From Gammaproteobacteria bacterium (GTDB lineage: Bacteria; Pseudomonadota; Gammaproteobacteria; Xanthomonadales; SZUA-36), in the NCBI GenBank assembly GCA_024279945.1, contig JAJRRA010000054.1, positions 1 to 64,000 on the forward strand: a stretch of DNA of 64,000 nucleotides. Direction: 5' to 3'. The notes beneath the pieces were generated by a model. The model did no database searches and was not told where the DNA came from. It saw only the letters and a program-made list of their open reading frames with translations. Position 1 is the stretch's first letter; every line of letters begins with the position of its first letter. The translations under genes and the position numbers were made by a program. Shown piece after piece: positions 1-64,000 of this stretch.

Positions 1-737
1 AGCACCTGGCGCCGGTTTTTCAGTTTGGGGATCCGGATGTTGGCCAGGAGGGACTGGAATACTCCAAAGGACAGTTGATGCTGGAGACCCTTGAGGCCGC
101 ATTCGGCAGGGATCGTTTTGATAAGTACCTGGCCGGGTATTTTGAGCATTTCAGTTTCCAGGCCATCAGCAGCGAGCAATTCCTTGATTACATTGATGCG
201 AACCTGTTGCAAAAATTCCCCGGACATTACTCACGAGTGCAGGTTGAGGAGTGGTTATACCAGACGGGCATTCCCGACAATGCGTTGATTCCCGCCTCAA
301 GCAGCCTCAAACGGGCGGCCGCCATGGCAATCACCTGGTCCAGTGGTGAGCTGCCGGCTACTGAATTGCCTGCTGAGGACTGGAGTCCGCAAGCCATGGT
401 CGCCTTCCTCAAAGCACTTCCCGATGAGCTGTCAGAGCGGCAACTGCGGGAACTCGATCAGGCTCTGGGTCTGAGCACCGCCAGGAACTCAGAAATTGCC
501 CGGGCCTGGTTTATTCAGGCTGCCGTCAGAAAATACCGTCCGGCGTATGATGAAATGCGTTCCTACCTGAACCGGTATGGGCGTACCCGGCTGGTGAAGC
601 CTGTGTACAAAGCCTTGTTGGCTAATGGTGAAGACAGCGTTCTGGCTCAGGCCCTTTTTGATCAGGCTCGCTCCAGTTATCATCCGCTAACCATTGCAGC
701 GATTTCATCGCTGTCATGGGACAGCGGACAAAAGTAG
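1..737 (+). CDS. M1 family aminopeptidase (leukotriene A4 hydrolase-like), C-terminal part
   Basis: The reading frame is open from the left window edge (first full codon at base 3) to a TAG at 735-737, so the gene starts outside the window and the zinc-binding HEXXH part is not visible. What is seen is the end of the catalytic region (EYSKGQLMLETLE, then FGRDRFDKYLAGYF) followed by the alpha-helical C-terminal domain typical of leukotriene A4 hydrolase/aminopeptidase B relatives, including the GRTRLVKPVYKAL stretch near the end. Enzymes of this family remove N-terminal residues from peptides using one zinc ion. The family assignment rests on the C-terminal domain only; substrate preference cannot be judged. 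Confidence 0.85.
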   Translation, partial: HLAPVFQFGDPDVGQEGLEYSKGQLMLETLEAAFGRDRFDKYLAGYFEHFSFQAISSEQFLDYIDANLLQKFPGHYSRVQVEEWLYQTGIPDNALIPASSSLKRAAAMAITWSSGELPATELPAEDWSPQAMVAFLKALPDELSERQLRELDQALGLSTARNSEIARAWFIQAAVRKYRPAYDEMRSYLNRYGRTRLVKPVYKALLANGEDSVLAQALFDQARSSYHPLTIAAISSLSWDSGQK

Positions 738-940
738 CTTGTTGCGCATCCGGAAAGTGGCATCGGCCCATCCCGAACCATGGCCATCAAGGCGCAGTCG
801 TTCTTGTAGTTTTTTCCTGCAAGTCTGTCAGTTTATACAGTGTTCACTTGTCTCTGAATGAGAGACTATATGGTTGCAGGATAAGTAAGGAGCCAGGAAG
901 GCGCCTTTAACAAGCAAGCAGCAGGGGAACAACAGGGAAT

Positions 941-1038
941 AGCAGCAAGGAAGCAGCAGCAAGGAAGCAGCAGCAAGGAAGCAGCAGCAAGGAAGCAGTA
1001 GCAAGGAAGCAGTAGCAAGGAAGCAGTAGCAAGGAAGC
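941..1038. repeat. Seven-copy 14-bp tandem repeat
   Basis: The unit AGCAGCAAGGAAGC is repeated head to tail seven times without gaps. The first four copies are identical. The last three all carry the same C-to-T change (AGTAGCAAGGAAGC), so they probably arose by block duplication after the mutation. A degenerate purine-rich stretch (905-940) precedes the array. Fourteen is not a multiple of three, so the repeat would cycle through all frames and is unlikely to be coding; the leucine/cysteine-rich open frame on the minus strand is a by-product. Confidence 0.95.
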
Positions 1039-1086
1039 AGCACGGGTGTAATCCAAGCCCATTTCGAGAGTCATTCAGACCCCATC

Positions 1087-1117
1087 CCGGGAGCCAAAAA
1101 AGGATTTTGGCCCCCGG
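1087..1117. other. Long imperfect hairpin
   Basis: CCGGG (1087-1091) and GCCAAAA (1093-1099) pair with TTTTGGC (1105-1111) and CCCGG (1113-1117), with one A/C mismatch and a 5-base loop. No T-tract follows on either strand, so this is not a classical intrinsic terminator. It may be an RNA structure or an insulating element downstream of the repeat. Confidence 0.6.
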
Positions 1118-1329
1118 TGAGTGCTTGCCTGTAGCAAACCACCAATGACACCAGCATCTCTCGGGGCAAAACCGTTTTGTAATTTAATGAGAAAGCCTAA
1201 ATGAGATGGCGCTAGAATAACGTGCCCTTATGACTTATCATAGAGGCAGGGGGTTTGGGCAAGTGGCTAAGGACAGTCACAGCAGTTTTAGGGCGCGGCT
1301 GTCCTCTTGATATGGGATGGTTTGCAGAA

Positions 1330-3150
1330 ATGTCCATTTCCACTGAGCAGTCCAGTTTACAAAATTCCACGCAGAGCCTGAACCGGGCACCGGACCTCGA
1401 GAGCTATGTTGAGCGTTCTTCGGCTTTGGAGTTGGCTCGCCGTTCAATCGTTGGCGCACCCGTTTATGCGGTAATTTCCCTGATTATGTTGCTGGGCACG
1501 CCGATCCTTGCAGATTATGGCTGGGTTGTTGCGGTCGAAGCGCTCCTGTTGGTGGCGGTGGGTGTCATACGGGTCTGGTTTGCCCGTGGATTCGAGGCTC
1601 GCTACGACCGCATTGGCGAGCGGGCAGTTATCCAGTTTAGCGTTCTGACTGCCCTCCAAAGCCTGACCCTGGGTGTTGTTGCCGGGGTGGTTATATGGCA
1701 TTACTGGGCTGCCCAGGAAGTTGTGCTGACGATTGTCCTCTCGGCCGGTTGCGTAGCGGCCGCAACCAGCGCTTTGTCCGTCAGGCGTAGCGCACAGATT
1801 ATCTTCCTGGTTTGTGTATTGCTGCCATTTGGTATCGCTGTTTTTATCGTGGGCGGCTTCGCAAAAGCGCTCCTCATCATCGGTTACCTGGTGTTAATGG
1901 CGTTTCTGGTTCAGGATGGTGGTCTGGCCAAGCGATCTTACCTGCAGCAACTGCGGGATAATTACCACGCCGAACTGGCTCGGCGCTGGACTTCAGCCGA
2001 GCAACTTGCACGGAAAAAATTCATGGCTGACATGAACCATGAGTTTCGCACGCCGATCAACTCGATCATGGGCATGACGTCCTTGTTGCTTGATGAAAAC
2101 CTCGGACAAAGACCACTGGAATTCGCAGCAATCATCCGCAACAGCGGAACTGCACTGTTGGAACTGATTGAAAGCACGCCCGACTCCATCAAGGCTAAAT
2201 CCACAAAAACAGAAGCTGACATGGCGACTTGCAAACTGCACGAAAGCGTTACCGAGATTTTGGAAAGGTTTCGCGCAAGAGCCGACAACAAGGGCATCAA
2301 ACTCATATCCCAGCTTTAAGATCTCCCCGAGTATGTCAGTTTTTTTGATGACAACCACGTGGAGCAGGTGCTGATCAATCTTCTCAGCAATGCAGTGCAA
2401 CACACGGAGAAGGGAACAGTCACTTTGAGCGCATCCTGTGAAAGCCTGGAAAATAGCCTGATGATCATCGAATTTGCGGTTGCCGATACGGGAACGGGAA
2501 TCTCGCCCAGCCAACTGGAGTCCATTTTCAACCCCTTTGATCAGCCTGACAGCGGAACCGCTAGAACATCGGCCGGTGGGCTGGGTTTGCCAATGTCCAG
2601 AGGCCTCACTGAGTTGATGGGTGGAAAAATCTGGATTGAAAGCAGTGAGGGCAAGGGGACCACCGTCCGTTTCACTGTTCGGGTACAGGTTGATCCCATT
2701 GATGTCTCTGCGCTGTCAGACGATACGGTCTTTGGGAATGCCCACAGTGAATTCCCCAGCGATCTTGCCGAGAAATTTCCCCTGCAGATACTGGTTGTTG
2801 AAGACCATGCCATTAATCGTCGGGTGTTACGCCAGTTTTTGAACAAGATGGGTTACCAGCCGGATGAGGCTGTTGATGGCCAGGAGGCCGTGGCGGCCGC
2901 CATGAACGGGATTTATGATCTAATTTTTATGGACTTGCGCATGCCTACGATGGGTGGTATTGAGGCAACCCGCTGGATTCGTGAGCATTACAATAAGCAA
3001 CATTTGAGTATTATCGCCCTGACCGGGGAGGCTACCAGGGAAAGTCGGGAGCGTTGTCTTGCGGCGGGCATGGATGACTTTTTGCCCAAACCCGTGCGGG
3101 TTGCAGATCTCGAAGCGATTTTGCGGAAAACCGGCAGCAGAGTCAGATAG
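1330..3150 (+). pseudogene. Hybrid sensor histidine kinase/response regulator with one in-frame TAA
   Basis: The N-terminal half has about six hydrophobic segments (within roughly 1450-1915), then a HisKA helix with the phospho-acceptor motif NHEFRTPINS (about 2035-2064). The frame stops at TAA 2317-2319 and continues unchanged with the HATPase_c domain: N-box NLLSNAVQHT, G1 VADTGTGIS, G2 GGLGLPMSRG. It ends with a receiver domain carrying the phospho-acceptor Asp in IFMDLRMP and the Lys in FLPKPV. The stop lies between HisKA and HATPase, where homologues have uninterrupted sequence (ISQL-stop-DLPEYV). As written, the kinase would be split into a membrane/dimerisation piece and a kinase-receiver piece that could start at GTG 2359. 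The start at ATG 1330 is tentative; ATG 1312 and TTG 1255 are alternatives. The signal sensed is unknown. Confidence 0.85.
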
Positions 3151-3259
3151 GCGCATTTGTTTACCCCAACTATCGGCACGTCAATTCATGTCGGCTGTGT
3201 GATAGAGTTCACGGCTATCTTGTCTGTATTGATACCTAGAAACTCCATGGGAAACCTAA

Positions 3260-6151
3260 ATGAAAAAGCTGTTTTTTCTCTCTTTGCCACTGATTCTGGC
3301 GGCCTGCAATGTCGATCACGAACCTGCTGTAACTCATTCCGAGACTGCTGCAGAGGCTTCAACCCTGCCGGAAGGCATCACGCTGGTGGATGAATTCAAG
3401 GGTGATGACAGTGGTATTTCCATCCCCTACACCAAGTACATGCTGGACAATGGCCTGACGGTTATTCTGCACGAGGATCACTCTGACCCGCTGGTACACG
3501 TGGATGTTACCTACCATGTCGGAGCCAACCGCGAAGAGGTTGGGCGTTCCGGTTTCGCCCATTTTTTTGAACACATGATGTTCCAGGGTTCAGAAAACGT
3601 GGGCGATGATGAGCATTTCAAAATCATCTCCAATGCCGGCGGCACGATGAACGGCAGCACCAACTCGGATCGGACCAATTATTTCGAGACTGTGCCGGTC
3701 AATCAGCTTGAAACAGCCCTGTGGCTGGAAGCGGATCGCATGGGTTTGCTGCTGCCTGCAGTGACACAGGAGAAATTTGAGATTCAGCGCGAAACGGTCA
3801 AGAATGAACGTGGTCAGCGGGTGGACAACCAACCCTATGGCCGCGCCTTTGAGACACTGAACAAGGCCATGTATCCGGAAAGCCACCCGTATTCCTGGCC
3901 GGTGATCGGTTGGATCGAAGACCTGGACCGGGCTAATGTCGATGATCTCAAACGCTTTTTCCTGCGCTGGTATGGCCCGAACAATGCGGCTCTGACCATT
4001 GGTGGCGATATTGATCCAATGGAAACACTGCGCCTGGTCAAGAAATATTTCGGCCCGATACCGGCAGGTCCCGCAGTAGAAAACCTGGCCAAACAACCGG
4101 CGATACTGGATGCGGACCGTTACCTAACCCTGGAAGACAATATTCATTTGCCGGCCATCGCGTTATTGATTCCGACGACTTACATGGGTCAGGAAGATGA
4201 AGCGGCACTGGATGCTGCCGCCCAGATCATGGGGCAGGGCCAGGCCTCGCTGCTGTACAAGCGCCTGGTGCAGACCGGTCGTGCGGTACAGGCATATGTA
4301 CAGCACAGTTGCCGCGAACTGGCCTGTGAAATGTACTTCATCGTTATTCAGAATCCAGGTTCCGGGGAAACGCTGGCTGAAATGGAGACAGCCATCCGCG
4401 AAACCATTGCTGAGTTTGCCGAGCGCGAAGTCAGTGAAGATGATCTGCAAAAGTTCAAGGCGCAATTCGAGGCGAACCGCGTATTTGGCCTGCAGAGCGT
4501 GAGCGGCAAGGTTTCGACCCTGGCTGCTTTCCAGACCTACCAGGGCAGCCCGGCAGGAATTGGTGCTGAAATTAAACGCTATCTGGGCGTGCAGGCCGAG
4601 GACGTAAAACGAGTCTTCAATAAATACATTCAGGGCAAGCCCGCGGTGATTTTGAGTATCGTACCCAACGGCTCGGTTGAACTGGCTGCTGCTGAGCAGA
4701 ATTTTGAAGCACCGGAGCGGATTATTCCCGAGAACTTCCCGGATGAAGGCTCTGAACTGCCCCTGCGCCCGGTGGTGGACAACTTTGATCGCAGCCAGAA
4801 GCCCACACCCGGTATAAATCCCAGCGTTGAACTCCCGGCCATCTGGGATACCACGCTGTCCAATAAAGTGCGGGTGCTGGCTGTGCCCAATGAGGAAACG
4901 CCTACCGTCACGGTGCGGGCATCATTTGAGATGGGCCAGCGGGATGAGCCGGCCGGTCAGGCTGGCCTGACCGCGCTGACCACTGCGCTGATGGATGAGG
5001 CAACGACAGAACACAGCGCAGCAGAATTTACTGAGGAACTCGAGCGTATCGGTGCAAATATTTCCATCAGTTCAGGGGTATATGCGACCACGGCCACCGT
5101 CAATACCCTGACCAAGCACCTGGACAAGGCAATGCAATTGTTACTGGAGCGTGTTTTGAAACCGGCCTTCACCCAGCAGGATTTTGACCGCATAAAGTCA
5201 AAAACCATCGAAGGGCTGATACAGAACCGTAAAACGCCCCAGGGCCTGGCAGGCCGGGCGATCAATGCCGTTCTTTACGGCCCGGATCATCCGTTTTCCT
5301 ACCCGGTTGATGGCTTGCCCGGCACCGTGGAGAACATCACGTTAGATGATGTTAAAGCATATTATGCCGCCCATGTTCCGGCGCACCTCACCGGCATCCT
5401 GATCAGTGCCAGCTTGCCGCAGGCGAAGATCATTGCGGCACTCCAGGGCTTCGCTGAACTGGAAACCTCTGAAGTTTATCGTGAAGCAATTGCTGAACCA
5501 CCTGAAATGTCTGAGCGCAGAATGTATCTGGTCAATAAGGATGGCGCTGCACAATCAAGTTTGCGGACCGCACAGCCGTCGATCAAGTACGATGCTTTGG
5601 GCGATTTCTACAAGGCCGGCCTGATGAATTTCCCACTGGGTGGCACCTTCAACAGCCGGATCAACATGAATCTGCGTGAGGATAAGGGTTATACCTACGG
5701 TGCGCGCAGCAGTTTCCAGGGTGGCAAAGAACTGGGAAGCTTCCGTGTTTCCAGCGAAGTGAACAAGGAGGCCACTGCCGCCTCGATTACCGAGGTGATC
5801 AAGGAGCTTGAAACATATGCCGCCGAGGGGATGACTGAGGAAGACTACGAGTACATGCGCAGCGCGATCGGTCAGCGTGATGCGCTACGCTACGAAACAC
5901 CCGGCCGCAAGTTGCGCCTGTTGGGTGATATCCTGCGCTATGACCTGCCGTTGAACTACCGGACCCAGCAGAACAATATCCTGCAGGAAACGGACCGCGA
6001 GACCCTTAATAAATTGGCCGGTAAGTTGATCCACCCCGACAGGATGGCCATCGTTGTGGTAGGCGATGAAGCAGTTATTCGCCCGGAACTGGAAGCGCTG
6101 GGTATGCCGATCACGGTGCTGGACGAGGACGGCTACGAGGTGAAAGACTGA
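3260..6151 (+). CDS. M16 family zinc protease, lipoprotein (pitrilysin-like, two-repeat)
   Basis: The 963-residue protein starts with a lipoprotein signal peptide whose lipobox LAAC places the acylated Cys at residue 16, so it should be anchored in the cell envelope facing the periplasm. The inverted zinc motif HFFEH is at residues 101-105, with the distal Glu in VKNERG near 183. The N-terminal half is thus the catalytic M16 domain and the C-terminal half (from about residue 530) the inactive M16_C repeat, as in other long-form insulinase relatives. The likely role is degradation of small peptides in the periplasm. It is transcribed alone, convergent with ubiD. Confidence 0.93.
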   Translation: MKKLFFLSLPLILAACNVDHEPAVTHSETAAEASTLPEGITLVDEFKGDDSGISIPYTKYMLDNGLTVILHEDHSDPLVHVDVTYHVGANREEVGRSGFAHFFEHMMFQGSENVGDDEHFKIISNAGGTMNGSTNSDRTNYFETVPVNQLETALWLEADRMGLLLPAVTQEKFEIQRETVKNERGQRVDNQPYGRAFETLNKAMYPESHPYSWPVIGWIEDLDRANVDDLKRFFLRWYGPNNAALTIGGDIDPMETLRLVKKYFGPIPAGPAVENLAKQPAILDADRYLTLEDNIHLPAIALLIPTTYMGQEDEAALDAAAQIMGQGQASLLYKRLVQTGRAVQAYVQHSCRELACEMYFIVIQNPGSGETLAEMETAIRETIAEFAEREVSEDDLQKFKAQFEANRVFGLQSVSGKVSTLAAFQTYQGSPAGIGAEIKRYLGVQAEDVKRVFNKYIQGKPAVILSIVPNGSVELAAAEQNFEAPERIIPENFPDEGSELPLRPVVDNFDRSQKPTPGINPSVELPAIWDTTLSNKVRVLAVPNEETPTVTVRASFEMGQRDEPAGQAGLTALTTALMDEATTEHSAAEFTEELERIGANISISSGVYATTATVNTLTKHLDKAMQLLLERVLKPAFTQQDFDRIKSKTIEGLIQNRKTPQGLAGRAINAVLYGPDHPFSYPVDGLPGTVENITLDDVKAYYAAHVPAHLTGILISASLPQAKIIAALQGFAELETSEVYREAIAEPPEMSERRMYLVNKDGAAQSSLRTAQPSIKYDALGDFYKAGLMNFPLGGTFNSRINMNLREDKGYTYGARSSFQGGKELGSFRVSSEVNKEATAASITEVIKELETYAAEGMTEEDYEYMRSAIGQRDALRYETPGRKLRLLGDILRYDLPLNYRTQQNNILQETDRETLNKLAGKLIHPDRMAIVVVGDEAVIRPELEALGMPITVLDEDGYEVKD

Positions 6152-6170
6152 TCGAGAGGTCAACAGAGTC

Positions 6171-7684
6171 TTATATACCCAGGCTCTTTGCGATGTGCTC
6201 GACCTGTTCTTTGGTGGCTTTGTCCATGGTGGCGACTCTGCCCCAGTCGCGATCGGTTTCTGATGCGATCTTGTTGGTCGCGTCAATGCCCATCTTGCCG
6301 CCCAGTCCGGGTTTGGGGCTGGCAAAATCCATGTAGTCAATCGGCGTATTTTCGACCAGCACGGTATCGCGCACCGGATCGGCGCGGGTGGATATGGCCC
6401 AGATCACCTCTTTCCAGTTGCGTGCATCGATGTCGTCATCAATGACGATGATGGTTTGGTGTAAGTGAACTGTCGCAGCCAGGACCAGATGCCGAACATG
6501 ATCCGGCGCGCATGGCCCGGATAGTGTTTGCGAATGCTGACGATGGCCACACGGTAGGAGCAGACTTCCGGGGGCAGGTAGAAATCCACCACCTCCGGAA
6601 ATTGTTCCTGTAACAGCGGTATGAACATCTCATTCAGAGCGCAAGCCATGACCGAGGGTTCGTCCTCTGCGGGTTTACCCAGATAGGTTGTCAGATAGAC
6701 CGGATTGTCGCGGTGGCTAATGCGTTCCACCGTAAATACCGGGAAGTCAGCGGTAGAATTGTAGTAGCCGGTGTGGTCGGCAAAGGGGCCTTCGGTAGCC
6801 ATTTCGTCGGGGTAAATGTGTCCTTCGAGTACGATTTCGGCACCGTGTGGGATGGGCAGGCCGGTCAGGGTAGATTCTACGATCCGGCTTCTGCGGCCGC
6901 GCAGCAGGCCAGAAAACTGGTATTCGGACAAGGTGTCCGGTATCGGCGTCACGGCGGCCAGTATGGTTGCCGGGTCGGCGCCTATAACAACCGCAACCGG
7001 AAAAGGTTTGCCCGGGTGTTTTAGCTGGAACTCACGAAAATCCTGTGCTCCGCCCCGGTGGGGCAGCCAGCGCATAATTAACTTGTTCTTGCCGATCAGT
7101 TGCAGGCGGTAGATGGCCAGGTTGATTCGTGGTTTGTTGGGGCCGCGCGTCACGACCATGGCAAAAGAAATCAGGGGGGCGGCATCTTTGGGCCAGCAAG
7201 TCGATATGGGCAGTGACTCGAGATCAACATCCGGGCCTTCCGTTACCTGTTCCTGCCAGGGCGCCGCGTCTTTCCTGACCGGCGTAATGTGCGCCAGCCG
7301 GGCAAATCCCGGCACCGCATCCAGCGCTGAAGGCAGGCTTTCGGGCAGGCTGGGGTTTCTCAGGAAGGCGAATTCCTGTCCCAGTTCACGCAGATCCTGT
7401 GGGCTTTCCAGTTCCAGTGCAGCGAGGATTCTTTGCTGATGACCAAACAGGTTTCCCAGTACCGGCATGTCATGGCCCTGTGGGTTTTCAAACCGCAGGG
7501 CAGGACCGCTGTTGAGCAGGCTGCGATGGCACAGTTCGGTAATCTGCAAGACGGGCGATACGGATTGGGGCACGGATTTCAGTTGTCCTGTTTTTTCCAG
7601 GGCAGCGGAAAACTGACGAAGGTCTTGCCAGGCTTTGCGGTTCACCTGGCGGTGATGGTGGTCAAGCAACCTCGAAAGCGTCAT
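6171..7684 (-). pseudogene. ubiD: UbiD family 3-octaprenyl-4-hydroxybenzoate decarboxylase, 1-base frameshift
   Basis: UbiD decarboxylates the prenylated 4-hydroxybenzoate ring in ubiquinone synthesis using prenylated FMN made by UbiX (not in this window). The protein shows family blocks such as the IYRLQLIGKNKLIMRWLPHR stretch, EGPFADHTGYYN and, at the C-terminus, LVENTPIDYMDFASP and GIDATNK. The frame breaks after TYTK near 6455-6458: adding one A to the AAA run (minus strand; TTT 6455-6457 on plus) restores TIIVIDDDIDA and joins the last ~80 residues. About 505 codons in total agrees with the family length. ATG 7684 is chosen because it precedes the family N-terminus and has AGGA upstream inside ubiV; the two genes overlap by 23 bases, suggesting coupling. 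The indel could be a homopolymer sequencing error, as the rest is well conserved. Confidence 0.88.
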
Positions 7685-8573
7685 AGTCCATTCCTGCCTG
7701 GTTAACCAGGTAGCCATTGCATGCGCCCAGCGGCAGCAAGCTGAGTAATTCTTTCCCAAGCGGCGCCAAATCAGCACCCTTGCGTGCGGCATCGAAGATT
7801 TCGATAATCTGCGGGGTTCCCTGTAACTGGGGGCTGATTCTCAGTACATCTACGCCCAGCGCTTCCAGTTCCGGCACCTGCTCCAGCGCCTGGTGGGTCA
7901 GCGCCGATTGGGTCTGGATGCCATTGAGCACCAGGAACTCCTGGCCCTCCTGGGTTGCCAGTAAACGCCCGTCGGGATAGTCAATGCACTTGAACTGACA
8001 GTCATCTTTTGGCAGGTTATGGGAGCGCGCGGTATAACAGCGGGCCGAGTAGGCCAGCGGCAGGCGGCCCAGCGCAAAGACTTCCGTTTCCACGCCATCG
8101 GGTCGTTGTGCCTGTAAATCCTTCAGAGTGTCCAGGCCCAGTTCCACCGGTAAAACCCAGCGCTTCAAGCCTTTTCGGGCAAGCAATTGCAGACTGCGAT
8201 TATTGTAAATATTGACCGAGGGGCCGGTGACAAAATCTTTTCCGGCGGTGGATAGCAACTGGATCGCCGCCACATCATTGGCTTCAACCATGAAAGATTC
8301 GTTCGAGCAGAGTTTCTTCAAAGCACCCAGTTCTGAAGCGGCTTCGAGCAGGGTTAGTGAAGAGAGAATGACTTCCTTGCCACCTTGCCTGAGTTCCTTG
8401 CCGATGGCCAGCCAGTCATCAAGCTTCACCAGGCGGCGTTTTGAACAGATGACTTCGCCCAGGTAAATGATTTCAGCCGCGCTGTCGGCAGCCTGTTGGT
8501 AAAAATTCAGAACCCGTTGACGTTCCCAGAAATACTGAATGGGCCCTATGGACAATCGCATCGTTTTCATCAT
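7662..8573 (-). CDS. ubiV: UbiV, O2-independent ubiquinone hydroxylation protein (U32 family)
   Basis: UbiV is a U32-family iron-sulfur protein that works with UbiU in oxygen-independent hydroxylation of the ubiquinone ring. The four cysteines that bind the 4Fe-4S cluster in the E. coli protein (39, 180, 193, 197) have counterparts here at 43, 179, 192 and 196, within VICSKRR, ARCYTAR and DCQFKC. The start codon follows the ubiU stop directly, and ubiD overlaps its 3' end, so the three genes form one tight unit. A start a few codons downstream (MKTMRL or MRLSIG) is equally possible. Confidence 0.95.
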   Translation of the reverse strand: MMKTMRLSIGPIQYFWERQRVLNFYQQAADSAAEIIYLGEVICSKRRLVKLDDWLAIGKELRQGGKEVILSSLTLLEAASELGALKKLCSNESFMVEANDVAAIQLLSTAGKDFVTGPSVNIYNNRSLQLLARKGLKRWVLPVELGLDTLKDLQAQRPDGVETEVFALGRLPLAYSARCYTARSHNLPKDDCQFKCIDYPDGRLLATQEGQEFLVLNGIQTQSALTHQALEQVPELEALGVDVLRISPQLQGTPQIIEIFDAARKGADLAPLGKELLSLLPLGACNGYLVNQAGMDYDAFEVA

Positions 8574-9569
8574 TTATTGCCACGGCCGGTGATAGGCGCC
8601 CAGGGTGGTGGTTGAGCCTTCGGATACGCCGGCGAGTTTCCGCATCCACTGCTCTTTTGCCTGGTAGGCCTGGGGGTCTGCCAGACAGTGATCAATTGCG
8701 GCGCGCATCACGGAAGTTACTCGTGCCACATAGGCCGGGCTGCGCTGGCGCCCTTCGACCTTTATTGCTGCGACACCGATTTCCCGGAGTTTCGGCAGGA
8801 TGGATAAAGTATTGAGGCTGGTGGGTTCTTCGAGGGCATAAAAAGTGTGTTCCCCAACCTGGAAACGGCCTTTGCACAAGGTGGGATACCCTGCTTTTTC
8901 ACCCTCACCGTAGTGATCGATCAATACGCCGTTGAGCCGTGTATCTGTGCCGTCTGGTGTTTCCTCCCAGCGCACGTGTGAGGCGGGTGAACAGGCGCCA
9001 TAGGTATTGGGCGAGCGGCCCGTGGCGTAGCTCGACAACAGGCAGCGGCCCTCCACCATCACGCACAGGCTGCCAAAACCAAACACCTCGATCGGAACCG
9101 GGGAATCCGTAATCACCTGCGCTACCTGGTTTACCGACAACACTCGGGGCAAAACCACGCGCCGGATACCAAAGTTCTGTTGATAAAAAGCGATACCCTC
9201 ACTGCTGGTCACCGACGCCTGGACCGACAAATGCAGGCGCAGGTCCGGCCAGCGCTCACTGGCATAGTCCAGCACCCCCATGTCCGCCAGAATCAATGCA
9301 TCGACACCATAATTTGCCGCCTGGTCCACGGCTGCCTGCCAGCGATCAAGCCCGCTGGGTTGAGGAAAGGTGTTGATTGCTACAAAAATTTTCCGGCCTT
9401 TGTCATGAGCATAGCGCACGGCTTTTTCGAAAGTCCGCTCGGTAAAGTTCAAGCCGGCAAAATGACGCGCATTGGTGTCGTCTTTAAAGCCGACATAAAC
9501 AGCATCAGCGCCGTTGTCAACGGCGGCTTTCAGCGAAGGCAGGTTGCCTGCGGGGCACACTAGTTCCAT
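8574..9569 (-). CDS. ubiU: UbiU, O2-independent ubiquinone hydroxylation protein (U32 family)
   Basis: This 331-residue protein begins MELVCPAGNL as in U32 peptidase-like UbiU. The cysteines at 169, 176, 193 and 232 occupy the same residue numbers as the 4Fe-4S ligands reported for E. coli UbiU, which supports orthology and not merely U32 family membership. UbiU and UbiV form a heterodimer that hydroxylates ubiquinone precursors under anoxia with a non-O2 oxygen donor. A GGAG lies 6-7 bases before the ATG. It is the first gene of the minus-strand ubiU-ubiV-ubiD unit and is divergent from ubiT across an FNR-type site. Confidence 0.96.
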   Translation of the reverse strand: MELVCPAGNLPSLKAAVDNGADAVYVGFKDDTNARHFAGLNFTERTFEKAVRYAHDKGRKIFVAINTFPQPSGLDRWQAAVDQAANYGVDALILADMGVLDYASERWPDLRLHLSVQASVTSSEGIAFYQQNFGIRRVVLPRVLSVNQVAQVITDSPVPIEVFGFGSLCVMVEGRCLLSSYATGRSPNTYGACSPASHVRWEETPDGTDTRLNGVLIDHYGEGEKAGYPTLCKGRFQVGEHTFYALEEPTSLNTLSILPKLREIGVAAIKVEGRQRSPAYVARVTSVMRAAIDHCLADPQAYQAKEQWMRKLAGVSEGSTTTLGAYHRPWQ

Positions 9570-9584
9570 GCTTGCTCCAATTGA

Positions 9585-9600
9585 ACCTGCATTTGCAGGT
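9585..9600. promoter_or_regulatory. Perfect 16-bp palindrome in the ubiU leader
   Basis: ACCTGCA-TT-TGCAGGT is a perfect inverted repeat 15 bases upstream of the ubiU start. It lies between the predicted ubiU transcription start (about 9606) and the ATG, so it could be a repressor operator or a small leader hairpin. I do not recognise the factor. Confidence 0.5.
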
Positions 9601-9612
9601 CGGTGGAATCAC

Positions 9613-9680
9613 ATTCTAGATATAGAATTCGGGGCCGTGTTGACCGGAATCAACACATCGCAGGAATGGGGAAATATACT
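9613..9680. promoter_or_regulatory. Bidirectional promoter with central FNR/ANR-type box (ubiU and ubiT)
   Basis: TTGAC-CGGA-ATCAA at 9640-9653 matches the FNR consensus TTGAT-N4-ATCAA at 9 of 10 defined positions and sits in a larger perfect palindrome, GTGTTGA-N6-TCAACAC (9637-9656). A -10 hexamer TATACT (9675-9680) faces ubiT. Its minus-strand counterpart TAGAAT (complement of 9613-9618) faces ubiU. Both hexamer centres are exactly 31 bases from the centre of the box, which puts the box at about -41 for each predicted start, the class II FNR activation position. E. coli ubiUV is FNR-activated, which fits. Promoter activity is inferred. Confidence 0.75.
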
Positions 9681-9728
9681 TGTCAGGGTCTGTAAGCACG
9701 TTAGTATCCCTAAAGGCTGAGCCATATT

Positions 9729-10232
9729 ATGTTACCAATCCCCGAATTTGTTCGTCCAATCGCTAAAAAACTGATTGGAATCCCAGGGCGCCTGGTTCCA
9801 TATGCCGCACAGAAACCGGTACTTTCCATGGTTCTGAATGAGGCCTTTCGTGAGCCTTTTCGACACGGCGAACTGGAATTTCTGGAGGGCGCCAAAATCA
9901 GGATCAAGGTAACAGACCTGTGCATAGACTGGCTGATCAGCGTGGGCGCCGATCGATTCGTCCCGGCAGACCGCAATCCGGAAGACGATGTATCCATCAG
10001 CGGCGAAAGCCTCGACTTTATTCTGCTGGCTACCCGTCAGGCCGATCCCGATACCCTGTTTTTTCAACGCCGGATCCGGATAGAGGGTGATACGGAGTTA
10101 GGGCTGGGGGTGAAAAACACCATGGACAGTATGGATTGGGACGATCTGCCGGCGCCTCTGCGCAAACTTCTGCAGGGCGTGGGTGTGATTATTGAAAAGC
10201 TGGAGCAGCGGGGCCATCCAAAAGAACCTTAA
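9729..10232 (+). CDS. ubiT: UbiT, SCP2-domain accessory factor for anaerobic ubiquinone synthesis
   Basis: The 167-residue protein has a short N-terminal segment (IPEFVRPIAKKLIGIPGRLVP) followed by an SCP2 sterol-carrier-like domain of the YhbT/UbiT type (residues about 40-130). UbiT binds lipids and is required with UbiU and UbiV for oxygen-independent ubiquinone synthesis, probably presenting hydrophobic intermediates. It is divergent from ubiU across the FNR-type promoter and precedes rquA by 179 bases on the same strand. The context makes the assignment strong. Confidence 0.92.
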   Translation: MLPIPEFVRPIAKKLIGIPGRLVPYAAQKPVLSMVLNEAFREPFRHGELEFLEGAKIRIKVTDLCIDWLISVGADRFVPADRNPEDDVSISGESLDFILLATRQADPDTLFFQRRIRIEGDTELGLGVKNTMDSMDWDDLPAPLRKLLQGVGVIIEKLEQRGHPKEP

Positions 10233-10271
10233 TTCTGCCTTGTGTCCCAAGCCCCTGCTGCTACACCATAG

Positions 10272-10285
10272 TTGATGCAGATCAT
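10272..10285 (+). promoter_or_regulatory. FNR-like box upstream of rquA
   Basis: TTGAT-GCAG-ATCAT matches the FNR consensus at 9 of 10 positions. A weak -10-like TAGAGT (10308-10313) lies 32 bases from its centre, close to the spacing seen at the ubiU/ubiT promoter. This suggests that rquA has its own anaerobically activated promoter. Confidence 0.55.
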
Positions 10286-10411
10286 TGTTGCCCACACCCC
10301 CCCCGGATAGAGTTCATCAAACAACAATTATTCGCCGTCACGGCCGAATGAGCCTGGCGGCGTTTTCTGGAAACCAGCATACGATTATGCGTCTCGACCG
10401 AGGGTAAAACC

Positions 10412-11182
10412 ATGGATGATGTTGCACGGCCAATCGAATCAGCCCAGTCTCTTCATGTGGAAGCCATGCCGGGGATTACAACCATAAAGTCTCCGGTGTC
10501 GTTGGTGCCGCCTACCACTGCACCGGAAATTCCGGACTATCTGCAGGAAACCTATTACTGGGCTTACCTCAACCCCCGAAATGTGAAGCTTCTTGATCGT
10601 GACATCGTGGTCAGAACGGTGCTTTGGCATCAGCATATGCGCTTGCAGAGACTCGCTTTTGCCGAAATTGAGCCTGGCCAGAGTGTTTTGCAGTCAACTT
10701 GTGTCTACGGCAGCTTTTCTGCAAATCTGGCAGAGTATCTTGGCCCGGACGGTAAGCTGGATGTTGTCGATGTCGCCAAGGTGCAGGTGGACAACGCGCG
10801 GATCAAGCTCAAGGATTATCCACAGATTTCAATTCACCACGCCAACGTGATGCAATTGGATGACAAACCGTTTGATGTCGTGCTGTGTTATTTCCTGTTG
10901 CATGAACTACCCGATGAAGACAAGTACAAGGCAACCAACGTACTCCTGGACAAGGTCAGGCCGGGCGGAAAAGTAGTCTTTGTCGACTATCACAAACCCG
11001 TTTGGTGGCATCCGATCAAGCCCATCACCAGCCTGGTCTTCGATACGCTCGAGCCTTTTGCAAAAGGATTGTGGCGCAGGGAGATCAGGGAATTCGCGGA
11101 CAAGCCTGAACGCTTTAGCTGGAGCAAAGAACCCTGTTTCGGCAAGTTATTCCAGAAGGTTGTCGCTACGCGTCTCGACTAA
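10412..11182 (+). CDS. rquA: RquA, rhodoquinone biosynthesis methyltransferase-like enzyme
   Basis: RquA converts ubiquinone to rhodoquinone, the low-potential quinone used by fumarate reductase during anaerobic respiration. The 256-residue protein has a Rossmann SAM-binding fold in which the usual glycine-rich motif I is replaced by CVYGSFSANLAEYL, followed by LDVVDVAKVQVDNARIKL, then FFLLHE-like FLLHELPDE and VVFVDYHKPVWWHP. The VYG motif I, the DVVD segment and the DYHKP block are as I recall for RquA and unlike UbiE or UbiG. A leader of about 45 residues precedes IPDYLQETYYWAYLNPRNV, which is also RquA-like. The neighbourhood (ubiT, ubiU, ubiV, ubiD) strongly supports a quinone role. ATG 10412 is preceded by GAGGG. 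Confidence 0.88.
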   Translation: MDDVARPIESAQSLHVEAMPGITTIKSPVSLVPPTTAPEIPDYLQETYYWAYLNPRNVKLLDRDIVVRTVLWHQHMRLQRLAFAEIEPGQSVLQSTCVYGSFSANLAEYLGPDGKLDVVDVAKVQVDNARIKLKDYPQISIHHANVMQLDDKPFDVVLCYFLLHELPDEDKYKATNVLLDKVRPGGKVVFVDYHKPVWWHPIKPITSLVFDTLEPFAKGLWRREIREFADKPERFSWSKEPCFGKLFQKVVATRLD

Positions 11183-11190
11183 ACCACGGT

Positions 11191-11946
11191 TTATTCCGGT
11201 TTGCGGAATTTCAAGGTGAAACGGTCCGTATTGCCGGTGACGGTTTTGCGGCCGACCTCGTAACGCAGTTCATCATCCGGGCGGAAGTGGAGCGTGGCAT
11301 AGTCCTCCAGTTCAAAACCGGCGGCCTGGATTTCCTTGATGGCCAGAACCGGATCTATACGCCGGACATTTTCAACATTATCCGCTTCCATGTGGCGGCG
11401 GGTGTGGTCTACCACGGCGTAAACTCCCCCGGGCCTGAGTGCTTCAAACGCCGCCTTGTTCATAGCCGCGCGGCCTTCTGCTGCAAAATTGTGGTAGTTG
11501 CGAAAAGTCAGCACCATGTCGGCATCTTGCACGCCCAGACCATCCATTTCCAGCGCATAGAAACGGGAGCCTTCCGGCCGATATATTTTTGCATCCCGGG
11601 CCGAGATCCTGATGTTTTCAAACCCCACTTTGCCGACCAGGGATCGCTCTATTCCACCGGTTCCCAACGCGGCAATGTACTCTCCTTTTTCCGCCATGAC
11701 CGGCGCCAGCAAGCGGGTGTACCAGCCCCCGCCCGGCATCAGTTCAACAATGCGCATGTCATCGCGTAAACCGAAAAACCGCAGGGTTTCCACCGGCATG
11801 CGGTTATGATCACGCTTCAGTTCACGTTCGCTACGCAGATCAGAAGCCATGGCCGCCTTCAATTTTGCCCCCACTGCGTCAAAATCATCGGCTGCTGCCG
11901 TACTGCACAGCAGGGCAGTGAGTAGAATCAACAAGTATTTCTTCAT
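11191..11946 (-). CDS. Exported class I SAM-dependent methyltransferase-like protein
   Basis: The 251-residue protein starts with a Sec signal peptide (MKKYLLILLTALLCSTAAADD, cleavage after TAAA), followed by a Rossmann methyltransferase-like domain: VELMPGGGWYTRLLAPV as motif I, then DMVLTFRNYHNF and LRPGGVYAVVDH. It belongs to the COG4798-type predicted methyltransferases often found with signal peptides in proteobacteria. SAM is not expected in the periplasm, so the physiological substrate and even the cofactor are unclear. It ends 8 bases from rquA, convergently. Confidence 0.8.
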   Translation of the reverse strand: MKKYLLILLTALLCSTAAADDFDAVGAKLKAAMASDLRSERELKRDHNRMPVETLRFFGLRDDMRIVELMPGGGWYTRLLAPVMAEKGEYIAALGTGGIERSLVGKVGFENIRISARDAKIYRPEGSRFYALEMDGLGVQDADMVLTFRNYHNFAAEGRAAMNKAAFEALRPGGVYAVVDHTRRHMEADNVENVRRIDPVLAIKEIQAAGFELEDYATLHFRPDDELRYEVGRKTVTGNTDRFTLKFRKPE

Positions 11947-11978
11947 GAATTTTCCTTTAAAGAAAAATGATCAGCAGC

Positions 11979-13157
11979 TTATCCCAGTACTCCGGACGCT
12001 GCCAGTTGCTTTATATCTTTTTCGCTCATTCCCAGCCCAGACAGTATCTCTGTATTGTGTTCACCGGGCGAGACACCACTGAAGTCGTAACGGGCCCGGG
12101 CGGCAGAGAATTTGATCGGGTTGGAGATTTGGCGTTGCACAGTGCCTTCCGGCATGGGGACATCGGTCATCATGCCCCGGGCGACAAGTTGTTCGTTTTC
12201 AGTCGCTTCCGCAAAGCTCAGGACCGGTTCAACACAGGCGTCCTTTTCGGCGAATATTTCGCACCATTGCGCCTGGGTTTTCTGTTTAAACAGTCTTTCC
12301 AGTTCGGCTCTGAACTGCCGGATGCTGTCCTTCTCCTGACGTCTGCCCAGTACCAGCAATGCTTCGCCACCGAGCGTCAGGCACAGCACGCGAAAAAAAT
12401 GTGGTTCAAGGCTGCCGACAGACATATAGCGTCCATCTGAGGTCTCGTAATAGTCGTAAAAACTACCACCATTCAGCAGCATTTCACCGGAGTGGGGCTC
12501 TTCATTGGCAGCCAGGTAATTACAGCCGAATAACACATTCAGAGAAAAGGCCGCATCGGTCATACTGATGTCTACATGCTGCCCTTCACCGGATACCGTA
12601 CGGTGATTTACGGCGGCCAGAATACCGATCACGCTGTGCAATGAGCCGCCGGCCAGGTCGGCAATCGGCACCCCCATAATCGGAGTGCGTTCGGCCTTCC
12701 GCCCGGCATAGCCGTTCAGGCCGGCAATCGACAGGTAGTTGTTGTCGTGGCCGGCTCGCTCCCGGTAGGGGCCGGTCTGACCATAACCACTGATTGAACA
12801 GTAGATAACAGATGGATTGATCTCGCTTAGCTGTGGGTATCCCACACCCAGGCGTTCCATTACCCCGGGGCGAAACTGCTCCACTACGATGTCGTAGTCC
12901 GCGACCAGCGAGTTTATGATTTCTACCGCTTCGGCCTGCTTCAGGTTCAGCGTCAGTGACTTCTTGTTGCGATTCAGTGCGGAGTGGATGACGCTGACGC
13001 CATTGACCCGGGGCTCCATGTTACGCACCAGATCAGGCCGGGTCGCTGATTCAACATGGATGACCTCGGCTCCCAGGTCAGCCAGCATCAAGGTGGCGAA
13101 CGGCCCGGGAAGCAGGGTAGAAAAATCGAGGATTTTCAGGTTGGACAGCACGCCCAT
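11979..13157 (-). CDS. Class III CoA-transferase (CaiB/BaiF/AMACR-like)
   Basis: The protein of about 392 residues begins with LKILDFSTLLPGPFATLMLADLGAEVIHVE, the family's N-terminal signature (shown here in 20-residue part LLPGPFATLMLADLGAEVIH). It contains RAGHDNNYLSIAGL, matching the AMACR-type His motif, and a PIADLAGGS Asp region where family III CoA-transferases place the catalytic aspartate. It may move CoA between carboxylic acids or epimerise 2-methylacyl-CoAs. ATG 13157 follows AGGAGG; a TTG one codon earlier is possible. It lies downstream of fabA-fabB on the same strand, perhaps co-transcribed. Confidence 0.85.
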   Translation of the reverse strand: MGVLSNLKILDFSTLLPGPFATLMLADLGAEVIHVESATRPDLVRNMEPRVNGVSVIHSALNRNKKSLTLNLKQAEAVEIINSLVADYDIVVEQFRPGVMERLGVGYPQLSEINPSVIYCSISGYGQTGPYRERAGHDNNYLSIAGLNGYAGRKAERTPIMGVPIADLAGGSLHSVIGILAAVNHRTVSGEGQHVDISMTDAAFSLNVLFGCNYLAANEEPHSGEMLLNGGSFYDYYETSDGRYMSVGSLEPHFFRVLCLTLGGEALLVLGRRQEKDSIRQFRAELERLFKQKTQAQWCEIFAEKDACVEPVLSFAEATENEQLVARGMMTDVPMPEGTVQRQISNPIKFSAARARYDFSGVSPGEHNTEILSGLGMSEKDIKQLAASGVLG

Positions 13158-13195
13158 CAAGCTACGCCTCCTTGGCGACCGGGCCCAACAGCGTA

Positions 13196-14416
13196 TTAGC
13201 CTGTCTCGAAGCGCCGGAACACGATGGAAGCATTGGTGCCGCCGAATCCGAAGTTGTTGCTCATCACGGTGTTCAGGCTGGTATTTTCTTTGCTCTCGGT
13301 CAAAACGGGCATACCCTCGGCCTTCGGGTCCAATTCTGAAATATTCGCCGAGCCGGCCATGAAATGGTTTTCAAGCATGAGAAGACAATGGATCGCCTCT
13401 TGTACGCCTGCCGTACCCAGAGAATGCCCACACAGAGACTTGCTTGAACTGAACGGAGGGACCTGTTTCTCGAATACTTCGCGCATGGCATCAAGTTCGG
13501 CGATATCCCCCACCGGTGTACTGGTGCCGTGAGTGTTGATGTAGTCAATGGGTGTATCGACAGTAGCCAGGGCCTGGCGCATGCAGCGCACGGCGCCTTC
13601 GCCGGAAGGCGCAACCATGTTGTCACCATCGGAGGTTGCGCCGTAGCCGATGATCTCGGCATAAATTTTTGCACCACGGGCCATAGCATGATCCAGTTCC
13701 TCCAGAACCAGCATACCGCCACCGGCTGCGATAACGAAGCCGTCGCGCCCGGTATCATAGGCGCGAGATGCAAGCGATGGCGTGTCGTTGTAACGGGATG
13801 AAAGAGCGCCCATGGCATCAAACATCATCGCCAGGGACCAGTGTTCTTCTTCACCGCCACCGGCAAAGATCAGGTCCTGTTTGCCCCACTGAATTTGCTC
13901 CATTGCAACACCAATACAGTGCGTGCTGGTGGCGCAGGCGGAGGTAACGGAATAGTTGAGACCGTGAATGCCGAAATGTGTGGCCAGGCAGGCGGAAACA
14001 GTGCTGCTCATGGTTTTGGGAACCACGTAGGGACCGACACGGCGCACACCTTTTTCCCGCAGCTTGTCAGCACCCAGGACGATGTTAGCGCTGGATGCCC
14101 CGCCTGATCCGGCAATTAAGCCGGTACGTTCGTTCGAGACCTGCTCATCGCTCAAGCCTGCATCCGCTATGGCGTTTTGCATGGCAATATAAGCATAAGC
14201 AGCGGCATCGCCCATGAATCGACGGACCTTGCGGTCAATGTGCTCACCGAGATCAATGTCGACGGATCCGCAGACATGGCTGCGTAAACCAATTTCCTTG
14301 AAGTCCTCGTTGAAGGTGATGCCTGACTTGCTCAAGCGCAATGACCCAAGCACGGATTCCGGGGAATTTCCGAGACAGGAAACGATACCCATACCGGTTA
14401 CAACTACGCGGCGCAT
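13196..14416 (-). CDS. fabB: 3-oxoacyl-[acyl-carrier-protein] synthase I, FabB
   Basis: The 406-residue thiolase-fold enzyme has the catalytic Cys at 161 (SACATS) and two catalytic His in [11 protein letters not shown] and GHSLGTAG. FabB extends acyl-ACP chains and, in gammaproteobacteria, is needed together with FabA for unsaturated fatty acid synthesis. It lies 10 bases downstream of fabA, the usual fabAB order, so the two are almost certainly one operon. Confidence 0.96.
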
Positions 14417-14426
14417 GTGATCTTCC

Positions 14427-14954
14427 TTAAAAATTATCGGTGGAAAGAAATAGCCTGACCTTTAAATCATTAGCCGTATAAATGGTTCGCCCGTCGACTG
14501 ACATGGTGCCGTCGGCAATGATCATGCTCAGTCTGCGCATGATCAATCTTTTAATATCCAGCTTATAAGTGACTTTTTTGGCGCTTGGCAGAACCTGACC
14601 CGTAAATTTTACATTTCCGGCCCCCAGCGCACGGCCTTTGCCCTTGCAGCCGGACCAGGAGAGGAAAAAACCACACAACTGCCACAGGGCATCCAGACCC
14701 AGGCAACCGGGCATGACCGGATCCTCAAAGAAATGAACACCAAAAAACCACAGGTCCGGCTTGATATCCAGTTCCGCGGTAAGATGCCCCTTGTCGTAAA
14801 GGCCGCCCTCCTTGCTGATTTCATTTATGCGGTCAAACATCAGCATGTTTCCAGTCGGCAGTTTTCCGGTTTCAGAACCAAATAAATCGCCCCTTCCACA
14901 CAGTTCCAGGTCGTGTCGGTTGTAGGCGTTTTTTCTGTTGTCCGGTTGGTCCAT
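14427..14954 (-). CDS. fabA: 3-hydroxyacyl-[ACP] dehydratase/isomerase FabA
   Basis: FabA dehydrates 3-hydroxydecanoyl-ACP and isomerises the trans-2 to the cis-3 double bond, starting unsaturated fatty acids. The hot-dog fold protein shows [20 protein letters not shown], containing the active-site His and the later Asp region (about residues 70-90). I chose ATG 14954, giving 175 residues as in E. coli FabA (172); the open frame extends to 15077 but the extra residues have no family similarity. It is followed directly by fabB. Confidence 0.95.
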
Positions 14955-15100
14955 TTGAATATCGTTCCCGTCAGGTGTCAGCGCCGAGTATGGGGGGATT
15001 ATACAGTCAAAAGCGGTGGTTTGGCGTTGAACTCGCAGATATGTCGATCCTGTTGTGGACAGCAGGACCTTTCCCATTCGGTTGGGTAAAGACCAGGCGT

Positions 15101-15137
15101 AAAAAAACCGCGACTGGTAAAGACCAGCCGCGGTTTT
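15101..15137 (-). terminator. Rho-independent terminator of the TonB-dependent receptor gene
   Basis: Reading the minus strand, AAAACCGCG and ACCAG-type inner arms pair across a 4-base loop (arms 15129-15137 and 15104-15112, with CTGGT/ACCAG inside and one mismatch), followed by seven T (complement of A run 15101-15107). It starts 12 bases after the receptor stop codon. Confidence 0.9.
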
Positions 15138-15148
15138 CCATAATCAGA

Positions 15149-17593
15149 TCAGAATTTCTGACCGAAGCGGATACCAAACGACCGTGGCCGGTTGGTTATC
15201 GTAGTCCAGGCATGTCCCGGCGGTCGTTGAAGATTCGCCAGGCCGCTACCATAACCCGGATCGGCGATATTGATTTGTGCCCGCTCATCGAACAGATTGT
15301 TGACATAAAAAGTGAGCGTCCAATTGTCCTTATCAATGCCCGCAAAGAGATTCACCAGGGTGTACGAATCCATCTGTTGTCTGGCGGGAACATTCAGCGT
15401 ATCCAGGTCATTCCAGCGTTTGCCGGTGTAGGCAACGGCAGCCTGGAAAAAGCTGGGCATGGAGCCAATATCAAAATTACTCCGCCAGATGCCGGTCAAC
15501 TGCCATTTTGGTACATAGGGCATGGGCGTGCCTTTCGGTGCATTTGCCGGGAGACCTGCTTCCTGCTCGGCCTGCCGGCGCCAGAAATCGGTCTGCAGCT
15601 TGGCATCGTTATAGGAGCCGGCAAAGGTCAATGTGTTGTTCTCATTCATTCCCCAGGCCAGATCCCATTCCACACCCTTGGTCTGGGAGTTACCCACATT
15701 CTGCACGATGGTCAGGTTGGAAACGGTGAAATCGAGGAAGCCAAACTGGAAGTTATCCCAGTCTACGATATAGGCTGCGCCGTTGAACCGAACGGCGCCA
15801 TCGGCCAGGGTCATCTTCCAGCCAAACTCGTAGTTGGTGACAAAATCAGGACTGTACTTGGGAATGTCAGGCACACGCGCGCGGTTTACGCCGCCGGCTC
15901 TGAAGCCTTCGGACCAGGTAACGTAAATCAATTTGTCGTCATCAATCCGGTATTCGAGATTGCCCTTGAAGGCCCAGTCGTTGCCCTTGGCCACATCATC
16001 CAGAATCCGGGTGTTGAAGCAGGGATACTGTGGCTCGCCACCTTCGTCTGCCGGTATCTGGACAAAATCACCGTCTATGTACTGACCGGTGCAATGTCGG
16101 AGAAAACCATTGAAACCGTAGAGGGAGTTTTCATACTCGAAATACCTGGCGCCGAAAGTACCGGAAAACTTGTCGGTGAAGTCGAAGGTCAGTTCACCAA
16201 AGGCGGCTTTGTCACGATCAACGCGGATCTGGTAGGTTTGCCACACCGTGTTGGCGCCCTGAACCACCGAGGTAGCGGAGGTTGAATCGGGCACGATCCA
16301 TTGCAAGTCGAAATTATGTTCCTGTCTCTGATAAAACAGGCCGGCAATCCAGCGCAGGCGTTGGTCCGGGGCGGACTGGAAGCGCAATTCATGGCTCTGG
16401 CGCACGAAATTGTTTTTGGCGTCTACGTATTGAGTTCCAACGGCGCACTCTCCGGCATCGTTGTAGTAAACACAATAGCCCGGAGCGTCATAGTAGTCGG
16501 GGTTGGTCAGGTAATAAGCCCAGTACTCGGTATAAGAACTGTAGTCATATTCGTAGTTCTGATCCCGGTTCAGATAGGCGCCGGCATAAACAACGTCGAT
16601 ATCTCCAATACTGCCGTTGAGGGTCAATGATGCCTGGTACCAGTCATCTTCACCGGTGGCCGGCCAGAGTCGGCCGGTTTGCAAATCACCAAAGAATTCC
16701 GGGTTATGGTCCCAGTAGCCTTTGTTGTCCGACGTCTGGTACATGATGCCCGGCGTGATTGACCAGTTGTCATTCAGGTCGATTTTCAGCAAAGCGCGCA
16801 TGCCTGCGGTCTGTACGGTGTTTTGGTTTTTGCCGACGAAAGCCGAGTTGTCAATCGTATGGGTTTGCGGTCCCGGGAAGGTCATGGTGGTGGGCACCTG
16901 ATCAATAAAGCCACCAACGTCTTTGTACCAGCCCACCAGCCTGATCGCAGCGCGATCACCCAGCGGTAAATTCCAGAATCCGTTCAGGTTATAACCGATA
17001 TCACCACTTTTTACGGTGTTGATTTCCACATCGTAGCCACCCTGGGTTTCACCCATGACCGGTTTGTTGGTGATAATGCGGATGGTGCCCGACTGGCTGC
17101 CCTGGCCATACAGCGTGCCTTGTGGACCGGCCAGTGTTTCAACCCGGGCAATATCGTACATGTGGATATCCAGAACCTGGTTGATCGTGGTCACCGGTTG
17201 CTCGTCCAGGTAATAACCGACACTGGGCATGGAAGCAGAGTGGTTGCCGTCGCCGCCACTGGCAATGCCACGCATGTAAACCTGGGCAAAACCGGAACCG
17301 CCCGGGCCGCCCTGAGAGGTATAGGAAACGGTCGGCAGGAAATCGATGAAGTCTCCGAAGGAGCGGACATTCAGATTTTCCAGTTGATCGTTGCCGAGCA
17401 CCTGGATTGAAACGGCCACATCCTGAAGATTCTGTTCACGTTTCTGCGCGGTGACGATCACTTCTTCAAGCAATGCTGAACTTTCGTCCTGAGCCTGAGC
17501 CGACACGGGCGCCACAACGGTAACGGCAACAACTGAACCTGCCAGAGCCATGGAAATTGATTTGGTCAATTGATTTCGCTTGAATACCTTCAT
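15149..17593 (-). CDS. TonB-dependent receptor
   Basis: This 814-residue outer-membrane receptor has a signal peptide ending near SAQAQDE, a TonB-box-proximal EEVIVTAQKREQNLQDV, a plug domain (to about residue 170, with ARVETLAGPQGTLYGQGSQS) and a 22-strand barrel ending in IRFGQKF with terminal Phe. It is expected to import a large or scarce ligand using TonB-ExbBD energy. AGGAG lies 6 bases before the ATG. It is divergent from the TPR-sulfotransferase gene and ends at a strong terminator. The ligand cannot be told from the sequence. Confidence 0.92.
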   Translation of the reverse strand: MKVFKRNQLTKSISMALAGSVVAVTVVAPVSAQAQDESSALLEEVIVTAQKREQNLQDVAVSIQVLGNDQLENLNVRSFGDFIDFLPTVSYTSQGGPGGSGFAQVYMRGIASGGDGNHSASMPSVGYYLDEQPVTTINQVLDIHMYDIARVETLAGPQGTLYGQGSQSGTIRIITNKPVMGETQGGYDVEINTVKSGDIGYNLNGFWNLPLGDRAAIRLVGWYKDVGGFIDQVPTTMTFPGPQTHTIDNSAFVGKNQNTVQTAGMRALLKIDLNDNWSITPGIMYQTSDNKGYWDHNPEFFGDLQTGRLWPATGEDDWYQASLTLNGSIGDIDVVYAGAYLNRDQNYEYDYSSYTEYWAYYLTNPDYYDAPGYCVYYNDAGECAVGTQYVDAKNNFVRQSHELRFQSAPDQRLRWIAGLFYQRQEHNFDLQWIVPDSTSATSVVQGANTVWQTYQIRVDRDKAAFGELTFDFTDKFSGTFGARYFEYENSLYGFNGFLRHCTGQYIDGDFVQIPADEGGEPQYPCFNTRILDDVAKGNDWAFKGNLEYRIDDDKLIYVTWSEGFRAGGVNRARVPDIPKYSPDFVTNYEFGWKMTLADGAVRFNGAAYIVDWDNFQFGFLDFTVSNLTIVQNVGNSQTKGVEWDLAWGMNENNTLTFAGSYNDAKLQTDFWRRQAEQEAGLPANAPKGTPMPYVPKWQLTGIWRSNFDIGSMPSFFQAAVAYTGKRWNDLDTLNVPARQQMDSYTLVNLFAGIDKDNWTLTFYVNNLFDERAQINIADPGYGSGLANLQRPPGHAWTTITNRPRSFGIRFGQKF

Positions 17594-17839
17594 TTGAAAC
17601 TCCTCAAATACGATTTTTAGTTATTTTCCCCGTAAACTGAAGCCTGCCTTGACTTCCTGCTTATTTCAACGCTTTTTCAACACTTGGATAACGGTATACT
17701 AACAGTTTGCTTACGAGAATTCCCTTGAGTCGCAAAAAACCAATACTGAGATGCCGGAAATGTGGCGAAACCTTATCTCTCGCACAATCCGTGATGACGC
17801 CCCATCGTGCCGAAGTCCTGCATGGTATCCCCCCTTTCT

Positions 17840-19846
17840 ATGGCCACTAGACCGGACAACGGCGACCTGCAAACCGCCCTCAGGAATGCGGCAGACCTGC
17901 TCGCACACGATCCCCGCCTGGCGCAAGAGCAGGTGCATGAAATTCTGAAGGTGTACCCGGATACGCTTGAGGCAAAGCGGATACTGGCCTCTGCTTATCG
18001 TCTGCAGGGAAGGCCGCAAAAAGGACTGGATGTATTGGCGCCGCTGCTTGCAGGACACCGCGATTCCCCGGGTTTTCTCCATGAAATCGCGCAGTGCCTG
18101 GGTGGTGTTGGGCGGGGGGAAGATGCGGTCAGCGCTTTGCGCAGAGCAGTGTCGATTAACCCGAAACATGCCGCTTCCTGGCAGAGTCTCGGCCACCAAC
18201 TAGCCGTTATCGGTGACCAGGAAGGTAGCCGCCAGGCCTTTGAACAGCATTTTAAACTGTCCACCCGTCATCCCGAACTGGTCAAAGCCATCGAATTGTT
18301 GCGCGCGGACAAGGTTGGCAAGGCGGAGCGCAAAGTACGTGAGTTGCTCAAAAAGTTTCCTGCGGATGTAACTGCCATCCGCTTGCTTGCCGATATTGGC
18401 ATCAAGGTAGGGCAACTCAAAGATGCCGGTCACCTGCTGGAGCGATGCCTTGAACTGGCGCCGGACTTTAACGCGGCAAGACACAGTTACGCATTGCTTC
18501 TGATGCGTCTCCAGAAGCCCGAGGCCGCCATGCAGGAGGCTGAAAAATTGTTGGCGCAGGAGCCGAATAATCCTAATTTTCTAACGCTTAAAGCCTCTAT
18601 CCTGGGTCGAATCGGGGATCAGGAGGCGGCCATTGAAGTGTATGAACAGGTCCTGAAGCACTATCCCAACCAGGCCAGGGCGCAAATGAGCTATGGCCAT
18701 ACCCTCAAAACGGTGGGTCGTCTGGACGAAGCCATTGAAGCCTACAGAAAATGTATCCGCCTCAGCCCTGATGTGGGTGAAGCTTACTGGAGCCTTGCCA
18801 ACCTGAAGACTTTTCGTTTCAGCGATGAGGATATCGAAAGCATGCGCAATCAGGTGACGGCTGAAGACGGTGATGCCGACGATCAGGCGCACCTGGCTTT
18901 TGCGCTGGGTAAAGCCCTGGAAGACCGGGGTGAATTTGACGAGTCTTTCAAATTTTACCGGCGCGGTAACGCGATCCGGCGGATTGAGCACCGGCACAAC
19001 CCCAAAGTCAATGTTCTCGAAGCGGTAAGGCAGGTCAGAACCCTGGACAAAGCTTTTTTCTCGCAGCGCGAGGGCTGGGGTTGCCAGGCGTCTGACCCGA
19101 TCTTCATTGTGGGTCTGCCGCGCGCCGGTTCTACTTTGCTGGAGCAAATACTGGCCAGCCATTCACAGGTCGAGGGCACCTCAGAATTGCAGGACATCAT
19201 CGCGATTTCGCGGAAACTCGGAAGCAAATCCCGCCAGCACCCGGCGGGAAAATATCCTGAATGCCTGCTTGAAATGGATGCGGAGCAATTCCGCGAGCTG
19301 GGTGAGCGTTACCTGGAGACCACGCGTATTCATCGCAGCGACACGCCTTTTTTTATCGATAAGATGCCCAATAATTTCCGCCACATCGGACTGATCCACC
19401 TGATCCTGCCCAACAGCAAGATCATTGACGCGAGGCGCCATCCCATGGGCGGCTGTTTTTCAGGCTTTAAGCAGTTGTTCGCCAGCGGCCAGACCTTTAC
19501 CTATGGCCTTGAAGACATTGGCAAGTACTACCGGGACTATGTCCGCTTGATGGACCACTGGGATAATGTGTTGCCCGGCCGGGTACACCGTGTGCAGTAC
19601 GAGGAAATGGTTGCCGACACCGAAGTGCAAATCCGTGCACTGCTGGACTACTGTGGGCTGGAGTTTGAAGAACAATGCCTGCGGTTTTACGAAACCGACC
19701 GGGCCGTGAGAACACCCAGCGCAGAACAGGTTCGCAAGCCAATCTACAAAGAAGGCCTGGAGCAGTGGCGTCATTTCGAGGCACACCTCGGTCCGCTCAA
19801 AGAAGCGTTGGGGCCGGAGGTTCGCCAGCAGTATTCTATTGATTAG
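17840..19846 (+). CDS. TPR-repeat sulfotransferase family protein
   Basis: The protein of about 668 residues has an N-terminal array of tetratricopeptide repeats (about residues 15-340; for example YPNQARAQMSYGHTLKTVGR followed by LDEAIEAYRKC) and a C-terminal sulfotransferase domain. That domain has the 5'-phosphosulfate loop PIFIVGLPRAGSTLLEQIL, similar to tyrosylprotein sulfotransferases, and the 3'-phosphate-binding region DARRHPMGG. It probably transfers sulfate from PAPS to a protein or small molecule. No Shine-Dalgarno is evident; GTG 17807 and ATG 17822 are alternative starts in the same frame. Divergent pairing with a TBDR recurs in marine gammaproteobacteria, but its meaning is unknown. 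Confidence 0.88.
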   Translation: MATRPDNGDLQTALRNAADLLAHDPRLAQEQVHEILKVYPDTLEAKRILASAYRLQGRPQKGLDVLAPLLAGHRDSPGFLHEIAQCLGGVGRGEDAVSALRRAVSINPKHAASWQSLGHQLAVIGDQEGSRQAFEQHFKLSTRHPELVKAIELLRADKVGKAERKVRELLKKFPADVTAIRLLADIGIKVGQLKDAGHLLERCLELAPDFNAARHSYALLLMRLQKPEAAMQEAEKLLAQEPNNPNFLTLKASILGRIGDQEAAIEVYEQVLKHYPNQARAQMSYGHTLKTVGRLDEAIEAYRKCIRLSPDVGEAYWSLANLKTFRFSDEDIESMRNQVTAEDGDADDQAHLAFALGKALEDRGEFDESFKFYRRGNAIRRIEHRHNPKVNVLEAVRQVRTLDKAFFSQREGWGCQASDPIFIVGLPRAGSTLLEQILASHSQVEGTSELQDIIAISRKLGSKSRQHPAGKYPECLLEMDAEQFRELGERYLETTRIHRSDTPFFIDKMPNNFRHIGLIHLILPNSKIIDARRHPMGGCFSGFKQLFASGQTFTYGLEDIGKYYRDYVRLMDHWDNVLPGRVHRVQYEEMVADTEVQIRALLDYCGLEFEEQCLRFYETDRAVRTPSAEQVRKPIYKEGLEQWRHFEAHLGPLKEALGPEVRQQYSID

Positions 19847-19895
19847 CCTGACCAGCATCATCGTGGTAACGAATCATTCCGTTAATTGTCAATCT

Positions 19896-19918
19896 GGAAT
19901 GGCATAGCGCTCCATTCC
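19896..19918. promoter_or_regulatory. Inverted repeat upstream of the LuxR-type regulator
   Basis: GGAATGG and CCATTCC form perfect 7-base arms around a 9-base spacer, 26 bases before the regulator's GTG. The position suits an autoregulatory operator; no factor is recognised. Confidence 0.4.
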
Positions 19919-19944
19919 GGGCCGGAGCAAAACCGAGGAGAACC

Positions 19945-22632
19945 GTGGCAGACTGGATTATTCGCTCGAAACTCAAGCCGTCCGTACGATTGCGCAAACT
20001 GGTGGTACGAGAGCCGCTCATCTCACGCCTCAATGGCACACTTAAAGCCCGGACTGCTATTGTGCATGCACCAGCCGGTTGCGGAAAGAGTACCTTGCTG
20101 GCCCAATGGCAAGAAAGGCTTGAACAGCGGGGTGTTCCGGTTGCCTGGTTGTCCCTTGACGACTATGACACGGATCCGTTCCAGTTCCTTACCTACCTGA
20201 TGCAGGCCTGTACGGAAGGCAGCTTCTGCGATGGCTTCGAGTTTCCGGATTCACCACAGAGTTTTTCCGGGGCACCTGCACTGGCAAACAGGGCAGCAGT
20301 GGTCACTGCACTGGGAAGATGTCAGGGTCCGCATGTTGTCATCCTCGATGACTTTCACCGTGCCGGCACCGAAGAAATTCACGATGTGGTTAATACCCTG
20401 CTGGCTGATTTGCCCGCGAATGTTCACATCGTGATCAGTACCCGTGAGTACCCGAATGCGCTGTCCCTGGCCGACCTGCGCGTTCGCGACGCCCTGATCG
20501 AAATCACGCAGTCTGACCTCCAGTTTTCAGAACAAGACATCCAGGCCTATCTCGGCAGCCTGATCGCACCCACGGACCCTACGGACTGGGCAAGGGAATT
20601 GTTCGAGCGCACCGAAGGCTGGCCCATTGCGCTGCAAACGGTGCGGCGCTGGATCAGGGAAGGTGCTTCACTGAGTGACACCCTGCGGGAGATTTCCGGC
20701 CGCAGTTCCGACCTGGTCGACTACTTCCTTGAGCAGGTCTTCGAGAAACTGGACAGAAATGAACGGCGGTTCTTGCTGCGCACCTCCATTCTTGAGCGCG
20801 TCAATGGCGAATTGGGTGACCTGCTGTGCAAGGGGAAGGGCTCCTGGGAAATGCTGGAAAACCTCGAGCGGCGAGACCTGTTTGTCAACAGCCTGGACCG
20901 GGACCGGGCCTGGTACCGGTACCACCGGCTGTTTTCCGAGTTTCTCCAGGAGCGCTTGCGGCGGCAACCCGATTCCCTGTTGCGTGAACTGCACGGCCTG
21001 GCGGCCGACTGGTTCAACGATCAGGGGCATGTCACTGAAGCAATACAGCATGCTTTGCGCAGCCAGGACCCCGAAATGCTGGCCGATATATTGGAGCAAT
21101 TGGGCGGCTGGCACTATGCGTTGCGGGGCCATATCGGCATTGTCGAGCGTGTGTTGCAGATTACGCCAGCCGAAGTAACCCAACGGCACCCGCGTCTGTG
21201 GCTTGCGCATATCTTTCTTACCGTGCGGCTGGGGGAACTGGAGCTCGCACAGAGGGAATTTGCCTTGTTTGCAGAGTGCTACCTGAAGGATGATTCCACC
21301 GACCGCCAACTGCAATGTGAAGGCCAGATTATGGAGTGCCTGATTGGCCGCTATGGGGACAGTACGGTTAGCGATCAGGAGATTCGGCAGCTACAGGATT
21401 TGAGTGAAATTCTGTCGCCTGATAACCACGTTATGAATGCGGTGTGCTCCAACCTGTTGTGCGCCCTGTACGGGCGACTGGGACAACTGGATGAAGCCAT
21501 CGCTGCCGGTGACCAGGCAATTTTGCATTTCCGCGAAATGGGTTCGCTGTGGGGCGAAGTATTCATCTATTTTCATGAAGGTTTTGCGTACATGGCGCAA
21601 GCACGAATTCGGGATGCCGAAGCCCTGTACCGTGAGGGCTACAACCTGGCGGTGGAACAGTTCGGAGAGGACAGTGATTCAGCAGCTATCGGTCGCGCTT
21701 TCCTGGCGGAAGTCGCCTATGAAAAAAACAATTTGCAGGAAGCCAGCCAACTGCTGGAGCGCGCCCTGCCGCATATTGAACGGTTTGACGCCTGGATCGA
21801 TGTTTACCTGGCAGCCTACTCAACCGCCATCAAGTTGGCGCGGGCGAGTTGTGACAAGCAAGCGGTTCTTGAAATCGCCCGCCGGGCGAAATCGACAGCC
21901 GCCAATCGTGGCCTGGCCCGTTTGGCGCGCGCCATCAATGCTTACCTGTTGATTTTCGAACAAAATGACAGAATTATGCAGCAGGATAGCTGGTCAGCAG
22001 CAGAAGATTTCCACCTGAATCCTGACCCGGAGCCAACCGATCCGGTGATGCGCCACCTGAGCAGCAGTGTTGCCGCCCGTGACCTCTTGCTTGCAGGCCA
22101 ATTCAATGAAGCAATCACGCTGCTGAAGGCTGAGGCAGAGCAAGCTCACCGTGGAAAATTTATCCGATCATTCATTACTTTGTCGCTGTTACTGGCTACC
22201 GCGCACTGGAAGCAAGGCCAACACGAGGCTGCTAACGCAGCGTTTGAAGCGGCTCTCTTGCCGGCCCTGTTCGAAGGCCTCAAGCGCCCATTCATCGACG
22301 AGGGTGCGATGCTGGCCGGAGTCATCGGTGAATTGACCCTGGCATCGAAGAAGCGCCGGGGAAATCGCCTGCGGGAAAAATTTCTAACGGAACTGGCTGT
22401 GGAAATTGATGGCGCGGGGCAAAAAAAGCAAAGCGAACACTCATCATTAAGCCCCCGGGAGCAGCAGGTTCTGCGCTTTCTGACCCAGGGGCACTCGAAT
22501 CGGGAAATCGCCGAAGCCATGACATTGTCAATTAATACCGTCAAGTTTCACATCAAGAACATATTCGAGAAGCTGGCCGTAAATACTCGCGAGGATGCCG
22601 TATCAGCGACCATCCGCCGCCACTTGCTGTAG
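19945..22632 (+). CDS. MalT/LAL-type LuxR family transcriptional regulator with ATPase domain
   Basis: This 895-residue protein has the architecture of large ATP-binding LuxR regulators: an N-terminal STAND-type NTPase with Walker A HAPAGCGKST (41-50), a Walker B-like VVILDDFHRA (near 135), a long TPR-like helical region, and a C-terminal GerE/LuxR helix-turn-helix (LSPREQQVLRFLTQGHSNRE, about 832-851). Family members are activated by binding a small inducer plus ATP. GTG 19945 is preceded by AGGAG. It lies immediately upstream of the hydantoin-type operon on the same strand and is the obvious candidate to control it. Confidence 0.92.
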   Translation: MADWIIRSKLKPSVRLRKLVVREPLISRLNGTLKARTAIVHAPAGCGKSTLLAQWQERLEQRGVPVAWLSLDDYDTDPFQFLTYLMQACTEGSFCDGFEFPDSPQSFSGAPALANRAAVVTALGRCQGPHVVILDDFHRAGTEEIHDVVNTLLADLPANVHIVISTREYPNALSLADLRVRDALIEITQSDLQFSEQDIQAYLGSLIAPTDPTDWARELFERTEGWPIALQTVRRWIREGASLSDTLREISGRSSDLVDYFLEQVFEKLDRNERRFLLRTSILERVNGELGDLLCKGKGSWEMLENLERRDLFVNSLDRDRAWYRYHRLFSEFLQERLRRQPDSLLRELHGLAADWFNDQGHVTEAIQHALRSQDPEMLADILEQLGGWHYALRGHIGIVERVLQITPAEVTQRHPRLWLAHIFLTVRLGELELAQREFALFAECYLKDDSTDRQLQCEGQIMECLIGRYGDSTVSDQEIRQLQDLSEILSPDNHVMNAVCSNLLCALYGRLGQLDEAIAAGDQAILHFREMGSLWGEVFIYFHEGFAYMAQARIRDAEALYREGYNLAVEQFGEDSDSAAIGRAFLAEVAYEKNNLQEASQLLERALPHIERFDAWIDVYLAAYSTAIKLARASCDKQAVLEIARRAKSTAANRGLARLARAINAYLLIFEQNDRIMQQDSWSAAEDFHLNPDPEPTDPVMRHLSSSVAARDLLLAGQFNEAITLLKAEAEQAHRGKFIRSFITLSLLLATAHWKQGQHEAANAAFEAALLPALFEGLKRPFIDEGAMLAGVIGELTLASKKRRGNRLREKFLTELAVEIDGAGQKKQSEHSSLSPREQQVLRFLTQGHSNREIAEAMTLSINTVKFHIKNIFEKLAVNTREDAVSATIRRHLL

Positions 22633-22741
22633 CCAGACCTACCCGCAAACTCAACTGACCCTACCCGGGCAGGTGTTCTCCAACCCAGCCAGCTCTTGAT
22701 ACCGTCTGCCGCTACAGCTTACGAACTCGGAGCAGCACAAG

Positions 22742-24289
22742 ATGAGAATAGGGGTTGATGTCGGGGGTACAAACACGGATGCGGTCATCATGGATGGGCG
22801 GACCGTACTGTCTACCGATAAGGTTCCGACCAGCGCCAATGTCAGCGATGGCATTGTTGGCGCGATCAGTCACGTCATCGAGGATGCGGCTATCGATGCG
22901 GCAAAAATACGGGGCGTGATGATCGGGACGACCCATTTCACCAATGCCTTCGTAGAGCGCAGGGGTTTGCTGCCGGTGGGCATCATTCGCATCGCCCTGC
23001 CATCCTCCCGCGGCATTCCGCCATCAACCGACTGGCCTGAGGATATGGTGCAGGCCATCGGCCAATGCCATCACATGATTCGTGGAGGCTACCAGTTCGA
23101 TGGCCGCGTTGCGGATCCACTGGATGAACTGGCGGTTGCCGAAGCGGCACGTGATATTCGGGCAAGGGGCTTGAAAACGGTTGCTGTGACCGGACTGTTT
23201 TCCCCGGTCAGCGCAGATATGGAATTGCGCGCCGAAGAAATTATTCGCGAAGAGATTCCGGATGTACAGATTACCTTGTCATCCCGGATCGGACGCATGG
23301 GCATTCTTGAGCGGGAAAATGCAGCCGTAATGAACGCCAGCCTGGCGGACCTCTCAAAAAAAGTAATCGATTCCTTTCGCGCGGCACTAAAGAAACTCCA
23401 TATCGAGGCGCCGTTCTATGTCAGCCAGAATGATGGCACTTTGATGAGTGCGGATTTTGTCGAAAAATACCCTGTGTTGACTTTTGCCTCCGGACCGACA
23501 AACAGCATGCGTGGTGCGGCTTACCTGTCCAAACTTGAAGATGCGCTTGTGGCTGACATTGGAGGTACAACGACTGACTTTGGCATGTTGAGCAATGGTT
23601 TTCCCCGTGAATCGTCTATCACCGTGGATATCGGTGGTGTGCGTACCAATTTTCGTATGCCGGACATCCTGTCATTTGGCCTCGGCGGGGGGTCTCTGGT
23701 GCACTCTGAGGGTGGGGAAGTCAGGCTTGGCCCACAATCACTGGGCTACCGTCTGGTTAACAAGGCCCGGGTTTTCGGTGGCGACACGCTGTGTGCAACC
23801 GACATTGCAGTAGCCGCTGGTTACGCTCAGATTGGTGACAGGTCGCAGGTATCTGACCTCGATGAAGACATGGTAAAAATGGGTCGAGCCAGGATTCACC
23901 AAATGATCGCAGATGGCGTGGATCGCATGAAGATTTGCGCTGAGCCCCTGCCGCTTGTGCTGGTGGGTGGCGGATCGATTCTGGTCAGCGATGACATACC
24001 CGGAACTTCCGAGGTCATCATCCCTCAGCACGCCGGCGTTGCTAACGCCATTGGCGCTTCCATTGCACAAGTCAGTGGCGAGACTGATCGTGTGTTTGCC
24101 TATGAGTCCACCGGACGCGAGGCAGCCATCGAAACGGCCAAACAGGAAGCGGTTGATCGCGCGATTGAAGCCGGTGCAGATGCCGGCACGCTGGAAATTC
24201 TGGAGTTGGAAGAATTGCCACTGGCCTACATGCCGGGCGGAGCGGTAAGAATCCGGGTAAAGGTCGCTGGTGACCTGAGCCGGGTATGA
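22742..24289 (+). CDS. Hydantoinase/oxoprolinase family protein (HyuA-like)
   Basis: The protein belongs to the ASKHA-fold hydantoinase A/5-oxoprolinase family, which opens hydantoin or 5-oxoproline rings with ATP. It begins IGVDVGGTNTDAVIMDG (phosphate 1 loop) and later has VADIGGTTTDFGML (phosphate 2) and LSFGLGGGSLVH. At 515 residues it is shorter than classical HyuA (about 690), typical of the subgroup encoded next to DUF917 proteins. No HyuB (hydantoinase B) is present. It is the first gene of a four-gene plus-strand run. Confidence 0.9.
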   Translation: MRIGVDVGGTNTDAVIMDGRTVLSTDKVPTSANVSDGIVGAISHVIEDAAIDAAKIRGVMIGTTHFTNAFVERRGLLPVGIIRIALPSSRGIPPSTDWPEDMVQAIGQCHHMIRGGYQFDGRVADPLDELAVAEAARDIRARGLKTVAVTGLFSPVSADMELRAEEIIREEIPDVQITLSSRIGRMGILERENAAVMNASLADLSKKVIDSFRAALKKLHIEAPFYVSQNDGTLMSADFVEKYPVLTFASGPTNSMRGAAYLSKLEDALVADIGGTTTDFGMLSNGFPRESSITVDIGGVRTNFRMPDILSFGLGGGSLVHSEGGEVRLGPQSLGYRLVNKARVFGGDTLCATDIAVAAGYAQIGDRSQVSDLDEDMVKMGRARIHQMIADGVDRMKICAEPLPLVLVGGGSILVSDDIPGTSEVIIPQHAGVANAIGASIAQVSGETDRVFAYESTGREAAIETAKQEAVDRAIEAGADAGTLEILELEELPLAYMPGGAVRIRVKVAGDLSRV

Positions 24290-24314
24290 ACTTCGTTAGA
24301 CAAGGACAATCGAG

Positions 24315-25409
24315 TTGAAAAAAATTGCCATTGAAGATTTGAAAGACATTGCCACTGGTGCGGCATTCCTGGGCACTGGCGGGGGCGGTGACCCTTATAT
24401 CGGCCGGGTGCTGGCCATGAATGCGATCCAGGAATTTACTATGCCTGAGATCGTCGATGCCGATTCGCTGGCGGATGATGCTTTGGTTTTCACCATCGCG
24501 ATGCTTGGAGCCCCAACGGTGCTGGGCGAGAAGGCTGCCTGTGGTGATGACCTTGATCTCGCAATCAAGCGGCTGGAACAACGCCTGGGCCGCAAAGCAG
24601 ACGCGCTGGTGGGTATTGAAATCGGTGGTATGAATTCCCTGGTGCCGGTTGTAGCCGCTGCCAGACTGGGGTTGCCGCTGGTTGATGCCGACGGCATGGG
24701 TCGCGCGTTCCCTGAAATCCAGATGGTGACCTTCAATGTATATGGCGTATCGTGTACGCCCCTGTCGGTCACAGACGACCACCTGACCTCACTCATTGTG
24801 GACACCGCTGATGCAAAATCTGCAGAAGACCTGGTGAGAATTGCGTCCGTACACCTGGGTTGCAGCGTTGTTATATCCAGTTACCCACTGAGTGGGGCGG
24901 CACTCAAACGCAGCGCGGTCAAAGGCACGCTGACACTGGCCAGGGACATCGGCAAGGCTATTGTGCGCGGCCGGAAAGAGGGAAATCCGGTGGATGTACT
25001 GGTCGACTACCTGCGCACCACGCCTTACTACAATCAATGTAAAGTTCTGTTCGACGGCAAAGTACAGGACATCCAGCGTGAAACCAAGCTCGGGTTTTCC
25101 ATCGGCCATTGCCACCTGGCGGCACTGGATGGCTCGGACCGCACCATGGAAATATCCTTTCAGAATGAACACCTGGTCGCGCGAGAGCAGGGCCGCACAC
25201 GCGCCATCGTGCCGGATCTGATCTGCCTGGTTGATCGCGAGACGGCAGAACCGATTCCGGTGGAGTCACTCAAGTACGGGCAACGATTGAAAGTGATTGC
25301 AACCAGCGCCGCACCCATTATGCGTACACCCGAGTCGCTGGCGGTCTTCGGGCCGCGTGCGTTTGGCTTTGATGAAGATTTTGTGCCGCTTGAAGACATT
25401 CCGAATTGA
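24315..25409 (+). CDS. DUF917 family protein
   Basis: The 364-residue protein begins IEDLKDIATGAAFLGTGGGG, the conserved N-terminal glycine-rich motif of DUF917 proteins, which nearly always sit next to HyuA-like proteins. To my recollection Pfam now links this family to S-methyl-thiohydantoin desulfurase, so a thiohydantoin substrate is possible. TTG 24315 is chosen because AAGGA lies 8 bases upstream and the family N-terminus follows directly. The gene is 25 bases after hyuA and 16 before the racemase. Confidence 0.87.
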   Translation: MKKIAIEDLKDIATGAAFLGTGGGGDPYIGRVLAMNAIQEFTMPEIVDADSLADDALVFTIAMLGAPTVLGEKAACGDDLDLAIKRLEQRLGRKADALVGIEIGGMNSLVPVVAAARLGLPLVDADGMGRAFPEIQMVTFNVYGVSCTPLSVTDDHLTSLIVDTADAKSAEDLVRIASVHLGCSVVISSYPLSGAALKRSAVKGTLTLARDIGKAIVRGRKEGNPVDVLVDYLRTTPYYNQCKVLFDGKVQDIQRETKLGFSIGHCHLAALDGSDRTMEISFQNEHLVAREQGRTRAIVPDLICLVDRETAEPIPVESLKYGQRLKVIATSAAPIMRTPESLAVFGPRAFGFDEDFVPLEDIPN

Positions 25410-25425
25410 CTGGGAGGACCTGTGT

Positions 25426-26190
25426 ATGACCACCACCAAAACAATCATTCAGCTCATAACGCCGATTGTGACCCGGGATCTGAGAACACTGGACGATGTC
25501 GCGCCACTGGAGCGTGATGATCTTGAGATCAGGCACAGCCTGCTGGATCAGGGGCCGTCGTCGATCGAATCGGAGTTCGATGAGGCGCTCAGCCTGCCGG
25601 ACACCATCTGCAAAGCCATCGACGCCGAACGATCAGGCGCCAATGCCATCATCATCGATTGCATGGGTGACCCGGGACTACATGCCTGTCGCGAAGTAGT
25701 CTCGATTCCCGTGCTGGGCCCGTGCCAGACAGCGATGCATGTGGCCAGCATGCTGGGCCACCGCTTCGGTTTCGTTACCGTGCTTGACCGCTTGCGCCCC
25801 TTGATCGACAACCTGGCTGCTACGTACGGATTGAGTGGTAACTTTGCTTCTTTCCAGGCCGTCGACATCCCGGTGCTTGAACTGGCGCATGACATGAACG
25901 CGCTGAACGCCGCATTGGCCAACAAAGCCCTCACAGCCATTAATGAAGATCATGCAGATTACATTATCCTCGGTTGCACCGGCTTCCTGGGCTGCGCTAC
26001 CGCCATGAGGTCCGCGCTGCTGAAGGCTGACCGGGACGTACCCGTGATTGACCCTATCCCGCTGGCGGTACACATGGCTGACGCGCTGGTGAAAACCGGC
26101 CTCAGTCACAGCAAGCTGACTTATCCGGAACCTTCGATAAAACATATCGCTGGTTTCGACATGCCCGGCTTTTCGGCCGGTTTGGAATAA
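25426..26190 (+). CDS. Aspartate/glutamate/hydantoin racemase family protein
   Basis: The 254-residue protein keeps the two catalytic cysteines of the Asp/Glu/hydantoin racemase superfamily at residues 79 (IIIDCMGDPG) and 184 (ILGCTGF), so it should interconvert enantiomers by the two-base mechanism. ATG 25426 follows GGGAGG; the open frame extends 43 codons upstream into the DUF917 gene but without family similarity. Together with the HyuA-like and DUF917 proteins it suggests processing of both enantiomers of a hydantoin-like ring. Confidence 0.9.
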   Translation: MTTTKTIIQLITPIVTRDLRTLDDVAPLERDDLEIRHSLLDQGPSSIESEFDEALSLPDTICKAIDAERSGANAIIIDCMGDPGLHACREVVSIPVLGPCQTAMHVASMLGHRFGFVTVLDRLRPLIDNLAATYGLSGNFASFQAVDIPVLELAHDMNALNAALANKALTAINEDHADYIILGCTGFLGCATAMRSALLKADRDVPVIDPIPLAVHMADALVKTGLSHSKLTYPEPSIKHIAGFDMPGFSAGLE

Positions 26191-26219
26191 TACGACCGCA
26201 ATCATCACAGAGAACAGTC

Positions 26220-28388
26220 ATGAATAGAATCAAGCTACAAGGACCTGCCTTTTTCACCGCCATGATAGCGGCGCCTGTATTGCTGTTTTCAGCCCTGGCT
26301 TCAGCCCAGGTTGAACAATCCGACAGCTTTGAACTGGAGGAGGTTATCGTTACCGCACAGAAACGCGAACAGAGCTTCAATGACGTGGGGATCGCGGTAA
26401 CCGTATTTAGCAGTGATGACATCCGGGAGCTGAGGATGTACAAGCCCGCGGATGTGGCCGCACAGACGCCCAACGTAAAAATCAATAACACACTGGCCAA
26501 CAGCATTCCCAATGTGAGCATCCGGGGTGTAGGACTGAATGACTACGCTGCCAATAATAACCCCGCTGCGGGAATCTACATTGATGAGGTCTATCTGGTC
26601 TCTCCGGCGATGCTGACATTGCAGTTATTCGATATAGAACGTATCGAGGTGTTGAAGGGTCCGCAAGGCACCCTTTACGGTCGCAACACCACGGCTGGAG
26701 CGGTCAAATTCATCAGCCACAAACCCAGCGAGGAATTCGAAGGCTACGCCAGGCTGGAATATGGCAACTATGATTATTTTGGCCTTGAGGCCGCCACCGG
26801 TGGACAGCTTGCGCCTGGGTTGACTGGCCGGATCGCCATACAGACCGTACAACAAAATGATGGCCATCAGTTCAATCGTCTGACCGGGAAGAATGTTGGC
26901 GAAGTTGATCGTACCTCCTGGCGTGGCCTGCTGAACTGGCAACCGAATGATGACCTCAACTTCCTGCTGAACTGGCATGGCGGACGGGATAAGTCAGACG
27001 TATGGTTAACCAAGATCGACCACCCGTTTACCAGCGAAGATGATGGTGACACGGATCCATTCCGGTCCGGTGCTTCCAACGACTCGCGTATGGATCTGGA
27101 TAGCATGGGTGGCTCCCTGACCGTCGATTGGTCGATCAGGGATCAACTGACCCTGACCTCGGTCACGGGCTACGAAGACCTCTCTCGCCAACATATTGAA
27201 GACCGCGATGCCAGCAGCCTGATCATGCTGGACGGCGAGTTCCTCAACGATATCGAACAATTCTCGCAGGAACTCCGGCTCACTTACGTCAGTGATGAAC
27301 TGGTGTTGATTGGTGGTGCATTCTACGGTACTGACGAAGTCGTTACCCGCGACCGGTTTGATGCTGTCGATTTGCTGTCACTACTGGGGCTGGTGGGCGT
27401 GGACTCCATTGGCAATGAATACACCCAGAAGTCAGATTCGTTTGCCCTGTTCCTGCATTCGGAATGGCAGTTCAATCCAGACTGGATGCTGACCGCAGGA
27501 GCGCGTTATACCAACGAAGAGAAAAAATTCAGTAAGGCATTTACCTACCTTATCGCCAGTGGATTTGAGTTTCCGGTGTTTCCCGCTGTGGCGAACAACT
27601 ATAAGGTGGATGACTTCTCCGGAAAGCTGGGAATTGACTACACCGGCCTGGAAAATACCTTGCTTTATGCCAGTATCAGCAAGGGTTTCAAATCGGGAGG
27701 CTTCCAGGGACAGCTCACTTTCAACCCGGCCGACCTCACTGCCTTCGATGAGGAAACCATGTATGCCTATGAAGCAGGCGCCGAAATCAAGATGCTTGAC
27801 AACCGACTGCAGTTCAACGCAGCCGTGTTCTTCTACGACTACCAGGATCTCCAATTCTACGGCGGGCTGTTTGATTCACCGGTTGGAACATTATTCGGTA
27901 TTACCAATGTCGGTGATGCGGAAATCCTCGGCGCAGAATTCGACTTGTGGTGGAAGCCTGCTCAAGGGCTGGACGTTCGCCTGGGGCTGGGCCTGCTGGA
28001 TACTAAAATTACCCGCTCGGTAGTAGACGGTGTAGCGAAAGGCAGTTGGTTGCCCAATTCACCAGAGGTTAATTTCAACGCTTTGATTCGATACGAATGG
28101 CAGCTAACGGGAAACCTGATGGCAGACGTGATGTTTGATGCAAACTATCAGGATAACGTGGCTTTCGACATCATTCGGCAGCCGGTTGAGGCCCTTGAAG
28201 GCAGCTACTGGCTGGCAAACGCCAGGATTGGTATCTCCGGACTGGATCGTAACTGGAGCGTTTTCCTTTGGGGCAAGAACATTTTTGACGAGGTTTATCG
28301 TACTCAGGTGCTGTTCTCAAGTGTGGGATATGGGGCGAATTATGGCATGCCAGCCACTTACGGAATCGGTGCTCAATTTAACTGGTGA
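26220..28388 (+). CDS. TonB-dependent receptor of the hydantoin-type cluster
   Basis: This 722-residue receptor has a signal peptide (to about ALASAQ), the EEVIVTAQKREQSFNDV N-terminus, a plug with ERIEVLKGPQGTLYGRNTTA and a barrel ending in YGIGAQFNW (terminal Trp instead of the usual Phe). It follows the racemase gene by 29 bases and is probably in the same operon, so it likely imports that operon's substrate across the outer membrane. Its last 16 bases overlap the convergent small gene at 28373-28660. Confidence 0.92.
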   Translation: MNRIKLQGPAFFTAMIAAPVLLFSALASAQVEQSDSFELEEVIVTAQKREQSFNDVGIAVTVFSSDDIRELRMYKPADVAAQTPNVKINNTLANSIPNVSIRGVGLNDYAANNNPAAGIYIDEVYLVSPAMLTLQLFDIERIEVLKGPQGTLYGRNTTAGAVKFISHKPSEEFEGYARLEYGNYDYFGLEAATGGQLAPGLTGRIAIQTVQQNDGHQFNRLTGKNVGEVDRTSWRGLLNWQPNDDLNFLLNWHGGRDKSDVWLTKIDHPFTSEDDGDTDPFRSGASNDSRMDLDSMGGSLTVDWSIRDQLTLTSVTGYEDLSRQHIEDRDASSLIMLDGEFLNDIEQFSQELRLTYVSDELVLIGGAFYGTDEVVTRDRFDAVDLLSLLGLVGVDSIGNEYTQKSDSFALFLHSEWQFNPDWMLTAGARYTNEEKKFSKAFTYLIASGFEFPVFPAVANNYKVDDFSGKLGIDYTGLENTLLYASISKGFKSGGFQGQLTFNPADLTAFDEETMYAYEAGAEIKMLDNRLQFNAAVFFYDYQDLQFYGGLFDSPVGTLFGITNVGDAEILGAEFDLWWKPAQGLDVRLGLGLLDTKITRSVVDGVAKGSWLPNSPEVNFNALIRYEWQLTGNLMADVMFDANYQDNVAFDIIRQPVEALEGSYWLANARIGISGLDRNWSVFLWGKNIFDEVYRTQVLFSSVGYGANYGMPATYGIGAQFNW

Positions 28389-28660
28389 ACGCATCCTGCG
28401 ATTACACCTTTAAAGATTGCCTTGTATTCGACTTTGTCTATCACAATGACTTGGGTGATGCGGTTCTTGACTGGTTTGGTTACCACTGGGCCGCATCTGC
28501 AGCCTTTACAGGACGCGACCGTTGGAGCTAAACGGGAAACTTCATTGCGGGCGACCATGGACCGCTTCAGCACTTTTGCCTCACCACCTTCGAACGAGAA
28601 TTCACGTTCATCTTTCGTATTGTGCTTGAAATCGTCAAGTATTGCGTCATCGAATGTCAT
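28373..28660 (-). CDS. Small hypothetical protein, coupled to the ion channel gene
   Basis: This 95-residue protein is not recognised. Its ATG overlaps the channel gene's TGA (ATGA, 28657-28660), indicating translational coupling, which is the main support for it being real. It begins MTFDDAILDDFKHNTKDERE, contains a Cys-rich CKGCRCGPVV in the middle and has no signal peptide or membrane segment. The Cys cluster might bind metal. Its 3' end overlaps the convergent receptor gene by 16 bases. Confidence 0.55.
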   Translation of the reverse strand: MTFDDAILDDFKHNTKDEREFSFEGGEAKVLKRSMVARNEVSRLAPTVASCKGCRCGPVVTKPVKNRITQVIVIDKVEYKAIFKGVIAGCVHQLN

Positions 28661-29649
28661 AAGCCAATCCTCAGGACAAAGGTTTCAAGAATCAACAGGA
28701 GGTACATCATGGGCACCAGCCACCGTGCGGTGCGGTCCATGAGCCGGGCCTGATCCAGATTGCCCATGTGCGTAAGATGCGTTGAATAAACCACCTCGAG
28801 CAGGGATAGAAAGACAATAATGCTCGAACCCAGCACGAAATAATCGAGACTGGTAAGAAAGGCCAGACGAGGCACCATGCCGCCGATGGCGAAGCGGTAA
28901 GCGATCAGGGTCAGCATCGCCGTCACTGAGACGCTGATCTGGGTTGCGACCAGGCTGGGATCGATCCAGAAAACCAGCCAGGACATTGCCACGATCAGGA
29001 TCAACGGCAGAATGACTTTCAGCGTGAAAAAGCTGATATAGCGCTCCACTTCTATTGACAGCGTGACACTGTCGAGCTTTTCGCCCCGGGCGCCGAGGGT
29101 AATATGACCCGGATCGATGCTCCAGTCCAGCACCTGCCAGTCTGGAATTTTCAGCGTGTCGGAGATGCCTGAACCGGAAGAGACGATGAAATTGACGTCG
29201 ATTGCTCCAAAGCCTGCATCCACCAGCGTGATATTCAGGCGCTGTTTGTCGAATGGAAATTCCCGAAGCTGCAGGGGTTGTGAAAAGCTGCCCCAGTAGC
29301 GCTGCCGGTAGATTACCTCGCCATCCGGGCGTACTTCAGCGGTGGGTGGAAATGTCTGTTGCAGCCGTTGCTGATTGAGGAACTGGACCCGCGGGTGCCA
29401 GATGTTTTCCATTTTCATTGCGATCGAATCCCCACCGGGGTGGGCCAGCCCCGGATCGCGCCAACTGAGGGACACGACAACATTGGCGATGAAGCTCTGG
29501 GCCACGCTGTCGATTTCCTCGATGTCGATTAACCACATATAGACATGCACGTCGCGACTGTCATCCGGGAGCGTGGTGTCTTGCACCCGGGCCTCGATTG
29601 CCGAACAACACACCGTAAGAAGCAGGATAATTGCTGGAATCAGTTTCAT
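28657..29649 (-). CDS. Pentameric ligand-gated ion channel (Cys-loop superfamily, prokaryotic)
   Basis: The 330-residue protein has a signal peptide (MKLIPAIILLLTVCCSAIEA), a beta-sandwich extracellular domain with the Pro-loop REFPFDKQRLNITL, and four membrane helices: M1 LPLILIVAMSWLVFWI, M2 ISVSVTAMLTLIAYRFAIGG (pore lining), M3 LDYFVLGSSIIVFLSLLEVV and M4 at the C-terminus (LVPMMYLLLILETFVL). Length and order match GLIC/ELIC-type channels; as in those, the disulfide-forming cysteines of the loop are absent. The open frame extends to 29802, but ATG 29649 starts the signal peptide. Ligand and ion selectivity are unknown. Confidence 0.9.
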   Translation of the reverse strand: MKLIPAIILLLTVCCSAIEARVQDTTLPDDSRDVHVYMWLIDIEEIDSVAQSFIANVVVSLSWRDPGLAHPGGDSIAMKMENIWHPRVQFLNQQRLQQTFPPTAEVRPDGEVIYRQRYWGSFSQPLQLREFPFDKQRLNITLVDAGFGAIDVNFIVSSGSGISDTLKIPDWQVLDWSIDPGHITLGARGEKLDSVTLSIEVERYISFFTLKVILPLILIVAMSWLVFWIDPSLVATQISVSVTAMLTLIAYRFAIGGMVPRLAFLTSLDYFVLGSSIIVFLSLLEVVYSTHLTHMGNLDQARLMDRTARWLVPMMYLLLILETFVLRIGL

Positions 29650-29997
29650 AATCAAAATCTTATAACTATGCCTGATGAAGTTCATTGACGCCTGAGCATG
29701 ACCCCTTTGCATCATGTTTTCCGGGAATCTCAAATTCTTTCTGATGAAACACGTTACAAGAACGTCTCGCATCAGACTAGCCCAGACGCTGGTGCTTGAC
29801 AAATCTGGCCGTTAAAGCCAAGCCACTGGCCAGTTCTGCGCTGGGCTCGGGGGAATGAAACTGAGAGTATTTCACTTTGTTGGGAAAATTCTCGATCGGG
29901 ACATGAAAATTTTCCCTGAAGATTAAATTGCAAGGGTCATTGGCAAGTTACTTATCGCCGTCAATGGTCGGGATTTTCGAATATAAGGGAGTGAGTC
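29650..29997. other. Divergent intergenic region with 9-bp inverted repeat
   Basis: About 350 bases separate the ion channel from the RidA gene. The only clear structure is a perfect inverted repeat, GGGAAAATT (29882-29890) and AATTTTCCC (29908-29916), with a 17-base spacer, 81 bases before the RidA start. It may be an operator for the RidA-dehydrogenase operon. I see no gene. Confidence 0.5.
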
Positions 29998-30411
29998 ATG
30001 GCAATTCGCGGGTCGACGGCGCATCTCGACCGGGAAAAGGACTTGGAACTGGGCTGGTCTGCGCTGGTTGAGGCAAACGGTTTTCTCTTCCTCGCCGGCA
30101 TTGCGGCGATCGAAGACACACCGGAAGGATCGGTGCTTGTTGGCGCTGGTGATCCCGAGGTGCAGATTAACCGGATCTATGATCAGATTGAACAAGTACT
30201 TGCGCTCAAGGGCGCGACGCTCGAGCACGTCGTCAAAGAGGTGATCTACGTGACTGAAGACATCGCCACGCTAATGCCGGCCTTCGAGGCGCGTAAGCGC
30301 CGCTACGTGTCTTTTGAACTGCCGGTGACAGCGGGTTGCCGGGTCGCCGCACTCGACACACCGGGCGCCATGGTCGAGATCATGGTGACGGCTGTTTGCC
30401 CCGGGAAATGA
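29998..30411 (+). CDS. RidA (YjgF/YER057c/UK114) family protein
   Basis: The 137-residue protein has the RidA fold sequence, with AGIAAIEDTPEG and the C-terminal VEIMVTAV after ELPVTAGCRVAALDTPGAMVE. RidA proteins hydrolyse reactive enamine/imine intermediates, or act in catabolic pathways as specific deaminases. GGGAG lies about 7 bases before the ATG. It precedes the dehydrogenase complex genes by 73 bases on the same strand, so a catabolic role tied to that operon is plausible. Confidence 0.85.
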   Translation: MAIRGSTAHLDREKDLELGWSALVEANGFLFLAGIAAIEDTPEGSVLVGAGDPEVQINRIYDQIEQVLALKGATLEHVVKEVIYVTEDIATLMPAFEARKRRYVSFELPVTAGCRVAALDTPGAMVEIMVTAVCPGK

Positions 30412-30484
30412 AGGCCGCCCGTGGTATGGGTTGCACAGATGAGTCCCCCAGTATCGAATCAGCCAGCTACTGGAGTCATATGGC

Positions 30485-31468
30485 ATGAGCCTCAGCAAAA
30501 CAGTCAAGCGCGAACTGTATGAAAAACTGGTGCTTGCCGACCGCATCGACCGCATGATCTACGGGCGCATGATGCAGGGCAAGCTGATCGGTTTCTACCA
30601 TCCCGGCGAGGGCGGGATCGCACCCGGGGTCGCCATCGGCCATCATCTGACCAAGGACGATATCTACACACCGCACCACCGGGCGCACGGCATACCCGGA
30701 ATGCTGGGGAAAAATGTACCCGTCGAACGCTACCTCGCCGAACACACCGGCAAGGAGACCGGCTGTTGCAAGGGCCGCTCTTCTTTCCACTGGTCCTTCC
30801 CCGAATACGGCATCTATATGGCATCGGGCTATATCGGCTTTCAGTTCGCACCTACGGTAGGCTGGGGCTGGGCCGCGAAACGCAAGGGCAAGGGTCAGAT
30901 CGTATGGTGTAGCGCAGGCGATGGAGGCTACAACCAGGGCCGTGCCCACGAAGCCATGCTGATGGCTATGAACTGGAAACTGCCGGTCGTCTTCTGTTGC
31001 GAGAACAACGGCATGGCAATTCACGCCACGGTGGCCAGCATGCATCCCACGGAGCATATATCCAGCCTGGCGAAGGGCTACGGTATGCCGGCGGTCATCG
31101 TCGATGGTCAGGACGTATTCGCGGTGGCGGAGGTAGCGAAAAAGGCCATCCGGCATGTGCGGGCGGGCAAGGGTCCAATCTTCGTCGAGACCAAGACGCT
31201 GCGCTTCCGGGAGCATGATATCGGCACACCGGATCTGGCTGGGCACATGCCGCGCAGCGAGGAAGAACTGGCCGACTTGCGCCGGCGGGATCCGGTTCTG
31301 GTGGCCACGGAACGGGTGTTGGCCGACGGGGTGCTGACGCAAACGCAGATCGACACCATTGGAGAGCAGGCCGACGTTCGTGTGGCGGAAATCGAGCAAT
31401 TCGCGGACGAAAGCACGATTGCCCGTCCCAGCGAGCAGGAACTGATGGAGGCCGTCTATGCCCCCTGA
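30485..31468 (+). CDS. Thiamine pyrophosphate-dependent dehydrogenase E1 alpha subunit
   Basis: The 327-residue subunit carries the TPP-binding motif starting GDGGYNQG (145) and ending ENN (174-175), plus the HHRAHG block (64-69) near the active site. Length and sequence resemble AcoA of acetoin dehydrogenase and short-form pyruvate dehydrogenase E1 alpha; the true 2-oxoacid or acetoin substrate is not decided by sequence. It overlaps the E1 beta gene by 11 bases and starts a gapless E1a-E1b-E2-E3 set. Confidence 0.92.
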   Translation: MSLSKTVKRELYEKLVLADRIDRMIYGRMMQGKLIGFYHPGEGGIAPGVAIGHHLTKDDIYTPHHRAHGIPGMLGKNVPVERYLAEHTGKETGCCKGRSSFHWSFPEYGIYMASGYIGFQFAPTVGWGWAAKRKGKGQIVWCSAGDGGYNQGRAHEAMLMAMNWKLPVVFCCENNGMAIHATVASMHPTEHISSLAKGYGMPAVIVDGQDVFAVAEVAKKAIRHVRAGKGPIFVETKTLRFREHDIGTPDLAGHMPRSEEELADLRRRDPVLVATERVLADGVLTQTQIDTIGEQADVRVAEIEQFADESTIARPSEQELMEAVYAP

Positions 31469-32447
31469 GAAAAATGCAGAAAACACCCGCGAGTTGGCTT
31501 TTATCGAAGCGCTCAAGGAAGCCTATATCGAAGAAATGGAGCGGGATGAACGCGTCTTCATGGTGGGCCAGGACATCCAGGGGGGCATCTTCCCGCACAC
31601 CGTCGGTCTGGTTGACCGCTTTGGTCCGGAGCGCATCGTCGATACGCCAATCTCTGAATCGGGCATGTACGGCACGGCTTTCGGGTCAGCACAGGAGGGT
31701 TTTCGGCCGATCGTCGATTTCATGTTCGGGGGGTTCACCTATGTGACCTGGGCGGAGTGTTCCGTGACCACCGGGCAGTATTACTTCCTCCACGGCAGCC
31801 AGATTCCGCTACCCATCGTCATCACGTTGGCTGTGGGTACGGGCCAGCGGTTGGCGAACGATCACTCCATGGGCTTGCACGGGTCTTTTTTTCCCCAGCC
31901 CGGAATCAAGGTGGCGATGCCGTCTACTCCTTACGACGCGAAGGGCCTGATGAAGGCTGCCATTCGGGATAACAATCCGGTGGTTATCCCGTGGCACATG
32001 GGCCTGATGATGGATCGTGGTCCGGTGCCCGAGGAGGATTATATCGTGCCCCTGGGGGGGGCGGACGTAAAACGGGTCGGCACCGACGTTACCGTGCTAG
32101 CCAACAGCCTGCAACTGAAGAATACGCTTGAAGTAGCGGGCAAACTGGCCGATGAGATCAGTATGGAGGTCATCGACCCGAGGAGTTTCGAGCCCTTCGA
32201 CATGGACGCGCTGCTCCGTTCCCTGGAAAAGACCAACCGGCTGGTTATCGTCGACGAGGACTGGGAGCGGGGTAGTTTTGCGGCCACCATTTCCGCCCGG
32301 GTGATGGAGCAGGCATTCGACCTGCTCGATGCCCCGGTCACGCTGGTGACCTTCCCCAATATGCCGATTCCGGGCGGCTATATGGAGCCGTATATCGCAC
32401 CCAACCCGGACAAGATCGAAACCGCGGTGCGCGCCGTGTGCAGATGA
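31458..32447 (+). CDS. Dehydrogenase complex E1 beta subunit (transketolase-like)
   Basis: The 329-residue protein has the transketolase pyrimidine-binding domain (FMVGQDIQGGIFPHTVGL, IVDTPISESGMYGTAFG with the TPP-activating Glu) and the C-terminal transketolase domain (EVIDPRSFEPFDMDALL). It pairs with the E1 alpha just upstream to decarboxylate the substrate and acylate the lipoyl arm of E2. A G8 run at 32054-32061 lies in frame and is a potential slippage site, but the reading frame is intact. Confidence 0.93.
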   Translation: MPPEKNAENTRELAFIEALKEAYIEEMERDERVFMVGQDIQGGIFPHTVGLVDRFGPERIVDTPISESGMYGTAFGSAQEGFRPIVDFMFGGFTYVTWAECSVTTGQYYFLHGSQIPLPIVITLAVGTGQRLANDHSMGLHGSFFPQPGIKVAMPSTPYDAKGLMKAAIRDNNPVVIPWHMGLMMDRGPVPEEDYIVPLGGADVKRVGTDVTVLANSLQLKNTLEVAGKLADEISMEVIDPRSFEPFDMDALLRSLEKTNRLVIVDEDWERGSFAATISARVMEQAFDLLDAPVTLVTFPNMPIPGGYMEPYIAPNPDKIETAVRAVCR

Positions 32448-32459
32448 GGGAGGCACTGG

Positions 32460-33719
32460 ATGGCTAAAGACTACGTCATGCCCAAACTCGCGATGGCGAT
32501 GAACGAGGGCACCATCGTCGAATGGCTCGTCGAGGACGGCGCCGCCATCGAGCAGGGTCAGCCATTGCTGGTTGTGGAAACCGAGAAAGTCGCCTACGAA
32601 CTGGAAGCGCCGGAATCGGGCCTGATCCGGATACTGACCGCCGCTGGTGATACGGTGCCGGTTGAAGAACGCATCGCGGTCATCGCCGGAAGCGCCGATG
32701 AGCTGCCGCAAACCGGAGGTGAGTCGGAAGCAGAGCCGCCGGCGGATAACATCGGGGCGCCGGCATCCGGAGCCGCGGTTGCAGCGGGCCGACCTGGACC
32801 GGCGGAGTCGTTGGCCACCGCCGGAGGACGCATCAAGGCCTCGCCGCTGGCGCGCAAGCTGGCGAAACAATACGGGCTGGACCTGTCGGAGATCACCGGC
32901 ACCGGGCCCGGTGGCCGGATCGTCAAGCGTGACGTGCTGGGTGTCGCCAGCAGCACGGCAGCGCCTGCGGCCAGCGCGGCCCGGGCCACAGGCGGGGCCC
33001 CGATCGAACGGGTGCGGCTGCCCCTGCGGGGGACACCGCGAGCGTCTATTGCACGGCACATGCTGGAAAGCCTGCAATCCAGCGCCCAGTTGTCGTCTTT
33101 TTGGGAGAGCGACATCACCGAACTGAAGAAGACGCGCCAATCACTTCTCGCCCGTGAAAAGCAGCTCGGCACACGCGTTTCGGTCAACGCTTTCATCATC
33201 CGGGCCATGGCCGCGGCAATCGCCGAAGTGCCAATCGCCAATGCGGCCCTGGTGGGTGAGGAGGGCGTGATCTACGAAAGTGTGAATGTCGGCATCGCCA
33301 TTGCTTTGCCGGGCAAGACGCAATGGGACAGTATTTTGATGGTGCCGGTACTGCGCCAGGTCGAGAAAATGGGTATCGTCCGGATCGATCAGGAGATGAA
33401 GCGTCTGGTCAGCAGCGCCCGCGAAGGGACGCTGACAGCGGATGAAATGAGCGGCAGCACCATCACGCTTTCGAGTACCGCCGGACTCGCCCCGCCGGGT
33501 GCGGCGCTGACGCCGATCCTGAACATGCCGAACGCGGTCATCATCGGGCCGAGCACGCCCCGCGACAAGTTCGTTCCGGTGAACGGCGAGGCGGAACTAC
33601 GGACCATGATGCCGGTCAGCATGACTTTCGATCACCGGGTGCTCGATGGCGAGCCGGCTGCACGTTTCGCCAGCGCGCTGCATCGTTTTCTCGAAAACCC
33701 TGCGCTGATGCTGGCTTGA
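32460..33719 (+). CDS. Dehydrogenase complex E2 dihydrolipoyl acyltransferase
   Basis: The 419-residue protein has one N-terminal lipoyl domain with the lipoylated Lys at 43 (ETEKVAYE), an Ala/Pro-rich linker, a peripheral-subunit-binding domain (ASPLARKLAKQYGLDLSEIT, about 121-140) and a C-terminal acyltransferase domain with the catalytic His in FDHRVLDG. This is the core of the multienzyme complex formed with the flanking E1 and E3 subunits. GGGAGG precedes the ATG. Confidence 0.94.
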   Translation: MAKDYVMPKLAMAMNEGTIVEWLVEDGAAIEQGQPLLVVETEKVAYELEAPESGLIRILTAAGDTVPVEERIAVIAGSADELPQTGGESEAEPPADNIGAPASGAAVAAGRPGPAESLATAGGRIKASPLARKLAKQYGLDLSEITGTGPGGRIVKRDVLGVASSTAAPAASAARATGGAPIERVRLPLRGTPRASIARHMLESLQSSAQLSSFWESDITELKKTRQSLLAREKQLGTRVSVNAFIIRAMAAAIAEVPIANAALVGEEGVIYESVNVGIAIALPGKTQWDSILMVPVLRQVEKMGIVRIDQEMKRLVSSAREGTLTADEMSGSTITLSSTAGLAPPGAALTPILNMPNAVIIGPSTPRDKFVPVNGEAELRTMMPVSMTFDHRVLDGEPAARFASALHRFLENPALMLA

Positions 33720-33729
33720 GGGAGCACCT

Positions 33730-35127
33730 GTGTCCGATCGCTTCGATGTCGTGATCATAGGCGCCGGTCCCGGCGGCTATGTGGCCGCCGTTCGCGCGGC
33801 GCAGCTTGGCCTGAAGGTCGCCGTCGTCGAAAAAGACGAGCCCGGTGGGATCTGCCTGAACTGGGGCTGCATTCCATCGAAACACCTGATTCACCAGGCG
33901 GCGGCGTATCATGCACTCGGAGAAATGGAAGCCGTGGGCGTCACGGTGGACCGATCGGGGCTGGACTACGCCCGGGTCCAGGCGGGCTCGCGCAAAGTTG
34001 TCAAAACCCTGACCGGCGGCGTTGCGGGGTTGCTGAAGCGCAACGGGGTTTGCTACGTCAAGGGCCACGCAAGGATCGCCTCACGGGGCAGGGTAGCGGT
34101 CGAGGAAGAAGGAACGACACTGGAATGCGACAACATCATCGTCGCAACCGGCTCTCGGCCTATGCAGGTCCCCGGTTTTGAGTTCGATCACCGGCAGGTG
34201 ATTTCCTCGGACGATCTGTTGGCCCTGACCTGCTTGCCTAAAAGTATCGTCGTGCTGGGCGCAGGCGCAATCGGCTGTGAGTTCGCCTACGTCCTCAACT
34301 GCTTCGGTGTTGAGATCACCCTTGTCGAGGCGATGTCGCACATCCTGCCCACCGAGGACTTCGAGGCCTGCGCGGTAGTGGCCCGGTCTTTCAAGAAAAG
34401 CGGCATCGGGATACGCTGCGGAACTCGCGCGACCGGTCTCGAACGTGAAGGGGATATGGTGCGGGTGATGCTGGAAGCAGGCGATGACACGACCGATTGC
34501 GTCACTGCGGAAAAGGTGCTGGTCGTGTTCGGGCGCAGCCCGATCACGGACGATCTCGGCCTGGAAGAGGCGGGTGTGAAGCTGGATGCCCGGGGTTATG
34601 TCGAAACCGGCCCGTTCAACCAGACCAGCGTAGCGGGCATCTACGCCATCGGCGACATCACGAAAACCCCGGCCCTGGCGCACGTGGCCTCCCGGGAAGG
34701 CGAAATTGCGGTCGAGCACATCGCCGGGCACGAGCCGCAGGCGGATCGGGTAGACCCGGACCTGGTTCCATCTGCGATCTATTGCGAACCGCAACTGGCC
34801 GGTTTCGGTTTGCGCGAAGACCAGGCCAAAGCGCGCGGCGTTGAGTTCACAAAGTCCGTTTTCAACTACATTGGCGCAGGCAAGACCATTGCCATCGGCA
34901 AGCCAGAGGGCCTGGTGAAACTACTCTGCGACCCGGACACCGGTGAACTGCTGGGATGCCACGTTGTCGGCCACGATGCAACGGAGATCATCCATGAACT
35001 GTTGCTGGCCAAACAGGGTGAACTGCTGGCTGAAGACATTGAATCTGTGATCCACGCACACCCGACGATATCCGAGGCGGTGATGGAGGCCGCACGCGGC
35101 ATTGGGGGCAAGCCCATTCATGCCTGA
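33730..35127 (+). CDS. Dihydrolipoyl dehydrogenase (E3)
   Basis: The 465-residue flavoprotein reoxidises dihydrolipoamide with NAD. It has the N-terminal FAD motif GAGPGGY (11-17), the redox disulfide CLNWGC (Cys 42 and 47), a second Rossmann motif GAGAIGCEF for NAD, and the C-terminal HAHPTISE with the active-site His. Translation starts at GTG 33730 after GGGAG, 10 bases past the E2 stop. Confidence 0.94.
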   Translation: MSDRFDVVIIGAGPGGYVAAVRAAQLGLKVAVVEKDEPGGICLNWGCIPSKHLIHQAAAYHALGEMEAVGVTVDRSGLDYARVQAGSRKVVKTLTGGVAGLLKRNGVCYVKGHARIASRGRVAVEEEGTTLECDNIIVATGSRPMQVPGFEFDHRQVISSDDLLALTCLPKSIVVLGAGAIGCEFAYVLNCFGVEITLVEAMSHILPTEDFEACAVVARSFKKSGIGIRCGTRATGLEREGDMVRVMLEAGDDTTDCVTAEKVLVVFGRSPITDDLGLEEAGVKLDARGYVETGPFNQTSVAGIYAIGDITKTPALAHVASREGEIAVEHIAGHEPQADRVDPDLVPSAIYCEPQLAGFGLREDQAKARGVEFTKSVFNYIGAGKTIAIGKPEGLVKLLCDPDTGELLGCHVVGHDATEIIHELLLAKQGELLAEDIESVIHAHPTISEAVMEAARGIGGKPIHA

Positions 35128-35180
35128 TATGCCGCTGGAAGTAGCGGCGCCGCTGCCAGGCATCGGCTGAACTTGTACAA

Positions 35181-35210
35181 ATTCGACTTGTTAATATTCG
35201 ACTTGTTAAT
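35181..35210 (+). repeat. 15-bp perfect tandem duplication before the ALDH gene
   Basis: ATTCGACTTGTTAAT occurs twice head to tail, ending 14 bases before the ALDH start and just upstream of its ribosome binding site. It lies in the 97-base gap after the E3 gene. It could be a recent slippage duplication or a two-site operator. Confidence 0.8.
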
Positions 35211-35224
35211 AGAGGTGGAGACCT

Positions 35225-36733
35225 ATGCACGCTGTCATCCGGGAAATGCTGGACAAGTACGATGTAACCGACGCCACGCGGGCATTCATAGCCAGTGGTC
35301 ACCAGAAAATGTTTATTGGTGGCCGGTTCGTCGAATCCGTTTCAGGCAATACATCACAGGTGGAAGACCCTTCTAACGGTGCGCTTTTGATTACGGTGCC
35401 TTGTGCAACGACGAGCGATGTGGACCTTGCCGTGTCCGAGGCGGAGAAGGCGTTCAGCGACAGTCCGTGGAGCGCCATGCAACCAATGGAGCGCCAGTCC
35501 CTGTTGCTGAAACTGGCCGATGCCATGGAGGCAAACGCCCAGACCCTGGCAGAATTGGAAGCGATGGATGCCGGCAAGGCGATCAGCGGCTGCCTGGAAG
35601 TGGATGTTTGGGGTTCAATCGAATTCCTGCGCTACATGGCGGGCTGGGCGAGCAAAATTGAAGGTGCCACCCGAACGTTGTCATGTCCCGGGGAAACCTT
35701 TGGTTACACCCTCAAGGAAGCTGTTGGCGTGGTTGGGGCGATCGTGCCGTGGAACTGGCCGCTCAGCATGTCGATCTGGAAACTGGCTGCACCGTTGGCC
35801 GTGGGCTGTACTGTCGTACTCAAGCCTGCTGAAATCACCCCCATGAGCATGCTCTATCTAATGCAAATCTGGAAGGATGCCGGGCTGCCCGCCGGTGTGG
35901 TCAACATCGTTACCGGCAAGGGGAGCATTGCAGGCAGCCATTTAGCTGGCCACCCGGGTATCAGCAAAGTGTCGTTTACCGGTTCAACGCCAGTCGGCAA
36001 GCTGGTTGGCAAGGCGGCAATGGCCCATGTAGCGCACGTCACCCTGGAACTGGGCGGAAAATCCCCCATGGTAGCCTTTGATGACGCCGATATCGACCGG
36101 ATTGTAGCGGCCACTCACCAGAGTGTTTTCTTCAATGCAGGCCAGGTGTGCTCAGCGGGCTCTCGTCTGTATGTGCATAAGAGCATCTACCAGGAAACGC
36201 TCGAGGCCCTGGCAAGGTCCCTCGAAGGTGCGGTACTGGGAGATCCCCTCGATCCGGCGACCACCCAGGGGCCACAAATCTCCAGGGTGTAGTTCGAATC
36301 CATCCTCGGCTATATCAAATCGGGACTCGACGAGGGAGCACGCCTGGTCTGCGGCGGCGAAGCGGCAGATCGCCCCGGTTATTTCATACAGCCCACACTA
36401 TTTGCGGATACCACGAACGATATGCGGATCGTGCAGGAAGAAATCTTCGGTCCTGTCCTGGTTGTTCAGGCCTTTGAGACTGAGGAGCAGGCAGTGCGGC
36501 TGGCCAACGACAATATTTACGGATTGGCCGCCTCCGTGTTTACCCGGGACTTATCCCGGGCTCACCGCATGGTGAAGAAGCTCGAAGCGGGGTCAGTCTG
36601 TGTAAACACCCACGATGCAATCGACGTATCCCTGCCTTTTGGAGGTTACAAGCAGTCCGGAATCGGTAAGGACATGGGCCCGGAACAACTGGCGCACTTT
36701 CTGGAGACAAAATCTGTGATCATGCAGCTATGA
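35225..36733 (+). pseudogene. Aldehyde dehydrogenase family protein with internal amber stop
   Basis: This NAD(P)-dependent aldehyde dehydrogenase would be about 500 residues. It has the PWNWPL motif (175-180), the general-base Glu 275 in LELGGKSP and the nucleophile Cys 309 in NAGQVCSAG. TAG at 36290-36292 (codon 356) interrupts the frame. The same frame continues with FESILGYIKSG, EEIFGPVL and LPFGGYKQSG to the proper C-terminus. The family usually has Gln at the stop position (ISxVQFE), so CAG to TAG is the simplest explanation. A product ending there would lack the C-terminal part of the catalytic domain and the oligomerisation strand. GGAG precedes the ATG. It follows the E3 gene on the same strand. 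Confidence 0.9.
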
Positions 36734-36772
36734 GCGAAACCCCATGTGCAATTCCATAGCCGGAGGTACGAT

Positions 36773-36788
36773 CGGGCGGTTTCGCCCG
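36773..36788. other. Short hairpin between convergent genes
   Basis: CGGGCG and CGCCCG form a perfect 6-base stem with a GTTT loop in the 66-base gap between the ALDH and VOC genes. An alternative pairing, GCGAAACC (36734-36741) with GGTTTCGC (36778-36785), exists. No T-tract follows, so a terminator role is doubtful. Confidence 0.35.
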
Positions 36789-36799
36789 GCGCTGCTGGG

Positions 36800-37708
36800 T
36801 TACTCCTGCTCCTCCTGAGTGCCGCCTGTCCCCAGGGCTGCCGTTATCGCCTCGACCGGTGGCGGCTCCATGATGCAGACATCATTGCCCTCCGCATCCC
36901 GGATCCACGCTCTGATGCCACCGCAGGCTGCTTCGGCGCGTGGACCGGCAACGCCCTGAGCGCCGTTGTCTACCGCCTTCTCGTATGCTGCCGCCACGTC
37001 GTTCGCGTAGTAGACAATGCAATCGAAATGGGGGCCCTTCTCTTCAAGGAGCGTTTTTTCCCGTAACCCGATGTTCGGGCCGCCCCATACCTTGACCAGG
37101 AAGTTGTGGCTTTCCACATCCCAGAACGGATCGGCCATCAGAATGAACCCACTGTCGTGCCGGGTGTGTTCGTAAACCGTGTGTAAGCCAAAGAAATCCG
37201 CGAGCCGGTTTTCGGCCTTGCGCAGGTCGGGCACGATAAGAGAAATCTGGCCGAGCCGCAGTTCATCAGAACGATACGCTTGTTCGACACTGACTTGCCC
37301 GAGCGCCAGGTCGTCGTCATCCCTGAACCGCATGAGTTCGTATAGCACGTTGTATTCCGGATCGCCCACGGACGCATAGCTCACATGGGCCATCATGCAC
37401 GGCTCGCAACGTGGTATCGCGCCCTTTGCGACGAGCCTGTCGTAAGCCGCCTCAACGTCTTCAACAAGAAAATTGATGTGTTCCCAGGTGTGGCCGTTTT
37501 TTTCTATGTAGTGCAACTGGTACGAATAGAACGGTTCGCCCATTGCGTGGATGGACACGTCGCAACCATTTCCTGAGAAATAGTTCACCAGTTGACCCGG
37601 GATAACGAAGGTACAGACATGCTGCATACCAAACTGGTCGAGCTGTTTGTGGAATGTGTTTTCAGGGTCTTACAGGGGCAGGCCCACGTGATGAATTCGG
37701 TAGTTCAT
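36800..37708 (-). pseudogene. Two-domain VOC (glyoxalase/dioxygenase) protein with early in-frame TAA
   Basis: The frame starts at ATG 37708 with MNYRIHHVGLPL, the first strand of a VOC domain including its metal-binding His region. It hits TAA at codon 13 (37670-37672) and continues in the same frame with DPENTFHKQLDQFGMQHV. Two VOC modules follow (WEHINFLVEDV and LGQISLIVPDLRKAENRL). Re-initiation at ATG 37627 would give a 275-residue protein lacking the first strand and one likely metal ligand. The reaction is unknown. The gene is 50 bases downstream of the SDR gene on the same strand. Confidence 0.75.
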
Positions 37709-37758
37709 AGTCTGTCAATCTCCATTGTCTGGTCGAACATTCAGCAAAACACCATCAT

Positions 37759-38562
37759 TTAAAGCGCAGGAGGGTAGCCTCCCGCAACAGGCATCGCAAT
37801 CCCGGTGATATAGCTGGCCTCGTCGCCGGCGAGAAACGCCACAACCGCGGCGATTTCTTCCACCTTTCCCCAGCGGCCAAGCGCTACCGAGTTCGTCATG
37901 TCAGCGCGCACGGCCTGGGGCGTGTCGCCGGACAATTCGGCAAAATACCCCAACATCGTTTGCCCCATCTCGGTATCGACCAGGCCAGGGCAGATGGCAT
38001 TGACACGAATGTTGTATCGACCAAGTTCGAGTGCAACGGCCCTGGTGAAACCAACGACGGCGAACTTTGAAGCGTCGTAGGCTGAAAAGTGGGCATCGCC
38101 ATACAAGCCCCCGATGGAAGCATTGTTGATGATGGATCCTCCGCCCCGTTGCTTCATCGTTACGATGACCTGTTTAGTGAAGGCAATGGTGCCACGGGTA
38201 TTGACCCGGTACATCCGGTCGAAGGTTTCGAGCGGTGTTTCTTCGCACAGGCCAGCCGCACCCACGCCCGCGTTGTTGAAGAGTATGTCGACTCCACCCA
38301 ATTCCCCAATGACTTGTGCTACGCAATGCGCCACCTGGTCCGCCTCACCGACATCGCAGGCCAGGGCCATTGAACCAACGCCAAGCGCCTCGATTTCTGC
38401 GGCAACCTTGTCGAGCGCCCGCCGACCCGCCCCATCGGTGACGAGATCCACCACCGCCACCTGCGCTCCTTCGCGCGCCAGTCTGAGCGCAGCCGCCCGG
38501 CCCATGCCATAGGGGCTTGAAGCTCCCGTTACAATTGCCACCCTGTTTTTCAATGACCTCAT
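37759..38562 (-). CDS. Short-chain dehydrogenase/reductase (SDR)
   Basis: This classical SDR of about 267 residues has the cofactor motif TGASSPYGMG, NNAG, the catalytic Ser in NNASIGG and the YDASK active-site Tyr/Lys (YxxxK), and ends in the usual PVAGGY region. An Asp after the second strand (VVDLV) suggests NAD rather than NADP. ATG 38562 has GAGG upstream; a TTG at 38580 is possible. It precedes the VOC gene, and both are divergent from a second VOC-MFS-AraC run, suggesting a shared catabolic theme. Confidence 0.92.
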   Translation of the reverse strand: MRSLKNRVAIVTGASSPYGMGRAAALRLAREGAQVAVVDLVTDGAGRRALDKVAAEIEALGVGSMALACDVGEADQVAHCVAQVIGELGGVDILFNNAGVGAAGLCEETPLETFDRMYRVNTRGTIAFTKQVIVTMKQRGGGSIINNASIGGLYGDAHFSAYDASKFAVVGFTRAVALELGRYNIRVNAICPGLVDTEMGQTMLGYFAELSGDTPQAVRADMTNSVALGRWGKVEEIAAVVAFLAGDEASYITGIAMPVAGGYPPAL

Positions 38563-38878
38563 CCTTGCCACTTTCCTCAATACGACGCATCAGCCGGAAT
38601 CACAGGAAAAGTGTATAACATCAATATGGACACAATCATGGCGTTATGGCAGGAACCCAATGCAAAAGGCCAATTCCGCCAAAGAATTGGCCGGGTCTGA
38701 AAATATCAGCACGCCAGCCAGGAAAGATGTTGGCTCCGGGCTTAATCTCAGGTTGCTGGAGGCTGGCCAGAGCTGGCCATTTATTCCATTACTTTGGCCG
38801 CTGCTGCACGCCGTCAGCGTTTAAAATGAGCCGCACTGGTCAGAGTTGAAACAGGCTAACAGAAGGAGTGGCAAACCA
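38563..38878. promoter_or_regulatory. Divergent promoter region with 9-bp inverted repeat
   Basis: The 316 bases between the SDR and VOC genes contain a perfect inverted repeat, GGCCAATTC (38668-38676) and GAATTGGCC (38684-38692), with a 7-base spacer. There are also two direct TGGCCA copies 10 bases apart (38764 and 38774). The region must hold promoters for both directions; the inverted repeat is the best operator candidate. No gene is seen. Confidence 0.55.
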
Positions 38879-39883
38879 ATGGCGATACTGGGTCTACATC
38901 ACGCAGGGCTGGTCGTTCCCAGCCTGGATCAGGCGCTGGAGTTCTATTCCGGCGTACTGGGTTTCGAAGCGGTTCAGGAACGCTCTATCGCCGCAGCAGC
39001 CTGTCCGGAGGATGCCGCCCATTCCGCAAGGGCCCGGGGGCATATCTTGCGTGGTGGCTGGGGTTATCTCGAGATTCTGGAGTTCGAACACCCCGTGCAT
39101 CCGGATCACCAGTTTTTCTGGACACCTGTGAACACGTACGGAATCCGTCATATCTCCCTGATGGTGGATGATGCCCTGGAAACCTATGCGTACTTGAAGG
39201 AACACATGATTTTTCATGGCGTGCCGGTGAGGCACAGCGTTGAGAGTTCCGAAAATGACTCCTGGTCTGCATATGCCAGGGATCCTTTCGGCAACATTAT
39301 TGAATTGTGGCGGTTGGGGGAGGAGGATCCACAACCCTATGTGCCACAAGGCCCGCTGAAGGTTCCAGATATGCCTGAAGGTGTCGTGAAAAGCGGCATA
39401 CTGGGTCTTCACCATGCCGCCATCGTGGTGCCGGACCTGCAACAGGCCACGGCCTTTTATCGTGACGTGCTGGGTTTCAGGATCGTTCAGCTCGGTCCAA
39501 TCGAGCCGAGCCCCTACGCAGAAGTCCACACGCAACTTGAGCAGCCCGAAGCCTTGTCGCACGTGTTTGATACCGGTTGGGGCTACCTGGAAGTCTGGGA
39601 ATACAGGAACCCCGTACACCCCCATCCGCAGGTCGAACATCCGTACAACAAATTGGGCTTCTCGCATCTCACCTTCATGGTGGACGATTGCCGCGCGGAA
39701 CAGGCGCGTCTGCAGGATCAGGTATCTTTCGCCGGGTCGCACACCGGCCCCAGCCCGGGTACGGATGGCGCCCCGTCGCGCTCTGTTTGCACCAGGGATC
39801 CATTTGGCAATACCCTTGAGTTCTGGCAGATCGGCGCAAAGGATCCGGGACCCTTTGCGCCTGAAGTTTTACCGTATGGTTGA
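38879..39883 (+). CDS. Two-domain VOC family protein (glyoxalase/extradiol dioxygenase-like)
   Basis: The 334-residue protein is an internal duplication: domain 1 starts ILGLHHAGLVVPSLDQ and domain 2, about 175 residues later, ILGLHHAAIVVPDLQQ. Each carries the paired-strand features of the vicinal oxygen chelate fold, with candidate metal ligands at the first His, GYLE and the late Glu (NIIELW, NTLEFW). This fold serves dioxygenases, glyoxalases and isomerases, and I cannot choose. ATG 38879 follows AAGGAG by 11 bases; TTG 38846 is less likely. Confidence 0.85.
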   Translation: MAILGLHHAGLVVPSLDQALEFYSGVLGFEAVQERSIAAAACPEDAAHSARARGHILRGGWGYLEILEFEHPVHPDHQFFWTPVNTYGIRHISLMVDDALETYAYLKEHMIFHGVPVRHSVESSENDSWSAYARDPFGNIIELWRLGEEDPQPYVPQGPLKVPDMPEGVVKSGILGLHHAAIVVPDLQQATAFYRDVLGFRIVQLGPIEPSPYAEVHTQLEQPEALSHVFDTGWGYLEVWEYRNPVHPHPQVEHPYNKLGFSHLTFMVDDCRAEQARLQDQVSFAGSHTGPSPGTDGAPSRSVCTRDPFGNTLEFWQIGAKDPGPFAPEVLPYG

Positions 39884-39987
39884 GCGGTCATAAGACGGGC
39901 ATGTATCGCCGCCGGCTCTTGTCCCTAACATAGTCAGTGATTACTTGCGATCGCTTGCAATCATGCTGAGGTGATCCGGCAGGGTAT

Positions 39988-41175
39988 ATGAAAAACGGAA
40001 CAAAACGGGAACCACAGCAATCGCAGTACCTGCTGACAGCTTATATTCTTGCCGCATTCGGTGCCTGGGTTTTTCTGATTCAGCCGCTGTTCCTGGGGAC
40101 CCTGGCCGAAGCATATCAGCTCAACCCCAGGCAGATCGGTTATCTGGCGGCTATCGAAATGGCGGGGGCTGCACTGACCTCAATCTCAGCGCCGTTCTGG
40201 ATCAACCGCATCAACCGGCGGCACATCGCGGTTTTCGGCATCTGTATGGCCAGCCTGGGGAATTTCCTGACGATCTGCGCGCCGGATTTCAATAGCTTGC
40301 TCCTGGCACGCTGCGGCACCGCCTTCCGTGGCACCGGCGTGGTCTATGCAATGGGGATTTCGATGCTCGGCGAAACGGAAAACCCGGACCGTTACTTTGG
40401 TATCGGGCTCACCCTGCAAGTGTGGTTTGGGTCTGCTGGCCTTGTTCTGTTGCCGCATGTGGTTTCCCTGGGGGGCGCCCCGCTGATGCTGGCAGTGTCG
40501 GGAGGACTTTACCTGATAGCACTGCCGTTTTTGCGCTGGGTGCCGGTGGCGAGTATCAAACGCGCACCGGCGGGCCTTCCCCCGGCGAACAGGTTCGGTG
40601 GTTTGAATGCCGGAATCGTATTGACGCTTTTATCTTTCCTGGCCCTGCAAGCTGCCAGCGGCGCCTACTGGGCCTTTATCGAACGCATCGGTTTCAGTGC
40701 GCAATTATCCACCGTCGCCATCGGTACCTACCTGGGTGCAGCTACTCTGGTCGGTGCATTGGGTGCGGTCACGGCTGGCTTGCTGGGCACCCGTTTCGGC
40801 CGGGGTATCCCGTTGGCCGCCGGCTTCATATGCTATGCAGCCGGTCTGGCGTTTATTAACCTGCCCGTTACCGGGCTGACTTTTGCCGTCTCGGTATTGT
40901 TGTTCAATTACGCCTGGAACCTGATCATACCTTATCAGTTCGGTCTCCTGTCACACTTCGATACCACTGGCCGCTTCATGGTGGTGTCGCCGGCGATGCA
41001 GGCCAGCGGCATCGCCGCAGGTCCTTTGCTGGCAAGCCAGTTCATTACCGGCGACAATTTCGTCCGCGTAAGCCACACCAGTTTCATTTTGATGATACTG
41101 GCGATGGTGGCGCTGGCGTCTGTCGTCCGACGTGTCACTCCGGCCAAAGAGGGGGCCGGGGAAGCGACGGAATAA
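39988..41175 (+). CDS. MFS transporter
   Basis: The 395-residue protein has about twelve hydrophobic segments and begins its first helix at YILAAFGAWVFLIQPLFLG. It is related in sequence and length to the MFS protein encoded at 48031-49182 (both have a Q-P-L/V-F/Y-x-G-x-LA segment and a PxWINR motif after helix 2). It probably imports or exports the small molecule handled by this locus. It sits between the VOC gene and an AraC regulator on the same strand. Confidence 0.9.
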   Translation: MKNGTKREPQQSQYLLTAYILAAFGAWVFLIQPLFLGTLAEAYQLNPRQIGYLAAIEMAGAALTSISAPFWINRINRRHIAVFGICMASLGNFLTICAPDFNSLLLARCGTAFRGTGVVYAMGISMLGETENPDRYFGIGLTLQVWFGSAGLVLLPHVVSLGGAPLMLAVSGGLYLIALPFLRWVPVASIKRAPAGLPPANRFGGLNAGIVLTLLSFLALQAASGAYWAFIERIGFSAQLSTVAIGTYLGAATLVGALGAVTAGLLGTRFGRGIPLAAGFICYAAGLAFINLPVTGLTFAVSVLLFNYAWNLIIPYQFGLLSHFDTTGRFMVVSPAMQASGIAAGPLLASQFITGDNFVRVSHTSFILMILAMVALASVVRRVTPAKEGAGEATE

Positions 41176-41327
41176 ACGTATTCGGCCTGGCAAAATTTCT
41201 GCATCGCTTCCCTGTCCAGCGGACGATTCATTGCGACCATTACCTGGATTCTCTCTGGGATTGATTTGTTGCTTCAAGCAATTCTGTTATCTTAAAGGTA
41301 CGAAATTATTTATTGGAAGCGAATTCA

Positions 41328-42404
41328 GTGCTGATAAAAGGAGTTGCGGCAGGTGTTCCCAGTACCCCTGGATACCTGCCGGGCATCTACATACAAAAAC
41401 TTGAAAGTCTGGCGGAAGAGAAAGGGCTGGACATTGCGGCCTTATTGGCTCAATTACCGGAGTCTATTCGCTATCCCCTGGACCACTTCGGCACGGCAAT
41501 GGACGTAAGGTATGAAGATTACCTGATCCTCGTTCGCGTGGTGTTGCATGCTGTCGCTCGTGCTGAAAGGGGGCATTGCGGGGGGTTGGGGCTGCGTTTT
41601 GGCAGCTCCTTTGGTGTCCCGGATTACGGCATTCTGGGTTATGCCATGTTGAGTTGCCGGGACTCGGGGCAATGTCTGCGGACTTTTAGAAACCTCAATG
41701 ATTTGTTCAGCAACCTGGCGGGACTCGAACGTAAGTTTGTCTGGCGTGAAGGGGAAGTTGCCTATCAATGCACTGCTCATCTCCATGACGATGACATCGC
41801 TCGATTTGAACTGGAGACTGCGCTCGCCCAGTTCACAGTCCTGCGTAGTTTGCTGGCCGAGCCTGAACAATTTCAGTTCCAGCGCGTATGTTTCAGTTTT
41901 GCAGAACCCGCCAGAACGGCAGACTATCATCGGCTCTTCCGGTGTTCCATCTTCTTCAATCAACCGGTGACGGAAGTGGTTGTACCGGAAACGATGCTGG
42001 AAGAGTCTTTCGCGCTGGCGAATAAGGAAGCCCGGGCCGCCTGCCAGCGGCAATGTGAAGGACTATTGAGAGGCATGGAGAGCGCGGGCATGGTGTCAGA
42101 ACGTGTGCGTCAATTTGTGTTGCAGGTGCCAGGAAATATCCCGGACCTGGATCAAGTCGCCCGTCAGTTAAATCTCAGTTCACGCACTCTGCGACGCAAG
42201 TTGGCGCAGGAAAATACTACCTATCACGAAATTGTAAAAAACGTACGTGAACACCTTGCGCGGCGTTATTTATCCGATACTGCCCTGGAAATCAAGGAAA
42301 TCAGCTATCTGCTGGGTTACTCCGAAGTAGCCAATTTCCAGCGAGCATTCAAGAAATGGGTTGGTCAGGCGCCGGGGCAATACCGCTCAGTCAGGGCCGG
42401 ATGA
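41328..42404 (+). CDS. AraC family transcriptional regulator (copy 1)
   Basis: The protein of about 358 residues has an N-terminal ligand-binding domain of the arabinose-binding-like type found in OruR/ArgR-type AraC proteins (GIYIQKLESLAEEKGLD onward) and a C-terminal double helix-turn-helix (LNLSSRTLRRKLAQENTTYH, ISYLLGYSEVANFQRAFKKW). It is closely similar over its whole length to the regulator at 49492-50565. GTG 41328 is chosen because it aligns with that copy's start and has GGAAG 8 bases upstream. Its end overlaps the convergent hydrolase gene by 14 bases. Confidence 0.92.
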   Translation: MLIKGVAAGVPSTPGYLPGIYIQKLESLAEEKGLDIAALLAQLPESIRYPLDHFGTAMDVRYEDYLILVRVVLHAVARAERGHCGGLGLRFGSSFGVPDYGILGYAMLSCRDSGQCLRTFRNLNDLFSNLAGLERKFVWREGEVAYQCTAHLHDDDIARFELETALAQFTVLRSLLAEPEQFQFQRVCFSFAEPARTADYHRLFRCSIFFNQPVTEVVVPETMLEESFALANKEARAACQRQCEGLLRGMESAGMVSERVRQFVLQVPGNIPDLDQVARQLNLSSRTLRRKLAQENTTYHEIVKNVREHLARRYLSDTALEIKEISYLLGYSEVANFQRAFKKWVGQAPGQYRSVRAG

Positions 42405-44298
42405 TTGGGAGGGTGATGCGGGACGGGTGATCGGCGTCCCGCAGCAGGCTTATCTCCGGCGCTGGTTCCAGGATTGGCGTATCGAAGATATCCTTGTCGG
42501 CGCAGGTGACGGTTACCCGAATGCGGTTACCCTTCCGGAAGAGCCAGGCGGTTGGTTGTAGTTCAATGACCAGTTCCGCCGCTTCCCCCGGTGTGAGTGG
42601 CATCCTGTCCGCCTCGCCGCCCGGGTGATAAGGCAGACCGGCGTTGTCATATGGCGCCGCACCCAACTTGCGGTGCGAGGCGCGCAACTGTCCCTCGGTC
42701 ACGTAGACCGATTCTCCATCGGGCGACACTTCCTCCAGGTACACGAAAAAGTCCCCGTCATCCGCGGTCGACGTGGTCCATAGATGCGCAACGGGATGAC
42801 CCGTGATCTGCAGCCGATGCTTGAGTGGTTCGGTCGTGTACGTCAGGCCTTTTCGGTCGTTCTCCGCCTGCGCCGTGTAGGGCGGCTGGGTGGGTGGTCG
42901 GTCCACAGTGGCGGTGCCCCCTCCGCAGGTGAGCGTCCAGCGGTTGTCCACACAGATCGCGGTTGTGTAATCCACCCGGTAGCGGTCGCCGCCGCTGGTT
43001 TCCGGCTCCTGCGTGGACAGTATGCCGTCGTTGATGGATTCGATGCTGCCTGATTTTTCGCCGCGGAAGAAATAATCCGTGCGTTGCTCCTCCGGCAATG
43101 GCCAGGTCTTGCTGGAACGCCACGCATGCTCTTCGTCCGCGCCCATGACGTAGTAATGGATGGGGTCTTCGTCCAGCACGCCGTTGTCGATGCCTTTCAG
43201 CCAGTAGTCGAACCAGCGCAGGTATTCCGCACCCTGGTCGAACTTGGCGACCCCCCCGTGAAACCATGGGCCCATGACGGTTTTCTTTGTATTCGGATAA
43301 CTGCGAAACCAGAACAATGAATCCTTACAGAAGCCGTCGAACCAGCCGCCGAGATGATAGGCCGGGATGCCGGAGGCCGCGATCCTGTCGAGCAAGGGGT
43401 AAACACTGCGTTCGATGTGAACCGGCTGCCCGCTTCCCGCGGTGACACTGTCGCGATACGGCGCGCTTCGCACCGTGGCGAACGTATCGGGATTGTCCCG
43501 GTGTTGTGACGTGGCCACGGCCAGCATGCTCCCGTCGTGGTCTTCGTCTACCGGGGTCACCGGTGAAGCGGTCGTGCCGCCGATTTCGACACAGGGCGTC
43601 ACATCACAATCACACGGTGCGCGGGATACCGCTTTGCGGTCCCGTTCCGCCTCGATGATCCCCTTCCAGCCGGGCGGAAGGGGCGCCGCGAAGTCGGCAC
43701 TCTCTACCAACGAACACCAGGAATACATGGGCCACAGGTTGAAAATCCCTCCGGGATAGACGAAAGAGTACGCGTCGAGCCAGGCCACCTCGGGAAAAAT
43801 TGCTTTCAGATGTAGAGGCGCTTCGGCGGCTGCAAACAACTGTGTAATCCCGAGGTAAGATGCCGAGTACATACCAACGTTGCCGTTAGACCACGAACGG
43901 GTACCCAACCACTCAATCACGTCATGAGAGTCCCTGGCTTCTTCCGGTGGATAGTAGCCGGTCTTGCTGCCCCAGGAAGCGCCCGCTCCCCGGACATCGG
44001 CCACCGCTATTACGTATCCGTGCTTCAGCACTTTCACCAGATACGGCATGGCATCGAGTATCGTATTGATTCGGCCAGCCACGAACGATGACCGTTGATA
44101 ACGGCTCATGGTAACGAGGACAGGAAGCGTCTCCTCGTGCAGTTTCCCGTTCCTGGTCGGCCGGTAGTAATCGAGTGCAATGCGCGTGCCGTCCCGCACT
44201 TTCACGTACTGTGAAAAACGACGCCAACCGTCATATTTCTCCACCGAGTAGCCGGTGTATTGGCCAAATCTCGATTGCTTCTCAATCTCACTCATCAT
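42391..44298 (-). CDS. CocE/NonD family hydrolase (X-Pro dipeptidyl-peptidase S15-like)
   Basis: The 635-residue protein has an alpha/beta hydrolase domain with the nucleophile Ser 147 in SASYLG and the preceding DVRGAGASWG block, plus the C-terminal jelly-roll (PepX_C) domain. Family members hydrolyse esters or amides such as cocaine, glutaryl-7-aminocephalosporanic acid or X-Pro peptides. There is no signal peptide, so it acts in the cytoplasm. It is the last gene of the minus-strand run MFS, DMFase-like, VOC, amidase, hydrolase. GAGGG lies just before the ATG. Confidence 0.9.
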   Translation of the reverse strand: MMSEIEKQSRFGQYTGYSVEKYDGWRRFSQYVKVRDGTRIALDYYRPTRNGKLHEETLPVLVTMSRYQRSSFVAGRINTILDAMPYLVKVLKHGYVIAVADVRGAGASWGSKTGYYPPEEARDSHDVIEWLGTRSWSNGNVGMYSASYLGITQLFAAAEAPLHLKAIFPEVAWLDAYSFVYPGGIFNLWPMYSWCSLVESADFAAPLPPGWKGIIEAERDRKAVSRAPCDCDVTPCVEIGGTTASPVTPVDEDHDGSMLAVATSQHRDNPDTFATVRSAPYRDSVTAGSGQPVHIERSVYPLLDRIAASGIPAYHLGGWFDGFCKDSLFWFRSYPNTKKTVMGPWFHGGVAKFDQGAEYLRWFDYWLKGIDNGVLDEDPIHYYVMGADEEHAWRSSKTWPLPEEQRTDYFFRGEKSGSIESINDGILSTQEPETSGGDRYRVDYTTAICVDNRWTLTCGGGTATVDRPPTQPPYTAQAENDRKGLTYTTEPLKHRLQITGHPVAHLWTTSTADDGDFFVYLEEVSPDGESVYVTEGQLRASHRKLGAAPYDNAGLPYHPGGEADRMPLTPGEAAELVIELQPTAWLFRKGNRIRVTVTCADKDIFDTPILEPAPEISLLRDADHPSRITLPIIRP

Positions 44299-44382
44299 AA
44301 TACCCTCATACTGAATTTACCTTGCCAGCTTGGCGGTGGAAACTGGAACGACCTGCAAACATAGATGAATCCCAGGTCGCTG

Positions 44383-45891
44383 CTACGGCGAACAGGAGTC
44401 GTCCTGGATTTTTGTGACATGCACGGGGGGTATTTGCCCGAATAACGACGGGTTCGCCCTTTCCAATTGTGCGGCGATATGAATCAGATCCGGCTCCCGC
44501 GCCCACGGGGCCATAAACTGTATGGCGAAGGGGCAGCCGTTATGATCCAGGCCGGCGGGCAAGGAAATTGCCGGCAGCCCGGTCGCGTTGGCCGGGCTGG
44601 CATAGCGGGCGGCATCTGTCAAACGCTGTACAAAAGTTTCGAAATCGTCGCTGCAGGACAGTTCGTAACCAGCGCTGAAGTGCGGGCACTGGACCGTCGC
44701 CAGCGGTGTGAGCAACAGGTCAAAACCACGTTCCCAGAAGTACCCCCACTGGCGCGTAAACAGCGGATTCAGCGCCTCCGCCGCAAAGTGTTCGCCTAAT
44801 GTCACTTCGGCGGCGGCAACGATATGGTTGAGCACCTGCACGCTGGTGTTGCGAGCGGAAAGTTCAACGCCAAAGGCCTGTGCCGTGGCCTGCAGGCCCA
44901 CACCCAGCGGGTTAATCCAGCTGGCGTTCATGAACGCGGGGAAAAAGGACTCGAAATCACAAATGTCATTTTCATGCACTTCCTCCACGGTGTGTCCCAT
45001 TCCTTCCAGGGATCCGCCGATGTCGAGGACAGCCTGCTTCAGCAAAGGATCCACGTTGTCGGTACGCGACCAGTCAGCAATAGACAGACCGATACGGAAT
45101 TTCCGTTCCGGGCCGTACATCTCGTCCACGAATGGTTTGACCGGTGTGGGATAAGGCATGAAGCCGCTGCCCAGCGGCTTTTGGTAAAGTTGATCATGGA
45201 TGGCCGCGCAATCACGTACGCTGCGAGTGACCATGCCCTCGACGCCGGACGGAAAAGTGCCTTCGTTATAGCCGACGGGCATGGGATTGAGGCCACGGCT
45301 GGGCTTCAAGCCCACCAGCCCCGTCCAGGCTGCGGGGAAACGAATGGACCCGGCGCCGTCGGAAGCGCTGGCCACGGGCAGGATTCCTGACGCCACAACG
45401 GCGCTGGAGCCACCGGAAGAGCCACCGGACACGCGATCCAGGTTCCAGGGGTTGCGGGTTTTGCCAAACTTGGGAGATTCCGTGACAAAACTCATGCCGC
45501 CCTCAGGGCAGGTGGTTCGGCCCAGCAGATTAAAGCCGGCGCGGCGCCAGTTCAGGGTCAACGGATCATCCAGGTCCGAAATGTAGGTTTCTTGCCAGGC
45601 ATAGCCGTTTTCCTGGTGACGCCCTTTCATCCTGGAACCGAGATCCTTGAGCAACGTGGGGACGCCATGGAATGGACCGCCCGAATTCATGCCGTCCCGG
45701 TACGGATCAGTGACGACATCGTCGAAGATTTCGATTACTGCATTGAGTTTCGGGTTCAAAAGCTCTACCGCTTGTACCGCTTGCACGGCCAGTTCTCTTG
45801 CGGAGACTTCGCCATCGCGGACGAGTTCCGCCATTGCGGTGGCATCGAGGGCGGCCCATTCTGTCCAGTCCATAAGTTGTTTATCTTGCAT
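44383..45891 (-). CDS. Amidase signature family enzyme
   Basis: The 502-residue enzyme has the full Ser-cisSer-Lys triad: Lys 82 (LLKDLG), cis-Ser 158 (GGSSGGS) and nucleophile Ser 182 (GAGSIRF), with the 24-residue spacing between serines seen in FAAH. It hydrolyses a carboxamide to acid plus ammonia or amine. It starts 2 bases after the VOC stop, so it belongs to the same operon, where it may follow or precede the DMFase-like step. Confidence 0.93.
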   Translation of the reverse strand: MQDKQLMDWTEWAALDATAMAELVRDGEVSARELAVQAVQAVELLNPKLNAVIEIFDDVVTDPYRDGMNSGGPFHGVPTLLKDLGSRMKGRHQENGYAWQETYISDLDDPLTLNWRRAGFNLLGRTTCPEGGMSFVTESPKFGKTRNPWNLDRVSGGSSGGSSAVVASGILPVASASDGAGSIRFPAAWTGLVGLKPSRGLNPMPVGYNEGTFPSGVEGMVTRSVRDCAAIHDQLYQKPLGSGFMPYPTPVKPFVDEMYGPERKFRIGLSIADWSRTDNVDPLLKQAVLDIGGSLEGMGHTVEEVHENDICDFESFFPAFMNASWINPLGVGLQATAQAFGVELSARNTSVQVLNHIVAAAEVTLGEHFAAEALNPLFTRQWGYFWERGFDLLLTPLATVQCPHFSAGYELSCSDDFETFVQRLTDAARYASPANATGLPAISLPAGLDHNGCPFAIQFMAPWAREPDLIHIAAQLERANPSLFGQIPPVHVTKIQDDSCSP

Positions 45892-45893
45892 GG

Positions 45894-46388
45894 CTATGTT
45901 CCAGGTTCCGGCTTGTTAATCGCATCCAGATCCTCCAGCGGAGGGAAAAAGGATCCTCCCGCCTCCATTAGTTCAATAATGTTGCCGAAAGGATCACGGC
46001 AATAGATAGCGGTCTTCTCGTTCCCTTTGCGACCGGGCCGGTTCATCACGATACCGCCGAGCTTTTCCAGCCGTTCAAATTCTTTCAGCACATCGTCTAC
46101 CTCAAAGGAAAGATGACGAATGCCATAATCGTTCGCACCCCTTTCCAATGGGCTGCCTTGTGGCCGGGGAGAGGCGTATTCCCACAGCTCAAGATAGCAG
46201 TTGACGCCAACCATGATGTATCCGCGCGCCGCTGAATTCTTCAGGCCCACGCCATGGTCGTATACGTCATTGGGTGCTTCCCAGCTTTCTTTTGTCCATA
46301 ATTTGAAACCAAACATCTGCGTATAGAATTCTCGTGCCCTCTCCAGATCCGGCACCGAGATTGCTACATGACTGAGGCCTTGAATCAT
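45894..46388 (-). CDS. Single-domain VOC family protein
   Basis: The 164-residue protein has one VOC domain: IQGLSHVAISVPDLERAREF at the start (metal His), CYLELWEY, IRHLSFEVDDV and a C-terminal FGNIIELMEAGG with the last metal Glu. Its ATG overlaps the TGA of the DMFase-like gene (ATGA, 46385-46388), showing tight coupling. Glyoxalase or dioxygenase function cannot be decided. Confidence 0.88.
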   Translation of the reverse strand: MIQGLSHVAISVPDLERAREFYTQMFGFKLWTKESWEAPNDVYDHGVGLKNSAARGYIMVGVNCYLELWEYASPRPQGSPLERGANDYGIRHLSFEVDDVLKEFERLEKLGGIVMNRPGRKGNEKTAIYCRDPFGNIIELMEAGGSFFPPLEDLDAINKPEPGT

Positions 46389-48034
46389 TGCTGTACTCCT
46401 TTTCCATTTCGTTCAGGTTCTTCGGCGAAGCGGTCTAGTATGTTTCGTGTGATTTGCTCGGTCATGGGTTCGCGCAATCGCAAGCCATTGACCCACTCGC
46501 AACTGCCGGCGTTGAAGACAGTGCCGCCGTTGCGCGTAAACAGCGCCATCATGCCTGCGCCATATCTGCTCGCAGCCAGACTCTCCACACTCACATTGTC
46601 GTGGAGGATTTCGCTGGCGAAGAGCAAGTCGCCATCACCTCCGAAGAGATAGGCGCCCTTGTTGCCGTGGTCTTCTTCCAGGTTGGATGACGGTCCCATG
46701 GCCAGGATTTCCAGTGTCTCCGGGGCACCATCGGTATGGGTGGGATACGGCAGGCCGTTGCGGAAGGTAAAATCAACACCATCCACCTCGTAGGCAAAGA
46801 TGCGCGCCTCTGCACCGAGGATGTCACCGAAGTAGAGATCGGTCTGTTCAAATACCCAGTGTTCCGGACGGTAGACCGTATAGCCTTTTGCGTGGCGGGG
46901 ATTGAAACCGCCCCATCCAACGTAAACGCCGTTCAGGCCGCTGAGGCCGAAGGTCAGGGTACCCGATCTTCCAATCCTGGGGTCTTGCCAGCTACTGGTC
47001 ATGCGCTGCGGGTCGCTGGCGGCCAACGGGTCGCGCTCACGTGCAAAATACTTGTAGCAAACCTGCGTGTTGCCCTGTTTTTCCAGCCGTATCTGCCACA
47101 AAAAATTGGCGCCAAAGCGCGCTACGTTACCGCCGCTGTCCACATAGGTATCCACCGCATCGCGCATTTCTGCACTCCAGTATTCGTCGTGCCCGACAAA
47201 CACGACGGACTTGTAGTTCTTTAACAGTTCAGGCCGAAAATGGAGATCATGCTGCGTGGCGAAGTCCAGCCTGTAGCCATTATTTTCCGCCCAGACGGCA
47301 AAGTGGCGCTCGTACATCGCCCAGCCGGCTGCTACATAATATTTCGAAAAGCCGCGTGTGCAGGCCCATTCCAGAGCAGGGTACCGGGGAATGGCGCCCT
47401 GGTCGGGCGGATTATCAATGGGTAACCGTGGTACGCCGACAGGCAACCATGCCTGACCCCGGGCCCATGGGCGCTGCAGACTCAGTACCGGTGACATCTC
47501 GTTGACGTCGGGCCCCTTGACATTGCCTTCGTAGTGGTTGGCGCCTCCCCAGCCGTTATAGGCTATCCAGGTGCTGGTAGCACAGACCAGCAAAATATCA
47601 GCAGTCTTCCCCGGTTCGGCGGACCGCACGACAAAGAAATGATGGTGCTCCACGGCTTCACCTGCATCGTTCTTCGCTGTGCTTATAACCAGGTATCCAC
47701 CGGAACAGAGATCGGTGGGGATTCTCCATGAATGGGCTACCGGCCAGCCGCAGCCATTTACGGAACAGTCCGGTGGTGTCTCATGCCAGTGGCCGGGCAG
47801 GTTGCCGGCCGTGAAAACCACTTCCGGATCGGCACCGTCGCGCACGATTGAGATGGAATAGGTTTTGGCCGTGGTGCAGGTATGAAAATCGACCGTATCG
47901 CCGGGGGCGTAGGAAATGGCGTCTGTGTAACACCACACTTCCAGTTCATCCGGATTATCGGTCGGAAATTCATACCAATTGGTGTGAATCAGGTTGTAAT
48001 TTTGACCCATGGCCATGTTCCATTTTGTATTCAT
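46385..48034 (-). CDS. N,N-dimethylformamidase large-subunit-like protein, cytoplasmic form
   Basis: The 549-residue protein resembles the C-terminal catalytic region of the DMFase large subunit, an iron amidohydrolase in which two Tyr and one Glu bind Fe. An N-terminal beta-sandwich (VWCYTDAISYAPGDTVDFHT) is followed by WIAYNGWGGANHY (156-168) and the block GHDEYWS (281-287), with NFLWQIR after it. No signal peptide is present, unlike the other copies in this window. ATG 48034 follows GGAGG and overlaps the MFS stop (ATGA). No DMFase small subunit is seen. Substrate unknown; mapping iron ligands needs an alignment. Confidence 0.8.
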   Translation of the reverse strand: MNTKWNMAMGQNYNLIHTNWYEFPTDNPDELEVWCYTDAISYAPGDTVDFHTCTTAKTYSISIVRDGADPEVVFTAGNLPGHWHETPPDCSVNGCGWPVAHSWRIPTDLCSGGYLVISTAKNDAGEAVEHHHFFVVRSAEPGKTADILLVCATSTWIAYNGWGGANHYEGNVKGPDVNEMSPVLSLQRPWARGQAWLPVGVPRLPIDNPPDQGAIPRYPALEWACTRGFSKYYVAAGWAMYERHFAVWAENNGYRLDFATQHDLHFRPELLKNYKSVVFVGHDEYWSAEMRDAVDTYVDSGGNVARFGANFLWQIRLEKQGNTQVCYKYFARERDPLAASDPQRMTSSWQDPRIGRSGTLTFGLSGLNGVYVGWGGFNPRHAKGYTVYRPEHWVFEQTDLYFGDILGAEARIFAYEVDGVDFTFRNGLPYPTHTDGAPETLEILAMGPSSNLEEDHGNKGAYLFGGDGDLLFASEILHDNVSVESLAASRYGAGMMALFTRNGGTVFNAGSCEWVNGLRLREPMTEQITRNILDRFAEEPERNGKGVQQ

Positions 48035-49182
48035 TTCTTTTCCTCCAAAGGTGCCGTTTCGGTGACATAAGCCAAGAGCAGAAGCGGCAGCGCGGCCAGA
48101 TAGCACACCGCTGAGAACCCCAGCGCGCGGGTAAAGTCAGTTCCGCTGATGAGCAAGCCGGCGATGGCCGGGCCAATCATGGCACCGGTGGACTGGCTGG
48201 CGGGAATCAGCACCACCAGCTTGCCTGAGGCATCATTTTTAGCGACTCCGCCTTGAATATAGGGCAGGCCCAGATTCCAGGTATAGTTGAATACCACCAT
48301 GACCATTAAAAACCCCGTTGCGGTGAGGTTTCCGGACATGGCGAAAAAAACACCAAGATGACTGACGATGATTGTGGGCATCTGCCATTTCGTCCCCCAG
48401 CGGTCGCTCATCCACACGGCTTGAACGGAACCGAGCACGCCCAAGAGCATGCCGACAGACAAACCGTAACCAATGGCATCGGGCTCCAGATTCATGCCCC
48501 GGCCCAGGCGTTCGACAAAGGCCCAGAACGCTCCCAGGCCCACACTCCAGATGAGCAAGGCGCTGAGTAGAACCAGTCCCGGCACAGAATATGAATGGTG
48601 CTGTTTCGCGTCCGCTCGGCGCGAAGCGGGCGCATGGCGCGGCAGTTTGTCCAGCATGGGCATGAGCGCCAGGGCCATAAGAACCCAGACCCACAACATC
48701 GTGGGAACGCCCCACCTGGTTATGCCGATGGGAAACAGGGCCAGGCCCAGACCGCCGTAAACCACCTGGAAGATGATGGCAGTGCTGAAAAGACGTTCAG
48801 GCCGTGCGGATGCGCCGATGACGCGAAGCCCCAACACGTAGGCGGAACCAGTACCGAAAAAACCGATCAGGATGCGACAGATCAGCAGTGGCGCAAAGCT
48901 GTCGAGTCCCAGGTTGATCAAGTTACCAACCGCGACTGAAGCGGCTGTAAACAGTCCGGCGCGGCGCAAATCGACCCGGTTGATCCACAGCGGGGCGACG
49001 AGCGAGGCCGCCAGCATGGCGCCCAGTTCCCCGGCAACCAGGAAGCCAAGTTCGTGACTGGCCAATCCCCAATGATCGGCCAGCGCGCCGACATAGACGG
49101 GTTGCACGATAAAAACCGATGAAGCCAGCACCGTCAGGCCGATGGCGGGGAACAGAGTCGAACGTGTGCTGGCTTCGGACAT
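48031..49182 (-). CDS. MFS transporter, first gene of the amidohydrolase operon
   Basis: This protein of about 383 residues has the usual twelve hydrophobic segments, starting at FPAIGLTVLASSVFIVQPVY. It is related to the transporter at 39988-41175. Its stop overlaps the next gene's ATG, so the transporter and the cytoplasmic DMFase-like enzyme are translationally coupled. That suggests import of the substrate the enzyme acts on. ATG 49182 is chosen; TTG 49224 would add 14 residues. It is divergent from AraC copy 2. Confidence 0.88.
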   Translation of the reverse strand: MSEASTRSTLFPAIGLTVLASSVFIVQPVYVGALADHWGLASHELGFLVAGELGAMLAASLVAPLWINRVDLRRAGLFTAASVAVGNLINLGLDSFAPLLICRILIGFFGTGSAYVLGLRVIGASARPERLFSTAIIFQVVYGGLGLALFPIGITRWGVPTMLWVWVLMALALMPMLDKLPRHAPASRRADAKQHHSYSVPGLVLLSALLIWSVGLGAFWAFVERLGRGMNLEPDAIGYGLSVGMLLGVLGSVQAVWMSDRWGTKWQMPTIIVSHLGVFFAMSGNLTATGFLMVMVVFNYTWNLGLPYIQGGVAKNDASGKLVVLIPASQSTGAMIGPAIAGLLISGTDFTRALGFSAVCYLAALPLLLLAYVTETAPLEEKK

Positions 49183-49491
49183 GGGTTGGCGGTGTGCTCT
49201 GAGGAGATTGAAAGATATGACCAAAGACCGGCTTTGAGCGCAACATCAAAAGTGGCCAGCCTTATGGTCAAATCGGTCGGAAGTCCTAAAGTTGGGAAAT
49301 AGCGGGGACGAATTCGGGTACGGATGGTAAAATTTCCTGAAATTATGGAATTGACTGGGTGAATAGCTGAAAATGCCCCGGGTTTCACGGACACCTGGAT
49401 CAGCAGTAATTGTCAAGGTAACTATCGTCTGGGGGGGTGGCCCATGTGATTTGGTATAATAAAGCGGTATATTTAATCGCCGGAGAATGCT
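49183..49491. promoter_or_regulatory. Divergent promoter region between MFS operon and AraC copy 2
   Basis: A perfect -10 hexamer TATAAT (49455-49460) lies 31 bases before the AraC start, with no good -35 at the right distance, which fits a regulated promoter. A G7 run (49431-49437) sits where the -35 would be. GGAG (49482-49485) is the AraC ribosome binding site. The rest of the 309 bases shows no gene and no strong repeat. Confidence 0.55.
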
Positions 49492-50565
49492 TTGCTGACA
49501 GACCGGACAGCGGCCGGTATACCCAGCGCCCCTGGATATATACCGGGTATCTACATCCAGAAGCTCGCGTATCTGGCCGAAGAAGAGGGCCTGGGTTTTC
49601 GTTCGTTGTGGAACCAGTTGCCGGATTCGGATAGATGTTCCTCGGGGCGCGTCGCCACCGTGCAGATCAAATATTCAGACTATCTGGGCATTGTTCGGGG
49701 TATGCTGGACACTTTGCAACGAAATGGCCTTGGTGATGGTGCGGGGCTGGGGCTGCGTTTTGGCGCTCAATTTGGCATTGTGGATTACGGTATTCTGGGT
49801 TATTCCCTTCTGAGTTGCCGGGATCTGGGGCAATGTCTGCAGACCCTCCAGAAGCTCAGTGGCCTGTTTGGAAACATCGCCGAACTCGAGGGCAAATTCA
49901 TCTGGCGCGAAGGGGAGGTTGCATGTCAATGGACATCGTATTTAATTGATGAGGACCTGGCCCGATTCGAACTGGAGTCTTGTACGGCCCAGTTCATGGC
50001 CCTGAACACGCTATTGAGGGAACCGGAACGGTTTCAGCCCATGGGCGTTTCCTTCTCCTTTCCGGAACCACCGGTGACCCGGGATTACAGCCAGCTTTTC
50101 CATTGCCCCATCCGGTTCAGCCAAGCGGTGACGGAACTGGTTTTGCCTTCAGCGCTGCTGGATGAGCCCTTTGCTCTGGCCAATAAAGAAGCTCGCGAGG
50201 CCTGCACGCATCAATGCCGTATCTTGTTGAAAGACCTGAAAAAAGGCGGCCTGCTGACCGAGCGGGTACGGCAGCTGGTTTTTCGGTCGCCGAGGGATGT
50301 TCCGGAGTTGGAAGATATCAGCCGGCAATTGAATCTGAGCGCACGTACCCTGCGCCGTAAGTTGGCGCAGGAAAGTACTACCTATCAGGAAATCGTCACA
50401 AGCGTACGCGCGCACCTGGCACGGCGTTATCTGTCCGACACCATGTTGGAAATCAAGGAAATCAGCTATCTACTGGGCTACTCGGAAGTGGCCAATTTCC
50501 AAAGGGCTTTCAAAAATTGGGTTGGGCAGGCTCCGGGAGAATATCGTTCAATCCGGACCGGATGA
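49492..50565 (+). CDS. AraC family transcriptional regulator (copy 2)
   Basis: This 357-residue paralogue of the regulator at 41328-42404 has the same arabinose-binding-like N-terminal domain and a nearly identical C-terminal DNA-binding domain (RQLNLSARTLRRKLAQEST, ISYLLGYSEVANFQRAF). The start is TTG 49492, with GGAG 6 bases upstream. It is divergent from the MFS-DMFase-like operon and upstream of a TBDR, so it may control either or both. Confidence 0.93.
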   Translation: MLTDRTAAGIPSAPGYIPGIYIQKLAYLAEEEGLGFRSLWNQLPDSDRCSSGRVATVQIKYSDYLGIVRGMLDTLQRNGLGDGAGLGLRFGAQFGIVDYGILGYSLLSCRDLGQCLQTLQKLSGLFGNIAELEGKFIWREGEVACQWTSYLIDEDLARFELESCTAQFMALNTLLREPERFQPMGVSFSFPEPPVTRDYSQLFHCPIRFSQAVTELVLPSALLDEPFALANKEAREACTHQCRILLKDLKKGGLLTERVRQLVFRSPRDVPELEDISRQLNLSARTLRRKLAQESTTYQEIVTSVRAHLARRYLSDTMLEIKEISYLLGYSEVANFQRAFKNWVGQAPGEYRSIRTG

Positions 50566-50702
50566 TTGCCCACCGCATCACCTGCGGGTATCGCAACAAA
50601 TTTTGGCCATAATAAACAATAGGCTGACCGCCCCTGACCTATGAGCCGTCCGAATGCATGATGCATATTTGATATCCGACTAAGGCACAGTGGGAGAGTC
50701 AC

Positions 50703-52941
50703 ATGCACAAACATTTTACTATTATTATCTGTCTCATCACCCTGGCGGGGGCTGAAAAAGCCCTCAGCGACAATGTGATCGAAGAAGTTACAGTGACCGC
50801 CCAGAAGCGGGAGCAGTCGATCAACAACGTACCCATTTCAATTTCCGCGCTGGATGAAAAGCTGTTGAAAGACGCGGGCCTGAGCGATGTCACCACGCTG
50901 ATCTCTTACGTGCCGGGCCTGAATGGCTCGGTCAGCGGCCTCATCACCAATAGCTGGAACATACGCGGGATCGGCACCAACGACTGGTCGGTCGGCTCCG
51001 AGCCGGCCGTGGCAGTTTTTCTGGACGATGCCTACATCGGCCGTAACGTGATGGCATCAGCCTCATTTTTCGATGTCGAGCGGGTCGAGGTGCTCAAGGG
51101 ACCACAGGGAACGCTTTTCGGCCGCAACGCTTCGGCCGGCGCTATCAACATCATCACCAATAAGCCCGACGAAAGGAACTCGCTGTACCTGGCCTACGGC
51201 GGTGGCAACGAAGGAACCCGGCGGGTAGAAGTGACGGGCAACTGGGCCGCGTCGGACACCTTCGGCTTGCGGCTGGCCGTACTCGACCGGAGCCTGGAAG
51301 GCATCCAGACTGCGGTCAATACCGGCGAGGAACTGTACCACGACGACACTGCGGTGCGCCTGACTGCGCGCTGGGACGCATCCGAAAACGTGGAAGTACT
51401 GTTGTCAGGACATTACAACAAGGCGAAAAGCAATCGTACGCGTCCGCACAATCCCGGACTGGCCGACCTGTTCGGCCTGCCGGGGGGGGGGTGACACGTT
51501 TGCCAAGGAGATCACCTCAGACTCGCCAAGTAGGGAAGACGTGAAGGTGAAAGGTGTCGATATGCGGGTTAACTGGGAGATCAGCGACTCGCTGTCGTTC
51601 ACTTCGATCACCGATTGGCGCACTTCGGATCTCATCTACCAACAGGATGTCGACGGTATCGGCGCCCCGCTCTTCGTCGACCTTATTCCGGAACTGCCGC
51701 TGGCCCTGTTCTTCGACGGCCCGACCTATTTCTTTCAACCGGCGGTGACCGACGACACCTTTTCCCAGGAATTCCGCTTCAATGGCTCCACCGCAAATCT
51801 GGACTGGTTCGTGGGCGCGAGTTATTTCACCGAAGACGTCGCTGAAGAATCCCAATTCTCCTGGCCGCTGACGATCGACCTGGACACGCTGATCGGGGGC
51901 GGCGGCGTCCATACTGTGCTCACGCCCGATAACCCGTCCCGTACGGTAGTAAACGGGGACAACACCTCCGTGGGCGTGTATACGGACCTTGCCTGGCAGG
52001 TTTCCGATCGCGTTACGCTGACTGGCGGTTTGCGCTGGACGCGGGACAAGAAAGAATTCTGTTCCACCAATTACGACCCCACGTTCGGCATCGTGCCCCT
52101 CTTGGGGCCCGATACCGGCGGGGAGGCGATCTGTGATTCCAAGAGCTGGAGCAAGGTCACGCCCAGGGTGGTGGCTTCCTTCGATGCCAATGACGATGTG
52201 ATGCTCTACGCCAGTTTCGCCCAGGGCTACAAGGGCGGAGGCTACAACACGACGGTGCAGGGTTCGGGCGATTTCGGCACCGAACCGCCCTTCAGCCTCA
52301 ACGTGTTCGATCCGGAAAACTCGAATGCCTACGAACTGGGCATGAAATCCACGCTGCTGGGTGGCGGCATGCAGTTCAACGTGGCGGCCTACTACACCGA
52401 CTACCAGGATTTCCAGTTGCTGGACACGGATCTTTCGCTGACCATCACGAACATCGGCGACGTCACCAGCAAGGGCGCGGAGGCCGAGGTCGTCTGGGTG
52501 CCCTCGGGCCTGACCGGACTGACGTTGGCGGGCTATGTCGCATACAACAAGAGCAGGATCAAGGCTCCGGGCTTCTCCATCGACGGCAGCGTGCTGCCCC
52601 AGGCGCCGGAATGGAGCACGGGTGCCACCGCGCGTTATCAGTGGACCCTGGGCGATGCCGGCGACCTGGCCGCGTTCGCCGGTTACAACTGGGTGGACGA
52701 CGTGATCCACGATGTCAACGGCATCCGCTATCCGCAGGGCAGTTACGGCATCCTGGACGCCTCCCTGCAGTACATCCACAACGGCGGGCGCTGGAACCTG
52801 ACCCTGTCGGGCTACAACCTGACTGACCAGGAGTATGTCATGATCGCGGCCGATCCCCTGGGACTCGGTCTTGCGACGAACAACCGGAACACGCCCCGCA
52901 CCGTGATGTTGCTCCTGGGCGTCACCCTTGGCGATTTGTGA
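50703..52941 (+). pseudogene. TonB-dependent receptor split by a +1 frameshift at a G10 tract
   Basis: The N-terminal part has a signal peptide, EEVTVTAQKREQSINNV, and a plug with ERVEVLKGPQGTLFGRNASA. It runs into a tract of ten G (51482-51491) and stops at TGA 51492. Removing one G restores LPGGGDTFAKEITSD and joins the rest of the barrel without loss, giving about 745 residues. The second part continues to GVTLGDL at the C-terminus. The break may be phase variation or a homopolymer error. The receptor opens the plus-strand run that holds the exported DMFase-like proteins. Confidence 0.9.
51482..51491 (+). repeat. Homopolymeric G10 tract inside a receptor gene
   Basis: Ten consecutive G occur within coding sequence about one third of the way into the receptor. 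With nine (or twelve) G the whole gene is in frame. Poly-G tracts of this length are classical slipped-strand phase-variation sites in surface protein genes. Confidence 0.9.
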
Positions 52942-52944
52942 GTG

Positions 52945-53787
52945 ATGGGCGCAGAAACTATGTCATACATGATAAAAACAATGAAATCTTTATCGAGGGT
53001 ATTGGCTGCGGCCCTGATCTTGATTGCGACCGGCAGTGCGATGGCGGACGAGGAAAGAATCGATCAGTCCAATCCAACCAAGATCTACACCTTTGCGGGT
53101 GGCGGCCTCAAGTACACGTCTTACACCAATGGCGAATCCATGTGGGAAATGCGCACCGTGGCCAATATCGGCCTGAGCGACAACGACATGGTGCTTGCCG
53201 AATTGGGTTATGGTTTTCATTCGGGTGACAAGGTCGAGGGTAGCAACGAACGGCTGACCAACGCGCGAGCCAGGTGGTTCCATCTGTTCGACATGAATGA
53301 CGACCTGGCCTGGGGCTATCGCGGCTGGGGCACCCAGGTGGATTTGCAGCTTGCCGGAAAACTGAAAGGAACGGATGGCCAGAATGTCCTGTCGGTCGGC
53401 GTACTCCCTGCTTTTGGCCTGGGTGAGAAGTGGTCCCTGTACCTGCCGGTCAACCTGGTCAACAGCTGGGACAAGGGTTTCGAGAAATACAACGGCATGG
53501 GCATAGGCGTTTCGCCCTTGCTGATCTACCTGGCGGGTGACGACTGGTGGCGCGGAGCCTATGTATCCTTCTGGCCCAACTATATCCGTTTTTTTTCGGG
53601 GGAACTCAAAGGCGATGGGTCGGGTAATTTCGACCTCAATTTTGGTGGTGAAATCACCCCAACCGTTTTCTGGATGAGCACCCTGCAGAAAAACTTCGAC
53701 AAGAACCTGAGGTCATTCCGGCCCGGCGAGGACACGGGCCTGACCAACGACTGGAATGTATTCTTCCAGGTCACTACCTATTTCTGA
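52945..53787 (+). CDS. Outer-membrane beta-barrel protein, function unknown
   Basis: The protein of about 280 residues has a Sec signal peptide (MKSLSRVLAAALILIATGSA, starting at the internal ATG 52981) and a mature part of alternating aromatic/polar strands ending in FFQVTTYF, with the terminal Phe of outer-membrane barrels. I do not recognise a named family. It could be a small-molecule channel serving the exported enzymes encoded next to it. ATGs at 52945, 52960, 52969 and 52981 are in frame; 52969 or 52981 gives the most normal signal peptide. It starts a few bases after the receptor stop. Confidence 0.7.
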   Translation: MGAETMSYMIKTMKSLSRVLAAALILIATGSAMADEERIDQSNPTKIYTFAGGGLKYTSYTNGESMWEMRTVANIGLSDNDMVLAELGYGFHSGDKVEGSNERLTNARARWFHLFDMNDDLAWGYRGWGTQVDLQLAGKLKGTDGQNVLSVGVLPAFGLGEKWSLYLPVNLVNSWDKGFEKYNGMGIGVSPLLIYLAGDDWWRGAYVSFWPNYIRFFSGELKGDGSGNFDLNFGGEITPTVFWMSTLQKNFDKNLRSFRPGEDTGLTNDWNVFFQVTTYF

Positions 53788-53822
53788 GTACTTGACCGGC
53801 AGACAGACAAGGCAGGGCAATT

Positions 53823-55637
53823 ATGATAAATGGTTTTGACAAGGGTGAAAACAATCCAGACCGGGTTCCTGACGAGGGTCGTCGCCGCTTTGTGGTGGCC
53901 GGCGCGGCGGCCGGGGCCGCCGCATTATCCGGTCAGTCATTTGCTGCGATGGACCTGGACGGGCGGGAGGGAGTCGACCTGCCCGGTGAGCGCGCGGTCG
54001 AGTTCGGCAGTGCCGGTCCCATCTCCATGCGCGTGCCCCAGGGCTGGCGCGGTATGAACCTGGTGTTCTACGAGATGTCGGCCAACGATCCGGACTTCCT
54101 GGAAATCTATGGCTACTGCGACGCCCAGAGTTACCAGGCGGGAGACCGGGTCAAACTGCATGTCTCCACCACATCGGACCGCTTTGACCTCGAGATCTAT
54201 CGTGATGGCAAGGAGAAGGAAGTCGTCTACAGGAAATCCGGGCTGCGGGGCAAATTCACCCCAACGCCGGCCGATGCCTACATGAACGGCTGCGGCTGGC
54301 CGGTGTTGCATGAAGTTGCGGTCGACAAACAATGGCGCTCCGGCTTCTATGTGGTGTTGCTGACGGTGGAGAAAAACGGCGAGCGCAAGCGCGCCGAAGC
54401 CGGTTTTGTACTGCGTGGCAACAAACAGACCCGGATCGCCTACCTACTCACCACCAATACCTGGCAGGCCTACAATAGCTGGGGCGGCGCCAATCACTAC
54501 TGGGGCATTCACGGCAAGCAGGGCGACGCCAATTCACCCATGCTTTCCTTCCAGCGTCCCTGGGAACGGGGTCTAGTGCTCGCGCCGCCCAATTTCCCCT
54601 ATCAGTCCAGCGTGCGCGACCGCATGCGCCTGGAACAGGAAGCGGATTTTTCTCCCGAAGGTTTCACCAACTGGGCCTTCATGATGGGCTATTCCGCCTG
54701 GGCCAGCAGCGCCGGCTGGGCCGTGGACAACCGGCCTTTTGCGATCTGGGCTGAAGAGAACGGCTACCCGATGGACTACCTGGCACAGACCGATCTGGAC
54801 CAGGGCGCCGAAGTGTTGCGGGGCTACGACGTGGTGGTCATCAGTGGCCACGACGAGTACTGGAGCTGGGATCAGCGGGACGCCATGGATGCCTTCGTCG
54901 AGGGTGGCGGCAAGCTGGCCCGTTTCGGCGCCAACATGCTCTGGCAGGTACGCATGGAAGATGGCCGGCAGGTCTGCTACAAGGATGCGGCCGAGGCGTT
55001 GGATCCGGTACGCAACGACCCGCAACGGCGGCATTTGCTGACCAGTCTCTGGGAGCACCGCTTCGTCAAGCGGCCCTCCGCGCAGACCTTTGGCGTCACC
55101 GGCCTGCAGGGCATCTACACTGCCACCACCGGCGGCGCGCCTCGCAGCCACGCCGGGTTCACCGTGTACCGCCCTGATCACTGGGTGTTCGACAAGACTG
55201 CCCTGGTCTATGGGGACGCCTTCGGCACCCAGGAGGGCATCGTGGGATACGAGATTGATTCGGTGGACTACATCATCGAATATGGCCTGCCGCGGCCTTC
55301 GAAACTGCACACGCCGCTGGAAGGGACGCAGATCCTGGCCATAACACCAGGTTATGTTGATCAGATTCCCACCGGCACGGAGGGCGACGCCATTCTCGAC
55401 ACCGCCGTGAAAGACCATTTCGTGCGTTTCTATGCCCATTCCATCGAGGGCAAGGAAGATCCCGCTACCCTGGCCAAGTATCGTTATGGCTCGGCCCAGA
55501 TCGTGGTGGCCCCCAAGGGCAAAGGAGAAATCTTCTGTGCCGGTACGGTCTACTGGTTCCTGGGGCTGAAATGGCGGAACAGAACGGTCGAGCAGATCAC
55601 TCGCAATGTCCTCAAGCGGTATTTAAAGACGACTTGA
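53823..55637 (+). CDS. DMFase large-subunit-like protein, Tat-exported
   Basis: The 604-residue protein has a twin-arginine signal (RRRFVVAGAAAGAAALSG, arginines at 20-22), so it is folded, probably with its metal, before export to the periplasm. The same domain plan follows as in the cytoplasmic copy: beta-sandwich with IYGYCDAQSYQAGDRVKLHV, then WQAYNSWGGANHYWG (about 214-228) and GHDEYWS (342-348), ANMLWQVR and a C-terminal FCAGTVYWFLGL. A Tat signal fits a cytoplasmically loaded iron enzyme. The gene is 35 bases after the barrel protein gene. Confidence 0.82.
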   Translation: MINGFDKGENNPDRVPDEGRRRFVVAGAAAGAAALSGQSFAAMDLDGREGVDLPGERAVEFGSAGPISMRVPQGWRGMNLVFYEMSANDPDFLEIYGYCDAQSYQAGDRVKLHVSTTSDRFDLEIYRDGKEKEVVYRKSGLRGKFTPTPADAYMNGCGWPVLHEVAVDKQWRSGFYVVLLTVEKNGERKRAEAGFVLRGNKQTRIAYLLTTNTWQAYNSWGGANHYWGIHGKQGDANSPMLSFQRPWERGLVLAPPNFPYQSSVRDRMRLEQEADFSPEGFTNWAFMMGYSAWASSAGWAVDNRPFAIWAEENGYPMDYLAQTDLDQGAEVLRGYDVVVISGHDEYWSWDQRDAMDAFVEGGGKLARFGANMLWQVRMEDGRQVCYKDAAEALDPVRNDPQRRHLLTSLWEHRFVKRPSAQTFGVTGLQGIYTATTGGAPRSHAGFTVYRPDHWVFDKTALVYGDAFGTQEGIVGYEIDSVDYIIEYGLPRPSKLHTPLEGTQILAITPGYVDQIPTGTEGDAILDTAVKDHFVRFYAHSIEGKEDPATLAKYRYGSAQIVVAPKGKGEIFCAGTVYWFLGLKWRNRTVEQITRNVLKRYLKTT

Positions 55638-55716
55638 TCATTTATGCCGGCAAGAGTGGGCAACTGATTACGGGCGTTTTTTCCATTTACTGGATTGAAT
55701 TCATAGGAGAAAAGAT

Positions 55717-57318
55717 ATGAAACCGAAATTGTTCAAAAGTTTCTGCAGCCGTATCTGCCTGGTATGGTTGTCGCTAGCGCCGCTGTCCGGGCTGCTGTAC
55801 GCGGATACCATCAAGATCGAAGGCTACACCAACGCCCTGAGCTTCGCCGCCGGTGACAAGGTCAGTTTTCATGTTTCCACCACCGCGCCGAGCTATTCGG
55901 TGCGTATCGTGCGCAGCGGCGTGACCGACAAGATCGTCTGGGAAAAATCCGGCATCGAGGGGAAAAGTTACCCCACACCCGAAAAAGCCTGGGCAACCGG
56001 GCCGGGCTGGCCGGAATCATTCTCCCTGAAAATACCCGGGGATTGGCGCAGCGGCTATTACATCATCACCTTCATGACGGAAGGAGTGCCCAGCCAGCGT
56101 GACCAGTCGGAGCACTTCTTCGTGCTGCGTTCCGCCAATCCGGGCAAGAACACGAAGATCGCACTGATGATCCCGACCGCCACCCTGAACGCCTACAACT
56201 ACTGGGGCGGCGACAACCTTTATGAAAGCGCGGTCAAGGTGAGCCTGCAGCGTCCCATCGCGCCGGGTTTCATCACCAAGCCGGAGCTCGGTGATGCCCG
56301 GATCGCGGATATTGGTGAGCCCAACGAGGGCTACGAGGCGGACTATTTCAAATGGCTGGAGAAACACGACCTGCCGCAGTGGGTAGGCGCCGCCGGCTGG
56401 GCCACCTATGAACAGCCCTTCGTGCGCTGGGCCGAAGGAGAAGGATTCAGATTCGACTACATCACCAGCGAGGACCTGGCTCTGCGGCCCGAGTTGCTCG
56501 ATCACTACAAGCTGTTACTGAGCGTGGGGCATGACGAGTACTGGTCCTGGGAGATGCGCGATGTGGTCGAGAGTCGAATCGAGAAGGGGATGAATTTGGC
56601 CTGGTTCTCCGGCAACAGCGTCTATTGGCAGGTGCGTTACGAAGACGACCACAACACCATGGTTGGTTACAAGACGCCCTACCACGAGGATCCCATCCTC
56701 AATGATCCGGCCAAAAAGCACCTGCTCACCACTATCTGGTCGTCGCCGAGCCTTGGGAGGCCGGAAAACACCATGATCGGGCTCTCCTTCAACCACGGCG
56801 GTTATGCCCGCATCGGCGGCGCCACCCCGTACAGCGCAGGCGGTTACCAGATTTACCGCCCGGATCACTGGGTGTTCGAAGATACCGGGCTGCGCTGGGG
56901 CGACCAGTTGGGCGCCGAGGACTTTGTCGTAGGCTACGAGGTGGATGGCCTGCTCTACACCATCGATGACGAGGGGTACCCTGTGCCCACCGGCAAGGAC
57001 GGCAGTCCCACGGATGCCGTGATTCTGGGCATGGGACCAGCGTCATTGTGGAGTAGTGAGTATACGCCCCAGTACATCCTCGGTGCGATACCCGATTCGG
57101 AGCTGGCTTCCATGGTTATCACCGGCGACAGAAAGAACTGGCGGCAGTTCATTCACGGCAACGCGGCAATGATCGTCTTCAACAAAGGCAAAGGCACGGT
57201 GTTCAACGCGGGAAGTACCGACTGGGTCTATGGCCTGAAAGGTGGCGACCGGCGGGTGGAACAGGTGACCCGGAATGTCCTGAGACGCCTTTCTGCTTCA
57301 TCCGAGGAACATAGATGA
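55717..57318 (+). CDS. DMFase large-subunit-like protein, Sec-exported
   Basis: This 533-residue paralogue has a Sec-type signal (ICLVWLSLAPLSGLLYA, cleaved before DTIKIEGY) instead of Tat. Shared blocks are IEGYTNALSFAAGDKVSFHV, NAYNYWGG (158-165), GHDEYWS (271-277) and VFNAGSTDWVYGLKGG near the end. AGGAG precedes the ATG. Its last bases (57315-57318, ATGA) overlap the porin gene start. Part of its 3' end (57060-57242) is present again at 61365-61548. Confidence 0.82.
   Translation: MKPKLFKSFCSRICLVWLSLAPLSGLLYADTIKIEGYTNALSFAAGDKVSFHVSTTAPSYSVRIVRSGVTDKIVWEKSGIEGKSYPTPEKAWATGPGWPESFSLKIPGDWRSGYYIITFMTEGVPSQRDQSEHFFVLRSANPGKNTKIALMIPTATLNAYNYWGGDNLYESAVKVSLQRPIAPGFITKPELGDARIADIGEPNEGYEADYFKWLEKHDLPQWVGAAGWATYEQPFVRWAEGEGFRFDYITSEDLALRPELLDHYKLLLSVGHDEYWSWEMRDVVESRIEKGMNLAWFSGNSVYWQVRYEDDHNTMVGYKTPYHEDPILNDPAKKHLLTTIWSSPSLGRPENTMIGLSFNHGGYARIGGATPYSAGGYQIYRPDHWVFEDTGLRWGDQLGAEDFVVGYEVDGLLYTIDDEGYPVPTGKDGSPTDAVILGMGPASLWSSEYTPQYILGAIPDSELASMVITGDRKNWRQFIHGNAAMIVFNKGKGTVFNAGSTDWVYGLKGGDRRVEQVTRNVLRRLSASSEEHR
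57060..57242 (+). repeat. Direct repeat, copy A (inside DMFase-like gene)
   Basis: These 183 bases, coding for the C-terminal YTPQYILGAIPDSELAS to YGLKG segment, recur at 61365-61548 with about five substitutions and one inserted base. Here the segment is in frame and part of an intact gene. Confidence 0.95.
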
Positions 57319-58595
57319 GGAATTTCCGACATTCATCAATGCTGGCGGTCTGTGCTTTGACAGCGATGACATCTTTTTCGTTACTGGCTGCAACCGATGA
57401 ACCGGAAACAGTGTCCACATACAGCACCGTGGACGAGGCCGATGAACCAGAAACAGCGTCCACATACAGCTCCGTGGACGAGGCCGAGACCGGCGGTGAC
57501 CATCCGCTGTTGATCATTGCGCAGCCTGAGGAAGTCGATGACGGGCAGTTCATCGAATTGCTGCTCGCGCCGCAATTGCAGAGAACCACCCGTCGGGGCG
57601 AAAACCAGGCCAACTACGAAATTGATTTCGTCGGACTCAAACGGTTGTATAAGGGCAAACCGGACGGCTTTTTTGCTGATGGCGGCATCGCCTGGTGGTG
57701 GCTGTACAATGAAAACCTGGACGGCCCGCCCACCAAGCAATGGGCCGCCAACGCCGGTTTGCTATGGACGCCAAATGATGGCGATGCGCCTGAAGTATTC
57801 CATGCCCTGGGTGTACTCAATTGGTGGCAAAAATTCGCTGACGGCCAGGTGACTCTGTATACCGGCAAGAATTATCCCGGCTATTACTACGCCGCCAATG
57901 CCTATGTGGGGAATGACCGAGATACCTTTATGAGCAACATCATCAGTGGCGATCAGGTTGGCCAATATTTTGAAAATATCGGGTTTGGACTGCACCTGAA
58001 ATATCAGCCGGGGGACTGGCAGATTCAGGCGTCGATCACCGATGCTGCGTCGGAATCCAGTTATCTGGACTTTTCCAGCCTCAGTAAAAAGCAGTTTCTC
58101 TGGGCCATACAGCTGGGTTATACACCACGTCGCACAGATGGTGAAACCCATATCAGCATCATGCCCTACATGATCAACAAAACCGCTACCCTGACCCGGG
58201 AGCGAGGCCTGATGCTGAATCTCCTGCATGAATATGGAACCGATGCCGAATTCGCCACTTTTGGCCGCTATACCATACGCAGCGGAGGGGAAGGGATCAC
58301 GGCTAACGACCGTGGCGAGGAGTTGCCACTGACAAGCGGCGGTTATATCGGTGCAGCCTGGAACCGCCCCTTTGGCAAGGCCAACCAGCAGCTGGCAGCA
58401 GCTCTCATGTATGGCCGTGCCAGTGAGTACAAGAGGAGTCTGGCATTCAACAACCAGTGGGGCGTGGAGATCTACTGGAAGTTCAAGCCGTTTAAATGGC
58501 TCAACATCATGCCGGATATTCAAATCGTCCGTAACAAGGATAACAGAACCGAATTCATACTCGGCATGATGCTCAACATCTATCGATATTGGTAG
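57315..58595 (+). CDS. Carbohydrate porin (OprB-like) outer-membrane protein
   Basis: The 426-residue protein has a Sec signal peptide (to about SLLAA), an acidic, Thr/Ser-rich stretch containing a 15-residue tandem duplication, and a beta-barrel part with many aromatic girdle residues (GGIAWWWLYNENLDG, YYYAANAYVGND) ending in MLNIYRYW. The barrel is reminiscent of OprB-type or other substrate-selective porins; the family call is tentative. Translational coupling with the upstream exported DMFase-like gene suggests it passes substrate into the periplasm for that enzyme. Confidence 0.65.
   Translation: MRNFRHSSMLAVCALTAMTSFSLLAATDEPETVSTYSTVDEADEPETASTYSSVDEAETGGDHPLLIIAQPEEVDDGQFIELLLAPQLQRTTRRGENQANYEIDFVGLKRLYKGKPDGFFADGGIAWWWLYNENLDGPPTKQWAANAGLLWTPNDGDAPEVFHALGVLNWWQKFADGQVTLYTGKNYPGYYYAANAYVGNDRDTFMSNIISGDQVGQYFENIGFGLHLKYQPGDWQIQASITDAASESSYLDFSSLSKKQFLWAIQLGYTPRRTDGETHISIMPYMINKTATLTRERGLMLNLLHEYGTDAEFATFGRYTIRSGGEGITANDRGEELPLTSGGYIGAAWNRPFGKANQQLAAALMYGRASEYKRSLAFNNQWGVEIYWKFKPFKWLNIMPDIQIVRNKDNRTEFILGMMLNIYRYW
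57396..57485 (+). repeat. 45-bp in-frame tandem duplication in the porin gene
   Basis: Two adjacent 45-base units (57396-57440 and 57441-57485) encode DEPETVSTYSTVDEA and DEPETASTYSSVDEA. Three nucleotide differences separate them. They lie just after the signal peptide and would form a flexible acidic periplasmic segment. Confidence 0.93.
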
Positions 58596-58880
58596 GGCCA
58601 CATTGTCACACACGGAGAAAAATCGATACGCCTGGCCCTCATTTCTCGCCATCGCTCGTAGCGAGATTGTGCATGGGTGCGGCAAGGCCGGCTTTCGCGA
58701 CCGAGGGGCGCGCAGGCATGGTTGGCGCTCTGTCAAGCACCCCGACCGAGCGAAAGTCGGTCAGAGCGTGTCATTGCGTCATCGCAGTAGAAGGGTGTGA
58801 GAAATACGGGCTAAAAAAAGCCCCGCTACTGTTATCGAAGGCACCATGAAGAAAGTCCATAAAAAGGAGGAATTGACCCT
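58596..58880. other. Intergenic region with two hairpins
   Basis: GACCGA-N7-TCGGTC (58744-58762) and CGGGCT-A6-AGCCCG-type pairing (58807-58824) can form stems; neither is followed by a T-tract on the plus strand. GGAGG at 58866-58870 is the ribosome binding site of the next gene. No gene is seen here. The hairpins may separate the porin operon from the long DMFase-like gene. Confidence 0.5.
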
Positions 58881-61364
58881 ATGAAGCCGAACCAGTCTGT
58901 AACAAAACCCCGTGTCGTGCCGGTGCTGCTTATGGTGCTCGGCCTGTTCTGGCTGGCGCTTGCCAGTCAGTTTGTCAGTGCGGACCAGAAAGTCAAGCGG
59001 ACGATCATCGGATACAGCAGCGAGTTGACGGTGCGCCCGGGCGATTCCGTCGAGTTTATGGTCAGCGCCCTGGGTGGCGGATCCTACACGGCGGACCTGG
59101 TACGGGTGATCAACGGCGACAAGCTGAGCCGCTACCGGAACATGTTCCGGGTGGAACCGGTGGATGTGCCCTTTGCAGGCCGCTATGACGGCATCGAGCA
59201 GCCGCTGGATCTGGGCTCCTATGTGCAGGTCGACAATACCGCCGCCCTCGACAAACTGAAAAGCTTTACCGTTGGTGCCTGGATCTTCCCGGTTTTCGAC
59301 CCGACGGAATACACCCCGCCGGATCTGGAAAACATCGATCCGTTGTTTCCACCGACCCTGAATATCGGCCCGCTGATCCTGCACGACGCACAAACCGTGG
59401 TGTCGCGCTTCGACAAGACCACCGGTACGGGTTGGGCGCTGCGCATCAACAAGGGTTACCAGCTTGAATTCGTGGTCGGCAGCGGCGATGGCAAACTGCA
59501 CACGGTGCGTATCGAACAAACGGTGCGAGATTGGGACTGGTCCTATGTTTCAGCCAGCTATGACGCGAAAAACACGACCGTAACCGTGCGCCTGCAGGAC
59601 AAGCCGTGGGCGCCCGGCGACCGGTTTACGGCGCGCAAGCTGCAAGCCAGCGGCAAGGTGGCCAATTTTCCGCAACGCGGGCCATTGCGCATCGCCGCCG
59701 CCCGTGACGGCGCGGGCACAGCCAGGGCTCGTTTCTAAAAGCCCGGGGACGTCTTCAATGGCCGCATCCAGGATGTGCGGGTTGCCGGTCGCGTTCTGAC
59801 CGGCAAGGAAATCGACGCCCTCTCCTCCGAGACCGTACCAAAGGCGCTTGGCAAAGCCGTCGTGGCCGACTGGGATTTCTCCAGGGACATCAAGAGCACG
59901 CGGATTCGGGATATCTCCGGCAACCGTCTCGATGGTGTCGCGGTCAATATCCCAGACCGTGCGGTGCGCGGGCGTTTCTGGAAGGGCAGCACCATCCGCT
60001 GGACGGACGATCCCGACCAGTACGACGCCATTACCTTCTATGCAGACGATCTCTATGACGCCGAGTGGCAGGCCGACTTTAGCTACCAGGTACCCGAGGG
60101 ATTGCAAAGCGGCATTTATGCGGCGCGGCTCAAGCAGGGCGATTTTGTTGAATACATCCCCTTCTTCGTCGCTGCGCCAAAAGGCAAGCCGGCGGCGAAG
60201 CTGGCCGTCTGGTTGCCGGAATACCGGTACATCGCCTACGCGAACATGACCTATTCGGCAACCGCACCCCAGAGCTACCCCGGTCAGAATCTGAACACCG
60301 ACGATGCCGAATTCTTCAAGACGCACCTCAAGTATGGAACCGGCGGCGTCTATAACTATCATATCGATGGCCGCAACTTCAGCTACGGTTCACGGAAGCG
60401 CCCGGATCTGGGCATGAAGCCCGGCTCCACGGCCTACGGCTTCGTCGTCGATACCTATATCATCGATTTTCTCGAGCACCTGGGCATCGACTATGACATC
60501 ATCACCGACTCGCTGGTGGATGCGGAGGGGCTGGCGCTGCTGCAACAGTACCCGGTGGTGATGACGGGCAGCCACCCGGAATACGTCAGTACCCAAATGT
60601 TCGACGACATCGCCGCCTACACCGACCAGGGCGGGCGTTTCATCTATATCGGCGGCAACGGTTATCTGTTCAGCGTGGCGGCGCATCCCGAGCTGCCGGG
60701 GGTGATGGAGTCGCGCAATTTCCACGAAATCGGCGATCGCTTCCTGCGCACGGGTGGACAGGGTGGCCTGCTGGTGGAAACCGGTCGCCAGATGGGGCCG
60801 GTGGTAGGCGTGGAAACCTCCGGTATGATCTTCAACGGCTCCAGTGCCTACCGCAAGCTGGAAGCGGCTGACAATCCGCGCGCCGCCTGGATTTTTGCCG
60901 GCACGAATGAGGGCAAGGTGTTCGGTGATTACGGTATCGACAAGGTGCATGGCGCCGCCTGCGGTTTCGAGAGCGATCGTTACCAACCCGGCAACGGGGT
61001 ACCGCGCCATGCGCTGAATCTCGCGACCTCGGAACCCCTCAAGCCCCGGGTTGAGGACATCAAGCTGTCGCAACTGCCGCTGGGCATGACCTATCATCCG
61101 CCGGAAGAAGGTGAACCCTGGGCGCAGTGCGACATGGTTTTCTTCGAAACGCCAAACGGTGGAGCCGTGTTCACTACCGGCTCCATCGCCTGGGTCGGTT
61201 CGACGCTGGAGAATGATTTCAACAACGATGTGGCGACCATTACGGCAAACGTCATCAGGCGTTTTCTCGACCCGAAACCCTTTCCGTCCGTTCCCGAAAC
61301 CGATGTGGAGGATGTAGACCGTGCGCTGCCCAACCCGGAATATGAGTGGCACGATCAGCGGTAG
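58881..61364 (+). pseudogene. Long DMFase large-subunit-like protein with one in-frame TAA
   Basis: Read through, this is an 827-codon protein with an N-terminal signal or anchor (VLLMVLGLFWLALASQFVSA), a beta-sandwich (IIGYSSELTVRPGDSVEFMV), a concanavalin/LamG-like domain (about 90-300) and a DMFase-type catalytic region with YIAYANMTYSA and GSHPEY (563-568). It is the closest of the set to true DMFase large subunits, which also carry the lectin-like domain. TAA at 59736-59738 (codon 286) interrupts ARF-stop-KPGDVFNGRIQDVRV; the frame is otherwise continuous. Homologous lectin-like domains commonly have Glu or another residue here (F-x-KPGDVFNG), so a single-base change explains it. No small subunit is adjacent. 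Confidence 0.85.
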
Positions 61365-61606
61365 GTATACGCCCCAGTACATCCTTGGCGCGATACCCGA
61401 TTCGGAGCTGGCTTCCACGGTCATCACCGGCGACAGAAAGAACTGGCGGCAGTTCATTGCACGGCAACGCGTCAATGATCGTCTTCAACAAAGGCAAAGG
61501 CACGGTGTTCAACGCGGGAAGTACCGACTGGGTCTATGGCCTGAAAGGGCTTTGCGGTCGATTCCTTCAGGTGGCTGAAGAAATACGATCTGCCCCAGTC
61601 GTTGCA
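61365..61606 (+). pseudogene. Remnant of DMFase-like gene(s)
   Basis: Bases 61365-61548 are about 97 percent identical to 57060-57242 but contain one inserted base (ATTGCACGG versus ATTCACGG), so the frame is lost. Directly after, about 61557-61606 reads AVDSFRWLKKYDLPQS, similar to EADYFKWLEKHDLPQW of the Sec-exported copy (bases about 56335-56384), which belongs to a more N-terminal part. So a 3' gene piece is joined to an internal piece in the wrong order, a sign of deletion or recombination between paralogues. The repeat begins exactly after the upstream gene's stop codon. Confidence 0.9.
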
Positions 61607-61679
61607 ATGCTACTGCAGCTTGCCTTCTATCTGACAGGTCTGGTTGCGCTTATGCGTTGAATCCACAGGAGGTTTTGTT

Positions 61680-63167
61680 ATGGCTTTAAAAAATTATTTG
61701 AAATCGGGGCTGTACCATTTGCTCGCCCTACCCCTGGTTCTCGTGCCCCTGTTCGGCTTTGCGCAGACAGCCGCTGCCGCAGACGAGAAGCCCAATGTTC
61801 TTTTTGTACTGACCGACAACACCGGCTGGGGCGATTACGGCGTCTATGGCGGTGGCGTGGCGCGGGGCGCACCCACGCCGAATATCGACAAGCTGGCCTC
61901 GCAGGGCCTGCGCCTGACCAACTTCAATACCGAAGCCCAGTGCGTGCCGAGCCGCTCGGCGCTGATGACCGGCCGTTTTTCCATCCGCAGCGGAACCTAT
62001 GCCGTTCCGATCGGCGTGCGCCTGTATGGCCTGGTGCCGTGGGAGATCACCCTGGCCGAGGCCTTGTCGGAGGCCGGCTATGCCACCGGACTGTTCGGCA
62101 AGTGGCACCTTGGGCAAACCCCTGGGCGGTACCCGGGCGACCAGGGTTTCGACGAGTGGTTCGGCATCCTCAATACCGACGAGAGCGCCTATGTCTCGCA
62201 AGAATGGTTGATCGAGCACTCCAGCCTGGAGGATGCCGCGGAGTCCCTGAAAGATCGCCTGCCCTGGACCATGGAAGGCAAACGCGGCGAGAAGCCGACC
62301 CGGCTGAAGCTCTACGATCCCGGGCAGCGGCGCCTGATCGACGGGGAGTCTACCCGCAGGGCCATTGCCTTCATGGAGCGCAGCGTGAAGGAGGACAAGC
62401 CCTTTTTCGCCTATGTGCCGTTCCTGGCCATGCACTATCCGCTGTTGCCGCACCCGGATTTCGAAGGCAAGTCCGGTCACGGTTTCTACGCCGACACCCT
62501 CATTCAGACCGATCATTACCTGGCCGAATTATTGCGCTCGCTGGACCGTCTTGGCGTCGCCGATAACACCATCGTTGTCTTTTTTGCCGACAATGGCCCG
62601 GAAGACCCGCACACCGGGAACGGTGAATACTCCGGTTGGACCGGCCCCTGGCGGGGAACCTATTTCACGGCGATGGAGGGTGGGTTGCGCGCGCCTTTCA
62701 TCGTCCGCTGGCCGGGCCATATTCCTGCGGGCCGCGTCAGCGACGAAATCGTTCACATCGTTGACCTGTTTCCTACCATTGCCGGGTTCATCGGCATGAA
62801 AATGCCGCAGGATCGGTACATCGATGGCGTGGATCACTCGGCATTCTTTTCAGGCCGTTCGGATCGTTCCGCGCGCGAAGGCTTCTTCGTCTACGTTGGC
62901 AATGAGCTCACCGCGTGGAAGTGGCGCACCTGGAAGGTTCACTTCGTCTGGCAGCCGACGAAGTATAGCCCGCGCCAGCCGTATTCCACGATACCCCGGG
63001 TCGTCAACCTCGTCACGGACCCGCGCGAAGAGCGGCAGGTGGCGGAACCCTTCAACGGCTGGCTGCAGTTCCCCATGGCCGGGCAGCTTGCAGAACTCAA
63101 GCGGAGTCTTCAGGAAAACCCCGTCGTCCCGATGGGTGCGCCGGATGACTGGGTGCCCGATCGTTGA
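61680..63167 (+). CDS. Exported arylsulfatase-type sulfatase
   Basis: The 495-residue enzyme has a signal peptide (to about TAAAADE), then PNVLFVLTDNTGWGDYG (metal-binding Asp) and the formylglycine motif CVPSR (Cys 88), followed by SALMTGR and later GKWHLG and FFADNGPEDPH. It should cleave a sulfate ester in the periplasm after Cys-to-formylglycine maturation; no maturase is in the window. ATG 61680 follows AGGAGG by 8 bases; an upstream in-frame ATG 61644 is rejected. It ends 10 bases from a convergent receptor gene. Confidence 0.95.
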   Translation: MALKNYLKSGLYHLLALPLVLVPLFGFAQTAAAADEKPNVLFVLTDNTGWGDYGVYGGGVARGAPTPNIDKLASQGLRLTNFNTEAQCVPSRSALMTGRFSIRSGTYAVPIGVRLYGLVPWEITLAEALSEAGYATGLFGKWHLGQTPGRYPGDQGFDEWFGILNTDESAYVSQEWLIEHSSLEDAAESLKDRLPWTMEGKRGEKPTRLKLYDPGQRRLIDGESTRRAIAFMERSVKEDKPFFAYVPFLAMHYPLLPHPDFEGKSGHGFYADTLIQTDHYLAELLRSLDRLGVADNTIVVFFADNGPEDPHTGNGEYSGWTGPWRGTYFTAMEGGLRAPFIVRWPGHIPAGRVSDEIVHIVDLFPTIAGFIGMKMPQDRYIDGVDHSAFFSGRSDRSAREGFFVYVGNELTAWKWRTWKVHFVWQPTKYSPRQPYSTIPRVVNLVTDPREERQVAEPFNGWLQFPMAGQLAELKRSLQENPVVPMGAPDDWVPDR

Positions 63168-63177
63168 ACCCTCCTTC

Positions 63178-64000
63178 TCAGAAGGACCAGCGCGCCTGAA
63201 CTTCGAAGGTCCGCGGCGGATCGATGAACTGGAAATAGGTATTCGCAAATCCAAGCGTGCTCAGCGGCACATCATTGCCCCAGGTGAAGGTTTTTTCGTC
63301 CGTCAGGTTCCGTCCGACCACGGCCAGCGTCCAGCGGCCGTCCGGGCCGGTCAGGTAGATACGCGCGTTGACCCTCGTATAGGAGCCCTGGATCAGGTTG
63401 GGGTCGAGATCGTTCGCGACGACGTAACCGTCCGAATACAGAACGCCGGCGGTCAGGCCCAGTTCCAGGCTGCTGGCGATCAGGGTCGTGTAGTCACCGG
63501 CCAGGCTGAGCTCGACATCAGGGGCGAACTGCAGCGGTTTGCCCGACAGGTCCTGGACGCCGCCGTTTGCAGCGCAGCTGCCGTCTTGAACCTGCAATAT
63601 GTTGCAGGCGGCATTGGGGAAGTTTTTGTATTTGGCGTCGAGGAAGGAAAAGGCGCCGTTCAGCCTGAATTTTTTGGTAACGGCCAGGACGAAATCACCT
63701 TCCACGCCTTTCGACTCGGACTTGGCCGCGTTGCCGACGACAAAACAGCAGTTGCCGTCAAAGGTGCTGACCTGAATGTCATCGTAGGTGGCCTGGAACG
63801 CCGCCATGTTCAGGCGCCCCCGCCCATTCCAGAACCCGAGTTTCAGGCCCAGTTCGAAGGCCAGCACTGATTCATCCTCGTACTGTTCGGTTTCTATGTT
63901 GGCCAGTCGGTTGTCCTCGTCGTAACCACCGGCCTTGTAGCCGTTGGCGGCGTTGAAGTACAGCATGGCCTCGTCCGTCATATCCCAACTGAAATTGATA
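63178..64000 (-). CDS. TonB-dependent receptor, C-terminal part
   Basis: The frame is open to the right window edge, so the N-terminal plug is missing. Visible are C-terminal barrel strands: AANGYKAGGYDEDNR, the conserved ESKGVEGDFV turn, RVNARIYLTGPDGRWTLAVV-type strands and the end FEVQARWSF with terminal Phe. It faces the sulfatase gene convergently and may serve the same substrate, perhaps a sulfated molecule. Confidence 0.9.
   Translation of the reverse strand, partial: INFSWDMTDEAMLYFNAANGYKAGGYDEDNRLANIETEQYEDESVLAFELGLKLGFWNGRGRLNMAAFQATYDDIQVSTFDGNCCFVVGNAAKSESKGVEGDFVLAVTKKFRLNGAFSFLDAKYKNFPNAACNILQVQDGSCAANGGVQDLSGKPLQFAPDVELSLAGDYTTLIASSLELGLTAGVLYSDGYVVANDLDPNLIQGSYTRVNARIYLTGPDGRWTLAVVGRNLTDEKTFTWGNDVPLSTLGFANTYFQFIDPPRTFEVQARWSF

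Follow-up and report, generated by a model that had tools for sequence, protein, structure and literature searches.

An island for oxygen-independent ubiquinone synthesis adjoins one of two RquA lineages in a gammaproteobacterium of the SZUA-36 family

The window analysed here is a stretch of 64 kb from a gammaproteobacterium of the SZUA-36 family. The source genome is a draft of 91 contigs with a stated completeness of 97%. The original prediction had grouped ubiU, ubiV and ubiD with ubiT and rquA at positions 6171-11182, and this grouping is borne out by rechecked coordinates and by NCBIfam scores (Table 1). In a profile search of this interval, the scores of UbiU, UbiV, UbiT and RquA all exceed the curated NCBIfam cut-off of the model for their exact function; the model used for RquA was NF038261. 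All eight Fe-S cysteines of UbiU and UbiV are also at the expected positions, as had been claimed. Those of UbiU (169, 176, 193 and 232) coincide with the positions given for the E. coli protein in the part of PMC6747719 used here, and those of UbiV (43, 179, 192 and 196) follow the CXnCX12CX3C pattern. The eight residues are invariant in the aligned rows (16 for UbiU and 13 for UbiV, each set including the window twice and two genomes also twice).

Table 1 Features of the quinone island (positions in the window)
Feature	Position	Strand	Description
ubiD	6171..7684	-	4-hydroxy-3-polyprenylbenzoate decarboxylase type; 1-base frameshift near 6455-6460; start is the ATG overlapping the ubiV end, chosen by eye
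ubiV	7662..8573	-	[4Fe-4S] U32 protein, O2-independent ubiquinone hydroxylation; 381 bits, cut-off 275
ubiU	8574..9569	-	UbiV partner; 561 bits, cut-off 440
FNR-like box TTGACCGGAATCAA	9640..9653	.	divergent ubiU/ubiT promoter region
ubiT	9729..10232	+	SCP2-domain accessory factor; 140 bits, cut-off 46.9
FNR-like box TTGATGCAGATCAT	10272..10285	.	between ubiT and rquA
rquA (class A)	10412..11182	+	ubiquinone-to-rhodoquinone aminating enzyme; 285 bits, cut-off 175; trees

A ring decarboxylase gene had also been assigned to the island. A UbiD-type gene is indeed found there, but in this assembly its reading frame is broken. Its upstream part terminates at 6404, and the conserved C-terminus is read in a different frame that reaches a stop at 6171-6173. 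In the eight relatives compared, ubiD is always a single open frame. The last 83 codons beyond the shift are 82-86% identical to two relatives, and comparison of the same part with six others gives 62-75% identity over 116-column alignments. Since the break is a single base adjoining a short A run, and the downstream part is conserved, we favour an assembly error or a very recent mutation over an old pseudogene. The window UbiD passes the cut-off of the general UbiD model (383 bits, cut-off 245). Its best match is the E. coli-type model, with 524 bits for a cut-off of 788. This shortfall does not come from the frameshift alone, because the five intact SZUA-36 family relatives (660-674) and the locus L076 (710) all miss 788 too. 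Three other UbiD-family proteins are encoded in the genome, and they are farther from the E. coli-type model (239 bits, 151 bits and no match at E 1e-30). One of them exceeds the phenylphosphate carboxylase beta cut-off, one exceeds the general UbiD-family cut-off only, and the third has VdcC as its sole match at E 1e-30 or better. By profile scores, no second ubiquinone-type UbiD was found among the UbiD-family proteins of the genome.

Two O2-dependent ubiquinone hydroxylases with full-length frames are encoded side by side in the genome. One is above the UbiH cut-off and the other above the subfamily cut-off only. With these enzymes and the UbiTUV island, ubiquinone is expected to be made with and without oxygen. 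Among menaquinone markers searched in this 97% complete genome, MenD is below cut-off, and MqnA and MqnD gave no match. By the markers searched, this leaves rhodoquinone as the sole low-potential quinone.

If the ubiD frameshift were real, the island would be decaying in this organism and anaerobic ubiquinone synthesis would be broken. The lack of a second ubiquinone-type UbiD in the search described above fits with such a loss, as does one relative (L023) in which ubiV is split by an in-frame stop. We give this reading only a slim chance, because the frame beyond the shift is conserved without stops and the break adjoins an A run in a draft genome. In addition, UbiD is expected to serve the O2-dependent pathway too, and the hydroxylases of that pathway are full-length.

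The search for a fumarate reductase, suggested with the original prediction, revealed a frdABCD operon on another contig. FrdA scores 948.6 bits, above the quinol-fumarate-reductase cut-off of 932.7 (TIGR01176). FrdB (374.7 bits, cut-off 333) and FrdD (79.4, cut-off 60) also pass. FrdC is over the Pfam cut-off (111.8, cut-off 24.2) and under that of NCBIfam (82, cut-off 143). A separate succinate dehydrogenase-type flavoprotein is present as well. The last gene of the operon encodes a second RquA, with 290.5 bits for the cut-off of 175 and 36% identity to the window copy. The RquA beside ubiTUV had been proposed to serve fumarate-type respiration. The fumarate reductase exists, but it is accompanied by this second, different RquA. 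The window copy is thereby linked to the synthesis of quinones, and has no direct tie to fumarate reduction. Below, RquA proteins of the window type are called class A and those of the second type class B.

A phylogeny of 93 proteins places the window copy, with class A of the family, in a clade (98/85) that also holds sequences from Rhodospira, Roseospira, Pararhodospirillum and Aromatoleum. The identity of the window protein as RquA, for which phylogeny had been named as the test, is confirmed by this position inside the RquA clade. Class B of the family forms its own clade (100/99) outside that of class A, among other Pseudomonadota (85/73). Identity to the window copy is 36-43% for the class B proteins of the family (44% for one 101-residue fragment). 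Forcing the A and B rows of the family together is rejected with a p-AU of 6e-8, an optimistic value as the groups were named after a first tree. The two copies are therefore not a recent duplication, and a duplication within the family was discarded as their source. Contamination of the draft was also rejected, since its stated value is 0.25% and the same pair occurs in six family genomes (G000, G005, G006, G024, G028 and G030). Three further family genomes have class A without class B. Among 398 genomes of Pseudomonadota and 369 genomes of the class that were sampled, only that of the window has two RquA above cut-off. A protein search of plasmid records for named class B relatives gave no match. 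Judging from record titles and tree placement, two copies of the A lineage seem to occur per genome in some Alphaproteobacteria (L072/L081, L074/L078, L073/L094 and L099/L114).

Class B is flanked by frd genes in 17 of the 18 family genomes that have it, the exception being G003. More broadly, frd is present in 20 of 22 family genomes with RquA of class A, B or C (class C is described below) and in none of 11 without RquA. Because class B and frd form one operon, this co-occurrence is mostly one linkage and not independent evidence. The comparison covers 34 of the 39 family genomes. It counts as present the partial FrdA of G002 and G030 and the FrdD of G037, all at contig ends, and its threshold of E 1e-100 could have let frd fragments escape in RquA-less genomes. 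G010, which has an RquA-like fragment only, was set aside; its flavoprotein of complex II shares 39% identity with FrdA, a value also reached by the succinate dehydrogenase type of G000. Outside the family, rquA genes related to the A lineage sit immediately upstream of frdA in 12 of 80 named loci. These include L066, L068 and L069, which the trees show as the nearest relatives of class A outside the family. In the SZUA-36 family, an A-type rquA may thus have moved from a fumarate reductase operon to the ubi island, the frd operon being held by a B-type copy.

The window RquA resembles the Rhodospirillum rubrum enzyme in several respects. It is above the RquA cut-off and groups with sequences of R. 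rubrum relatives. Its motif I carries a Gln and a Val (Q94 and V98) in place of Asp/Glu and Gly, which is the rule for RquA according to the part of PMC7813818 used here. The equivalent of D118, assigned from alignment position and spacing, is D120 and is kept in classes A, B and C. The motif I Gln and Val and the post-I Asp are retained in both class A and class B. Comparison with solved structures gave general methyltransferases as the only matches (best E 3.5e-5). The window copy differs from R. rubrum RquA by its ubiTUV neighbours, by the second RquA of another lineage in its genome and apparently by the residue at the place of D143. At this place, located by spacing (+25 from D120), Asn is found in 6/6 class A rows and in one Pararhodospirillum sequence, and Asp in 6/6 family class B rows. 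In R. rubrum RquA, changing D118 and D143 together abolished rhodoquinone, and the double mutant is the only one reported inactive in the part of PMC9814641 used here.

The Asn leaves room for an altered reaction of the island enzyme. Rhodoquinone might then be made only by the frd-linked class B RquA, the island copy having drifted towards a different quinone reaction, with a ubiquinone precursor or the other methoxy group as possible targets. The low identity between the two classes, both nevertheless retained in six genomes, is also compatible with such a drift. We consider it unlikely. In the RquA model, class A and class B reach similar scores. Class A also retains the Gln/Val motif together with the post-I Asp, and is nested in a clade with Rhodospirillum relatives. 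Moreover, its nearest outside relatives sit directly upstream of frdA, and it occurs without class B in three family genomes.

The survey of rquA-ubiTUV adjacency shows that the arrangement is common in the family and rare elsewhere. rquA of class A or class C adjoins ubiU in 10 of the 12 SZUA-36 family genomes having both genes (5/6 for class A and 5/6 for class C). Outside the family, the two genes are neighbours in none of 56 sampled Pseudomonadota genomes having both (40 from a phylum sample and 16 from a class sample), a count in which RquA was taken from E 1e-25, including proteins below cut-off, and in which one of the 16 has a UbiU below cut-off. In one of the 40 (G106), rquA and ubiU are on the same contig but 1.8 Mb apart. 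In three additional genomes of the same order, the two genes are present but on different contigs. As many assemblies are fragmented, some neighbours may be hidden. In the collection of 80 named loci, ubiU is seen near rquA in four. Two belong to the SZUA-36 family. The remaining two carry the labels Woeseiaceae (L076) and Azospirillaceae (L099), and in L099 about 40 bases separate the ubiV stop from the first rquA ATG.

The adjacency could be an inherited linkage devoid of functional meaning. All ten family cases could stem from few events, and the sampled genomes outside the family yielded none. This seems rather improbable to us because rquA occupies different places around the same genes. 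It follows ubiT in the window, L023 and L055, it follows ubiD in L025 and L051, and in class C it is convergent to ubiT (L033, L034, L035, L037 and L038). The cases of L076 and L099, outside the family, also speak against it.

The class C proteins are RquA-like and are found in six family genomes. They score 144-150 bits, under the RquA cut-off of 175. They keep the motif I Gln and the post-I Asp, and Ala replaces the Val. As they reach neither the cut-off nor the motif I Val, we do not file them as RquA. Their N-terminus is hydrophobic, with a Kyte-Doolittle maximum of 2.3-3.1, compared with no more than 1.03 in the other two classes. A protein of another family, L039, has a hydrophobic maximum of 2.68. 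Class C and class A were not found together in any of the 39 family genomes. The position of class C next to ubiTUVD suggests a quinone substrate.

Regulation was considered with the FNR consensus TTGATNNNNATCAA, allowing at most one mismatch. The whole window contains two such boxes only, for a chance expectation of 2.06, and both lie inside the island's promoter stretches, two segments with a combined length of about 340 bases. Random 180-nt stretches of the window contain a box in 12 of 3000 cases. Within the family, nine of 11 ubiU/ubiT regions, picked by hand around the gene ends, have a box with at most one mismatch, and six of these boxes are perfect. One FNR homologue above cut-off is encoded in the genome. 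An FNR-type regulator would probably turn the island on as oxygen falls. A box precedes rquA in 3/10 family islands and frdA in 1/11 family cases. These parts are weak, and joint control of both operons is at most a possibility.

Taken together, the observation is real and its original interpretation is largely right. We propose, with a probability of about 0.7, that the island is an anaerobic quinone-supply module feeding the class A RquA, and that the class B RquA provides rhodoquinone at the fumarate reductase. UbiU, UbiV and UbiT with UbiD would produce ubiquinone without oxygen. The adjoining class A RquA would swap a methoxy group of that ubiquinone for an amino group, giving rhodoquinone. 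FNR-dependent activation would probably set in when oxygen drops. The class B RquA, encoded last in the frdABCD operon, would make rhodoquinone where and when the consuming quinol:fumarate reductase is made. Points against this proposal are the ubiD frameshift in a genome where no second ubiquinone-type UbiD was found, the Asn of class A, the scarcity of boxes before rquA and frdA, the lack of adjacency in the sampled genomes outside the family and the draft state of the genome. The sequences show the gene identities, both linkages, the two RquA lineages, the FNR-like boxes and the FNR homologue, and they gave no match above cut-off for the menaquinone markers searched. From these we infer the enzyme activities, control by FNR, the presence of rhodoquinone and separate roles for the two RquA copies.

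The island shares with the ubiTUV pathway of E. coli and other Pseudomonadota its genes, its Fe-S cysteines and the divergent ubiT/ubiUV arrangement with an FNR-like box in between, a box already known for Pseudomonadota from PMC11707229 (the parts of PMC6747719 and PMC11707229 used here). It differs in that ubiD directly follows ubiV and that rquA is attached, rquA not being mentioned for this arrangement in the same parts. According to the part of PMC11707229 used here, O2-independent ubiquinone genes co-occur with rquA in 73 of 84 rquA genomes. Stairs et al. 2018 (PMC5953543, in the part used here) found rquA in many bacteria at a distance of up to 15 genes from respiratory complexes and from functions including ubiquinone biosynthesis, and also describe it as apparently not near candidate quinone biosynthesis enzymes. 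Their complex II-linked rquA has a counterpart in the second copy, which ends the frdABCD operon. In contrast, the other copy is directly at ubiTUV, and the genome has two deep RquA lineages, whereas Groups A and B occurred together in 0 of 182 organisms in that study; our classes A and B are not equated with these groups. Our search of openly accessible full texts, in the parts used here, found no description of rquA beside ubiTUV, nor of two RquA lineages in one bacterium. The chemistry is already known. What looks new is the way the genes are arranged and the presence of two RquA lineages as a pair. The novelty would lie in the neighbourhood, in the second RquA with its own operon and in the replacement by class C.

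More tentatively, a single cell might hold two RquA of different deep lineages, one docked to ubiTUVD and one to frdABCD, supplying rhodoquinone separately or at separate times. The slot on the synthesis side would be held in sister species by a membrane-anchored class C protein, possibly a quinone-modifying enzyme of a new kind, or else a protein that replaces RquA without being its orthologue. Through its gene order, the island ties O2-independent ubiquinone synthesis to the formation of rhodoquinone. If the lineages described here match Groups A and B, their coexistence also bears on the claim, made in the part of PMC5953543 used here, that two RquA types never coexist. With two RquA lineages that each have their own gene set, gene removal could ask whether rhodoquinone supply splits between quinone synthesis and fumarate respiration.

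Class C comprises divergent RquA-like proteins with a predicted membrane anchor, which score below the RquA cut-off (NCBIfam NF038261, 175 bits) and carry Ala instead of Val in motif I. In five of the six genomes concerned, the class C gene is adjoined by ubiTUVD genes. At locus L034, it is followed by ribokinase-like and nucleoside hydrolase genes, homologues of which occur at several other class C loci.

Coordinates and loci of the features.
Feature	Location	Remarks
Class C RquA-like proteins	L033, L034 (7116-7916), L035, L036, L037, L038	membrane-anchored (predicted)
Additional RquA-like lineage	L031, L032, L188-L205	about 143-184 bits, straddling the cut-off
ubiD frameshift	window 6455-6460	1 base
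ubiV of family relative G024	L023:10707-11633	split by in-frame stop
251-aa protein	window 11191-11946	convergent to rquA; signal-peptide-like start

The additional lineage is found across many families of the class to which the window organism belongs. UbiU is present in 8 of the 25 class-sample genomes carrying it, and two members (L029 and L030) are adjoined by frd genes.

In the window, the ubiD frame is conserved beyond the shift; no second ubiquinone-type UbiD was found in the source genome. In G024, the stop sits between the two halves of ubiV. The gene facing rquA had no match in Pfam or NCBIfam at E 0.001; judged by eye, its product reads like a secreted methyltransferase-fold protein.

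Four alphaproteobacterial drafts each seem to contain two RquA proteins of the window copy's lineage, under same-titled records (L072/L081, L074/L078, L073/L094 and L099/L114). In three of these pairs, one copy lies upstream of frdA.
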